Shown here in pieces: positions 1 to 64,000 of a stretch of DNA of 64,000 nt; position 1 is the first letter of the stretch, and each line of letters starts with the position of its first letter. A program made the translations under genes and the position numbers. The stretch comes from Onthophagus taurus (Eukaryota; Arthropoda; Insecta; Coleoptera; Scarabaeidae), in the NCBI RefSeq assembly GCF_036711975.1, contig NC_091966.1:36091501-36155500 (forward strand), in the 5' to 3' direction. Below the pieces are notes generated by a model. That model was not told the DNA's origin. It saw only the letters and a program-made list of their open reading frames with translations, and ran no database searches.

Positions 1-1180
1 GATTTATTCAAAATAAAGCCATTGTAGACAGCAATAATATTCATAAATAGTAAAATGTAGGGCTACCGCATAGTTCTTTAAGCTAAACAATAATTAGCTA
101 CCAGTCTGTAACAATCCAATAAGTTTCTTTTTATGCCTTTCGCTAACAATATCATCATTATGCTGGATGGAAGTTTTTGATATATATGAAACCATAGTGA
201 TGCTTCATGCACCTCGCAGAACTTATATTGGTGGCTATTTCAGAAGAAATATTAATCATGTGCATCAAGTTGGATGTTTGATACTTCTCGAGTTTGTCCT
301 CAAAAGTTTCTTCCATTTCTGAAAATATTTTCTCAAATTACCAGCTTCGTCACCGATTTGAGAATTACAGCTGACATACTCCAGCATTCAGCTAATGTTT
401 AGTTATGATGCGTATCGCTTTCTCTTTGCCAGCACTTTTAGTTCTTAAAATTATCGGAAGTGGGCATTTTCTCTTGGAACTCAATATCTTTGACTCTAGA
501 GAATAACTACTATTTATAATAATGAAACAGTAATGAAGTTGTTTTATTATTCTTTCCATCATACATTTGGGGAGGTCTGTAGGGTCTCTAGAAGACCACA
601 GTAATAAATACAAGTGTAACAGAAAATCCTCTAAAATACTTAAAATCCAGCTAACATAAAAAATGAAACTTCTTTTTTTCAAAAAAATTATTCTGACGGA
701 CGAGATCCATTATCGCCTTGATGCCATAATGATGTAACCTTGATGTAATAAATAAAATAAACAAAATCATCGTTTTCGGAGAGTTGAAAACATCTGTATC
801 CAATAAAAGTATTTCTTTGAAAGCACTGGAGACCGTGTAAATAAATACGATATCGTACTACGTCGATCGATTTTTTTGACCTAAATTTGATGCGATAGAC
901 ATAGACGACCATTATTTTCATTACATGATGGTACTAAATGCCACATAAGTTGTGAAACAATCATGCTATTTGAGTTCGATTGACTTCTTTCTTTGGGAAT
1001 ATGTGAAAGATAAGGTATAAATGATCCAATAAGACAATTCAATACCTTAAAAATAATATGAGAGCAAGAATTAGTGAACTAAACCCAAAAATGTATTACA
1101 ATTAATGATATTTGAATTAGAAAATGTATAACTAAAAAATTAACGTTACACACTTGCTGTGCTATCAGAAATAAATGTTT
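1..1180. other. Gene-free AT-rich stretch
   Basis: I see no coding exon, RNA gene or clear mobile element here. The short minus-strand open frames at 392-682 and 688-921 lack recognisable domains and splice context. The stretch probably belongs to the long first intron of the minus-strand gene whose first coding exon is at 4524-6076, because that exon ends in a donor site and its continuation is not visible before the left edge. Confidence 0.5.
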
Positions 1181-2004
1181 TTGTCCACGACTACCTAATA
1201 ATATATACCTTATGAATGAGTTTTCTAAAACAGAATGGTAGTCATTTTTCACGGAGTGAATAATAGCGGTGAATAATAATCATTATCCACGGGTAGCCAT
1301 CTTGATCAGACTAATAATAATTATTTGAAACGTTAAAAGTTCAAAAAACGTCAATTTAATTCAATTTTTTGGGAGTTTCTAAATGTTTGACATTAAAAAA
1401 ACCTAAACAAATTCCTTTTTTCGTATGATTTAAGCATAAATTAATTAATTTTCGTAAAGAAAACGACGTTTTATAAAACTGACATTTAGTTTTGACAAAT
1501 TGTTGTGAAGTTGGTTACAGTTAGTAACATTGAATTTGGGTCACATTGACGTTAAACCTTTATTCAAAAATTTATTTAAAAAATTAAGTTGTCCACGACT
1601 ACCTTATAATATATACCTTATAGTTCAGTTTTCTAAAACAAAATGGTAGTCATTTTTCACAGAGTGAATAATAGCGGTGAATAATAATCATTATCCACGG
1701 GTAATCACGGGTAACCAACTTGACAGACTAATAATAATTATTTGAAACATTAAAATTTCAAAAAACGTCAATTTAATTCAATTTTTTAGGAGTTTCTAAA
1801 TGTTTGACATTAAAAAAACCTAAACAAATTCGTTTTTCGTATGATTTAAGCATAAATTAATTAATTTTCGTAAAGAAAACGACGTTTTATAAAACTGACA
1901 TTTAATTTTGACAAATTGTTGTGAAGTTGGTTACAGTCAGTAACATTGAATTTGTGTCACATTGACGTTTAACCTTTATTCAAAAATTTATTTAAAAATT
2001 AATT
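1181..2004. repeat. Two tandem copies of a ~408-bp repeat
   Basis: The block that begins TTGTCCACGACTACC at 1181 begins again at 1589 and runs to about 2004, with only scattered substitutions and small indels. Both copies contain the same internal landmarks in the same order, including GGTGAATAATAATCATTATC and GACGTTTTATAAAACTGACA. The start motif TTGTCCACGACTA is the reverse complement of TAGTCGTGGACAA, found just downstream at about 2021-2033, so the repeat may be part of an inverted-repeat element. No coding potential is seen. Confidence 0.8.
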
Positions 2005-2005
2005 T

Positions 2006-2735
2006 ATGGAATCAATTTCAATAGTCGTGGACAAAGTATAATATTCTGCTCGCATATAATGAGCTATTATTCACTCAGGTCAATTATGCCACTCGCTACG
2101 CTCGTGACATAAACTTAACCTTCGTGAATAATAGCTTTCATTATATGCTCATATAATAATATACTATTATGGAATCAATGTCAATAGTCATGGACAAAGT
2201 ATAGTATTCTACTCGCATATAATGAGCTATTATTCACTCAGGTTAATTATGCCACTCGCTACGCTCGTGACATAAACTTAACCTTCGTAAATAATAGCCC
2301 TCATTATATGCTCATATAATAATATACTATTATCTACAACTATTAAATTATCTATTCGTTATATATTTGATTTTTGACGGGTAATGACACGCATTACTCA
2401 TGACTGACAAAGTATTGAATAATGAAGCCATTATTCCACAGTTCTGACACGGCCTACTAATCAAAAAATAAAATATTAACAGAAATGACAGTTTTCTTAT
2501 ATTGAGGTTATGTCTGAAATGTCTATCAAGTTTATTTTTTTTCCTTTTTTTGATTTTTTTTTTCAAAATTAAATAGTTGTAGATAAAGTATAGTATTCAA
2601 CTTGCGTATAATGGATGTTACCCACTCAGATTACAACACTCGTGTTGCAACTTCATCTTCGTGGGTAACAGCCGCCATTATACGCTTATTGAATAACATA
2701 CTATTATAATATACTATTATCCACACTTATGAACC
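2006..2735. repeat. Cluster of related hairpin-forming MITE-like repeats
   Basis: Two near-identical units of about 163 bp lie in tandem (2006-2168 and 2169-about 2335). Each is an imperfect palindrome: ATAATGAGCTATTATTCAC on one side is mirrored by GTGAATAATAGC and TCATTAT on the other. A diverged relative lies at about 2571-2735 and starts with a similar TAGATAAAGTATAGTATTC. A further hairpin at about 3098-3205 (GTGTTTTAGA mirrored by TCTAAAACAC) looks related in design. They look like non-autonomous DNA elements; the superfamily cannot be assigned. Confidence 0.65.
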
Positions 2736-3982
2736 GTATAAAGTACCACTTTATCCACTAGTGGAATAATGAAAAATACAAACTTAAATCAATCACATCC
2801 TATTTATTATTTATATTAATAGACATTTCATTCTTTGATTTGTCATATCACTTTCTCCCATTTTTCACCAACTTTACCTTTACAACCTTTACAAGTTTCA
2901 CACTTTTACAAATATGTTACAAATGGAGTCGATAAACAATCGAAAATAAATAGCACAACAATTCAACACCACCCAATGTTTTTTTAGTTAATTGCAATGA
3001 TTTTTGAGGTGACAGCCGCTGTCAGAATGAAATGTCAAATCATTTTTTGTTAACATCAGATGAAATTTTGGCGATTCTGATTCTAAATGAGTGTGATTGT
3101 GGATAAAACGTTGTATTGCATGCGTGTTTTAGATGGGTTTTATTCACTTAAGAAAACATTCTTGCGTGAATAAAATGCTGTCTAAAACACTTACACAATA
3201 AATAACTATTTTTTTAAATAAGACGTTAAAATATTCATCGTCGTACCGGGATTTTCCCTTGCGGTATCAAAAATTTATGAATTTTCCTTGTACATATTGC
3301 ATTCTTTATCTATACATATTTAATTATTAACTTCTGTATAAAAAAAAACTAAATGCAAAGAAATTGCTATTGACGTTTTATTTCACATAATAATAGAAAT
3401 TGATGATTCAGTTATTATGAAATTATTATTCGTTTTACGTTATCAGCTTATTAAGCTTTAAGAGTTTGTGCATTAGCTTATCCGCACACATCATAGACGT
3501 ATTGTGTGTTATCAAATGTTCTATTTTCTAAATAGACGTAAACTTAATACGATGGAATTTGACCTTTTTTTTCACATAAAAACCGATTGTGTTGGACTTC
3601 TCGGAAATCGCATGTTTAATAAGTTTTCCATTGAATTCTTACGCATATGTTTGGAATCGACCACTATTAACCAAGTCATATTTAAAGAAATTGTAACTTT
3701 TTTCTAATTATGCAACATTTTATATTAAATTGACTATACATATGTATATGTCTCAATAGTATAAACTTTTTAATTCAATATTACATCGTGTTTACATTTT
3801 TATTAGCTTCTATTAAACAAAAAATTGTGTTTATTACACCAAGTTGTTTTGCTTAAAAAAATTGTTCCACAGATTGATTCATTCTGATAAGATAAGAAAC
3901 AGTAAAACAGTATATGAGTTCATCACTGACAATATTCTAGACTACAATTTCTTTGAAAAAAAAAAATTAGGACTTACTTATA
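2736..3982. other. Gene-free AT-rich stretch
   Basis: Apart from the small hairpin at about 3098-3205 noted with the preceding repeat cluster, nothing is recognisable. The plus-strand open frame at 3504-3707 has no domain signature and is treated as chance. Confidence 0.5.
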
Positions 3983-4502
3983 CAGTAAAACCTCGATATA
4001 ACGAACCTCGTTGAAATGGACTTAGGATATAACGGATAAAACATTTTTAAGTCATACTATTTTATGATCTATTTAACACACATATTTAAATATAAATGTT
4101 AGCGCTCATAGATAGAATCCAACTCGGGTTATTCTTCAAGTTGCTCTATTCCATGTTCATAAATAAACTAAGGGTATTCCCCAAGTTGTCTATACGATGC
4201 ATAAATCAAAGACGGTGGTTCTAACTTTAATTGTTATTCAGTGCTAGATTGTTGCATATTTTTATTGAACGAAAAGTAAAACTAATACGGGTTTAGCCGT
4301 CTTAAGAGACATAAAGCTAAACTTGAAATTTTGTCTAGTGTTAGTTCTAGTGCTAGTGTGAATTAACACAAGACCTAGAACTAGAAAGTCTCTGGTTTAG
4401 CCATGTGTCTTTAAAGTGCAAATCAAAAATGTTTCATATAACAAACTTTTAGTTATAAACACTTCCTTCACCGTAATAGTCCGTAATATCGAGGTTTTAC
4501 CG
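3983..4502. mobile_element. Pogo/Tigger-like MITE with TA target duplication
   Basis: The 520-bp element starts CAGTAAAACCTCGATATAAC and ends in the near reverse complement ATATCGAGGTTTTACCG. It is flanked on both sides by TA. CAGT-AAACCTCGATATAACG-type termini with TA duplications are typical of pogo/Tigger elements of the Tc1/mariner superfamily. It contains no transposase frame, so it is non-autonomous. Confidence 0.75.
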
Positions 4503-4523
4503 TACTTACATACTAATACTTAC

Positions 4524-6076
4524 TTATATTTATATTTTTGATCCTCCAATAATTGTATACTCAAAATATTAACCATTGGAAAATTCTCCTTAATCGTATT
4601 ACAAGTGTTGTCAGTATGGCACAAGAATAACTGTCCTTCAAGTGTGCACCAACGCGAATTAAATTCCCCGAATAAATCTTCAACCGGGCCGTTAGTAACT
4701 TTATATAACAATCCTCTTTGATGCCCCGCATTTCTTGTATTTAACGATGGTCTCGCTAAATAACTATCTTTACTTGATTTTCCCCGAACTAACTGCGGCG
4801 CTTTCTTTAAAACGTCGTTTACGTGTTTTAAAAGGTTTAATTTTGAATTTTTTGTACTCGCGGTGGGAGTTGAATTAATATTCACATTATCTGAAGTGTA
4901 CCAATTCGTTTTACTTTCACGTTCTTTCTCTTTCGCCGGTTCTTTGCGTTTTGGTAACGGGGAGGATTCGCGGGATGGTAACGAATCGTGTCGTTCCGGT
5001 GGAGCCGGTGGGTTTATATATTCTTCAATATCCGATTCGGTGGAACAACTCCAATCGTCGATTGTATTCGCGGGAGTTACGGTTTCGCATAAATCTCCTA
5101 ATAATAACCGTTCTAAATTTAACAATTCCTCGTTTCCGGCCGCTTCGTTCGCGTACGTTGATTCCCTTAATGGATCGAATTGCAAAATAACACTTTCAGC
5201 AACTCTATGAGTTTCATCTTTGCATCTAGTTTCAATTTCGTGATTCTCATAAATCGAATTTGTGCGCATTGTCCCGCTACAAATCGAAGCATTTTCTGGG
5301 GCTAAAGATGGTGTGCTATCGATGTTGTTATAAATTTGTTCTGTTTTTTGCACGAATGGGGGAACTTCGTCGTAAAATCTCCAAGAATCTGAGCGGTTTA
5401 AATTAATACTAACACTATCAGTTGATGGTACATCTAAGTAACTTTCTGAGTCGCTGTTTTGAGTAGCCGCTGGGAAAACGCTTTCATAATCATTTCTTGT
5501 ATTTATTTCATTCGAACTTGTGCTACCGGACGTTAATGATTGGGGCGCATCGTATGTGTGTTCTTCAGGTAACGCAGGTGGTGGGTAAGGAGGAGGTGGG
5601 GAGTTGTAATCATCTAATTCGGAATATATACTATTTATGGGCGAATTAAATGTGATTGAGTCAAAAATACCGATTGGGATATCTTGGAATTCTTCAACAA
5701 CTTGATCATTTTGTTCGTTATTGTTTGAGTGGAATCGTTTTGTTATCCGACGAACGCTCGTTCGAGTACTTTCAATTACTGCCTTTTTACCTTCTAAAAC
5801 TTTACCACCGATATCTTCAGCGATTTGTTTAGAAGCATTACTCAAAGTACGAACACGTCTCGTAAAAGTATTACTATTAAAATCGTTATTTTTTACGTTA
5901 TCAACTTCGTCTAGTTTAATACTATCTTTATCATTATCAAGTGATTCCCCAAATTGTTCTTTTTTCTTATCTTTAGATCTACTTGGTCGAATGGGAATTA
6001 GTTGTCTCGGAGCTGGAATAGGTTTTTTAGTTTCATTGTTTCCCAAATTTCTAGGTGCGGGAATTGGAGCACTCAT
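4524..6076 (-). CDS. First coding exon of a proline-rich PH-domain protein (ARAP/RhoGAP15B candidate)
   Basis: One long open exon encodes about 517 residues and ends at a good donor (AA|GTAAGT, minus strand), so the gene continues leftwards out of the window. I chose the ATG at 6074-6076 (MSAPIPAPR) rather than an upstream GTG. Visible features, numbered from that ATG, are PIPAPR motifs near residues 5 and 19, a PPPPYPPP stretch near 160, and many tyrosine motifs (YSEL, YDAP, YLDVP, YDEVP, YNNI, YENH) of the kind bound by SH2 or PTB domains. The end reads GLLYKVTNGPVEDLFGEFNS then RWCTLEGQLFLC, which is a PH-domain beginning. This layout would fit the N-terminus of an insect ARAP (RhoGAP15B: PH, ArfGAP, RhoGAP), but the catalytic domains are outside the window, so identity is tentative. 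Exon and minus strand are secure. Confidence 0.75.
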
Positions 6077-6924
6077 ATTTATTATTTTCACTACACAGTT
6101 ATTTTTTTTCTAAATTAAAATCGCAACCACGCGATAACTACAACGTGAGTTATCTCTCCGATCATTTTCAACGCACTGAAACACCTCTAATATACGACTC
6201 GCCTCGCCACATAGCCGCAGATAACTTGAGGCAAACGAAAACATATCACACCGAACTAAAAATAACTGCATTCACGTCAGTTAACTCTGTCTTTTTTCAA
6301 CGCGTTAAAAAGTCTATCTGAAAGAATTGATTACGTTTAACGGAGTTAAATCCATCACATGGATGACTAATCCTTAAACGGGAAGGGATAATTTTTTGTT
6401 ACTTCCAGCATCCTTTCGTCTTTGTTCGTTGAAAAAAAAAATAATAGTAGTTTTTTTAACAATAAACGGGGAAAAGAGATGAATCAATTTAACAGAAACG
6501 CTAAACACACTTTGTGAATTGAAACAACGCAAAACAAAAATAGAACAACGGTTCGTTCAAGTTGAGTTAATTGGAAATTAACGACAATTTTCAAGGTTTT
6601 AATATGTAATTTAACGGGAATGTGGCAATATTTCACATTATAAGTAATTTATTTAAAGAATGTTCTAAACGTTGTTTACCGTTTTGTTTGTTTTTAGTTT
6701 GATTTATTATTTAAATTCGTGATGTGTATGCAACCCAACAAACAAGTAACCATTAAACGCAGCACAAAGGACGCCATATTGAATGAGTAATTTGGCGGGA
6801 AAATCAAAATAGTTTAAAAATTCAAATAGAATTCTCTTAAAATTGGAATATGTTAGAATAACCATAAATTTGTATAACCTTAATAGTAAATAGGGGTTAT
6901 AGTAGAGGGTTGACAAGGATATAT
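6077..6924. other. Upstream region of the PH-domain gene
   Basis: This holds the 5' untranslated region and presumed promoter of the minus-strand gene ending at 6076. No defined promoter element or other gene is recognised. Confidence 0.4.
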
Positions 6925-7965
6925 AGTTTCACCAATTTTCTTTAACCTATACTCTGAGGACATAATAAATAAAGCACTTGGTGCACTAATAAACAATTTA
7001 AGATACGCTGACGATACGGTAATATTAGCCAGAAATGAATGCACGAAAATCTGCAAAAGCTTGTTAATTGAATAGTTACTGTAAGCGACGAGTATGGGTT
7101 GGCTCTGAATATAAGCAAAATCAAGTACAGAATGCGCTAAAATATGCAGTATATTTTATTATTGTTATTATTTAGTTATTATGCGGTTGCTTCAGTGTTG
7201 AAAAACTCAACGACATTTTGACGTAATGCAGGCAGAGTTTTGGATGGATATGGACATCTGAAAATGTTCTCGTTTAAGCCCCGTCTTGTTGGAACTACTG
7301 TTTATTCATCTGAATATTCCTGGCACAACAAAATCTTCTTAGATCCTCAATAAATGGCCTGACCACTATGTTCCTATAACGTTCCTGGGTAACAGTAAGA
7401 GGTGTACCATCGTCATCCTTAATGAAATACGGACCTAGCACACCATTTCCTGACACTGCACTCACTACCATTATGGTGATGCAACAACACTGAGACGCAA
7501 AGGCTTGCGTAAGAGTGGTGAGCGTAAACCAGTACTGTATGATTTTGGCGAATACTGTACATGATTATTACAAAAACAACAAGAAACAATAATAAGATAT
7601 ATGTAAAAGGTCAACCTATTGCAAGAATAAAAGAATTCAAATACCTAGGCACAACGATTAATGCTAACAATGACAGCTCTCAAGAGGTGTGCATTAAAAT
7701 TGAATATGCGAAACACGTTTAATGGAATGAAGAAGCTTATTTCTTGTCGGGATCTGAGTCTGGAGTTGAGAGTGCGAATAATGAGGTGCTATGTGCTCCA
7801 TAGTAATACATGGTACTACATGGTAATTAGGTTTTCCCAAAAGATCCATTGGGGTACATGTACTCAACCTTTGTCCTCGACTATTTTACGTAGTTACATC
7901 CAACTCAACAATGGGAATACTACATTATTTGGGAGGAGGTTTGTTCTTATCATAACCACATGAAT
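6925..7965 (+). mobile_element. Degenerate non-LTR retrotransposon (LINE) reverse-transcriptase fragment
   Basis: In the plus frame at about 6937-7065 the translation FNLYSEDIINKALGALIN is followed by NLRYADDTVILARNE, which carries the RT motif YADD. After an interruption, about 7600-7810 reads RIKEFKYLGTTINANND and then KHVFNGMKKLISC..LSLELRVRIMRCYV (frameshifts allowed), the usual connection region downstream of a LINE RT. Stops and frame changes show it is dead. A minus-strand transposase fragment (about 7190-7510) separates the two parts. Confidence 0.75.
7190..7510 (-). pseudogene. Tc1/mariner-superfamily transposase fragment
   Basis: The reverse strand reads VSAVSGNGVLGPYFIKDDDG then TPLTVTQERYRNIVVRPFIE, followed by a motif like the common FQQDGA block of insect mariner-type DDE transposases. 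It is a partial, frameshifted catalytic core with no recognisable ends, sitting between two pieces of a LINE relic. The superfamily is fairly clear; the family is not. Confidence 0.65.
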
Positions 7966-8736
7966 ATGACGTTCCCTCGACCAAAAGGGTGATAGATTAG
8001 AACTCCTAGCTTTGACTCAACAATCTTAACAATCTTTAGCCTAACTCTAGTGTCTACATATTCTTTCTGTATTCAACTGATTTTACACTCATCTACACAG
8101 CAGTTCATCCAAAACCATTTTGATTAATACGGGCAATAGTGGATCTTTGTGTTTAATATTGGGGTTGATTTCGATTTTACTAAGATGGAAGAATCCATCT
8201 AAATCCGTAAGAAAGAATGTAGTAGACACTTTTAATCAGTGGACTGTTCTGCAGAGGATTTCTGCAACGCCAAATCAAATACTTATTTAAAGTTTTAGCT
8301 GTGTTAATATTAATACTTACTTCTTCTGTACCTAAATTTTAGCTGATTTTTTTATATGTAGTTAACCAACTCAAAATTTAAAACGTTCTCATAACGATAA
8401 GCCATAATGGCGGGTATTTTAAATTTTACTGCCAACTATAAAAATTTTCATAAAAATTTAATATAATAAACAAATATTTTCTTTAATTATTTAACAAACT
8501 ATTATAAATAACAATATTAAATCTAATAATATAATTAAAATTATTTACAATAGAATTATAAATCAACGAAATTTAACAAATTTAAGAAAAAATAATTATT
8601 TAAAAGATTTAAAGTTGGCTGCACTTCTCTCTCCTAAAACAATTTGTTTACATTTCAATCGTGTTGCTAAGAAACAACGTATACAAACAGAACTTAAAAC
8701 TTACAGTTCCAAAGAAAACTAAGTTTTAACGCAAAT
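7966..8736. other. Upstream region of IFT122
   Basis: No gene or repeat is recognised. It includes the presumed IFT122 promoter and 5' untranslated region. I could not make out a convincing X-box for ciliary RFX regulation by eye. Confidence 0.4.
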
Positions 8737-11700
8737 ATGCGTTCAATTCCGAAATGGGTTGATAAAATCCAAGATACGGACAAACAAGAACAATGGTAAA
8801 TAAACGTTTACTCGTAAAAATCAAATTCAACATCATCCATATCACATCTTTTTTTTAGCATTTATGATTTGTGTTTCAATCCTGATGGCTCACAATTAAT
8901 AGTAGCAAGTGGAAATAGGGTTTTAGTTTACGACACTTCAGATGGGACTCTTTTACAACCATTAAAAGGCCATAAAGATACAGTGTATGCTGTAAGTTAT
9001 GCTAAAAATGGACAAAAATTTGCTAGCGGAAGTGCTGATAAAACAGTAATTGTGTGGTCAAATAAACTTGAAGGATTATTAAAGTATAGTCATAGTGATG
9101 CTATACAATGTTTGGCTTATAATCCTTTATCTCACCAATTAGCTTCGTGTGCTTTAAGTGATTTCGCTTTTTGGAGTGTTGAACAAAAAGCCGTACAAAA
9201 ACATAAAGTTAATGCAAGAATAAATGCGTGTTCTTGGACTAATGATGGACAGTATTTAGCATTAGGGTTAGGAAATGGAACTATTTCTATTAGAAATAAG
9301 TTAGGGGAAGAAAAAGGGAGGATTGAAAGACAAGAATCTTTACCGATTTGGGCTTTATCTTGGAGTACTCTACGCGATGACGTTGATACACTTTGTGTAA
9401 CTGATTTTAATAAAACATTATCGTTTTATACTTTAGGCGGGAAATTAGTTGGGAAAGAAAGAAATATAGGTTTTGATGCTTTAAAAGTTAGTTATTTCCC
9501 TAAAGGAGAATATATTTTAATTTCTGGAACTAATAAATGTTGTAACATGTATACAAAAGATGGAATTAAATTGGGAGTCATTGCTGATCAACAAGAATCA
9601 TGGGTTTGGTGTACTGCTGTTCATCCTTCATCAAATTTTGTTGTAAGGTTATTTTATGAAACTTTTTAATTACACTGTGCTGCAAGATATTCTACAGTTG
9701 ATGAGTTGAGTGTTAATTTTGGGTTGCTGATTTCAAATATGCCTTCCATTTTTCTGTAACATGTCGTTTTTTTTTATTTAGGTGTCACATGATTTTATAG
9801 GGCAACTGTAGATGCAATGAATTTGATATTTGGCACCTTGATATAAGGTGAAGAGATCTACCTTTTAGTGGTACTGTCATGTTTGTACCACTTCCGCCTA
9901 CACCGGAAATTATTACTGACATCACTATTTTTATGAAAATTTTAAAATTTTATTTAGCAGTTGGTTATATTATGTAATCCTAAATAACTTTTATTTGAAA
10001 ATTTTTTTTACCTCATTTATAATTTCCCAGAAAAAAAATAAACGAATTGAAAAACACTTTGGAATTACATGCTTTTTGTTAAGGTCAGCTGGGATAAAAC
10101 GGGTATAGCGGAGTAAAGCAACATTAATAATATTAACATAAAAAATATTTTTAAATGTATATTAAAATGTTGCCAACAGTTTTTAAAACTGGTTTTTAAA
10201 AAAATGTTGCCAACAGTTTTTAAAACCGGTTACACCCCACTATACCAGTGTAATGTTATGTAGTGAGAAACATGAATAAAAAAAAACGTGACGTGTTACA
10301 AAAAAATTGGAAGGCATATTTGAAATCAGCAACAAATAATTAACCAAAACCACTCAACTTATCTACTGTACACAAAGAAAAGTTAAAATTTGCAGCACAG
10401 TGTTATTAATAAATAATTTTTTTTAGGCTATTGGGTGCCAAGATGGAACTTTAGCTTACTACCAATTAAATTTTAACACCGTTCATGGTTTATATCGAGA
10501 TCGTTACGCTTACAGGGAAAATATGACCGACGTAATTATTCAACATCTCCTAACAGAACAAAAAGTTCGTATTAAATGTCGCGATTTAATTAAAAAAATC
10601 GCAATTTTTAAGCATCGATTAGCTGTACAACTTCCAGAACGTGTTGTTATTTACGAATTGTATTCAAATGATATAAACGACATGCATTATAGAGTAAAAG
10701 AAAAAATTACTCAAAGACTTGATTGTAACTTATTAGTAGTTTGTTCGGAACATTTAGTTATATGCCAAGAAAAATGTCTACAAAGCATTAATTTTTTGGG
10801 GGTTAAAGATAGAGAATGGGTTTTTGATAGTCCAATAAAGTATATAAAAATAATTGGAGGTCCACCTCGACAAGAAGGGTTAATATTAGGCTTAAAAAAT
10901 GGACAAGTTTGGCAAGTTCATTTAGACAATTCTTTTCCCCTTTTAAAAATCACCATACAATCGCCTATACGTTGCTTAGATTTAAGCCAACATAAAAAGA
11001 AACTTGCTGTTGTAGATGATATTGGAACGCTACAAGTTTTTAATACCATCAATAGTGAATTATTATTTCAAGTATTATTTAATTTAAAAATAAAATTATT
11101 AAATTAATAAATATTATTTTAGGAGCCGCATATAAACAGTGTAGCTTGGAACAATCAATACGAAGAAATGCTAGCTTTTACTGGTCAAGATAATCTTGCA
11201 ATAAAAGTTTTAGATTTCCCCGCCCATAAACAAAAACTTCACGGTTTCGTAGTCGGTTTATCAGGCTCAAAAGTATTTTGTTTAAACGGCCCGACAATGA
11301 ACACATTCGAAATGCCACTTGGAGCCCCAATGTATCAATACATTGACAAGAAAATGTTTCAAGATGCTTATAAAGTGGCTTGTTTAGGCGTTACCGATGG
11401 GGATTGGGAAGAATTGGGACATGCAGCTTTAGAAAATTTAGATTTCGAAGTTGCTCGATTAGCTTTTATAAAACTAATGGATTTTAATTATTTGGAATTA
11501 ATCAGGGATTTACAGGATCGACAAAAAAAGGGGGATAATAACAAAGAGTGCATGGTTGCTGATATTTATGCTTATCGAGGAAAGTTTAAAGAGGCTGCTA
11601 GAATGTATCAAAAAGCTGGATTTGAACATAAAGCTTTAACTATGTATACTGATTTAAGAATGTTTGATTTAGCACAAGTAAGTAATTGCAAGGTTATCAA

Positions 11701-14700
11701 AGTAAATGGGATCATAAAATTTGGTTTGTAGGATTATTTGGGATCAGGAGATAACACAAGTTTAATCAGACAAAAAGCAGATTGGGCTAAAAACATAAAC
11801 GAACATAAAGCAGCTGTTGATATGTATCTTTCAATTGGAGATACTCAATCAGCGATAGAAATTCTTTCAGAACGTGGTTGGTCAGAACAGTAAATATTTT
11901 AATTTATTTATAACAAATCACTATGTTAATTTTACCTAATTTTTTTAGATTAATAGATTTAGGTCGGAAAATCGACAAATCCGACCGTGCTTCACTTTTA
12001 GCGATAGCAGAACACTTAAAGCAATTAAGACATTCAAGCGCTGCCGCGGAACTTTATAAAAGACTCGGCGATTCAGCTGCAGTCTTAACATTACATGTCG
12101 AAGCAAAAGAATGGGCTCAAGCTTTTAGTTTAATACAATCACAACCTCAATATAAAGCGCTAGTTTATGTTCCTTACGCTCATTGGTTAGCCGAAAACGA
12201 TAAATTCGTCCAAGCTCAAAAAGCTTTTTATAAAGCTGGACAACCAGATGAAGCGTTTCGGGTTTTACAGCAATTAACGGAAAACGCTGTCGTTGAAAAC
12301 CGATTCCAAGACGCCGGTTATTATTACTGGATTTTATCGAGACAATGTTTGGAGTTGGCCCAAGAAAATAATGAGACCCAACAAAACGAAATGATAAAGA
12401 AATTCTTAAAAAATGAGCATTTAGCGAATATTTATTATGCGTATCATACGGTGTATCAGTATTTGGAGGAACCTTTTACGTCTTATATGCCAGAAGCTTT
12501 GTTTAATATAGCTCGATTTTTGATGATTGAAACGAATGTTGATCGACCAAAAAAAATTTCACAATTGTAAAAAAATATTGATTTAAAAAAATTAATTTTT
12601 AATTTAATACATTTTTAGTGCTATTTTATATTGTTTGGCGAAACAAGCTCGAAAATTAGGTGCTAACAAATTAGCTAAACAACTTTTTGAAAAAATACAA
12701 CATTTAAAAATCCCGAAAAGATTCGAAGAACAAGTTGAAGTTGCTACAATATCTTCTAGAGCCCGACCATACAGCGATCCAGAAGAATTATTACCGATGT
12801 GTTATAGATGCTCCACTTACAATCAATTATCAACAACTGTAAATAAATGTGTTCATTGTGGGCAGAAATTTGTACATTCATTCGTTAGTTTTGGTACTTT
12901 TTATAAATACTTATTAAAAATTATTATTAATTCTTCTCATTTTAAATAGAAACATTACCATTAGTTGAATTCGAATTAGAAGATGGTATAACAGACACTG
13001 AAGCAATACGATTGATTGAAACTCCAGATTCTAAAGAAGAAGTTGAAAATTGGAAACAAGAAATTAATGAAACACAACAAACATTAAAATTAGATGAACC
13101 AAGCGTTGATCCTTTTACAACTCGATTAATTAACTTTGAGGTAAATTCAATTTATAAATTGAGTCGTAATGAAAAATATTTATTTTTAGGATGATGATTC
13201 CAATAAACTTCCGGTAATTTTAAACCGTGAAGCTCTTTTATCATTAGACTCAACAAGTGTCCTTATATGCAAGTGGCAACCACCTTTAAAATATCAATAT
13301 TTTCGCAATGTTTTACCAGATGTCCAAATAACAATGTGTTATTCATGTTTTAAGGTATATATATGTATATATAATTTCGGTTTATAGCGTTTTACGTCTT
13401 GCCATTGCAAATCTCCAGCCTTTGCGGTCCTCCCAGTCCCCTGGTTTCGGACATCGCCTTCGTTATCTTTGATGCAAATGTCGTTTTCGGGCGTCCCCTA
13501 CTTCTTCCGGTTGAAGATAGTGGAATATAAATATTGTTTTCTTTTTTTGGGATCTTTTTTGACCAAAGAAAAGAGTTTATTATGTTTTTGCCACGTTGTA
13601 GTCAGCTTCGTATTTCTGCTTCCATTTCGCAAAGATACTGTGTTTTTGCTACATTCAAAACCAAGCCTCACCTCTGGTGCGTATTTACTATGTCTTTTCT
13701 CTAAGGCAAACTCACGATTGGATGGCAAGTTAGTATGCCCACTCACTAAAAAGTGATGGGTAACACTCTTAAATCGCTGCTCTCTAATTAACTGTAGCCA
13801 GAGAGACATAAAGACCCAATTTTTGTTTTGACCTGGGCAGTTATCCGTAAATATTACAAGATCCTTCACACCAGGTTTAATATTTTTCAAAAATTTTATC
13901 AAAATGGACCCTACCTCATCCGCTCCTCTTTTGCTTTTTCTTCTGTCCACAAATACATAAAACCCTGTTCGTTAGTGCAGTCATGAACACCCAGATTATA
14001 AAGCCAAATCTTTCGGCAGTAAAAAGCTGGTCCTGCGGTTAGTTTCGGGATAGGCAGCGCCTGTTGCAGGTCGAATGAAATAACACACTTTTTATCTGCT
14101 TTTGTCTTAGATTCTTCTACTTTGCTTTTTAATAAGCTTTCGATTGCAACGATTTCTTTTGTAAAATTTGATGATGTTTTTAGTTCCTGTAATTCCTTCT
14201 CATTATTTTCACAAGCTACTATACTCTTAGATATTTTCAAATTAATCATCGCAAGTTTTGCAAGTGTCAGATTTAGGTCATTTAAATCCAATATTAAATT
14301 ACGTACAAAATATTTTTCGATAGGCACTTTCTTTAACAGCATTTATACCTTGCTTTTAACACCAAGGAACCTAAAACTCTGTCAAAATTGTCAGTCCTAC
14401 TGTAATGACTTTGATACCAAAGTCCGTATATGGTCTTGAACTGATTGTTTTTGGTGTTCATTCAACTGATTCGGTCGATTACTGTGCTTCCCTCTCTTGT
14501 ACCTACCTGCAGGTTGAGCTCCCTGAAACTTTTTTTTGCTGACGAGTCTATTGATCCTGCCGCGAGAGGATTGAAGACCGTGAACACTCACAAACTCGAT
14601 TTTGCAAAGCCTTATGTGTTTCCCACCAACAGTCACGAAATATTTAGCGTTAAAGTGTCTGCTAGATTCTTGTTTAGTTTGTTTTTTATGGTAGGAACGT

Positions 14701-16955
14701 TTTTTAGGTGATAACTGAATGCATTCAATGAGGTAACTATTCTGCAAGTCATAGGATCCTAGATACCAGAATTCCTTAAATATTTTTTCATGACATCTTT
14801 CTAGGAAAGTTCTACATTTCTTTTTGCACGCACAAGGCGATCCCAATTCACGAGTTTTTACGCACTTATTGGTCGATTCACTTGTATACTCTTGCCCTAA
14901 ATTATGCCTACTTTTTCTTTTCGTTCTCACGTACATGTCTGTGTTTCTGTGCTTCCATTTTGATTTTGGAGCTGGTACGGGTGAAACTTCACGGCTTCTG
15001 CACACTTTGACTGGATTGTTATTTACTTCCAATAAAGATGTAGTAGATTCGCCCTAAAAATGTAATGCAATAAAACCAGATTTTAACACTGCAGTGTTAA
15101 TGTAAGAACTAGATTTTAGGATATATGGAGGCATCTGTACGAATTACTTTGTACAAATTTTTATGCGGTTTGTCATACTATTGCATGATGAGAAAATAGT
15201 AAAATCTTATTTTTGCAGAAAGTGTGGCTTGTCACGTTCTAGCAATAAGCCTTTCATTTGTTTATTTATCTTTACTGCTGCTTCTGTCCCTCTGTATAAT
15301 TTTTGTTCCGCCTTGATTAACGTGAGATTTATTGATGTTTGCGATAGCGCTTGCCACAATTTTTCCTGAGGAATGATGTCATATGTCTTGGTGAAATCCA
15401 CAAATAAGAGATGTGTAGCTACTTTCTTCTCTGTGATTTGGTTCAGACTGAATATATTATCCATGCATGTTCTACCCGCTCTGAATCCCGCTTGTTCTTA
15501 CATTTCACATGGTGCCCATATTCTTGTATCAAATTTTTCACTATTCGATCGTATAGTCTGCTTAAGGAATTTGTGACAACTAGACATCGGTAGTTATTAC
15601 AATTTTTTCTATCTCCTTTGTTATGGATTGATATTATGCACCCTTTCTTACAAGCCTCTGGAATTGCTTCGCCATTCGTAAAGTCTTGAAAGATATCTGC
15701 CAATATTTCTAACAATGAACCGGCGCGTTTTTTGTTAGCTCAATTTGAATCCCCTCTGGACCGCTTACCTTGTTATTTTTCCATTAGTGCTTTTTTTACC
15801 TGATCAGCTTTTATTTCTACCGCAGGGCCTTCTACTCTATAGCTTTGTTCCAACAAGCGGCCCAACTTGTCGTGTACTCGTCAAATTCAATCGCGATATT
15901 ATATTATTATTATATTATGAACTGAGGTCTTTGTTCTGTCAATTCGCTTCTATAATGTTCTTTACAAACTGATACAGGTATGAGTAGTATGTTTAATTTT
16001 TTATTGTTATTGTTTTTTAAGGATGGTACTGATCCTCCTAAGTATGTGTGTAGTTTTTTACACTTTTTGTCCCATGTAGTGTCTAAGTATGTATTTATCA
16101 TTTTTATATTTTGACAGTTCCATTGCATAATATCTGGTGTAACCTGATTCAGCCACTTCTGCTATGCTTTTTGTTTTATCTCTTTGCTTTTGCAGGTTTT
16201 CGGTCCATATAATTTTGTTGTTCCTTTGTGTTCTTTGTTTTTCACCTAAGGGTTCCTTAGCTGCTTCGCGTGTTGCGTCAAGGAGCTCTAAGTATGTTTG
16301 CACAGCGTTTTGCATTTTTTCGTCTAATCTTTTTTGGTATAGGTATTTTATGCTGTCGTGTAATAAGCTATCTGTGTAGGTTTATTTGTTCAGTCTTCCT
16401 TGGTTTCTTTTTGTGTGTTGTATATCTTGTGGATTATCATTAATTTAGTATTTAGGAAATAACGATCTGATCCGCATTCTAGGCTTCTGTAAACTCTTGT
16501 ATCTTGGATTTTTAAGTTAGAATTTAGTTTACTAATACTGTAGTCTATAATCGATTTGAGTTGTCTTGTTTCTTGATGCCATGTGTATTTATGTTTAAAG
16601 AAACCATTTTGGATTCTTAGTTTATTCATTGTAGATAAATCTATTAATCAGTGTCCATCATCATTGGTAGCCTGTTCTCCAAATCTTCCTACAATTTTCC
16701 TATTTATTCTTCTTCCCATTCTTGCATTTAAATCCCCTAAGACTATCAATTATCTGCCATCGCCCAATAAGCTTATAGTTTTAAGGTTATTTTTATTAAT
16801 AATAAATTAATTATATAAAAAACAATTATTTTCAGGCGTTTCATGTAGATGATTTTGAACTACAAGTTCTACGAAAAGGATATTGCCCATTTTGTAGGGC
16901 ACAACCAGATAATAATTTAGGATCAGATTCTACTGATGATATTTTAGGATTTTAA
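8737..16955 (+). CDS. IFT122: Intraflagellar transport protein 122 (IFT-A subunit)
   Basis: Ten exons, all in phase: 8737-8795, 8859-9642, 10427-11071, 11123-11677, 11732-11889, 11949-12566, 12619-12893, 12950-13140, 13190-13354 and 16836-16955, giving about 1189 residues (human about 1240). The start [10 protein letters not shown] and the WD-repeat stretches [20 protein letters not shown] and [19 protein letters not shown] match the family closely. Order: beta-propellers to about residue 590, then an alpha-solenoid ([24 protein letters not shown]-like segments), then two zinc-binding pairs, CYRCS...CVHCG near 1001-1023 and CYSCF...CPFC near 1145-1170. The protein is a core of the IFT-A complex, which carries cargo for retrograde transport and membrane-protein entry into cilia. 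In insects that means mainly sensory neurons and sperm. Intron 2 holds a MITE; intron 9 (3.5 kb) holds a transposase relic and a LINE. The gene looks intact. Confidence 0.95.
9673..10402. mobile_element. Foldback MITE with TTA target duplication in IFT122 intron 2
   Basis: The 730-bp element begins CACTGTGCTGCAA and ends TTGCAGCACAGTG, flanked on both sides by TTA. The inverted similarity continues inward, for example GTTGCTGATTTCAAATATGC on the left mirrored on the right. A 3-bp TTA duplication suggests a PIF/Harbinger-type origin. It has no coding capacity. Near 10165-10240 it contains a short internal tandem repeat beginning ATGTTGCCAACAGTTTTTAA. Confidence 0.75.
13498..15032 (-). pseudogene. 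Transposase-like pseudogene (DNCPGQNKN family) in IFT122 intron 9
   Basis: Three overlapping minus-strand pieces (15032-14397, 14342-13911, 13950-13498) form one broken protein. The N-terminal part has a cysteine-rich [19 protein letters not shown] motif. The C-terminal part has [20 protein letters not shown] and then [20 protein letters not shown]. The DNCxGQNKN ... GHT..P..R.FA.xE pattern is what I recall from a large, unannotated family in invertebrates (DUF7869-like), suspected to have an RNase-H fold and to derive from transposons. At least two frameshifts are visible: [14 protein letters not shown] continues in another frame at about 14405-14342. It is non-functional here, and the family's function is unknown to me. 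Confidence 0.65.
15200..16765 (-). mobile_element. LINE fragment with endonuclease and reverse transcriptase (RTE-like)
   Basis: Read on the minus strand, about 16765-16680 gives [20 protein letters not shown] (APE-type endonuclease). 16629-16390 gives [20 protein letters not shown] and ECGSDRYFL. The linker follows, then RT motifs [16 protein letters not shown] (15715-15443) and [20 protein letters not shown] (15464-15207). Order and motifs match RTE-type non-LTR elements. Stops, frameshifts and missing ends make it a dead, truncated copy. Confidence 0.75.
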
Positions 16956-17006
16956 AACGTTAAAATAGAAGTATTATGTGATTGTTATCCGTCCAGGTTT
17001 TTTTAT

Positions 17007-17039
17007 AATAAAAAGAAGTTTATTAACTATTAATTTATT
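17007..17039. terminator. Interlocked poly(A) signals of IFT122 and SURF1
   Basis: AATAAA on the plus strand at 17007-17012, 52 bp after the IFT122 stop, and AATAAA on the minus strand (TTTATT at 17019-17024, and again near 17034-17039) for SURF1 lie within about 30 bp. Cleavage 10-30 nt beyond each signal would make the two convergent transcripts overlap at their 3' ends. This is inferred from motifs only. Confidence 0.55.
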
Positions 17040-17043
17040 TTAA

Positions 17044-18074
17044 TTAAACTGGTTTTAAAAATTGTCGATACCACATAATGCTAGTAAACGCACACAAACC
17101 ATACCAAGTTAATATGTAAGACAGATGTTCATTTCTTAATGAAATCCGTGTTTGTCCTCCAATAGGTCCACCCTTAACATCAAATTCATTTGTTGCATCC
17201 AAAAATATGGGGGAAGCTCCTGTTATTGCAGACATTTGTTCTAAATCTCTAAATTAATTAAGAATGATGAAGAATTGGTTTGTTTTAAATTAAAAGTATT
17301 CTTTTTTACCTATAATACCAAATATTAGTCCCCTCTTTATTTTTTGGCATAAAAGTTGGTCTATTTTCATGTAACCGAACCACTCCAATAACATCTACTT
17401 CACCTTCCACTTGTCCTTGTGGTCTACTTTTAGGATTAACTGACTTTGTAGGTACCCAACCCCGATTAACCAATATGGTTTCACTAAAATCATTAAACTA
17501 ATCAAAACTAAACTTATTTTTACCAAAATATTTACTCTCTATCAGATAATTTAAAAGGTGTAACAACTAAATAACCCTGTGTAGATGTCTGCCCTTTCGA
17601 TAACAAAGAACTTTTACTAGCAGCATCACCATCAATTAATAACGATCTAGGCCCCATATACATTTCTTTATCATGCAAAAATTGCCCTTTAACATGAATA
17701 GGATAATATTCCAAAGATTCCAACTCCTCTAAAGAATCAGGTAAAGTAATTGGAATTGCATTTTTTCGTTCTTGCAAATTGTTTATTAACGCCTCTTTCC
17801 ATTTCTTTCGTTGTATTTGCCACGTTCCCAAAGCAAAAGTACCTGCAGGTATTGACTAAAAGTGCAAATATAAACGTTAATGTTATATTTTTTACATAAA
17901 ACGAGCACAAACCAACAGAAACCAACCAAATGGTCCAATATCTCGTTTATTGCCTTCCTTCAAACGCAAATTCGGTTTAGATTTTATTTCAACTTCGGCG
18001 AAACGGACATTAGATGTGAATATTTTTCGAATATATTTCCCTTTAACGATATTAAATAACTTTGACGAATTCAT
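17044..18074 (-). CDS. SURF1: SURF1, cytochrome c oxidase assembly factor
   Basis: Four exons on the minus strand (18074-17913, 17855-17536, 17483-17310, 17248-17044) join in phase to 286 residues, close to the human length of 300. Family landmarks are [18 protein letters not shown] followed by [10 protein letters not shown] (first membrane segment, about residues 50-66), [47 protein letters not shown], and a C-terminal membrane segment [17 protein letters not shown]. The two-membrane-span layout with a large intermembrane-space loop is the standard SURF1 design. The protein acts in the inner mitochondrial membrane on haem a insertion and early assembly of complex IV. All three introns are short (52-61 nt). 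It starts 123 bp from the divergent SAMTOR gene and ends 88 bp from IFT122. Confidence 0.95.
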
Positions 18075-18197
18075 CTTTATAATTAATAATAATATATAAA
18101 AAAATTAGCACAACATAACCTCAAACGTCAATTCCATCTAGTTTTTTTTATGTAATCTAGGGGAATTTGCTTATAATAAGTTTATTGCCCCAAATGG
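18075..18197. promoter_or_regulatory. Shared divergent promoter of SURF1 and SAMTOR
   Basis: Only 123 bp separate the two start codons, which point away from each other, so both promoters and 5' untranslated regions must share this interval or extend into the neighbouring gene. No TATA box is obvious in a convincing position. This is inferred from spacing. Confidence 0.6.
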
Positions 18198-18211
18198 ATG
18201 ATGGCTTCTGA
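18194..18211 (+). promoter_or_regulatory. Five-codon upstream ORF overlapping the SAMTOR start
   Basis: An ATG four bases upstream of the first in-frame ATG opens a frame MDDGF-stop that overlaps the SAMTOR start in another frame. It has G at +4. It would matter only if transcription begins upstream of 18194, which the sequence cannot show. Confidence 0.45.
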
Positions 18212-19070
18212 AGAACACATTCAACTTTCTGATTTTATTAAAAAAGTTCATCAAAACCTTCGTGTTAATACAAAAGTGTTAGGTTCTGAAGAAGCTTGGA
18301 AACAACATTGCGAAAATAACCACCAATTGGAACGATATGCCGAGTCAATGAAGGTTTTGGCAACCAAATTTTGGTCAGAAAAAGAGGAAAAGACTACTTC
18401 TAGGATTTTATGGACTTTAGATTTATGTACAAACTATTTTAATAATTTAATTTTAAATTTGCAGTTAAAAGAATATGAAATAGCCCAAAAAATTAATCTT
18501 TTACTAAACTCTAAGGACCATATGGTAAAAAGTAATCAATTAAAATTGTTAGATGTGGGTAGTTGTTATAATCCTTTTAAAGAATTTGATTTATTTGATG
18601 TAACCGCTATTGATTTAGCTCCTGCATTACCAGATGTCCTACAATGTGACTTTATTAACTTAAAAATATGTGAAATAACGAAAATATCAAACAATACCAT
18701 TAATAGTTTAGCCCAAAATTCATTTCATGTGATCGTTTTTAGTTTATTATTAGAATACTTACCCACTCCGGAATTTAGATTTATTTGTTGTGAGAAAGCT
18801 TATAAATTATTAAAACCAGAAGGTTTATTAATTATAATCACACCTGATTCAAATCATGTCGGTGTTAATGCAAAGTTAATGAAAACTTGGAGATTTATTT
18901 TAGCTCAAATCGGTTTTTCAAGAATTAAATATGAAAAATTGAAACATTTACACTGTATGGGTTTTAGAAAGAGTTTAGCTAAAGAAACTAGTCAAAGATG
19001 GGCTAATATTTATGTCAAAAATGATTTATATGATAAAATTTATATACCACAAGATTTAAATAAAGAATGA
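18198..19070 (+). CDS. SAMTOR: SAMTOR (BMT2) S-adenosylmethionine sensor of mTORC1
   Basis: A single uninterrupted frame of 290 residues. The second methionine (18201, A at -3 and G at +4) has a much better start context than the first (18198), so the real product may be 289 residues. The class I methyltransferase fold is shown by motif I LKLLDVGSCYNPF (about 116-127), the acidic AIDLAPALPDVLQCDFINL and FHVIVFSLLLEYLPTPEFR. The ending IYIPQDLN is typical of the family. In animals this protein binds SAM and, when SAM is low, associates with GATOR1-KICSTOR to restrain mTORC1; it acts in the cytosol at lysosomes. No intron is present in this copy. Confidence 0.92.
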   Translation: MMASEEHIQLSDFIKKVHQNLRVNTKVLGSEEAWKQHCENNHQLERYAESMKVLATKFWSEKEEKTTSRILWTLDLCTNYFNNLILNLQLKEYEIAQKINLLLNSKDHMVKSNQLKLLDVGSCYNPFKEFDLFDVTAIDLAPALPDVLQCDFINLKICEITKISNNTINSLAQNSFHVIVFSLLLEYLPTPEFRFICCEKAYKLLKPEGLLIIITPDSNHVGVNAKLMKTWRFILAQIGFSRIKYEKLKHLHCMGFRKSLAKETSQRWANIYVKNDLYDKIYIPQDLNKE

Positions 19071-19886
19071 AATTATCAAGAAATTATTGTAAATTACGAT
19101 TTCTTGGAGTGGGTAATTTTTACAAAACTATTTTGGGTTTTAAATGCTCAAAATCATTTTGTTGGAAGTATAACCAACAAACTCATGCAGAAGTAGCCTT
19201 AGCTCCCTGTAACATTGTTGAAGCCAAAGTCTACGTAAGTTTCGTCTTTCGGAATGGAAAAGAACGATATATTTAAACCAATAATCTTTGATATGTTGTT
19301 TGATGAGCGATAAGTTCTAATTGCTGTCGCAAGAAATACGCATCTAAAATCATAAATTTACAACATATGATAACAAATATCACATATAGAATTACATTAC
19401 TATTAAATTATTTAAATATAAGTTAGTGTGGTCAAACAAATCATAAAAATAGTTAATACCAAAAAAACGTCAAATAGCCTATAGCATATGACGTCAGCGT
19501 TCATCATAGTGCCCGCGAATGTTATTTGAAGGACATCAGTAACTTTGTCAATACCAACATTACAATGACTCTTACTTTTAAAAAGAAAATGTCTTATATT
19601 TATTCAAAAATTGATATATAAATATAAATAAAATATATAAAAAAGATAGATCATGATTACATAATAATTTTTTTAAATAGATTTAAATAATAATTAAAAT
19701 TAATTTAGTAATTTTAAATGGATACTACAAAATAAATTGGCACCACTGTAGAAATATGTCATACTGACCCAAAATAGAAAAAAAATACTACGTTTATTTT
19801 AAATTATCAACGCAAATAAACAATAGGAACATTAAGATAAGCCGATAATTACTCATTTTTAGTTGATTGTAACGTAATCAAAAGCA
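19071..19886. other. Intergenic region upstream of ARMC8
   Basis: AT-rich, with no recognisable gene or repeat. The open frame at 19067-19276 has no family signature. The interval contains the presumed ARMC8 promoter. Confidence 0.5.
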
Positions 19887-22128
19887 ATGACTAACCTGTA
19901 TCCTTTCGCGGCTTTTATGGTAAGTTTGACACATAACCTTTAAAACATTGTAAATTTGCTAATTTTGGTTTATACTTAACAGAACGTGGAAAGTTCTCGT
20001 GCTTACGTAGATGACTTGTACTCAATGGATTCCGATAAGTGTTTGGCATCGTTAATTTGTATAAAAAATTCAGTTATTGGGTCTAATAAGCAAAAAGAAA
20101 GTGTGATAGAGCAGGGTATTGTTACAAGATTGATACAATTAGCTCAAGATACAGACATGAAAGTTGAAATAAGATATGAAGCATTGATTATATTGGGATC
20201 CCTAGCTAAAGGAACTCCTTCGCAAGTGGAAGTTTTATTAAAATTTGGAACTGGGCCAATATTATTGGGTATTTTGGAAGAATCCCATAATCGTTTAATA
20301 GATCCATCCTTAAGGTTATTAAGAACCTTATCTCAATACGGTGATCCTAGTTTTTCATCAAACTACTCCACCAAACAATTAGAAAAGCTTTTAAGTTACA
20401 TGAACGAAGATTCCTCGTTATTGAGGCAATCTTGTGTGGCTACAATTTTAAGTACTGCCTGTCGATGCATGATGGAACAGAACAGTTTGTGTTCTGTAGG
20501 TGCCCCTCAAATATTAGCTTCAGTACTTGCAATACCGAATACGGAAATAAGAGTTGCTGTATTAAAATGTCTTTCTGCCATGTGTTTTGAAAACCGAACT
20601 GTTGCTTCTGAAGTAGCAGGTGCTACTTCTAGATATGGTTCTGTACAAGTTTTAAATCTACTTACATCTTTAGTCAGCAGGGATAAACCTGTCGAAATGC
20701 AACTTGAAGCAGCTAAATGTCTTACAAATATTTATCGAGCTGGTGCTATACAATCTTCTGATCAAATAATTACTTTTCGAACATTACCATGTCTTGTTCG
20801 ATTATGTTTGGTAAATTTTGATTTTATTGTAATATTGATTTTTTTGATTTATTTAATTTTATTTGTAGCCAGATCAAAAAGAAGATCTTAGGTCATCGGC
20901 TGCAAATATACTTGCCTACTTGACTGAGGTTGATAGTAATTTACAACAAATTGCTGCTATTAGTAATCAATTAGTGGCTACTTTAGCTGATTTACTTAAT
21001 TGTAAAAGCAGTGCAGCAAGAACTGCAGCTTTTAGGTAAATGATTAATTTATTTTTAACTAAATAAGTTATTGTTATGTTATTATAAAACGTTCATAGTG
21101 CTTTTGCATCATTGGGAGCAAATAATGAAGAAATTCGTAAACGAATAATCGAAACGCAACGTTTAATGGAACGCGTAGTAGATGGTTTAGCCGATCAAGA
21201 TGGAGACGTCCGTTTAGCAGCAGTTCGTTGTCTTCATTCTCTAAGTAGATCAGTTCATCAATTGCGCACTACATTTCAGGACCACTCTGTTTGGCGACCT
21301 CTAATGAGTCTTTTAACCGGTTCCGCGTCCACAGAACTTTTAAGCGCGGCATCATCCGCTTTATGCAATCTCCTTCTTGAATTCTCGCCAGCTAAAGAAC
21401 CCATGTTACAACAAGGGGTTATTCAATTTTTGGTTGAATTAACGAAAAAACCCGAACCCGTTTTACGTTTAAACGCGGTGTGGGCGTTAATGAATATGAC
21501 ATTTCAAGCAGAGCAAAGGATAAAATCGGCTATATTAACAACTTTAAACACCGATCAAATATTTCGGTTATTAGCCGATTCGGATGTACAAGTTTTAATG
21601 AAAACTTTAGGTTTATTACGAAATTTAGTATCGCCAAGGGCGCATACGGATTCAATGATGGCGTTACATGGAACTCAAGTTATGCAAGCGGTTGTTTTGG
21701 TACTGGAAGGGGCGCATTCTCCGGAAGTTAAAGAGCAGGCTCTTTGCATTTTGGGTAATATAGCGGATGGGGAGCGAGCTAAAGATCATATCATGGCGAA
21801 TGAAGATGTTTTAAAGAAATTAATGGCTTATATGACGCATAGCGATAGCAGTTTACAGACAGCGGCGATATTTTGTATACAAAATTTAGTTAGGAGAGGG
21901 GAACCTGGTTATGCTGAGCGGCAGGCGAGATTGAGGGATATGGGTGTTCATAATATTTTACATCAACTAGTCACTACAGTTAGCGATAGTGTGCTACATA
22001 CAAAGTAAGTATTTTTTGATTTACTATTTTTTTTTTTTTTTTTAATAGTTATTTTAATAATTTTTTTTTAAATTTTAATTTAATAATTTGGTTTATAATG
22101 GTTTTTATAATATAGTATGTTCAATTAA
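19887..22128 (+). CDS. ARMC8: Armadillo repeat protein ARMC8 (CTLH/GID E3 ligase subunit)
   Basis: Exons 19887-19919, 19983-20810, 20869-21035 and 21099-22004 join in phase and give about 644 residues (human 673). The short first exon [11 protein letters not shown] is inferred from its donor and phase. Diagnostic stretches are [80 protein letters not shown] and [20 protein letters not shown], spread over many armadillo helices. ARMC8 is the Gid5-like scaffold of the CTLH ubiquitin ligase that recruits substrate receptors. Exon 4 ends at a strong donor (AA|GTAAGT, 22005), so a tiny last exon is needed. The nearest acceptor in phase gives 22116-22128 (NMFN-stop), which is weak. The human end (KAKMALQQYLA) is not clearly matched, so the last exon may lie elsewhere. 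Confidence 0.9.
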
Positions 22129-22354
22129 AAAAGCTTTAGAATGCCCCTAAAAATTTGATACTTCAATAAGTTTTACAATTTAAGTTCAGAGCTAACTCAT
22201 TAGGTTTAAAAAATTAAATCTGGAATATTTGATAAGTTTTACATTATAAACATAATCAAGTGTAATTCTCAGCTTAATCGAAAGATTGGAGTAGTCCACA
22301 GAAGGAAGCATAAAAATATAACAGTCTAACATATGGTGAGAGTCACCCAATATA

Positions 22355-23085
22355 CAGGGTGATTCACATAAGAACCGACACAGAGCAGGGACATGTAGAG
22401 GACAATAAATTAAGATGATTTAACGTAACTTACCTCTATACTAAGTTGTACACCTGAGGAGTTATAGGCCTTCAAAGTTTGCTCTTAAATTTTTAAAAAG
22501 TTCAATATCTTTGTAATACATTAAGCTAGAAAAACCAAATTTGGTATACGTTATGAGTGTACCAAGGGTATTAATTGGTAGCAAATTGAACTCAATTGAG
22601 GCGTTTCAAAGGGTTGATTAAGGGTGATGGTACCCTAAATTTGGACAGATTTTTTTAACCTTTTGGCGGATTTAATACATTACTACTTCATTTCATGTGG
22701 AATTTAATTCTAAAACTTTTCTTACTCTTATTATTTTTTAAAAAACTTTGTCGTTCTCATAAAAAACTTAAATAACTAAAGACACTTATTTCGTAATGTT
22801 ACTTAAAATAAGCGAAAATTCAGTAGTTGGCTATGAAATTGTATGTCAAACTTGACAAATAGGTTATAAAGTTATTTGACGTCAAGGATTTTGAACCTAT
22901 TTGTCAAGTTTGACGTACAATTTCACACAAGATATTCAATATTTTAAAAATTTAAGACCCAACTTTGAAGGCCTATAACTCCTCAGGGGTACAACTTAGT
23001 ATAGAGAAAAGTTGCTTTAAATGATCTTAATTTATTGTCCTCTACATGACTCTGCTCTGTGTCGGTTCTTATGTAAATCACCCTG
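22355..23085. mobile_element. Foldback element 1 (CAGGGTG termini, TA duplication)
   Basis: A 731-bp inverted-repeat element starts CAGGGTGATTCACATAAGAA and ends TTCTTATGTAAATCACCCTG, flanked by TA at both ends. The arms pair for well over 100 bp: ATAACTCCTCAGGGGTACAA on the right mirrors TTGTACACCTGAGGAGTTAT on the left. There is no coding frame. TA duplication and CAGGG-type ends fit a Tc1/mariner-derived MITE. Confidence 0.8.
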
Positions 23086-23510
23086 TAGAATCCAAAATGC
23101 CACTAAGGTTATTGAAAGTAAATGAAAAAGGACCATTCACTAAATCAACATTGTCATGGAAATGAGAGAATCTGCTCCATTTTAGAATTATGGACAATGA
23201 TGTTTCAATGGTGTTAGTATATTACCATAGTATAATGGGAAATCACGTCTAGATTAATGCAATCGATGGTGCTACAAAAATCCGCAATACTTATATGCAT
23301 ACATAACAAAACGATCAAATTTTTATCATCATACTTTGTATGTTATCTATTATCCTAACTGAAGCAGTGAATGCTGATGTGGACCAAGAAACAAGAGGAT
23401 AGTATCTCTTTACCTCTTACACACAAAGAGAACATGTGCCATTTTCCTTTACTCTGGGAATGTGGAAGTTTTAACAGAATAGCTAACGATGAGTCAATAA
23501 GGGAGTTGTA

Positions 23511-25047
23511 CAGGGTGGTTCAAATTCGATGTCCTAATAGGCTATCTCCGAACTATAAGAGTTAGAAAAAAGTAGCTTACATGTCATGATCTCGTTTTTC
23601 GAGAAACCGCTAATGCCAAAAATCTCAAAGCGCTATCGTCTTTAGTTTTTCCCCTAGAGGCCAAAATTGAAAATATCGTAAAACCAGCAAGTGCAATTAT
23701 CATGGTTATTATTATAGGTGGAGTATTATAACTAAGACATTATATGGACACTTTTTTACAGAGAATTTGATGACGTAGACAAAAAAAAATTTTCGCTTTT
23801 AGATTTCTAGATATTATGACAATTTTCGTTTTTTTAAATGGAAACAATCACTGATTATTCGCTTATTAAATTCGTTATTTTTTCTAATTACAAAAATATG
23901 GTGTTATATAGGCCTATTTCTTATTGTTTTAGAATAAAGCTAAAAATAAAAATAAACTTGTCGTCAAAGAAATTAAATTTACAGTTTCCTGTAAATTACG
24001 GCACTATAACTAAAAATTATTCTACAAAAAATTTATATAAAATTTACTTTATTTTCTAATATGTAACATTCTAACATGTTAAACTTTTGGTAATTTTCGT
24101 AATCCATCTTAAACAACAGGATTTTTAATTTTGAGAAAACTTTTGTATACAAACAAATGTTGCTATGTTTATTTGAATTAAATAAAATAAAGTCCTTAGA
24201 TTTACAAAGTACCGCGGTTTGACACCATTTTGGCTCGAAAGTCAAGCGGGAAATATTAAAAATTAAGTCGTGAGATGCAGTGACAAGCTGTCAAACCCAG
24301 TCAAACCGCCATTTTGGCTCGAAAACAGGCTTCATGAACCGCGGTACTTTGTAAATCTAGGGACTTTAAAATAAAATATATATGAGCGCCATCTATCAAT
24401 AATTTATTAAGTCATTTAATAATATTAAATATTAATAAAAAATGTGAAATAATGCAATCTATTCCAACGTTTGTGTAAAACAAATATAAATTAAATAGTT
24501 TAACAATTGTATTTGTTTCAAATATCAGAAATATGTTTTTTTTAATTTTTAGTTATTATTTACAGGAAACTGTAAATTTAATTTCTTTGACAACACTAAA
24601 AAAAAAGTTTATTTTTAGCTTTATTCTAAAACAATAGGAAATAGACCTGTCAAACCCTATATTTTTGTAATCAGAAACAAATAACGAATTTAATAAGCGA
24701 ATAATTAGTGATTGTTTCCGTTTAAAAAAACGAAAATTGTCATATCTCAAAATCTAAAACCGAAAAATTTTTTTTGACTACGTCATGAAATTCTCTGTAA
24801 AAAAGTGTCTATATAATGTCTTAGTTATAATACTCCACCTATAATAATAACCAAGATAATTGCACTTGTTGGTTTTACGATATTTTCAATTTTGGCCTCT
24901 AGGGGAAAAACAAAAGACGATAACGCTTTGAGGTTTTCGGCATTAGCAGTTTCTCGAAAAACGAGATCATAACATGTAAGCTACTTTTTTTCTAACTCTT
25001 ATAGTTTCCGAGTTAGTCTATTCGGACATCGAATTTGAACCACCCTG
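23511..25047. mobile_element. Foldback element 2 (CAGGGTG termini, TA duplication, long arms)
   Basis: A 1537-bp element starts CAGGGTGGTTCAAATTCGAT and ends ATCGAATTTGAACCACCCTG, flanked by TA. The arms are mirrored for roughly 500-600 bp each, through segments such as CCCCTAGAGGCCAAAATTGA and GGTGGAGTATTATAACTAAG. It shares the CAGGGTG-TTCA terminal pattern with foldback element 1, only 425 bp away, but not its interior. It encloses another small inverted-repeat element (24185-24367). Confidence 0.8.
24185..24367. mobile_element. Small MITE nested in foldback element 2
   Basis: A 183-bp palindromic element starts AAAGTCCTTAGATTTACAAA and ends TTTGTAAATCTAGGGACTTT. Both halves carry GTACCGCGGTT and CATTTTGGCTCGAAA in mirrored order. 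It sits near the loop of foldback element 2. Target duplication is not clear. Confidence 0.65.
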
Positions 25048-25169
25048 TACAATATACAAGTCGTTTGCACCAGCGCAATTACAAGAAATTTTATATAAAG
25101 CATAAAAAATATGGTAGAAATCAATTTGAAGCATTCTTCTAGTGTAGGGCATAATCAATGATATTTTCA

Positions 25170-25475
25170 CGTTATTCTATGTACACTGTTGGAAATAATT
25201 TACGAGCACACTCTGCATAATCAATAGCGAGAGTATCCCCCGTGAGCAGCGCGTACCATCGCTGCACGACGTGGCATAGAGTTGATAAATCGCTGTATTG
25301 TAGCGGGAGGGATAGCCCACCATGCCGCCTTAACTCGCCTCCATAACTCCTCAACGTTAACCGGGGGAGCCAGATAACGTTGAAGTCTCCAACTAATCAT
25401 GTCCCAAACATATTCGATCGGATTCAGATTGATTCAGATCGCCGGCCAAGTGGCCGCCACCAGATTAGATGACCA
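25170..25475 (-). pseudogene. Tc1-like transposase C-terminal fragment
   Basis: The minus strand reads INLNPIEYVWDMISWRLQRY and then PPVNVEELWRRVKAAWWAIP followed by IQRFINSMPRRAAMVRAAHG. This is the normal end of a Tc1 transposase (consensus SPDLNPIExVWD ... SMPRR). A stop replaces part of the SPD motif and the rest of the gene is absent, so it is a dead fragment. Confidence 0.8.
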
Positions 25476-26104
25476 TATGGGCCCGATTCATGGCATTTTC
25501 CATCATTCTTAAGAACATTTTCGGCAATAGATCTCGCATTCTTGACGGATATTCTCTTTGAGGGCTGCAAGTGTCTTTGAGGTTTGTTAACATAGACTCA
25601 TGACTTCCAAAAATACTACTAGAGAGACTAAATACTAGGATACTCCTGAGAGAAGACTAAATACCGCTGTTAGACAACTAGATACTGTTAGTGGAAGACT
25701 AGATATCGATGGCATTGTTACAAATGTTAATATCACTTAGTTCCGCTGTTGTAACGAGATCCTTGATAACCTAATCTATGAAGCTGCCTTAACTTACTTT
25801 TCTGCTGTCCATAGACCCCGAAAATGATTTCTAATTACCTCTTGAATAACTATTTCCATACTTCTGTTGTTATTTGATTGGAATCCAAAAAGTACAATAC
25901 ATATTTTCCAACCTTTCAATGCTGGTGCAATCTGGTGAAATTTAACATTCGCTAATTAAGTAGAAACGAAATTTTTATTAACACCACCTATTGCAAGTAG
26001 CTTGAAATGTATCCCAATATCTTGTTGCGTATTGCAAATGTTGCGCATTAAATAACTTTCCAAAATTTTAGTTTTCTTTTTATTTTTTCTTGATTTTTTA
26101 CAAC
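25476..26104. other. Intergenic stretch without recognised features
   Basis: Loosely repeated words around GACTAAATACT/GACTAGATA occur at about 25600-25710. They are too irregular to call a repeat array. No gene is visible. Confidence 0.4.
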
Positions 26105-26507
26105 TATACTTTGTTTTTAAACCAGGAGGAGTAAACGCGAAAGTCAGATTTACACTGGAAAAAATCACCAGAAAATATCACTAGATATTTTGGCGGTAAA
26201 TTTAAATTAATAATTATTATTATTTATTTATTTACTTATTATTGTATTTATTTTCGTTTGTTATCGTCAACACTAAACATACAAATTAACATTGAAGTTA
26301 TGAGTGTATTTATTTCAAAATATAATAAAGAAGGGTTTAAGAACACAAAATTTACAATAATGACACGAAACTGTCGAATTGTCAATAACCTAACCTTCAA
26401 ATTCAAAATTGCCTGTGTGTGAACCTTCCTCGCATTCAACCAATCACGTGCAAGGTCAATCTGGTGACAAATTTAAAATACTCCTCCTGGTTTAAAAACA
26501 GAGTATA
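26105..26507. mobile_element. MITE copy 1 (GTTTTTAAACCAGGAGGAGT termini)
   Basis: A 403-bp element starts TATACTTTGTTTTTAAACC and ends with the inverted GGTTTAAAAACAGAGTATA. It is about 90% or more identical by eye to the copy at 26912-27306, in the same orientation. It has no coding capacity. TA or TATA at the ends may be target duplication. Confidence 0.8.
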
Positions 26508-26815
26508 ATTGCCAAAGAAAACTTCAAGGTATAATTAATGTTTGTAAACAAAACTAACCTTGCCTAACATTCCTTCACGCTATAATTGACATTACAAAAG
26601 AAAACTTCACGCTATAATTGCCATTACAAATTGCCAAAAAATACTTCATGGTATAATTAATGTTTGTAAACAAAACTAACCTTACCGAACATTCCTTCGC
26701 GCTATAATTGACATTACAAAAGAAAACTTCACGCTATAATTGCCATTACTAATTGCCAAAGAATACTTCATGGTATAATTAATGTTTGTAAACAAAACTA
26801 ACCTTACCTAACATT
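26508..26815. repeat. Tandem repeat, ~122-bp unit, about 2.5 copies
   Basis: Units begin ATTGCCAAAGAAAACTTCA (26509), ATTGCCAAAAAATACTTCAT (about 26629) and ATTGCCAAAGAATACTTCAT (about 26752). Each contains GGTATAATTAATGTTTGTAA. Sub-repeats of ACTTCACGCTATAATTG occur inside. The array lies exactly between the two MITE copies. Confidence 0.75.
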
Positions 26816-26911
26816 CAGCGTCTGAAGACACAGGGCTAAACCCGAAACTTAAAAATATACAACTTAGCGCTGAATAACAATTAAAACTAGAACTAACACT
26901 TGCACTAGAAC

Positions 26912-27306
26912 TATACTCTGTTTTTAAACCAGGAGGAGTAAACGCGAAAGTCAGATTTACACTGGGAAAAATCACCAGAAAATATCACTAGATATTTTGG
27001 CGGTAAATTTAAATTAATAATTATTATTTATTTATTTACTTATTATTGTATTTATTTTCGTTTGTTATCGTCAACACTATACATACAAATTAACATTGAA
27101 GTTATGAATGTATTTATTTCAAAATATAATAAAAAAGGGTTTAAGAACACAAAATATACAATAATGACACGAAACTGTCGAATTATCAATTACCTTCAAA
27201 TTCAAAATTGCCTGTGTGTGAACCTTCCTCGCATTCAACCAATCACGTGCAAGGTCAATCTGGTGACAAATTTAAAATACTCCTCCTGGTTTAAAAACAG
27301 AGTATA
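26912..27306. mobile_element. MITE copy 2 (GTTTTTAAACCAGGAGGAGT termini)
   Basis: A 395-bp direct copy of the 26105-26507 element. It starts TATACTCTGTTTTTAAACC and ends GGTTTAAAAACAGAGTATA, with slightly more regular termini than copy 1. The open frame 27062-27307 inside it is an accident of the repeat. Confidence 0.8.
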
Positions 27307-29471
27307 ACAAGAATGAATATTACTTTACCATTAATTACAAAACGGCCAATATCAAATTAATTCTAAGATGAAAAACCAAAACGTTACAATAGATACTCCG
27401 TTAAGGTCGAGTACACCATAATCTGCAAGACATCCAATTTAGTAATCTAGATGCGCAATAGATTTTCTAACATTTCAGCAGTTCGCATCTGTAAATATCC
27501 AATTCGTTCATTAGATACCCATCAATATTTATAGTTGAGGGAGGCATCCAATAGGCACATTTTGCGTTGCATCAAAGAGACATACATTATTATTATTACT
27601 GATTGTAAAACATTGAAGTTTACAACGTTATACACTACTATACTAACTTCGCCATTTGTGGTTTTGAAGAAAAATGTTGCAAATTCAAGTTTCTTTATTA
27701 CGTGCGCATTTTTTGCAATGTTTACTTGTTTGTATTGTTTTTTACTACGTTACTATGACAACCAACATTGTTATTTTAAATGGGATTTTTTGCATACTTT
27801 GATAAAGGATAAATCACTCTATGCGATGAACATATTAAATTATATGGTTGTATAACAAAAAAATCGAGAAAGAGTTTTCTGAAAATATTAAATTAGAAAA
27901 TTACAATCAAAGGAAGCGCTGAAATAACGCCGGTGGCAGCTTTAAATGTCAAAAAAATGACAGTTTCAACAATGGTTGTAAAAAAGGAGATTTTAAGGTT
28001 AATCAGTGTTTTTGAAGAATTTTAGTAGATGGAATCAAAAATATTGTACATAGAGGTAAAAACAATAAAATTTATAACCGATAAAATTCGTACAAATGAG
28101 GCTGAAATTATTTCCAACAACTTTTTAGGATTTAAGAAAAATTTAGAGAAAATTTTTAGGATTTATAAGATATTATAGAAAAAAGTATCACCTTATTAAT
28201 AAAGAAACCCATCTTGTATATGAAAAAAACATTTATATTGTAATGCTATATTTTATATTGGAATGTTGCAAACAAATTGGTTACATTATACTGGTTTTGA
28301 ATAAAAATGTTATGGTCTCATATTAAATCAGACAGAATACTCTAACGCAAAAATTATGTCAGAATATGCAAAATATTAACATTGTTGAAAGGTGTCTAGT
28401 ATTGAATGACTAAGATATCTACTTTAGGCCTTGGCCAACAACAATGATATTAAAAAATTAATATAATGGCCCTCTAAAGTTTCTTTTTAATTGAACATAC
28501 GCTAGTTGAATTTTTACGATGATTTCTGAAATCTCTTTTAGATCATGCTACAGAAATTTGTGTATAGAAATGTTAATCATTGAAGAGGAACTCTGAAAAG
28601 TCAACAAGATCAAATGAATTTGAAAAAAAAAAACTTTTATTTTGAAAGATTTTAATTTAGTAAGAGTAGATGTGAATTAACTTGGTAGTTTATGTTAGTA
28701 GCTTTTACGATTAAAATAAATTTATTAAGTTATTAATAATAAAAATATTCTCGTCGTGACTCTGTTGTTTTATTAGAATTATTTTTTGATTTAATTCATT
28801 TGATCTTTAATTTTTCAGTTTGTCTCTTTTTGTTTTAATTCGGACCTGTTCGTCAATTTTGCAGAGTTAAGGCTGCGCTGACGGATTTTTCCGATCTGTG
28901 AACTAAAAACCAGATCAATCGTCAACAACAAACATCCTTCTTCCCTCCTTTTTAATGAATTGTGATTCGTAGACTGATTTGTTAATTAATTAACATATTG
29001 TAATATAATGTAGTAATTTATCAATTTTAACTGTATAAATAAATTTTTTTTTTGTTGTTAACTCAGAATTTTTCTGAATTCAACACACTCTTTTATTTTA
29101 TTATATAAAAAAATCAAAATTTGGTCTATAATAACATATTTTATTAAATTTTGTGATATAATGTAAAATTGCGAACAATAAGATAAAAGCTCTTAATAAT
29201 ACATAAAAAATTTAATGTAAAACACACAAATTAAATTCACAACAAAAATACTGAAATTACTATAAGATTAAAATAGATTTTATTTCTTTGGCGAGATACA
29301 ACACTTTTAGATTATGAGCTTAGTGCAAAATTTATCATATACATCCAAATTTTTTCTTTGATATATGTGACTAGCGAAAATTAAAAGATAATTTTAAGAC
29401 TTAAAAATTCAAGAATTAATACTTAATCACTGATAGGTACAAATTAAAATCACGTTTATTTTTAAAAACAA
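27307..29471. other. Gene-free AT-rich intergenic region
   Basis: I find no conserved exon, RNA gene or clear mobile element. A 106-codon frame at 27535-27855 has no family resemblance. The right end presumably contains the ICA69 3' untranslated region (minus-strand AATAAA signals near 29280 and at 29455-29460). Confidence 0.5.
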
Positions 29472-30644
29472 TCAAGCGCGATCCCCTGAGCCGGGCGTGT
29501 TACTTTCTTGATTAGCCAAAGGATCTAATTCAGCAAACAAACTGAGCCAAGACATCTGAGCTTTTTGGTCGGTAGTCGGTTTTTTCGATTCAGTCATTTT
29601 ATCTAATTCGTCCAAATTAAAATTCATCCCTTCTTGAAGTAATTTCGACGGCATAAAATCGCCGCCAAGAAAATCGGAAGTTGACGGCCAAGAAAGATCT
29701 AATAAAGTACCATTTAATGGCGTCTTAGGGGTTTCGTTATTTGTAGGAGTTGAAAAATCTTCGCCTAAGAGATTTGTAGTTTCCGAACTATCTTCTTTAG
29801 GAGATTCAGTTTCCTCTTTTTCAGGTTTAGAGTCTTTGGTGTCTGTATATTCAGCATTAAAAAAAGTATGTTTATCTTTATCAATTTGGTTTGAAGACAA
29901 TTCTGGGACTGTATAAAATTCGTATGGTTTTATATCCGTTACTTTATCAGCTGCTGTTGATAAAGCTTCAGAAGCTTTCGTGGAAAATATAGAAATTGCG
30001 TTTTGATAAGAAACTAGTGCATGTGAAAACATATTACATCGTGCAGCAGCTAATAAATCAACTTTTTGAAGACAAGCTAACATATACCTATCAAATCTTG
30101 TTTTTGTTGATCTTACATAAGACTGAGCCTTTCGAAATTGTTCTAATCCGTGTCCTGTATCAGGATCTAATTGAGATGAAGCAGATTTCATCCAACTTAA
30201 AGCTGCACGATACTCCGTTCGATACTTTTCCATTTCAACAACAGTTCCTCTTGTATCTGATACAGCTCTACCCCTAAAAGTTTCCACTTCATGATGTAAT
30301 CTAACTAAAGGCGGTCTAATTGTTAAACGTTGATGACCAATATATGCAAGAGATTTTCCAGCTGTTGACAAAATATGTCCAGCATTAGAATTTTTCTCAT
30401 TTTTACCACATTCCTTTAAGTATCGTCCCAACGCGTTTTCCTCTTGGGCTAAATAACACAAACGTTCCTGGTACAAGTCGATAACACGCTGCAATTGAAC
30501 GCAAGTATCAGATATAGAACGAAAAAGTTCCAATTTAGCGTCCAACTCCGCATCGGACGACACGATACATTCGTCTTCTTTACCGCCCAATTTCCTTAGG
30601 ACGGACTTCTTTGTCACCCAATACTGGTGTTGCATTGTATTCAT
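29472..30644 (-). CDS. ICA69: ICA69/ICA1, AH (BAR-like) domain protein
   Basis: One uninterrupted frame of 390 residues (human ICA1 about 480). The AH domain runs from about residue 5 to 240, with the family stretches SSDAELDAKLELFRSISDTC, LAQEENALGRYLKECGK, HHEVETFRGRAVSDTRGTV, MEKYRTEYRAALSWMKSASS and QKVDLLAAARCN. A low-complexity acidic linker follows, and the typical tail WLSLFAELDPLANQ ends the protein. AH domains bend or bind membranes. The protein pairs with PICK1 and Rab2 at the Golgi and on dense-core vesicles, and in flies affects glutamate receptor clustering. The start is the first ATG (MNTMQHQYW); no splice acceptor precedes it. The absence of introns is unusual for a gene that is multi-exonic in vertebrates. 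It may be genuine intron loss or a retrocopy; the frame is fully intact. Confidence 0.92.
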   Translation of the reverse strand: MNTMQHQYWVTKKSVLRKLGGKEDECIVSSDAELDAKLELFRSISDTCVQLQRVIDLYQERLCYLAQEENALGRYLKECGKNEKNSNAGHILSTAGKSLAYIGHQRLTIRPPLVRLHHEVETFRGRAVSDTRGTVVEMEKYRTEYRAALSWMKSASSQLDPDTGHGLEQFRKAQSYVRSTKTRFDRYMLACLQKVDLLAAARCNMFSHALVSYQNAISIFSTKASEALSTAADKVTDIKPYEFYTVPELSSNQIDKDKHTFFNAEYTDTKDSKPEKEETESPKEDSSETTNLLGEDFSTPTNNETPKTPLNGTLLDLSWPSTSDFLGGDFMPSKLLQEGMNFNLDELDKMTESKKPTTDQKAQMSWLSLFAELDPLANQESNTPGSGDRA

Positions 30645-31092
30645 TTTCGCCCCAATTAAAAATATAGTTTTGAAAAAATTATCTTCATTACAGGATTGAT
30701 GACATTTTGTTTGTAAACGTCAAATAACCTATTTGTTATCACAGACATTAAAAGTAGCTACGAGGCGAGTTTAAAGTGAGATAGAGATATATATGAGAAA
30801 GATGAAAGAATTTAAATTCGTTACAAATTGATTATATTTGATGTAATTATGGTTAAAAAAGTTATATAACGTTAAAATATGAATAAATATGTAATGTTAA
30901 GTGTAAATAGTGTTTAAAATCGTTTTAATAATGATATGAATATAGCAAATAAATCAATTACATGTTCAGAATTACCAACTTTAAAATTTGTAAATAAACG
31001 AAACCACCCCTCTTCTAGAAATCAAACGAAATGAGATAATTCGCCCCACAAAAACGCCGGAAAGTGACCGTTTAACGAATTTTTCGTATAAA
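30645..31092. promoter_or_regulatory. Divergent promoter region of ICA69 and VPS8
   Basis: The 448-bp gap between the divergent start codons must hold both promoters and 5' untranslated regions. No TATA box, repeat or small gene is evident. Confidence 0.5.
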
Positions 31093-34000
31093 ATGGGTTC
31101 CGAAACCGACGAAGTTCTAATAGAGGATTCCGACGAGTCTCTGCTCGACATTAAAGAGGTTAATTTAATCAATTATCTCATTACAATCCCTGAATTAAAA
31201 TAATTTCAGCTGAACGATGTCGAATACGACATTCCGCCGGTTGCCGCTCCATCCCTTGAGACTATTTTATGGGATATGGAATCAGAAGAGGGCAGTGACA
31301 ACACATCTTTACATTCCTTGCAAAGTTTAATGGTAAAGTTACGTTCAATGCTCTATCATTGCGTTTTGCAAGGAATTTCTACTCAAGTTACTTCAGCATG
31401 CGAACGTGTTGGAGCTGGTTTACCTACAGTTATAACAAATAGTCAGAAATTAGTGGCTATTGGTACATCTCATGGTTATGTCTTGGCGTTTGATTCCGAG
31501 CAAAATTTGTGCTGGTGTTGTCATGATTTAAGTACTAGTGATCAAGGTGCCATATCTGCCTTAGCTTTTAATTTAGATTCTACAAGACTGTTAATAGGGT
31601 ATAAATTTTTATTTATTAGTAAAGACAGTTCCTTTTTTAATATTTAATTTTATTTATTTAGGTATGAAAGAGGTTATATTTCAATGGTTGATGCATTATC
31701 TGGGGATATAGTAAGAAGAATGCCTGACGCCCATGCGCCTCATTCTGCAGTTTTACAATTACGATTTACTACATTAAACAGTTTGGCTTTATGTGGGGAT
31801 TCATCTGGTTGTGTTTTTTCATTATCATTTGGTCGAAGAATTGGAGTACGAGTTTCTGATAGTAAATGTTTATTTTCTGGAGCTCGAGGTGAAGTTTGTT
31901 GTTTTGAACCTTTGGTGCAAGGACAAGAAATGTTGGGAAATCACGTCGTCGTTGCAATGGCTACTTTATCAAAAGTACAATATTAAACGGTTGTGAAGTT
32001 AGCCATAGATTCCAGCCATAGATTTTAAAATCGAAAAATGACCAATTTTTGCAATTCAAAACGCAAATTAATATTAATATTTGAGTTTAGCACTCTTAGA
32101 ACATTCCCTATACAAAAATTTATGGGAGAGTGTTTTCATTTAAGGGTGTAAAAAAATCCCAAAATCTAAAAATTAACAATTTCTGCAATTCGAAACGCAA
32201 ATTGAAATTCATATTTGAGTTAGCACTTTTAGAACAACCCCTATATAAACGTTTACGGGGGGTGTTTTATTTAAGGGCGTAAAAAATCCCAAAGTTGTGG
32301 ATATCGCGTGCGCGCGTATACTGTTCAACCAAAATCGAAAAATGACCAAATTCTGCAACTCAAATATGAATTTTAAACCATATTACATCTGGTACATGTT
32401 CAAGCAGGTCTATTAAATTGTTATGTAAAAATTCATTGTATGCTGCGCTAGCTAAAAAAAAACTCGGTAAAAAATAAAGACCAATTAAATTATTTCCAAT
32501 AAGCCCCACACTTTACGCAAAATTTTCTTTGATTGTTCATTTCCCTTGTTAAATGCGGGTTTTGAATACGGTGAAAGTGATTTAAAAATGCAGTTTATTA
32601 ATGGATGTCCGAGAGTTGTTAAAAAAAACTACTATCCCTACAAAAAGTCAAGGCCCCTCACTTTAGAGATCGATATCTTCGTAACCGCTCAATGGAAAAA
32701 ATTGCGGTAAAGTTTATTGTAATCAGTGAACATTTCTGCGTATCACATGTTAATTTGGAAATTTTCGGGTCCGCGGTTTTTCTTTTATCGCGAGTTAAGT
32801 GAAAAAAATACCCGATTAATGCCAGCAACTTTGTCCACTTTGCGATTTTTTCTCCAAAACTATTTGACGAAAAAATTTCAAATTTCAACTGGCGTTAAAC
32901 CGGCGTATTCTTAATGTGGGGCATATTTTATTTTTCAATACTCCATATAATTTCGCGGAAAATCGCGGTTTAGTAGGATGCGGTTACTTCGAAAGCGACC
33001 TGGCGGATTTCAACACGTTTTTTATCAAAATATGTCAAATAATGTCGGTTGTCGGATTCCGTTATCAGTTTTTCAAAATTAAGGCTCCCTAATTTTTTAA
33101 GAGCGATTTAATGGAATTACAAATTGAAGAGAAACAGCTATGCGGGGAGAGGAGGGTTCCGTCAATCAGAACAGATGGTGTGTCCCAGACAGTACGTCAC
33201 GCCTTTACTTTACCTCCATAAAGAAATAAGGCGCGACGTCCTGTCTGGGACGCACCATCTGTTCCGATTGGACGGAACCCATGTTACCCCGCAGAGCTTA
33301 TATCTGTTTCTCTTTAATTTTTAATTCTATTAAATCGCTCTTAAAAAAATAGGGTGCTCTAATTTTGAAAAACTGATAACGGAATCCGACAACCGACATT
33401 ATTTGACATATTTTGGTCAAATCCGTGAGGAAATCCACTCAGTCTTTTCGACATAACGGTGGCTTACTAAACCGCGATTTTCCGCGAAACTGTATGGAAT
33501 ATCGAAAAAATAAAATATGCCACTCATTAAGAACACATCAGGCTACCACCTGTTGAAAACTGTTGAAACCTATTCAAATTTTGTCGTATGATAGTTTTCG
33601 AGAAAAAAAATCGCAAAGTTGACAAAGTTCCTTTAACTTGCGATAACAAGAAAACCGTGGATCCGAAAATTTTCAAATTGACATATTACGTAGAAATGTT
33701 CAGTGATTACAACAAACTTTGTCGCAATTTCTTTTATCGAACGATTGCGAAGATATCGATCTCTAAAGTGAGGGGCCTTGACTTGTTGCACGGATAGTAG
33801 TTACTTCCCAACGGACAGAGTACAACATATACTATCAAAATACACGCGGATTGAATACAAAAATCAATGCATTTTTACTTCGGTCGATGCATCGGACTTT
33901 GATGTTATTGCTCTCAGTGAAACTTGGCTCAAGGAGAGCGTAGACTACGAGATTTTTCCAGACAGGTATGACGTTTTTGGGTGTGATCAATCTCTCCGTA

Positions 34001-37000
34001 GGGGGGAGGGGTGTTACTGGCTGCTAATCCCAGAGTTGCTACTTCGAATATTATGATTATGTCCTGTCCTATTGAATCAATTGACTTGATAGCTGTACGG
34101 ATTGACTTTAAAAAGACGAAATTGGCTTTTAACATTGTTTTCTGCTATTTCCCACCTGTTACACGTGGAGGAATGTATGTATAGTCACACCTTCTATTAC
34201 ATTGAATCAATGTTGGATATGTCTTTGGATACCATAGTCATGGGTGAATTTTTGTTAACACCTCCTATGAATCCATAGAGAAGGCTCTAAACGTAAAAGA
34301 TATACACCCGTCGACAATCAAATGGTGTATAGTCATGTTGAAAAGTCGGCAGATCACAGCCAGTCTGCGAGGCGAGTCGCTGAGTATAAAGGCGCTAAGA
34401 GGATGTCCCCAAGAACTATCACCTTGGGGACATCCTCCAAGGATGCACTGGTGATAGCACTCCGAGGTGCAGGGAGTGCTATCACCTCTATTATGGTGCC
34501 TGGTTGTTGATAACTTGATGAACACCCTAAGAAAAAGCGGATTCAAGAGTCAGGTGTATGCTGATGACCTGGTAATCAAAATCCAAGGTAAATATGATAC
34601 AATCATGACGCAACTAATGCAGAAAGCCCTACTTCTCACCAGTACTTAGTATAGAAGCAATGGGCTCAGCATCAATCCAAATAAAATCGAAATAGTCCCT
34701 TTCACTCGGAGAAGGAAGCTACAAATAAAAGCACCCTCCATTGAAAGCAGAACTATTAACCTCAAAACAGAAGTTAAATACCTAGGGGTAATACTAGACA
34801 GTAAACTAACCTGGAACTCACACTTAGATAAGGTGAGGAAAAAGGTCATCATGGCAAACCAGATCTGCCGCAGGCTCCTAGGAAAGAACTAGGGTCTCAA
34901 ACCACGAATGACTCATTGGGCCCACGTAGCAAGAATCAGACCCATGGTCGCCTACGCCTCATTGGTGTAGTATATGGTATTGGTGGTCGTCTGCGCCTCC
35001 TTTTGGTTTGGTGGCTAAAAACAAAACATAAGACAGCACAACAACAGCTGGCACAAATCCAGCGGTTAGCATGTCTTAACATAACAGGTGCAATGAGATC
35101 CTGTCCGACGGCTGCTTTGGAAGCCCTACTCGGTGTCACACCGTTCCATTTATATATACAAAAGGAGGCAGCTTCAAGTGCCTTATCGCTGAAAATAGTT
35201 TCTTCAGTCAAGTTGATGCAGGGCAACCTCAGAGGACACCTCGAAATCGTCAAGGACCCATGTCTAAATCACCTGATTGAAATTAAAACGGACCTTATAC
35301 CGACAGAATACAATTTCAACCAGCCGTATAAGGTCATATTTAGAAGCAGGGATGATTGGGCGAAGGGAGGGCCTCAACTAAAAAGAGGAGCCCTGCCTGG
35401 TGCACCGATGCTTCAAAGACAGTTAGATTCGGAGTAGGTATGGGCATCAGTGGGTCAAACAGCCTCAGACATAACAATTTTCCAAGCAGAAGTTCTTGCT
35501 ATAAACTTCTGCACCGCTTTGAACCTACAGAAGGGACAGCAAGGTGCATCCATAAACATCTTCACAGACAGTCGGGCCGCCTTAAAGGCAATTTAGTCCT
35601 ACACGTGTGACTCCACGCTGATCAGAGAGTGTACCAGCAACCTGAGAGAACTCGCTAGGGACAATGATGTTACCCTATGGTGGGTTCCAGGTCACAGCAA
35701 CATTGAGGGCAATGAGAAGGCGGACAAGCTGGCCAAAGAAGCAGCGACACGCCCTTCATTATGTCAAATCTCTGGAGAGGGACATAAGATAAAAACCAAA
35801 ACAACTTTTGGCGTTTTGTTAACATGAGCAGAAACAATATAAGATCTCCAGGCTCTCTCAAGTGGGCCGATGAACGTGTGTCGGATTTGCCAACAGCAGT
35901 TAACTTATTTGCCAATCATTTTGAGGCTATGCACTGTCCTGCATCATTTGGACCTACTAGTAACGATCACGCTGTTTATGATACTAATTCTATCACCTTT
36001 GGTATCTCCGAAGTCAGTTGCGACGAAGTGGTTAAATCTTTCAAAAAATTCAAGGCAAAGACTACAATGGGCCCAGATGAGATTCCTGCATTTTTAGTCA
36101 AGGACTGCGCCCCTGCACTCTTACATATTTTCCACCTAATAATCAAAAACTCTTAATTTGATTTGAGCGATGTTCACAACTTTGTGATTTTTTTACGTCC
36201 TTAAATGAAAACACCCCCCGTAAATTTTTGTATAGAGGTTATTCTAAGAGTGCTAAATTCAAATATAAATTTTAATTTTAACGTTTTGAGTTGCAGAAAT
36301 CGGTCATTTTTCGATTTTAAAATCTATGGCTAACTTCACAACCGTCAATGTTAATAAATTCAGTTAGCAATAAATAATTTAATTAATTTTAGGTGATTGT
36401 TATAACAATAAAACCTCGTTTAAAAGTACTTTACACACAACAACTTCAAAGAGCCCCAACGTCACTTCCACTTTTATCGTGGCAATTAGTTCCGGTTGGA
36501 AAATCGATCCAACCTGTGTTAGCTTGGGGTAGAGGAACAGATTTGAATTATACTCGAGTTGTTTTTGGTGGGATGAACAGTAATCGAATTCGATTATCTC
36601 CACTGAGACAAGTTCAATTACCTTATAATTTATCTGCAATGCATTGGTTAGGACCTAGGCATTTAGCTTTATTAGATACGAGTGAAAATCTTCGCTTAGT
36701 CGAAGTAAGAACACAAAAAGAATTGGAAGTTCTTGATTTAACAAACGCGGGGCTCGTTTATAGCTCCGCTCATTTTAAAGCGTTAGCAATTGGGGGTGGG
36801 GTAAGCGAAGCATTCGCTTTAGCCGGAGAAAGAGCCTGTTATAATAGTTTATCAAGTCGCGGGGATCAACTGTTAGTTTTAGGGACAAGAAATGTACATT
36901 TAGTAAAGTTGAGAACGTGGCACGAACGCCTGGTTTATTTAAGTGATCAAGGAAGGTGGGCTGAAGCTTTGAACTTGGCTGCTGAGGAGGGATTACACCG

Positions 37001-40000
37001 AGAAAAAAGTACAACAACTTTATTGGAAAGTTATTTAATGAATTTAAATGATCACCACGTCGATAGGGAAAGCTTAACAGCTGCTGTAAATTGTTGTGTG
37101 AAACTAAAAAAAATGTGAGATTATTTAGCTTTATAAAAAAAATTTGTTTGTAATTATTTTATTTTTTAGAGATTTATTATGCAATGAATTATGGGATTCA
37201 ATATCATTAGACCATAACAATCAAGACTGGTTCTTCTCCCTCCTCGCAGATCACATCCAAAACAACAACATCGCCTTCCTCTCACCAGCGGTAACCCAAG
37301 CCCTCATAAATCATTTTGAATCAAAAGATATACACCTCCTAGAAACCATAGTCCTCACCTTAGACCTAAGTTGTCTCGATCTCCATCAAGTCCTAAGAAT
37401 ATGCAAAGAAAAACGTCTCTACAACGCGTGGATTCATGTAACAACCCGAACAATAGGCGATTACACAAATGCTTTAACCGAGTTCTTGTTGGATTTAACT
37501 CCAGATAATCACAAACTCGGAAACGTCATGTTAGTGTATGTATCGTCGTGTTTAACCGGATTAGGATACCCAAAAGGAAAAATACCTGCGGAAGACGTCA
37601 CAAGAGTCAAATCGGACGTTTTAAGATGTTTGGAAGCGGTTCATTCGGTTAATGCAACACCGGAAGAATCTCCATATCCATATTTGAGGGTTTTAATGAA
37701 ATATAATACACGGGAATGTTTGAATGTTATTGAAATTGCGTTTAAAGAGGTGGAGTTCGCTGGGGAAATGGGAATGTTGCAGAGGCAGAGATTAGTACAA
37801 ATTTTATTGTGGGTTGTTACACCAAGTGATTTTGAGGTAAAGTTCATTAACTTATCTACAATTTTATATATACAAGTTTCCCAAAAGTAACGGATAAATT
37901 GGATAAAACAATTAAGAACAGTTTATGGAAAAATCGCTGAAACGGGTCTAAAGATTTAAATTATTTGCAATTGTTTGGTATAGATTTTAAATTTTTTCCG
38001 CCATTTTTAAATGAGTAATGACGGATTTTTTTCAAATAGCAATACCCCATTTCTATTACGGAATATGAAAGAGGACTTTTTTCTGAATCTAGTACAGTCA
38101 ATATTAATATTGGTTACATAAGAACATTTTTGAGAAATTATGTTAAAGTTTCATGCTTTTCCATTGATTTAAGATAGCAAAATAGCAGTAGCTATGCGTA
38201 ATCATGGCGACCAACTGTTTCAGATATCAAAAATTAATCATTGTCTTAATAAAACAAATAAAATAAGTGGTTGGCATGGTTACGCATGGCTACTGCTACT
38301 TTTCTACCTCAATTGAATGGAAAATCATGAAACTTTAAGGCAATTTTCCTTGTGCAACTAATATTAATTTTGGCTGTACCAAATTCAGAATAAAATCCTC
38401 TTTCATATTCTGTAATAAAAATGGTGGATTGCTATTTAAATAAAATAGCGATGACGTCATAACTAGCTTAAAAATGGCGGAAAAAAATTAAAATCTATAC
38501 CAAAAATTAACTAATTATTAAATAACTTTTTGTTCAAAACCCTGTCTCCTCCAAGTTATAGCCCTCTAAAGTTAAGGGAAAAAATCTGCAACTTTCTTAT
38601 CTCTTGACATTTTACAACTAACAAATTGTTAGTTTGATCACAAAAAATAAAATAATGCTGAGATCAATTTGACATAATTAAATTTTTTTGACTAATAATA
38701 ACCAATCTCTGAATTAATTCACTTGAGCCTGTGTATTATTTTATTTTTTTGTGATCAAACTAACAATTTTAGGAGAAAATGTCAAAAGATAAAGAAGTTG
38801 CGTATTGAATCCCTCTATTTAAATCAAGTTTTTAAATAGAAAAATGTAGACGCATTAAAAAGTTGTAATGCTATTATCTATCTAATGCTATTATAGGGGT
38901 TGATTTTTCACCCCTTTGTAATAACATTTTAGAGTTATTAAAGTCGTCTAAAATTTAGAGTGTAGAGTGCTGTAACTCGGTGGGGAAGGGGTTTTGAACA
39001 AAAAGTTATATGAAAGACCCCCATCTTTCGCATCAATTTAGAAACACCCTGTATATAAATGTTTTTATTATTGTTATCTAAAAGTTTACAATTTTCTGTA
39101 CAATACATGACAAACCAAACTTAACTTTCCGTCCTCCGTTCCCTCGCCCCAACCACCACCCTCATCCATCCCCTGCCTTCACCCTCCCTCTTCCAGAATC
39201 TGCCAGCGGTTCCTTTCTTCTTCTCTCAGCTCACTACATTCCCTCAACATATGTTCTAGCGTCTCCCAATCCAATCCGCACAGCCGACACAACCTCTCCA
39301 CATCATCTGCCCAGTACCTGTTTGCTCTCTTCTCATTACCATACCAAAATCTGGCCACCAACCTCATCCCTTCCTCACTCCCCTCCTTCACCAAGTATTT
39401 TGGAAGCCCTTCCGTCATTATGTTCCCATATCTTCCTTTCCCGCTATGCGTGTGATATATGAAGGATTTATTTATGTCCGAGGTGTCGTATGGATGTGGC
39501 CTATGGGGTTAGGGGGTGTGTAACAGCCATTTCCGTTGAAAATTGCTCGCGATCCAGCGGATGGTCTTGCTTGCTATGGTTCCGGCGTGTAATGATGCGT
39601 TGTAAATACTGGCTGGGCAGATTCGATGGATTTTGCTGTTGTTCGTGTGTATTTGCGGTTCTGGTCCAGAAGGAGTAAAAGTAGGATGTTGTGCGGGATT
39701 GAGGGAAGGACGGGAGTGTTGTCTGGATTAAAAAAGAAAAGGGTCAAAGAACTGACAGTGATAGTTAGGGAAGACCAATAGAATGTCTCAGATAGGGGTC
39801 GGGTGGCATATGATTTTGTTAAGAATGTTAAAGAGATCCAGAAGCCGTGGTTCAAACCTAGCGTGACTTTAGGTTTTGTTTTAATGGGCCATGGATCTGT
39901 GAGAGCGAAGTTGTTTCAATTGGGTTCGGAAGAGTCTGATTGATGTGTTTGGGGGGAAAAGGAATATTTGAACCATTTGTTGAAGGTGTGTGTGTTGTAT

Positions 40001-42578
40001 GATGGGTGTAGGCGTGATTTTATGGAAAGAATGGGGATGAACGAGATGGAGGACATGGATTGGGAAAGGGTGATGGAGGAGGAAGAGGTTGTTTGCGGAA
40101 AGGAGGCGGATTGTAGCATGACAGTAACGTCAGGAATGTCTGGACCTCTGCAATGTAATCTAGTCAAAATTTGGAATGCTTTACTTTATATACTTACTTA
40201 TGGGGCTGTGAAGTGTTGAGTACTGTATCCTCTGGTGGTCTTGTACTGCTGCTAACCTAAAAAGAAAGAAAAGAGCATTAGAGGGGTTCTAGTTTTGTAG
40301 TTTTACCCTAAATGTTTTCTAGTCTAAATGTGATATATGTACAATTTTAGCTTTATTCGTACTATTATGGTTTTAAGGTGAGTGTGAGTGTAGCTGAATG
40401 TGAGTTTGTCTTGTCTTTTGTTTCCCTCTCCCACATTTCTTGGTCCACTACCACATAATCTATCACTGACGCCTCCCTTGGACCCGTATAAGTATATTCT
40501 CCTTCATCTCCTTCCTTCCTATTCCCATTCAGTATCTCCTATCCCCTCTCCTCCGCCCACCTCAGTATCTTTCTTCCTTCTCTCCTCTTCTCCTTTCTTC
40601 CCATATTCTTACATTAAAGTCCCTCCAATAATCAGACATCCCTCCCACCCCTCCTCTGTCATCTCTTACCATTGCCTTATTGTCTCTTTCATTGCCCTAC
40701 TATATACCGTGACTATCTGCACCTTCTCTCCCTCCAGCTTGATTTGCCTCTTTACCATCCGCTTCTGCCTCCATTTCCTGTTCCGTCTTACTCTCCTCCA
40801 TAATTCCCCTCTCTATTCCTATAATACTTCCGCTTGCTTTTCCTCTCTTACTTCTCCTCTCTGCAAATACGAAATCCCATCTATACCCTTCTGGCATCTT
40901 TGCCCACCCTCCTTCATCAACCCAGCTCTCCACCAAACAAATCATCTCAAATCCCTTCAAATATTCACCCGTAGGACCTCTTCACGTCTATGAAATCATC
41001 AATTTTGAATGAGGACAACCCAATATATACCCTTCCAAACCTTGTAATCTCCCTGACACTTCCATGACATAATTTACTACCCCCTTTCCCTTCTGCCAAA
41101 CTTGAATTGAAAATTTGGCTTGCTTTCTGAAGTCATCCCAACTTATCCCAACCTCTCTACAATTTAATATAATTTTCTCTATCTTTATTTTTAGATTGTT
41201 CAAATAGTGAATTTATCGTGTTTTATCGTCCGCTTAGTAACATCAAATAATCTTCGTTTAGATGAAGCAATTTTAGAATCGGTAGTGAAATCATTAACTG
41301 ACGCCAAAGCAAAAGATTTAACATTAAGGGATCACGCCGAACGAGAACAAGCTTGGCTTGATTTGCTCGATTCGAATAAATTACCATCGGATAATGCGAA
41401 GGAATTGTTGGAACGCGCCTTAAATTCCCAATGCTACCGCGTAGCTGAGCGAATTTACGAACAAGAAAAAAATTATTCTAATATTTTACAGTGTTATTTA
41501 AAAGATGATGTGCGTAAAAACGAAGCGTTTAATTATGTCGTTTTGTTTATTGATGATGAAAAACGTGGTGTTGATAAACAATTTGTGAAAAATTTCCGGG
41601 ATTTAGTGAATGTTGATTGTAAACGGACAGCTGAAATGGTTATTGAATATTTTTCTGATTCGATACAAACGTTTTATGAAATGTTAGAGGATGATGAAGA
41701 GGATTTGTTTAAGTTTCTTGGTGAAATTGTTTATAGCGACGTTAAACTCTCACCGATTATAGCTGAAAAGTATTTAGAATTATTGTGTATCAAAAAACCT
41801 AATCATGCAATAAATTACGTTCGATTGGGATTATGTAGGGTTGAGGAAGCTCTTGAAATATGTGAAAAATATAATATTTACGGAGCCGTTGCGATTCTTT
41901 TAGAACAAATGGGAGAGTGGTCAAAATCTTTAAGTTTATTATTAGATAATAATATGGGTAATGAAGCGATTGAACTTTGTATAAGAGGAGCCGAACATTT
42001 AGATTCTCAAAATGCGCAAAGTTTATGGTTAGAAATTTTAAAAAATTCCAACGGAGATGGTTTAATGTCACCTCGACAATTATTACATGCGGCGGCACCT
42101 CATGTACCACCAGCCCAACTTTTAGAAATGGTTTCAGACGCTAGCTTTGGAGATATTAAAAAATTAATTGAAGGAATACTTTGTGATTATACCCATGATA
42201 TTACCATGTTAAGTACAACTTTAAATTTATTAGGAAAAGATTTGCATCATGGTAAATAAAATAAATAATTATTTAATTTTGTATTAATTAATTTTTTTTG
42301 TAGGTTTAGCTAAATTATTATTTACAAGTGGAAAAGCCTTAACAATTTCATCACCAAATTGTAATATTTGTCAAAAACCTCTTTTAAACGAAGACGAAAA
42401 TGTTATTTTATACGGATGCGTACATGTTTTTCATATAAAATGTGTAAACACGGAATCGATGTGTCCATTTTGTAGAGTACCAGTTAGAGAGTTAACTACA
42501 AAGAAAAGAAAACCATATAGTGAAGTGTACAACCCTGAAAGATCGAATGTTAGACCTGATTTAGAAGGTCACTTCTAA
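31093..42578 (+). CDS. VPS8: VPS8, CORVET tethering complex subunit
   Basis: Seven exons in phase: 31093-31158, 31210-31598, 31662-31974, 36393-37114, 37170-37836, 41195-42251 and 42304-42578, for about 1162 residues (human about 1430). An N-terminal acidic segment is followed by a beta-propeller (VAIGTSHGYVLAFDSEQNL, RLLIGYERGYISMVDALSGD, then VIVITIKPRLKVLYTQQLQR), a long alpha-solenoid, and a C-terminal RING-H2 finger near residues 1091-1131 (CNIC ... CVHVFHIKC ... CPFC). VPS8 is the Rab5-binding subunit specific to CORVET, which tethers early endosomes for fusion. Introns 3 (4.4 kb) and 5 (3.4 kb) are swollen by repeats. The other four are about 50-65 nt. The gene appears intact and converges on RMC1. 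Confidence 0.93.
32627..33802. repeat. 1.18-kb hairpin with arms over 500 bp
   Basis: The sequence reads AACTACTATCC then AAGTCAAGGCCCCTCACTTT at the left, and AAAGTGAGGGGCCTTGACTT then GGATAGTAGTT at the right. The mirror continues through TAATGTCGGTTGTCGGATTC to a centre near 33215, where TGTCCCAGACAGTACGTCACG faces its complement. Arm identity is high but not perfect. It interrupts the 5' part of a LINE relic. Confidence 0.85.
33803..36156 (+). mobile_element. Two nested LINE relics in VPS8 intron 3
   Basis: About 33860-34140 encodes DFDVIALSETWLKESVDYEI and FPDRYDVFGCDQ, the endonuclease start of a Jockey/CR1-type element. Its RT beginning reappears at 35824-36156 (VNLFANHFEAMHCP, KAKTTMGPDEIPAFLVKDCA). 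Between them (about 34250-35815) sits a different element, R1-like, with KALRGCPQG, PLLWCLVVDNLMNTLRKSGF, VYADDLVIKIQG, LSINPNKIEIVPFTRRRKL and VKYLGVILDSKLTWNSHLDK, then an RNase-H-like CTDASKT. Stops and frameshifts occur in both. Confidence 0.75.
34396..34485. repeat. Short templated inverted duplications inside the R1-like RT
   Basis: The expected RT coding order RGCPQG-VLSPLLW is interrupted after CCCCAAG by about 55 bp that contain CTTGGGGACATCCTCC, the inverse of the preceding bases, and GTGATAGCACTCC, the inverse of the following bases. The native sequence then resumes at GGAGTGCTATCACC. Confidence 0.7.
37974..39060. repeat. Two adjacent foldback hairpins in VPS8 intron 5
   Basis: Hairpin A (about 37974-38504) pairs TTTGGTATAGATTTTAAATT with AAAATCTATACCAAA and continues through mirrored GGCGACCAACTG/GTGGTTGGCATGG-type segments. 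Hairpin B (about 38522-39010) pairs TAACTTTTTGTTCAAAACCC with GGGGTTTTGAACAAAAAGTTA. Inside it CTAACAATTTGTTAGTTTGATCA-type words are mirrored again. The unit ends near 39055 with ACACCCTGTATA, the terminal word shared with other foldback elements in the window. Confidence 0.65.
39100..41160. mobile_element. Rearranged LINE remnants in VPS8 intron 5
   Basis: Minus strand 40960-40700 encodes MICLVESWVDEGGWAKMPEG and RWDFVFAERRSKRGKASGS, an APE-type endonuclease of a LINE. Minus strand 39418-39179 encodes a zinc-knuckle end, CRLCGLDWETLEHMLRECSE. Between them, on the plus strand at about 39490-40220, is an opposite fragment with MGHGSVRAKLFQLGSEES and KEYLNHLLKVCVLYDGCRRD, another LINE C-terminus. 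The long plus-strand frame 40400-40993 is a CT-rich shadow of the minus-strand endonuclease. Confidence 0.65.
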
Positions 42579-42892
42579 TAATTCCTTTCTAGTCCGTCTA
42601 TTAATTTATTTTCCCAAATTGAAAATTTCCTGCTATTTCGTGCTAGTAAATATATAATTTATTAATTAATTGTATAGATAAAGTTGAGAAAAAAACAGAA
42701 GAAAAAAGCTAGCACTTATGTGATATATTTATTTATAAATATTTTAAGGAAGTGTTTATATTCCGTTTATTTTTCGTTTTTTAATTTAGGAATATAATAT
42801 ATATTTAGTAGAATTTGTAATTTTGTCAGGAGGAGTAAAGAAAAATACAATTTTTAATACTTTAAATTCTTAGCTTTTTATTTTACTGTGTT

Positions 42893-42913
42893 AATAAAAT
42901 TTATTTGAATAAA
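42893..42913. terminator. Interlocked poly(A) signals of VPS8 and RMC1
   Basis: Plus-strand AATAAA occurs at 42893-42898 and 42908-42913, and a minus-strand AATAAA (TTTATT) at 42900-42905. VPS8 stops at 42578 and RMC1 at 42989, so both convergent transcripts could end here with overlapping tails. This is inferred from motifs. Confidence 0.5.
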
Positions 42914-42988
42914 GTACTTAAATATAAATTGAATAAATTAAAAATTACAACGAATTAAAATTTATGTGTCAGATAATAGGCTTTTTCT

Positions 42989-45900
42989 TCAAGAATTTGA
43001 TGTTGGAAATAACGTTTTATAATGTTGAACATAATGAGTAAGACGTTCATCTAAAAAAAAATGTATTATTAATAAAATTCTCAATTGATTCAAAAATTGA
43101 TGAAGATATAATATTAACTAACCCAAGTGAAAACAGACTGAAATTTTTATGGAAGATTAATATAATATATGTATTTAAATGCCATATATATATATATATA
43201 TATATACAGATGTCACACAAAAAACGCCCCAAGCTGTAACTCTGTCATTTACAATCCGATTTTCATGAGCGAAGTATCAAATGAAATGGTTTTATAAATA
43301 CTATGATTCATGCTACAAATAAACTTTTTCCAATTTCAAGCGATTATCTACTCTTGATTTTCAAATTGCGCGGTATTTTTTCTTCACGTTATTGGATAGA
43401 GATTTTTTTTCTGAACCCATTGATGTGCAATACATTAACATTAATTGTAATTTTAGCAGAGAAAAACAATTACAACATTTTCCGAGCATTGTCATAGTCA
43501 CTTCTGTAATAGTGTAGTGTGCCATGCAAAAAAATAACGCGCAAAACTGATTTTATTTTTTCCATGCCACAGTACAGTATAACACAAGTAACTTTAAGAA
43601 AATGCTAGGAAACTATTTTAATGTTTTTCTATGCTACAATTACAATTAATGTTGATGTGTTGTACATTAATGAATCCTAAATTGATATCCCAAAAATCGA
43701 GTGTTCCCTGATTTTTTGAACAAATGTCTGCTGAAGCAGATTTTTCTAGAAAAATTCGAATAACTCGAGAACGGCCGAATCAAATTGCAAAAAGTAAAGT
43801 TATTCATAAACCTTGAAAACAAACAAATCCAAGAGTGTAAAAATATGCAGGTGTTCCATTAAAAAAAACATTTTGTGTCGCCAAATTTTTTTGGACCAAC
43901 CGGTCTATGCGAATATATTTTCCAGAAATACACTCATATATATATAGTACAAGTCTGCGTTTGAAAGAAATTCCTAACTTAATTGATATAGGAGCTATGG
44001 ATGCCTGACGCACTGTTGCAGGACCCTGTATATTCAAAAATAAAATTCAACAGAATAGTTGTATTATACCGATATTTGGTTTAAAACGCAGAGATCACGT
44101 AAGTTGTAAGATGGTCACTTTGAAATGGTTAAGCATGCAGAGGAGAAGATCGCTACACACCTTATGTCTATACTATAAAATAAAGACCTTACAAAAATCT
44201 CCGTATCTATCAGAAAAAGTAGGTTTTCGTGCGGACGTGCACTCGGTCAATGTTGGATTTAGGGGTAGATTATCTCTACCAATATTTTATACCGTAAGTT
44301 TTAAAAGATGTTTTTCAAACCAGATACGCTAAGTAATAAATGAACTTCCTCCTTGTTGTGTTTTGACTGAGTGTGCGTCTTTAGCCAGTTTCAGAAGGCA
44401 CTATGCTGATTTTTTACAGTTTGTATTATTGTTACAGTTTAGTATTAAACCGATGGCTTCGCACCAATTTAACATTTCATTCGCTACGCTAGTGATCCTT
44501 ATTGACAACTGCTGGACTGTGAATCAGCCTTTATTATAACAGAGCAATCGTCAACAAATAATACTTGCCTACAATTTTCACAAGATATCACATCTTTTAT
44601 GTACAAGATAAACAGCAATGGTATCAATATGCTTCCTTGCAGGACACCATATCTTATAGGGAGAAGGAATGAACTCACTCCACTATTGTTTTGTGTCCTA
44701 ATTGTTGTCTGCCACTCAGGTAACGTTGAATCCAGGCCAAGGCTGGGCCTCTGATACCGTACCGATTTAATTTTTGTAAAAGTAGTTGGTGATGTAATGT
44801 GTCGAATGTCAAAAAACAGACCACAGCAGGCAAAACGAGCATCGAAACCCTCTACATTGGATGTATAGAAATCCAAAACGGCGTCCTGCGTGGAGTTATG
44901 AGTTCTGAAGCCAAATTGTTGATTGTTAATTAAGTTACACTTACTCACGAACTCATCTAGCCGTTTAAAAAACGCTCTCTCATATGACAGGAAGAACGGC
45001 TTCAGATAGGAAGCAACCCATTGCAAAAGTTTCCCCTAAATACCAAACTTTGTTAGTTTAAACAGAACTAAGTTGTGATTCACCCGATCGAAAGCTTTAC
45101 TAAAATCCGTATAAACTGAATCAACTTGATAAGAAGTATCCAGAGAAGATAAGATATATTGAGCGACCAGCAAAGAAACCATGTTGTTTACCATGTTGTA
45201 AACAATAGACGTGCTTGAACCACTTCTCAGACACTTTCCCAAATGCTGGCAAAACAGATATGGGGCTAATAACGTTTCCATTTTCTGTGCGAACTTTTTT
45301 TTTTACGCAATGTAGTAATTGTGTCCCAAGAGAACCATGTAGGGTAATTTTTATTAGGTAACTTCCTGCGCGAAACAAATCTCTCAATAACCTCATTAAG
45401 TTAAGTATAAAACGTAATCTTAAATTATAATTAGAATTTATAAGTGATTAAAACATTTAAAAATAGGTCATAATAAATAATAATCGATCAAATTCATTCT
45501 AAATCTAAAAAATAATATTTACCTTTTAACCAAATTGAAGCAAATTGTGGATTAGATTTAAAATAAAATAATACACTATGAAATAAAGCGGGATCTTTCG
45601 ATTCTTCAGCAGCCTCTAAAAATTTCCGCGAATTCAAATTTTCCGGAGATAATTTCAAAGCTGCAATAACCTGATTTTGACTCAATAAAATTTCTTGAAT
45701 TTCTTCAAACGCACCTACAAAAAAAACGACTCAAACATTCAAAAATAAATAATTTTAAAAGCCGAACCTAGCCTAGATAACATATCCAAAGCTAATTGTG
45801 CAGCTGATTGATGCATATTTCCCAAAGATAACAATAAACAAGCCAAGGGTTTCGAATCACCAATAACCCCATATTGTAACATTTGTTGTAAAGCGCTAAA

Positions 45901-47741
45901 TCGATTCCTACGAACCTAAATTTAAATAAATCAAAAAACGTTTTTGGGGAAACAAAATAAATTCTTACTAAAGTTGTTACTAAAAGTTCGTTTAAGTTAT
46001 GTTGTGATGTAATTCCATGTTCGTGCAAACTGGTTAAATAAGCTACTAAAACCCATTCTAATTTTTGTGATTCACTCTCTGTATCCAACTTTTGAAAAAC
46101 ATTCCTAAACATATCGTCTTGATCTATTAAAACTGAAGGTGACAAATAAGATTTTGGGGGAAGTGGAGTCCCAACTGGGGCTCCTGTTTGTAATTGAAGC
46201 TCATCTTCAACCCAATTTCGATAAATTTTATTAATATGATTAAATGATTCGCGAAGTTTCTTTATTGGGGGTTTATCTTTTTTTGTATTTTCTAAAATTA
46301 ACTAAAAAAAAATAATGTTCTTAAACAATTCTTTTCGTTTTGATAAAAAATTTACAGATAAAAGCACACTTTTAGCTCCTTTACGTTTTAAAGCGACTTG
46401 TGTACATAAAGCCAAATCACTTATTTGTTTTAATAAATCTTCTAAATTCAATATAATATACCATAAACATCCCAATTTAGCATCTATAACTATATTAGGT
46501 TGAAAAACAACCCAATTTGGCGAATCTATGAATAATTTAAGTAAAAAAAATTCATTTGATACATTTTTAATTATTAAATTAAATGTAAAAGGATACACAT
46601 TTCACAAGCGTGTGTTTGTGGTTCAACCAACCCAGGTAGTTCTAAATAAGCCGGTTTAATTGATAATGAAGGCCCCACTGCACTATGATAGGTAACAACA
46701 CCATCATTTTCACCACTTACGCAAATATCAAAAATTTGAGACGTTTTGGAAGCCTAAAAAAGAAAATATTTAGCAACATTCAATTTTAGATTGAAATTTT
46801 TAACCTGATGATGAACAATTACAAGATTATCAACAACATTAATCGCAAAGCGTCCTTGTAATCCCAATCTTAAAACGTGGGACTTAATAGGAGCTTGTCC
46901 AGGTCCACTTAATGAGTGAATATGTACCTCAACAGTCTGTGGACTACTATAATGTCTAACGATTAAAACACATGGTATTCTGTATAAAGTAGCAATTGTT
47001 ACATCTCTCTCTAAAGCCATACGACCCAATTCAGCTTAAAAGAATAAAATTTAATTTTTTAAAACCCATCAATTAATAACTTACTATCCACTTTTGGTAA
47101 TTTGCTGACCGAACCAGGTTTAAAAACAACTGGAAGTAAGTTTGAACCGTGTGCAGAAGCTAAAAGTGCTATTTTATTCGTGGGGCACCACACGAACCAT
47201 TGAACAGTGGCGGAAATTGATTTTAAATGTTTCAAGCTACGTTTTTCTGGTATAACCATGTAAAGTTCAACACCATGATCCGTAATTAAAGCTACTTCGT
47301 TTACATGAGACCAAACAAAACCTAACACAGTGGAATTACGTTTACAAGTTTGAGAATATTCAGTTTCGATATCATTCCCATTGAAGTTCATAAATTCTAC
47401 TGAACAAATGGTTCTTTGAACAGCAAGTACTTTTTGGTCTAACGAAAACTTTATTGATATTACTGGACCATGGTCTTCCATACGGAAATTTAAGGGACGT
47501 TCGGTTTCTATAGGGCCTTTTACAACAACTCCCATTACCCCACTTGAACGAACCGCAAAAACCTAATTTAAAAAAAAATAAAATAAGTTAATTCAAAAAT
47601 CTAACATAACCTAACATTTAATTCATTAAATCTTACCTGCTTTTTAGAGTCATCGAAAAATACATTAGTCATTTGATTAACAGCTTCAAATCGTACAGGA
47701 TTTGGAGACAACTCCAAATAAGGTTTATCGTTTTTATTCAT
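42989..47741 (-). CDS. RMC1: RMC1 (Bulli), Mon1-Ccz1 complex subunit
   Basis: Nine exons on the minus strand: 47741-47637, 47562-47085, 47034-46805, 46753-46597, 46525-46356, 46301-45969, 45915-45768, 45714-45523 and 43050-42989. All join in phase to about 624 residues (human 657). Landmarks are QVFAVRSSGVMGVVVKGP, IKFSLDQKVLAVQRT, NVVDNLVIVHHQ, the junction CEMYSPNWVVFQPN, GVIGDSKPLACLLLSLG, and ENLNSRKFLEAAEESKDPAL. The small last exon (DERLTHYVQHYKTLFPTSNS) was found by phase and by similarity to the human tail. The fold is an N-terminal WD-like propeller and a C-terminal helical Mic1 domain. The protein is a stable subunit of the Mon1-Ccz1 Rab7 exchange factor on maturing endosomes and autophagosomes. 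Intron 8 (2.5 kb) holds LINE debris. A broken partial copy lies downstream at 48861-51414. Confidence 0.93.
43184..43206. repeat. (TA)n microsatellite
   Basis: A pure TA run of about 11 units in RMC1 intron 8. Confidence 0.9.
44110..45400. mobile_element. LINE fragments in RMC1 intron 8
   Basis: Three pieces are visible. The plus strand at 44110-44345 encodes WLSMQRRRSLHTLCLYYKIK and SPYLSEKVGFR, the usual C-terminus of a Jockey/CR1 ORF2. Minus strand 45026-44499 encodes RT parts NNQQFGFRTHNSTQDAVLDF and YGVLQGSILIPLLFILYIKD then LFVDD. Minus strand 45396-45036 encodes a second RT start, VISPISVLPAFGKVSEKWF and VYTDFSKAFDRVNHN. The overlap in RT content shows at least two different insertions. 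All are truncated. Confidence 0.75.
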
Positions 47742-48088
47742 TTCTTTTTTAATTAATGTTTATTAACCTAACCTAACTTATTTGACGTTTACTTGAAATC
47801 TAAAAATGATCCCAACATCTATATTTAAGCAGCATTTCTAATTGGTTGAGAAATCGCTCCATCTTTATTTTCGAGATTTTCTATCGCAGACTAATCGTAA
47901 GATACATATTTATTAAAATCTATTAAATTAACCTATTAATTTTAATGACAATTTTGAATAGGTGATCTAATCCATATTTGGAATTAATTTTTTTGTACAA
48001 AACAATTATTACGTCATAAAGATGTTATCATGACGAAAATCGTATGTAGTTTATCAAAATATATAAAACTCGCATTCGAAACCAGTAA
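47742..48088. promoter_or_regulatory. Divergent promoter of RMC1 and HINT3 copy A
   Basis: The 347 bp between the divergent starts is copied at 51415-51781 in front of HINT3 copy B, with conserved blocks such as CATCATAAAGATGTTATCATGACG-like sequence near 48013 and 51706. Conservation between copies would be expected from recent duplication alone, so it is not proof of function. Confidence 0.5.
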
Positions 48089-48711
48089 ATGGTCACATTG
48101 AAAACGTTACAAATCATCAAACTTCACATTGCATTTATTTGTGGTTTAACTTTCTTGGGGTTATTCTACATAAGCATCATGTCTACGGACGAACGTTGTA
48201 TTTTCTGCAAAATCTGCGCGCATAAAGAAGAAGCGGCAATTTTATATGAAGATGGAGAATTCATTGTGTTCAAAGATATCAAACCAGCCACTGAACATCA
48301 CTATTTAGTAATTCCTAAAATTCATATTAAAGGAGCTAATGTTTTAACTAAAGAGCATTTGCCGATGTGTAAGTTAGCTAGTTTTAACTTTAATTTGTAG
48401 TGTTTGTTTATTATTTTTCTTTGTAGTGGAAAAAATGGAACATTTAGCAAAACAAATTTTACAAGAACAAGGAGCTTCCTTAGACGATATCCGTTTGGGC
48501 TTCCATTGGCCACCTTTTAACAGCATTAACCATTTACATTTACATGCAATGGGACCTGCTAAAAATATGGGAATTATATCAAAGTCAATATTTAAACCTG
48601 ATTCATTTTGGTTTGTTACTGTATGTATTACTTGATAATTTTTGAAAATTTGCTAATATTTTATTCCTTTTTTAGCTGGATTATATGTACATTAGACTTA
48701 ACAAACTCTAA
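48089..48711 (+). CDS. HINT3: Histidine-triad nucleotide-binding protein, copy A (HINT3-like)
   Basis: Three exons (48089-48368, 48427-48620, 48676-48711) join in phase to 169 residues. The HIT domain starts at DERCIFCKICAHKEEAA. It contains YEDGEFIVFKDIKPATEHHY and LVIPKIHIKGANVL, then RLGFHWPPFNSINHLHLHAM with the catalytic triad H129-x-H131-x-H133. Vertebrate HINT3 proteins hydrolyse adenosine phosphoramidates and acyl-adenylates. Before the domain lies a strongly hydrophobic stretch, IIKLHIAFICGLTFLGLFYI (residues 9-28), which would act as a membrane anchor if the first ATG is used; translation from the internal ATG at 48179 would omit it. Copy B lacks that internal ATG. RMC1 is head to head with this gene. 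Confidence 0.88.
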
Positions 48712-49011
48712 TTATTGTTGTTGCACTAACTGTTAGATAATTGTATTACTCACAAGTTTAAATTTTAGAAATTGATGGTTTTTTGGTTGTGATACTAAAT
48801 AATTTTTTATTGTTTGTTTTTATTAATGGTTATATACAAAATTTTAACTAATAAATCAATAATGAAGGCCCCACTGCACTATGATATGTAACACCATCAT
48901 TTCTCCACTAACACAAATATAAAAAATTTGAGAGGTTTTGGAAGCCTAAAAAAGGGAAATATTCACCAACAGTCAATTTTAAATTATAATTTTTAATCTA
49001 CTGATGAACGT

Positions 49012-49578
49012 CATACACACTAATTAAATTTACAGAAAATTTTTACGTAAAACGATATATGCAAGTATATGTATGAACACAAAGTAAAAGAAATATTTTG
49101 ATAAATTTTATATTTGGTGTAATTTGAAGTGAAAAAACGAAATCCAATTCAAACGAAATAATTTCGCGGTTTTTCTGTGACGTAGCAAGTGCACAGTCTC
49201 AACAACTTAAATTGTCCGTTAGATGGCGCTCGCGGTATGACAGTTTCAAAACAAAACCATGGATGTAATAGAGAGTCTCTATTGCAACCATGAACAAAAC
49301 ATAATAAACATAACCTATAAATACTCTATCTCTTTTCAATCCAACCTACCTAAATAACGTTCATCTCTTTCTCGCATTTGAGCGGGGAGTACGGGACGCA
49401 AAGGTGATACTCGTACGTCATCAATGCGGGAATTTTAAAAGCGTAAATGGGTATATAAATTTTCAAAAATTTTTTTAAAAATGATTCTGTTCGAAAATAT
49501 TTAAAAAAAAAATACTGGTAATTATATTTTTATACAAATTTTCAGAAAATATAATAAAAAAAATCGTGTATGACCCCA
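49012..49578. mobile_element. GTCATACAC MITE, left copy, inside the RMC1 pseudogene
   Basis: An element of about 567 bp begins GTCATACAC and ends GTGTATGACCCC, splitting the pseudogene's exon 3 between GATGAAC and ATTAC. It carries an internal palindrome CATGGATGTAATAGAGAGTC ... CCATGAAC and AAATTATTTCGCGG. A second copy in the opposite orientation is at 50682-51262. Confidence 0.7.
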
Positions 49579-49635
49579 TTACGAATATCAACAACGCAAA
49601 GTTTCGTTTGAATTATAGTTACTTTATATTATTAG

Positions 49636-49686
49636 AGGTTGGTAACAGGAGAGCTCACTCATTCTCCTGTTACCAACATCTAATAT
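49636..49686. repeat. Short perfect hairpin
   Basis: GTTGGTAACAGGAGA pairs with TCTCCTGTTACCAAC around a 12-base loop, with further AT-rich pairing outside (TTATATTATTAGAG / ATCTAATATTAATATAA). It is probably a very small MITE or MITE end. Confidence 0.7.
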
Positions 49687-49836
49687 TAATATAATATAAA
49701 ATATAAGAACAAGGTTACGCACATTTAAGACTAACAATAAGTATTAAACAGTTTCTATAGGGACTTTTACAAGAACACCCATTACCCCACTTGAACGAAC
49801 CGCAAAAACCTAATTAAAAAAAAAAAAAAAACAAGT

Positions 49837-50681
49837 TGGGGTGTAAATAGGGCATTGAGGTCTTATATATAATCTAGAGTGCGTATGCTGTTGTCCCCAC
49901 CACGCCTAAAATGAAGCCAGAAAGGTCGCCATGTTAGATGTACCAACTTAGCGGGAAATTCGAAATTTTTATATATACGTATACAAGAATTTACATTATT
50001 ATAAACTGGAAAGACAGAAAATAATAACCAAAACAAAACATAAATTTTTTTTTGATAAATAATTAATTATATGATATTTTAAAAGAACTTAATAATTTTT
50101 AGCCATAACCCTTATAATTAATATAAACTAAGAAGAAAATATTTAAAGCAATTCTGATTGATCACGTTAACCTTTGCTTATAAATAATTGTTAGTTTATT
50201 AAAAAAAACTGAACAGTCCTTAATAATAAACTTTACTTGAACTTCAATTGAAGACCTCGGTGTAAGAAGGGAGTAGCTCCATTTATCAAGACAAGGAGTT
50301 GTCCCCTTCTTACACCGAGGTCTTTAATTGTTAATTCTAAGTCAAGTAACCAGAAACATTTTATGGACTGTTGTAAATAATCGTCCAACCTACCAAATTA
50401 TAAAAAACATGTGTGAAACGAAAAGAATTTGAAAACTTTCAACAAAAATCAAATTTTAATAAAAATAACAATATGTTTATGAGAATTGTGAGGTTATTTA
50501 TTATTATTATTATTCTTCTATTGGTGGGGTTTTGGAAATGTGAGGTTATAATTGTAGGTACAATAGAGACTTGAAACTATAGCTAAGTTCAGGTCGGTAC
50601 ATCCAACATGTCTGACTTTCTGATTACCCCCACCACCACCACATACGCTCTCTAGATTATATATAAGCCTCAATGAAATGG
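49837..50681. mobile_element. GGGGTGTAAATAG foldback element with a nested hairpin
   Basis: The left end GGGGTGTAAATAGGGCATTG and right end CAATGAAATGGGG are inverted, and both sides carry TATATAATCTAGAG in mirrored order. A perfect inner hairpin at about 50244-50336 pairs GACCTCGGTGTAAGAAGGG with CCCTTCTTACACCGAGGTC. The right end abuts the next MITE copy, sharing GGGG. Confidence 0.65.
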
Positions 50682-51262
50682 GGTCATACACGATTTTTTT
50701 TTTATTATATTTTCTGAAAGTTTATATAAAAATATAGTTACCGTTATTTTTTTTTTTTTTATTTTCGAACAAAGTCATTGTTAAAAAAATTATTGAAAAT
50801 TTATATACCCATTTGCGCTTTTAAAATTCCCGCGTTGATAACGTACGATTCTCACTTTTGCGTTCCCTGTTCCCCGCTCAAATGCGAGAAAGAGATAAAC
50901 GTCATTTAGGTTGTATTGAAAAGAGATAGAGTGTTTGTAGGTTATGTTTATTATGTTTTGTTCATGGATGTAATAGAGACACTCTATTACATCCATGGTT
51001 TTATTTTGACACTGTCACACCGCAAGCGCTATCTAACGGACAATTTAACTTGTTTTAGGCAGTGCGGTTCTACGTCACAGAAAAGCCGCGAAATTATTTC
51101 GTTTGAATATTTGCTATTTTTCACTTCAAATTACGCAAAATATAAAATTGATCAAAATATAAAATTGATCAAAATATTTCTTTTACTTTGTATTCATGCA
51201 TATACTTGCATATATCGTTTGACATAAAAATTTTCTCTAAATTTAATAAGTGTGTATGACCC
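50682..51262. mobile_element. GTCATACAC MITE, right copy, inverted
   Basis: Ends are GGGGTCATACAC and GTGTATGACCCC. Its body is the reverse complement of the copy at 49012-49578, including CATGGATGTAATAGAGACAC and its mirrored half. It sits in intron 1 of the RMC1 pseudogene. The two copies could pair as a giant hairpin over 1.1 kb of intervening DNA. Confidence 0.7.
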
Positions 51263-51781
51263 CATTCAAAAATCTAACATAACCTAACATTTAATTCATT
51301 AAATCTTACCTATTTTTTAGAGTCATCGAAAAATACATTAGTCATTTGATTAACAGCTTCAAATCACACAGGATTTGAAGACAATTCCAAATAAAGTTTA
51401 TCGTTCTTATTCATTCCTTTTAATTAATGTTTTGTTATTATCCTAACCTAACTTATTTGACGTTTACGCCATTTACTAGAAATCTAAAAATGATTCCAAC
51501 ATCTATAGTTAAACAACATTTTTAATTGATTGAGAAATCGCTCCATCTTTCTTTTCGACATTTTATATCGCATACTAGCCGTAAGATACATATTTACTGA
51601 AATTTATTAAACTAACCTATTAATTCATATTAATTTTAATGACAATTTTGAATAGGTGATCTAATCCATATTCGGAATTAATTTTTTGTACAAAATAATT
51701 ATTGCATCATAAAGATGTTATCATGACGAAAATCGTATGTAGTTTATCAAAATATATAAAACTCGCGTTTGAAACCAGTAA

Positions 51782-52405
51782 ATGGTCACATTGCAAATGT
51801 TACAAATCATCAAACTTCATATTGCGTTTATTTGTGGTTTAGCTTTCCTAGGGTTATTCTATGTGAGAATCATTTCTACGGACGAACGTTGTATTTTCTG
51901 CAAAATCTGTGCGCATAAAGCAGAAGCGGAAATTTTATATGAAGATGGAGAATTCATTGTGTTCAAAGATATCAAACCATCCGCTGAACATCACTATTTA
52001 GTAATTCCTAAAATTCATATTAGAGGGGCTAATGTTTTAACTAAAGAGCATTTGCCGATGTGTAAGTTAACTAGTTTTAACTTTAATTTGTAGTGTTTGT
52101 TTGCTATTTTTCTTTGTAGTAGAAAAAATGGAACATTTAGCAAAACAAATTTTACAAGAACAAGGAGCTTCCTTAGACGATATCCGTTTGGGCTTCCATT
52201 GGCCACCTTTTAACAGCATTAACCATTTACATTTACATGCAATGGGACCTGTTAAAAATATGAGAATTATATCAAAGTCAATATATAAACCTGATTCATT
52301 TTGGTTTGTTACCGTATGTATATTAGTTGGTACTTTTTGAAAATTGCTAATATTTTATTCCTTTTTTAGCTGGATTATATGTACAATAGACTTAATAAAC
52401 TCTAA
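51782..52405 (+). CDS. HINT3: Histidine-triad nucleotide-binding protein, copy B (HINT3-like)
   Basis: Tandem paralogue of copy A with the same three-exon structure (51782-52061, 52120-52313, 52370-52405) and 169 residues. The HIT triad NHLHLHAM is intact, as are CIFCKIC and all splice sites. Differences include A49E in EAEILYEDG, R for K near residue 81 and MR for MG near the end. The internal ATG used as an alternative start in copy A is ATT here, so the only sensible start is the upstream one, giving an obligate hydrophobic N-terminus IIKLHIAFICGLAFLGLFYV. The promoter region is duplicated from copy A, with a dead RMC1 exon opposite. Both copies look functional. Confidence 0.87.
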
Positions 52406-53020
52406 TTATTCTTGTTTTTGACGTTTTTAAATTTTAGAAATTGATGGTTTTTTGATTGTGATACTACATAATTGTTTGTTTTTATTAATGGTTATATAAA
52501 AAATGTAACTAATAAATCAAGGGTAAATAAGTGTTGATTAATTAATATATTAAAATCCTTAATTAGAATTAAAAAGAAAATTGAGGTATATATATGTAAT
52601 TTGGGTTGCATAATATAAATTGAAATGGATTTTAATATTTTCGTGAAATTTATTGCACCGAAAAGCAAATATTAAATATATTGAGTTATTAAATGAATAT
52701 TTTATTTTAATTGTATATTATTGTATTCGTAATGGAAATTTTTAAGCATTTTATTAAAATTTTAGTAAGAAAATTTAGTTGGTAACAATTCTTTTGACAC
52801 TGTCTTCAGTGACATTGAACGTCAAAACAAAAAACACCCATCGCTTCGCGTATAATTTAATATTAGCAATATCTCGGTGACGTTTCGAAACGCGTTTAAG
52901 CTTAACGTTACGTTATCCTTATAGAGTTTTTCCGTTCCAATCCAACCGCTTTGTCTCAAAAAAAAATCTAATAAACCAAATTTTTTTCTGCAATGACTTA
53001 ATCGTCATTTAAACGCAACG
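52406..53020. other. Intergenic region between HINT3 copy B and RhoGAP68F
   Basis: The first 120 bp are the duplicated downstream flank of HINT3. The duplication ends near 52520 after ACTAATAAATCAA. The remainder holds the presumed RhoGAP68F promoter. No other feature is seen. Confidence 0.5.
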
Positions 53021-56000
53021 ATGGATAATAACAAATTGAGCCCAATGAAAACCCAACCAGGTACTTATAAAGTTTTAAATTAAATACCCCATTCTTATCT
53101 AATCCACCCAGATTTATCAATATCTTATCATGTTTTCTTTCATTAATTCGTAGATCCTGAGGAACCGTACCCAAGTTTATCAGATTATCATGATTACGAA
53201 CCGAATCTTGAATTCGACGACACCGAACTTTTGCAAGCTCCAAATGAAATGGATAATGGGGAGTTATTAATTGATTTCATGGAGAACGAATCGAACGGAA
53301 TGGGTTCGCCTGTTTCTGATTTTACTGATGAAAATTATGATGAACTTCTCAATGGTCCGGCTAGTTTCAGTTTTGGTACGGATACTTATCCAGAAGTTGG
53401 TGGAGTAAGCTTTAGTGATATCGCCAAATATGGAATTGTTGATGTTAAGGGTGATGATGCAGATGGACGTAAAGTTATTGTTGTTTATGCTTGTAAATTA
53501 CCTCCTACTAATATGATCGACCACAACTGTTTATTAGAGTAAGTATGTTTTTAAATTTGTATTTATTAAATTTTGAAAATAGAAGATCTTTTGATCTTTA
53601 AGGAGATCAATGATTAATAAAGACTGAGTTAGTCATAATCTTATCAATTGCGGTTACTCATTTCAGTTTTATACAAATAAATATGAAATTTGATTAGTAA
53701 TAAGACAAATTTTATTAAAAAAATTAAAATTTAATCTTATCAGTGTTTGTGTGAATTCTAGGAAATGCAATTAAATAAAAAAAGAACTTTTTGAATTGGT
53801 TAATTACAAATACAAGTAGTTATGTAAATAAAATTATATTGAGTAAAAAAAAGCGGAAGTATTTCTATTGGTATGTTGTTTGCATACAAACTACATGTAG
53901 GTGTGGTGTTGCATAATGATGAAAGTACCTAAGAACATGGTGACATTGCGTATTATTCAAATTAACCAAGCCAGGTGGTTTAAAACTAATTTATTAAGTG
54001 AATTTTAAATATATGGTTTAAGTTAATTACTTAGCAGAATCTAATCAAAAGAAGAAAATCAATGAATTTTATTAATTAACTCCCATTATTGTTTCTTTTT
54101 ATATGCTGTAGTTACATCCTCTTCACTTTTTTTACATATACAAAGTAAATAAAGGGAATGTATTGTAATCATAATAATGATCTATATGTTTTGAAGATTC
54201 TTAAATTAATATCAACTATTTTTAATATCATGTATGTAAACATGATAACTCAAAAACCAATCAGATGTGGTGATAATATTTGCTATATAACTATAACACT
54301 AAAATAATAATAATAATACTTTATTGAACCAAGATATAAGAACCTAAGATATCAATCAATTAACAAAAATGTAATTCAAGCTCAATGAGTGCAAGAGCAA
54401 GCATCATTAAGGTTGGCAAACACAAAATTGCTCATTACAAAAATGAACCCTACACCATTTCGCGTAAAACAATAAGTTGAGTGAGCAAAGCCGGCTCACC
54501 TTGCAGAACCGGGAGTCGAATTCTAAAAACGAGCAACCTGGTACGAAAATTAACACTGGAATTTGGAAAACTTATGAGAAAGAATGTTTAAACAAAATCT
54601 GTGCTGGAGATTGATGTTATGAACATCCACTCTGAACGTAATTTTACGACTGAGATAAGGCGGCTTACAGGAAGTAATAGATTAAAATGAAAGACACGTA
54701 ACGAACCGCAACTCTCTGTCGCATATTCAGTCAATCACTAGAATCTAGTGACTAGATAATAAAACTTGCGAAGATTATACATAAAACGAAAACACAAATT
54801 CTGCGCGACCTAAACCCTCCTTAAACTCTCATGGGATAAACATGAACCGAATGAGATCATAATAATTAAAGTAAAACAACATAAGAGAATTACAAAGTAG
54901 TCGTAAAAACGTAAAGTAAAGACTTCTTAGGAAACCATAAGCACACCTACATATGATAGTAAATTTGTATCATGTTCAGGTATAAATTTATCAACTTGAA
55001 GTGGCTCTTAACCTGAACACTAATCCAACCTCTCATACACTTTAAATAAAGGGACATGACAAATTTATAACGTCTAGATATTTAAAAATTCAATCACATT
55101 ATATAACCGGAGATTTTTTTGCCACATTTTGAAATAACCTCAGATTTATAATAAATTTAATATTTCATTCTTCAATGGATTTATATAAAAATGCGAGAAA
55201 GCTGATTCTTGACAACTGCAGTTAATTCTCCTGATCTTTCTGAATTATGTTTATTACAAATATTTTCATTTCTTCACAAGTTTGAGTACTACTGAATTAT
55301 ACTAAGCAGGCTTTGCTTTGCAATTTGTTTCTAGTTTTGTAATTTTGTTGTTTTTAATACAATATGCAAGTTTATTTATTAAAACTTAAATTTTAACGTA
55401 AATTTTCACATTGAAGAGTGATAAAACAGAAGTGATAAATTTATTCGTATAAACAACCTCTAAAAAAATATCTCAAAAATGACTTTTATGTGTCAAATTA
55501 AAGCTATATACATAAGCAAAGCCTGCTTAGTATAATTCTTTATACAGCAGTACTTAAACTTTCAAACCCTTAACTTTATTGTATCATATCTTAAGAATAG
55601 TAAAGAATGGGACATTGTGTTATAAGAATTTTTTATACACAAAAAGGGGGCTTATAACCCCTCAAATTTTTTCTACTCATACCTGATACATCCTGTACAG
55701 TAAAGAAACGGTTGATCGCTTATTCGCCGTAAAAGTCTTCCCCATTATTGGATCTAATAGGACCATATCTTGGTTTAATACCGTAAGCTTGAGTAATCAT
55801 TTCTAGATGTCTTTGAATCTTGTGATGCATTAGGTACATAATGGATTTAATTGTTCTCTACATATGAATTGACTGCAAGTCAGTGTGTAATAATTATGAT
55901 GGATAAAGAATGTTGGGTAAGGTAGTTTTTTGGCAATGGATAACATTTTTCTGTAAATCGTATAGAGGAAGCTGTAATAACAGCTTCATAAAGCAATTGA

Positions 56001-59000
56001 TCTTAAGTAATTTATAGTGTACCACAAGGTTTTATGATGTTGTATTATCAGAGTGTTATCAAAAAGTTTCCGTGTTTTTCTTTAGGCATTATGATTTTTT
56101 GTTTATTCTGATGATTTCATTGAATTCCTCATGTAATTTTGTCTCTACATATTGCGGAGCGTCTTCAGAGAGGTCGCCCAATCACCGCTACGACTTCAAA
56201 GAATGTGCAGAAGGGTTGTTGATGCGTTTATCGCTACCCGGAGCGTTCGATCAGGAAAATGGCAAGGAAATTTGGCGTCAGTATCACTTGGAACATCGTC
56301 AGAGGAAAAAAGCTAAAGGTTCAAAACTACAAGATCGGTTATCTCCACTTCCTCAACGATACATTGAAGTTGAAAGATTGGAAAGTGCTCGTTTATCAAA
56401 AGTTCTAATTACTGATGAGAAGATATGTACGATCGCGCCGCTCCGCAAGTATCAGAACCAACGTCAACTACTCAAAAAAGGTCAGCAGAAGACCGCTGCT
56501 GTAAAAATCAACGGTTACACTCAATTCCCTGCTTCTATGATGGTTTGAGAGGCGTCGCCGGGTCAACAATGATCGGAAAGTCAAGATCAACGCCGTCAGC
56601 TATCAAAAGCGAGTTTTACGAGACGTAAAGCCTGTAGAAACATCTAAAAAAAATACAAGAACTTTTTGAACACCTGTATGTGTGAAACAAAATACATGTC
56701 ATTCAGCAGAGAACCGGTAAGATGTAAATTGGTAATTCAAGATAAAAGAGCAGATACCAGCAAAACAATAGTATATTAAAAAACAAGTTTCGTAAGACAC
56801 GTTTGAAATGCACGAATTCAAGTTGAAGTTTTTTATCGAATGAGTGCTTTAAGTCTTATGAAACGTGTTTTTTATGCTATTTTTTGTATTTCGCGCTTTT
56901 ATCCTATTTTTTTCTCTAAAATAAAATAAATTTTGACAATGTAGGGAAATAGGTATGTAGCAGTTGGTAACACCGTAACATTTGAAAATAGAAATTTGAA
57001 TTGACAAAACACAAAGTGTATTCACCTGACAAAAATGTTTCATGTACACCTCCTAAATTATTTTTTCTTATAAGAAATTGCTCAGAGTTCAATGTCCTCA
57101 TCATTGTGAACCTTGTATTCGATGCTAAGAACGTGTTTAAACATCCATAGACAAACATTGTCACATTGACAACTAGAATTAGATCTTAGAACCGTCGCGA
57201 ATTACAAAAGAAGTATTACGAGAATAACAGAAATGAAAACACTAAAAGCTATAGCAGACAGAACTCTTCGAGATTGTGTAAGAAACGATGACATAAAACG
57301 CGTGAAATTCAAGACGTGATAAGATGGGGAAGAGAGCGTAGCAGGAGTTGATATGAACACGTAAATGGAATGGACACCAAACAGAATAGTCCGAATCGTA
57401 CTGGAAGGAAAACCAGAATGAAAATCCAGAAAACCACGAAATACGAGAAATGTCTGGTTTCAAAGGTTCGTTTGCGCGGCATACCTCTCCGAACAGGTTG
57501 ATACTTGCACGCATTTTAGATGCGATATGTACAGCATAGGTGACTGTTGTCATTATGCTACAAGAAAGAGATTACCTGGAATACCTCTACTTGTATCTTC
57601 CAAAAGAAGAAACACTGTTTCTCGGAACAGTTCAAATGAATTGAAATCCCAATTGCCAACTACCTAAGAAAACCAAAATGAAAAGCGAGAAATTTGTTGA
57701 GAAAGTTGCAAACATTGAAGGCGTCGATGTAAATTATGTTGGCTGGTACGATAATAAATTCATGAGCAAATGTCTCTCGATCCGCCGCAGCTCTAATAAG
57801 CTCTTCAACGTTTAAACCTGTCCAATTCCTGATATTCCGCATCCATAAACCTTCTACCAAGTCCACATTTCCCCTCTATCTTTTCCTGAATTATAAGTTG
57901 CACCAATTTCCGTCCATCTTTAGAATTCTTCGGTACGTCCACATTTTAAATGCTTCTATACGATTCATACTGACAGTCTTCAGAGTCCAAGTTTCCGCTC
58001 TGCATAGCAGAGTTGACCAAGCATAACACTTTGTGAGTCTCAGCCGTATAGCGACATCCGTTCATACAATCGTTCATCGCACAGTACTTATTTAGGTGCA
58101 ATGAAATTTTGCCTCACTTGCTCCACTCTAGAACTTACTTCAATGTCAATATCAAGTCTCGAGTCGATCCAGCACTCCAGGTATCTATTCAATCTCACTC
58201 TGCCTCACAGGTATGGTTACGTTTGAGTACCGGGATATTAGTATTACTTTCGTTTGGGTAGTCAACCAGTAAGTAAGAAAGTTTTCTAGATAAAGTAAGA
58301 TTAGAATATACATAGAAGTATGCATAGAAGTATACAATAATATGGGTGGAGTCAACCTGGTAATAAGAAATTCAATATCAAATACTATTTCAACGCCTCG
58401 AATACGTCGAAGACCTAGCAGCTCATAATCGCAATTTGAATTATATGTATGATCTTTATAAGGTGTACCTATTTCAATGTCTCCGTCGCAATGCGTACCA
58501 TATTTTGCACAAGCTTAAATTTGCATTGTTAGGTAAAAATTATGATATGTAGTAATTTTCTGGAGTTCTAATAGCGTTAAGTAACAACACTTTCCAGTCG
58601 ATTACACCAACGTGAATTAACTGCAGAAGAAGTGCGCGCTTTTACAACGCTATTATTAGTGTTGGTTGAGAAAAATTTGAAATGCCTTAGGCGATAAATA
58701 TATGATAATAAAAAGTATTTTTATGATAATATCGAAAGTATTTAGATGAAAATCATCGAAATCTTTAATTTTTGATTGTCAATTTATTTCTCAATTCTTC
58801 TTCTTCCTTTGGCTCTACAACCCTTGGTGGGTTTTAGCCTCCTCAACAATTCTACACCATCCCCATCTATTCCTAGCCACTCGCCACCAGTCTTTCACTC
58901 CCATCGCCCTCAAGTCATTCTTTACGTCAAAATTCATTCGAGTTTTCCATGTTCCATCTTGTTCTGGACCAAATCCTTCTCAGTATTCTTCTTTTGAACT

Positions 59001-60604
59001 TTTTTAGATATTGGTCTTATAAAACACGTATATATTCTTATTTTAGAGCTGTGACTTAGTATATTCGAACACGTCAGTTTCCTGTTTACGAAATAAGATT
59101 TACGGAAATTTCTCAATAGACTCTAAAAATTATCGTTCGTTTTACATAATTTATTTAAACCTACAACTCTATCTATAAACACATCCAAAAATCTTTTTTT
59201 GGCACCGATACGATAAAATGTGTCCTTGATTTAAATAAAACCGTTATTTCTCAATGTTTACAGACACATCTGTGATAAAATACGATAACAACATATGTTT
59301 AATTTACGTATTATTAAAACCGTGTAATATTTCCTTTTTACACGTATTATTACAGTCATTTTTACGATAACACTTTTTTTTTTATTGTCTTTTCGTTTTA
59401 TTGTTAAGCAATAAAATATATAATTCCGAAGATCTCTATTATTTTAATTTCTTTTTTTTAGGTATTTAAAGGGAACATTAGATTTATACGTAGAACAAGA
59501 TTACAGTTTAATTTACTTCCATTATGGCCTAACGAGCAAAAATAAGCCTTCCATAGCTTGGTTGTGGCAAGCCTATAAAGCGTTTGATCGCAAATACAAA
59601 AAGAATTTGAAAGCTTTGTATGTAGTCCACCCGACGAGCTTCCTCAAGATTATTTCACAAGTTTTCCGGCCGGTAATCAGCGTAAAATTCGGCAAGAAAT
59701 TGAATTATATACACTCGTTGAAAGAATTAAGTGAACATATCAAACTCGAACAATTAGCTATTCCGGAAGAAATTAAAGAGTATGATAAAAAAATAATAAA
59801 TAAAATAAGCAACAAAAATTATTAATTATTAATAATTCTTTTTAAGATTTGATAGAAAAACAACCGGGAAAAATAACACAACTGACGTTGATTCTAAAGG
59901 TATTGAGCCAATTGAATCAACGCGACAGTTTGGTGTTACATTACAATTTATAAAGAAGCATTATAATGAGGATATTCCGCCTGTTGTTAAAGAATGTGTT
60001 AAATATTTAGATAAACCTGATGGTAATTATTACCTTTCTTTGATATTGAGTTAATAATTGAATTTATTTTTTAGCCTTAGAAACCGAAGGATTATTTAGG
60101 AGATCTGCAAATTTAACGAAAGTAAAACAATTAGCGAGAGAAGCAAATAAAGGATCCCCATTAACTTTTGAATCTCCCCACGAAGCAGGAGCTTTATTAA
60201 AAAAGTTTTTACGCGAATTAAAAGAACCAATTTTAACTCAAGAGTTATATGATGAAGTTATTCAATTTCAATGTATTAATATTCTTATATAAATTTGTTT
60301 ATAAATATTAATTTATATTTTTATAGATTCTAGTAAAGAAGAACAATTACGCCAAGCTTCTATATTAGTGATGGAAAAATTACCTGAGGATAATTATAAA
60401 TTATTAAAATTTGTTGTGAGCTTTTTATCGAGGGTAATGGAACGTGCAGATCTAAATAAAATGACGGCACAAAATTTGGCTGTCGTTTTTGGTCCGAATT
60501 TAATATGGTCAGATAGTGTTTCAATGTGTCTATCGGCTATAATGCCTATAAATTATTTTACACAATTCCTATTACAACACCACAAAGATATATTCATAGT
60601 GTAA
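53021..60604 (+). CDS. RhoGAP68F: RhoGAP68F / ARHGAP1 homologue (Sec14-BCH plus RhoGAP)
   Basis: Six exons in phase: 53021-53060, 53154-53538, 59462-59779, 59847-60022, 60075-60272 and 60327-60604, about 464 residues (human ARHGAP1 439). An acidic N-terminus leads to a Sec14/CRAL-TRIO (BCH) domain, about residues 100-245, with [20 protein letters not shown] and [20 protein letters not shown]. The RhoGAP domain follows, about 275-460, with [11 protein letters not shown] (arginine finger near 315), [12 protein letters not shown] and [20 protein letters not shown]. The protein stimulates GTP hydrolysis by Rho/Cdc42-type GTPases on endosomes; the Sec14 part binds lipid or Rab proteins. The exon 3/4 junction (GA|GTATGA to AAG|A) is chosen by phase and protein similarity. 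Intron 2 is 5.9 kb and full of relics; introns 3-5 are 50-70 nt. Confidence 0.93.
53539..56070. other. First part of RhoGAP68F intron 2
   Basis: AT-rich intron with no recognised exon. About 54300-54900 is less AT-rich and probably belongs to an old repeat, but I could not assign it. Two stretches, about 55205-55320 and 55440-55560, carry roughly mirrored words (AAGCAGGCTTTGCTT / AAGCAAAGCCTGCTTA), suggesting another foldback element. Confidence 0.4.
56100..56650 (+). pseudogene. Mariner/Tc1-superfamily transposase relic
   Basis: The plus frame encodes a helical DNA-binding-like part ending [20 protein letters not shown], then [19 protein letters not shown] and [22 protein letters not shown], where the following W codon is TGA. 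After a frameshift [20 protein letters not shown] follows. The DEK...TV/TI and FPASxMVWG pattern is that of DDE_3-type insect transposases. Stops, a frameshift and missing ends make it inactive. Confidence 0.65.
57200..58945. mobile_element. LINE 3'-end fragments in RhoGAP68F intron 2
   Basis: Plus strand 57230-57440 reads [20 protein letters not shown] then [21 protein letters not shown]-like sequence, the usual end of an RTE-like RT protein. Minus strand 58050-57660 reads [19 protein letters not shown] then [20 protein letters not shown] and [12 protein letters not shown], the same region of another element. Minus strand 58940-58790 matches a LINE tail encoding [13 protein letters not shown]-like words. 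All are short, dead fragments in opposing orientations. Confidence 0.65.
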
Positions 60605-61660
60605 AAATCTCCAAAACAAAGATACAAAAAGACTTGAAGTAGTAGACTTTTATAATGTAAAAGAAAAGATCGAACTGAGAGCCAAAGATTTTTTTTGGTT
60701 ATAACAAATTTGTAGATTTTTCAGTTTTTGTATATTACTACAATGTATATTAATATAAATCTAGATATACTATGATGCATTTGTTATATTATTAGTAATT
60801 TATCTAAATTGAGATCTTTGTTGGATTGATGATTATAGTGATGATGAGTAGAATGGGAATTTTGAAGAATGTTAAATTAATTGATGTTATACGTAAAACA
60901 ATAATCTGTAACGTTTTCTTCCAGTATAATTTATTGTTTCTACCTCTTTGTCTGTACTTTCCATAATCACTACTTTTCCATTAGTTTGTACGTGAATAAT
61001 TCTATTTATTTTTGTATATGTATTAATTAATATTAATTTTTTTTTGTACAATAATCAATGTGATTGTATTTTAACTTTAATTTCCACAGGATATACGTTG
61101 TATTCCACTTTGTTAACTTATAAATGTAAAATATAAAAAATATACACTAAAAAAATTTATTATTTTTTATTAAACATACAATTTTTATTGATATTAAATT
61201 GATGAATTATGGTTATTATTTTATGATAACTATTTCCCCCCCAAAAAAGCAATTGATTTCATAACTGTTAATTGTTGACTCAGGGACAAGTTTGAGTGCC
61301 TAGTTATCACATCCACGTTGTGGAGAATAAGATCTTTAACCAAAGAGTAGTTATTACAAATCAGAAACAGATCTGATCATTCAATAAATATCTCATCTAA
61401 AATGATTGAGACAAATACACTTAATGGTGGAAAATTAAAACACCTTGTTTTTGTTCGAATTAAAAAAAGAAAAGTATCAAATCTAGTATTGCAGAATTTT
61501 AGCTGGTGACCGCCTAAACCGTGGAAGGAAACAAAATTAGAGAATTCTTATAGGAATTGATTGGCCCATGATTATTATGTGAATGAAGAAATGTAACATT
61601 GCTGAACTATTTTGTTAAAATAAGTGTCGCTTTCTCTGCGTGTAGTCTGTAGTCGTTTTT
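60605..61660. other. 3' flank of RhoGAP68F
   Basis: This is the presumed 3' untranslated region and downstream spacer. No further exon, RNA or repeat is recognised. Confidence 0.45.
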
Positions 61661-61669
61661 TTTGACCAC

Positions 61670-62015
61670 ACTTCTGTTTGTCAAGTCTCATGTTGGGACT
61701 TTACTCAGCAGACGAGAAGAACCAGCTCTGTGTCCATCTGTTGGGCGGCCGTCCTTGTGGTCTTTTTCTTTCAGTGGTCCATATATGCATATTCTGGCCA
61801 ATCTCCTTTCATCCATTCTTTTCACATGCTCCTTCCACCTTTTTTGTCTTACTTTTGTCCATTTTACTACATTCTGTATGTTACATCTTTTTCTGATAGA
61901 GGTGTTGGTCTGCCTATATCACAATGTCACATTCAACATAGATCTCATGACTTTCATCTCCATCGCCCTCATAATTTCCTTCTACATGCATGTATATGTT
62001 CCGCCATATAGTCTC
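61670..62015 (-). mobile_element. LINE reverse-transcriptase C-terminal fragment
   Basis: Minus strand reads AMEMKVMRSMLN, then SIRKRCNIQNVVKWTKVRQK and RWKEHVKRMDERRLARI, the C-terminal region of an RTE-like ORF. The plus-strand frames at 61662-62021 are its antisense shadows. Confidence 0.7.
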
Positions 62016-62430
62016 CCTTAGATAAACTGCCACTTGTGCAACTTGTGCTGTCTTACATATAGATCTTAATAGCTTGTAATTTCTACACCAAGATATTTAA
62101 CAAGCATAACTTGTTCTATTATAGAGTTTCAACTTTGACATCACATGTTCTTAAATTCTCTTCCTTTATCTCCAGTAAGCAATGACATAAACCAGAATGC
62201 AGTAGTTACTTCTGATCACTTCCTTATCAGTTTCACCACCATCTTAAGTACAGTAACAGCTAGTTACGGTGTAGTTGTTTCTGATGTAAACGAAAATGGA
62301 TTATAATGTGAAATTGGTAGCTGGACCAGTTGAAGACATTAAGCTAAACCAAAATTACCGAAATAACGACTCTTGACAAACGTTTATAGTGTAGCAAAGA
62401 AGTGTATCAAGAGATCTAGGGACTAATAGC
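62016..62430. other. Spacer before the satellite array
   Basis: Nothing recognisable is present. Confidence 0.4.
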
Positions 62431-64000
62431 AACTTAAATTTGCTTTAAAATGCTCTTTATTACATCATATCTTAACTCGTTTTTGAGATATTTTTTTAAT
62501 TTCAGATTTTATAGAAAAAATAATTAAGCGTGCAGAGTTAGATTTAAAAAATCATAACAACGAAATTTACGGAAAATAAAGAGTTATTTATGGCAGGTTG
62601 AAACTTCTTTAAATTTGCTTTAAAATGCTGTTTATTACATGATTATATCTTAACTCGTTCTTAAGATATTATTTTTTTAATTTCTAATTTTGTATAAAAA
62701 ATAAGCGTGCGGAGTTAGATTTAAAAAATCATAACAATGAGATTTATAGAGAATAAAGAATTATTTATGGCATGTTGAAACTTCTTTAAATTTGCTTTAA
62801 AATGCTCTTTATTTCATCGTGATATCTTAAATCGTTCTTGAGATATGATTTCTTTAATTGTTTATTTTATAGAAAAAATAATTAAGCGTGCGGAAGAGTT
62901 AGATTTAAAAAATCATAACAACGAGATTTATGGAGAATAAAGAATTATTTATGGTACGTTGGAACTTCTTTAAATTTGCTTTAAATTGCTCCTTATTACA
63001 TCATGATACCTTATCCCCTTCTTGAGATACAATTTTTTTTAATTTCTTATTTTATAGAAAAAATAATTAAGCGTGCAGAAGAGTTAGATTAAAAAAATTA
63101 TAACAACGAGATTTATGGAGAATAAAGAATTATTTATGGTACGTTGGAACTTCTTTAAATTTGCTTTAAAATGCTCTTTATTACATCATGATATCTTAAC
63201 TCGTTCTTGAGATATGTCTTTTTAATTTTTTATTTTATAGAAAAAATAATTAAGCGTGCGGAAGAGTTAGATTTAAAAAATCATAACAACGAGATTTATG
63301 GAGAATAAAGAATTATTTATGGTACGTTGGAACTTCTTTAAATTTGCTTTAAAATGCTCTTTATTACATCATGATATCTTAACTCGTTCTTGAGATATGA
63401 CTTTTTAATTTTTTATTTTATAGAAAAAATAATTAAGCGTGCGGAAGAGTTAGATTTAAAAAATCATAACAACGAGATTTATGGAGAATAAAGAATTATT
63501 TATGGTACGTTGGAACTTCTTTAAAATGCTCTTTATTACATCATGATACCTTAACCCATTCTTGAGATACAATTTTTTTAATTTCAGACTTTATAGAAAA
63601 AATAATTAAGCGCGCAGAGTTAGATTTAAAAAATCATAACAATGAGGTTTATGGAGAATAAAGAATTATTTATGGCACGTTGAAACTTCTTTAAATTGGC
63701 TTTAAAATGCTCTTTATTACATGATTATATCTTAACTCGTTTTTGAGATATGATTTTTTCAATTTCTGATTTTATAGAAAAAAAAAAAAAAATAAAAAAT
63801 AATCAAACACAGAATTTAGTTAAAAATTCATAACAACGTTGTTTATGGATATTAAGCAATTATTTTAGACACACTTAATCTGCATTAAATTTGCTTTAAA
63901 ATGCTTTTCATTTCATCATTCTATCTCATTTTGTTTTTGAGATATCACATATTAATTTTTACTTTTCGGCATATACGAAATATGTATATAAGGAGAAAGT
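62430..64000. repeat. AT-rich satellite, ~174-185-bp monomers, 8-9 copies, open at right edge
   Basis: The word TTTGCTTTAAAATGCT recurs at about 62439, 62613, 62791, 62976, 63160, 63343 and 63889, with shortened or altered forms in between, giving a period of 174-185 bp. Each monomer also carries ATAATTAAGCGTGCGGAAGA, AATCATAACAACGAGATTTA and GAATTATTTATGGTACGTTG. Copies in the centre (62980-63540) are nearly identical; the outer ones are more diverged. The array continues past the window. No coding frame is maintained. Confidence 0.92.

Follow-up and report, generated by a model that had tools for sequence, protein, structure and literature searches.

Introduction

The closest described parallels to the locus examined here are tandem segmental duplications in which one gene is copied whole and its neighbor only in part. 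The rates at which duplications arise are among the matters treated in PMC3857721. The present case lies in a window of 64,000 nucleotides (the whole stretch of DNA analyzed) from the beetle Onthophagus taurus, and it resembles these duplications in being a direct head-to-tail repeat with a breakpoint inside one gene, and in that the other gene is complete and the truncated copy has decayed. It differs from them in nothing of principle, the genes involved and the inserts they have gained being local details.

One of the two genes is HINT3, identified in PMC6878047 as the mammalian orthologue of Drosophila CG34015; among the papers searched, we found none joining HINT3 with a tandem gene duplication. 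Both copies at this locus are like HINT3 in possessing the DcpS_C and HIT domains and an HLHLH motif, but differ in that 30 open codons, hydrophobic in what they encode and putatively translated, precede the HIT core. The name itself rests on a C-terminal pattern that we take to be that of human HINT3, which GFH.PPF.SI.HLHLH resembles; of the 43 PDB sequences in the match list, not one is named HINT3. The other gene is RMC1 (regulator of MON1-CCZ1), of which copy A matches both Pfam domains, whereas copy B amounts to a 5' fragment that has decayed.

Structure and origin of the duplication

The locus is an ordinary tandem segmental duplication, head-to-tail (Table 1). A BLAST comparison of 44001-56000 against itself returned three direct matches, all collinear: 46663-46816 pairs with 48859-49009 (86% identity), 47504-47583 with 49751-49830 (94%), and the HINT3 block at 47591-48859 with 51264-52520 (89.5%, E=0), the two pieces other than the HINT3 block having E values of 1.3e-45 and 2.5e-29. 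This direct, adjacent and collinear repeat, well beyond chance, bears out the initial annotation, which had read a unit from about 46663 to 48860 as recurring in order. Its further claim of a readable junction, where the downstream flank of HINT3 runs into exon 4 of RMC1, likewise stands, but its positions for that junction (48861) and for the end of the repeat (52525) were a few bases off. Copy A of the unit comprises the first three exons of RMC1 and a part of the fourth on the minus strand, a shared promoter, and the whole of HINT3-A on the plus strand; the stretch between 46817 and 47503 has no counterpart in copy B detectable by BLAST. In the organism's own genome (291 Mb, 33 contigs), a search with the unit, in which scores were assigned to the best candidates only, listed four matches, namely the unit itself and three pieces of copy B. 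Of the telomeric repeat patterns, TCAGG had no match and TTAGG had three overlapping ones at a single place, against 11 for the reversed pattern; a search for a telomerase domain found nothing, nor did any control give a signal.

Table 1. Features of the duplicated locus, with positions counted from the first letter of the window
Feature	Positions	Strand	Basis and remarks
RMC1 copy A	45494..47741	-	Pfam RMC1_N and RMC1_C; gene model
RMC1-A exons	1: 47637-47741; 2: 47085-47562; 3: 46805-47034; 4: from 46753 down; rest to ~45494	-	
Duplicated unit, copy A	46663..48859		2197 bp; self-BLAST, edges read from the sequence
HINT3-A	48089..48711 (exons 48089-48368, 48427-48620, 48676-48711)	+	169 aa; gene model, Pfam
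Junction of the tandem copies	48859..48860		3' flank of HINT3-A meets RMC1 exon 4; read from the sequence
Duplicated unit, copy B	48860..52520		3661 bp with insertions counted; self-BLAST, edges read from the sequence
RMC1-B exon 4 / intron 3 remnant	48860..49009	-	18/150 sites changed; exon part frameshifted
MITE1, older insertion	49010..49580		51/569 sites off the consensus of 14 copies
RMC1-B exon 2 / intron 1 remnant	49751..49830	-	80 bp; self-BLAST
824-bp repeat element	49853..50676		Terminal inverted repeats of ~35 bp; self-BLAST, genome search
MITE2, recent, inverted relative to MITE1	50677..51260		13/574 sites off consensus
RMC1-B exon 1	51310..51414	-	In-frame TGA inside, TAG as last codon; splice donor kept
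HINT3-B	51782..52405 (exons 51782-52061, 52120-52313, 52370-52405)	+	169 aa; gene model, Pfam

Briefly, we envisage the following sequence of events. In one tandem segmental duplication, some 2.2 kb in length, HINT3 was copied completely, whereas RMC1, which is transcribed divergently from it, was copied in its 5' part. Since there is almost no homology at the junction (about 1 bp, a single ambiguous A common to both sides), the copies were probably joined by end-joining. HINT3-B would have brought along a promoter copy of its own. RMC1-B decayed by point mutation and deletion and gained one old MITE, one recent MITE and a recent 824-bp element. HINT3-A and RMC1-A, judging from their open frames, would remain standard genes. 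A duplication caused by the MITEs themselves is not supported, because no breakpoint falls within a MITE and the MITEs occur in copy B only. A processed (retrotransposed) origin of the second HINT3 is rejected because HINT3-B keeps both introns.

Decay of the RMC1 copy and its inserts

The parental RMC1-A is recognized by matches to RMC1_N (E 3.4e-44) and RMC1_C (E 1.8e-22 and 3e-10). A search of GT-AG sites with an open frame as the criterion yields a model of 618 aa, one among 12 solutions. The RMC1_N profile has one match among those listed in the organism's own genome. Directly downstream of RMC1, at 44499-45035, we observed a fragment of a reverse transcriptase (Pfam RVT_1, E 4.7e-07).

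RMC1-B, in contrast, is a dead 5' fragment, with stops, a frameshift and missing parts, much as had first been described. Its exon 4 retains the original frame as far as ...CVSGE and continues as ...YHSAVGPSL in a different one; exon 1 holds two stops; and BLAST recovers just the 80-bp piece from the region of exons 2 and 3, to which about 30 bp following MITE1 that by eye look like exon 3 might be added. The remnants differ from copy A at 32 of 382 sites (8.4%; 18/150, 5/80 and 9/152 by piece) and have undergone two indel events in those 382 bp. A short palindromic (hairpin) element was also noticed within the RMC1-B remnant at 49627-49688.

The MITE insertions reported in this copy are two, of about 575 bp and of one family, accompanied by the 824-bp repeat element. 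Judged by the distances from the consensus and from another copy of the 824-bp element, MITE1 is probably an old insertion, and MITE2 and the 824-bp element are probably recent ones. The 14 consensus copies, drawn from 13 loci, themselves show 7 to 16 differences in about 577 sites, and the 824-bp element shares 99.4% identity with another of its copies. MITE1 has at least 41 matches in the genome, the query included (best 40 of 160 candidates scored), and the 824-bp element, which contains an inner 118-bp palindrome at 50230-50347, has at least 146 matching pieces (best 40 of 200 candidates scored). The death of RMC1-B needs no special explanation, because it was copied without its 3' half and could not replace RMC1.

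Probable constraint on the second HINT3 copy

Both HINT3 copies run to 169 codons, their GT-AG introns falling at equivalent positions, and exceed the Pfam cut-off for DcpS_C and HIT alike (DcpS_C E 1.1e-34 and HIT E 2.2e-11 in A; DcpS_C E 6.7e-34 in B), such that each combines the HIT domain with the histidine triad motif of the family. Of what is expected of a functional duplicate, HINT3-B has kept its open frame, splice sites and domain; the frame and the splice sites had been noted at the outset. Six matches to HINT3 were listed in the genome, four being the exons of the two copies and two distant (E 4.8e-7 and 0.003), and no other close HINT3 relative was found among them; eight were listed for DcpS_C, four belonging to A and B and four to three other places. 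A search of viral contigs for a HINT3 outgroup gave seven pattern matches, none of them a relative by tblastn. Downstream of HINT3-B, at 53147-53542, there is an open plus-strand frame of 131 aa that has no Pfam match at E 0.01 and is probably an exon of the next gene.

Taken together, the evidence favors, at a probability of roughly 0.7, a single tandem duplication of about 2.2 kb followed by the decay of RMC1-B and the probable retention of HINT3-B under relaxed constraint. The 420 nt of the HIT core differ between the copies by 15 changes and no indel, against 50 of 573 non-coding sites (8.7%) with nine indel events (Fisher p=0.001, a value in which the constraint of both lineages is counted); the non-coding set consists of the intergenic sequence, the two introns and the 3' flank, the 30-codon N-terminal stretch and the three RMC1-B pieces being left out of the comparison. 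In 20,000 runs of a neutral simulation confined to copy B, starting from copy A and applying the non-coding rates halved, the frame, the stop and the splice sites were all still intact in 0.97% of cases for the core and in 0.33% for the full frame. A joint figure that also capped amino-acid changes at 11 is set aside, because this cap does not suit the full frame with its 15 changes. The corresponding probabilities of an intact copy are 2.9% and 1.6% if indels are taken to occur as often as in the RMC1-B remnants, and 2.4% and 1.2% with a pooled rate; over the three rates the recalculated values span 0.4-2.9%, for an overall range of 0.3-3%. This improbability is driven mostly by the absence of indels, for which the RMC1-B rate gives a probability of 0.11 in the core and 0.07 in the full frame.

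In the core there are 10 replacement and five silent changes, a dN/dS of 0.46 that does not lie significantly below 1 (p=0.14). The whole frame, with 15 amino-acid differences, has 15.5 and 10.5, for an omega of 0.34 (p=0.017, from rounded counts). Both pairwise tests include the constraint on copy A. The 10 amino-acid changes in the core compare with 14.2 expected in a neutral B (probability of 11 or fewer, 0.23), so that the number alone does not reject neutrality; likewise, 18.3 core changes would be expected in B alone at half the non-coding rate, against 15 in both lineages (P=0.26). Fixing omega of A at 0.05, 0.1, 0.2 or 0.3 gives a best estimate for B of 0.6, 0.55, 0.45 or 0.35, respectively, with an interval that includes 1 at the first two settings. 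Pointing the other way, RMC1-B differs from A as much as it does even though A is mostly coding there, which implies that B may have changed faster than the simulated rate; if most of that change is in B, the constraint on HINT3-B, or gene conversion, would be stronger than these tests say. A relaxed but real constraint fits best, and the survival of HINT3-B as a gene is likely.

Among the competing readings, the one that fares best is that HINT3-B is a young pseudogene, which has lost its normal start and by chance has so far acquired neither stop nor indel. We regard it as unlikely. It draws on the core dN/dS just given and on the start: the methionine codon right before the HIT core, codon 31, is ATG in A (48179) and ATT in B, so that HINT3-B depends on an upstream in-frame ATG, found at 48089 in A and kept at 51782 in B (codon 6 is a further ATG, at 51797, in B only). 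The sequence TATATAAAA stands 29 bp 5' of that upstream ATG in both copies (48060 in A, 51753 in B), and the ATG may therefore lie at or before the start of transcription; transcription beginning near 48089 could make 48179 the first usable ATG. The low neutral survival of frame and splice sites speaks against the loss of the gene, as do the first 30 codons, which are open in both copies. There, 11 of 90 sites have changed, silent sites proportionally more often than replacement sites (Fisher p=0.0498 on rounded counts), and the encoded extension is hydrophobic (best 19-residue mean hydropathy 2.06 in A and 2.03 in B), which argues for coding. Hence, the first description of HINT3-B as live holds for its frame, splice sites and HLHLH motif, but is tempered by the missing codon 31 ATG, which it did not mention, and the core dN/dS; correspondingly, of the two fates it assigned, the death of the partial copy is secure and the survival of the complete one plausible rather than proven.

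A second possibility, rather unlikely in our estimate and compatible with either fate of the gene, is that gene conversion between A and B kept B similar, in which case its open frame would say little about selection. It would account for exon 2 having 130 bp in a row without a difference (48429-48558) and for silent sites being changed at 7 of ~133 positions in the central block as against 52 of ~534 elsewhere by a hand tally; moreover, MITE1 at 9% from its consensus and RMC1-B at its 8.4% from A would allow a non-coding distance between the copies above the 8.7% seen. However, the contrast in silent change falls short of significance (p=0.12), exon 2 is under constraint in any case, and part of the MITE1 distance may have accumulated in the source copy of the family.

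A third and quite improbable reading draws on the same start-codon change: the start of HINT3-B would have moved into what is leader in A, with B producing only an N-terminally extended, possibly membrane-anchored form and A the ordinary soluble one. Apart from this reading, a short upstream ORF overlaps the start of HINT3, at 48030-48101 in A (23 aa) and, its stop lost, at 51723-51842 in B (39 aa); its first part falls within a stretch, surrounding the TATA-like box, in which the copies do not differ. Finally, an assembly artefact from uncollapsed haplotypes or a misjoin is highly improbable, as a divergence of ~10%, a partial tandem unit and insertions in one copy do not look like allelic duplication, and the locus is situated inside a contig of 44.24 Mb.

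Conclusions

Under the favored reading, in which HINT3-B is retained under relaxed constraint, this copy probably still yields a HIT-family hydrolase, its translation beginning at an ATG upstream of codon 31. That the partial gene is dead and the whole gene kept is the expected outcome, and the general view of such duplications is unchanged, this being an ordinary event in genome evolution. The loss of the codon 31 ATG in HINT3-B poses one testable question about the duplicate, and the locus as a whole offers a clear example of how the breakpoint of a duplication decides the fate of two adjacent genes.
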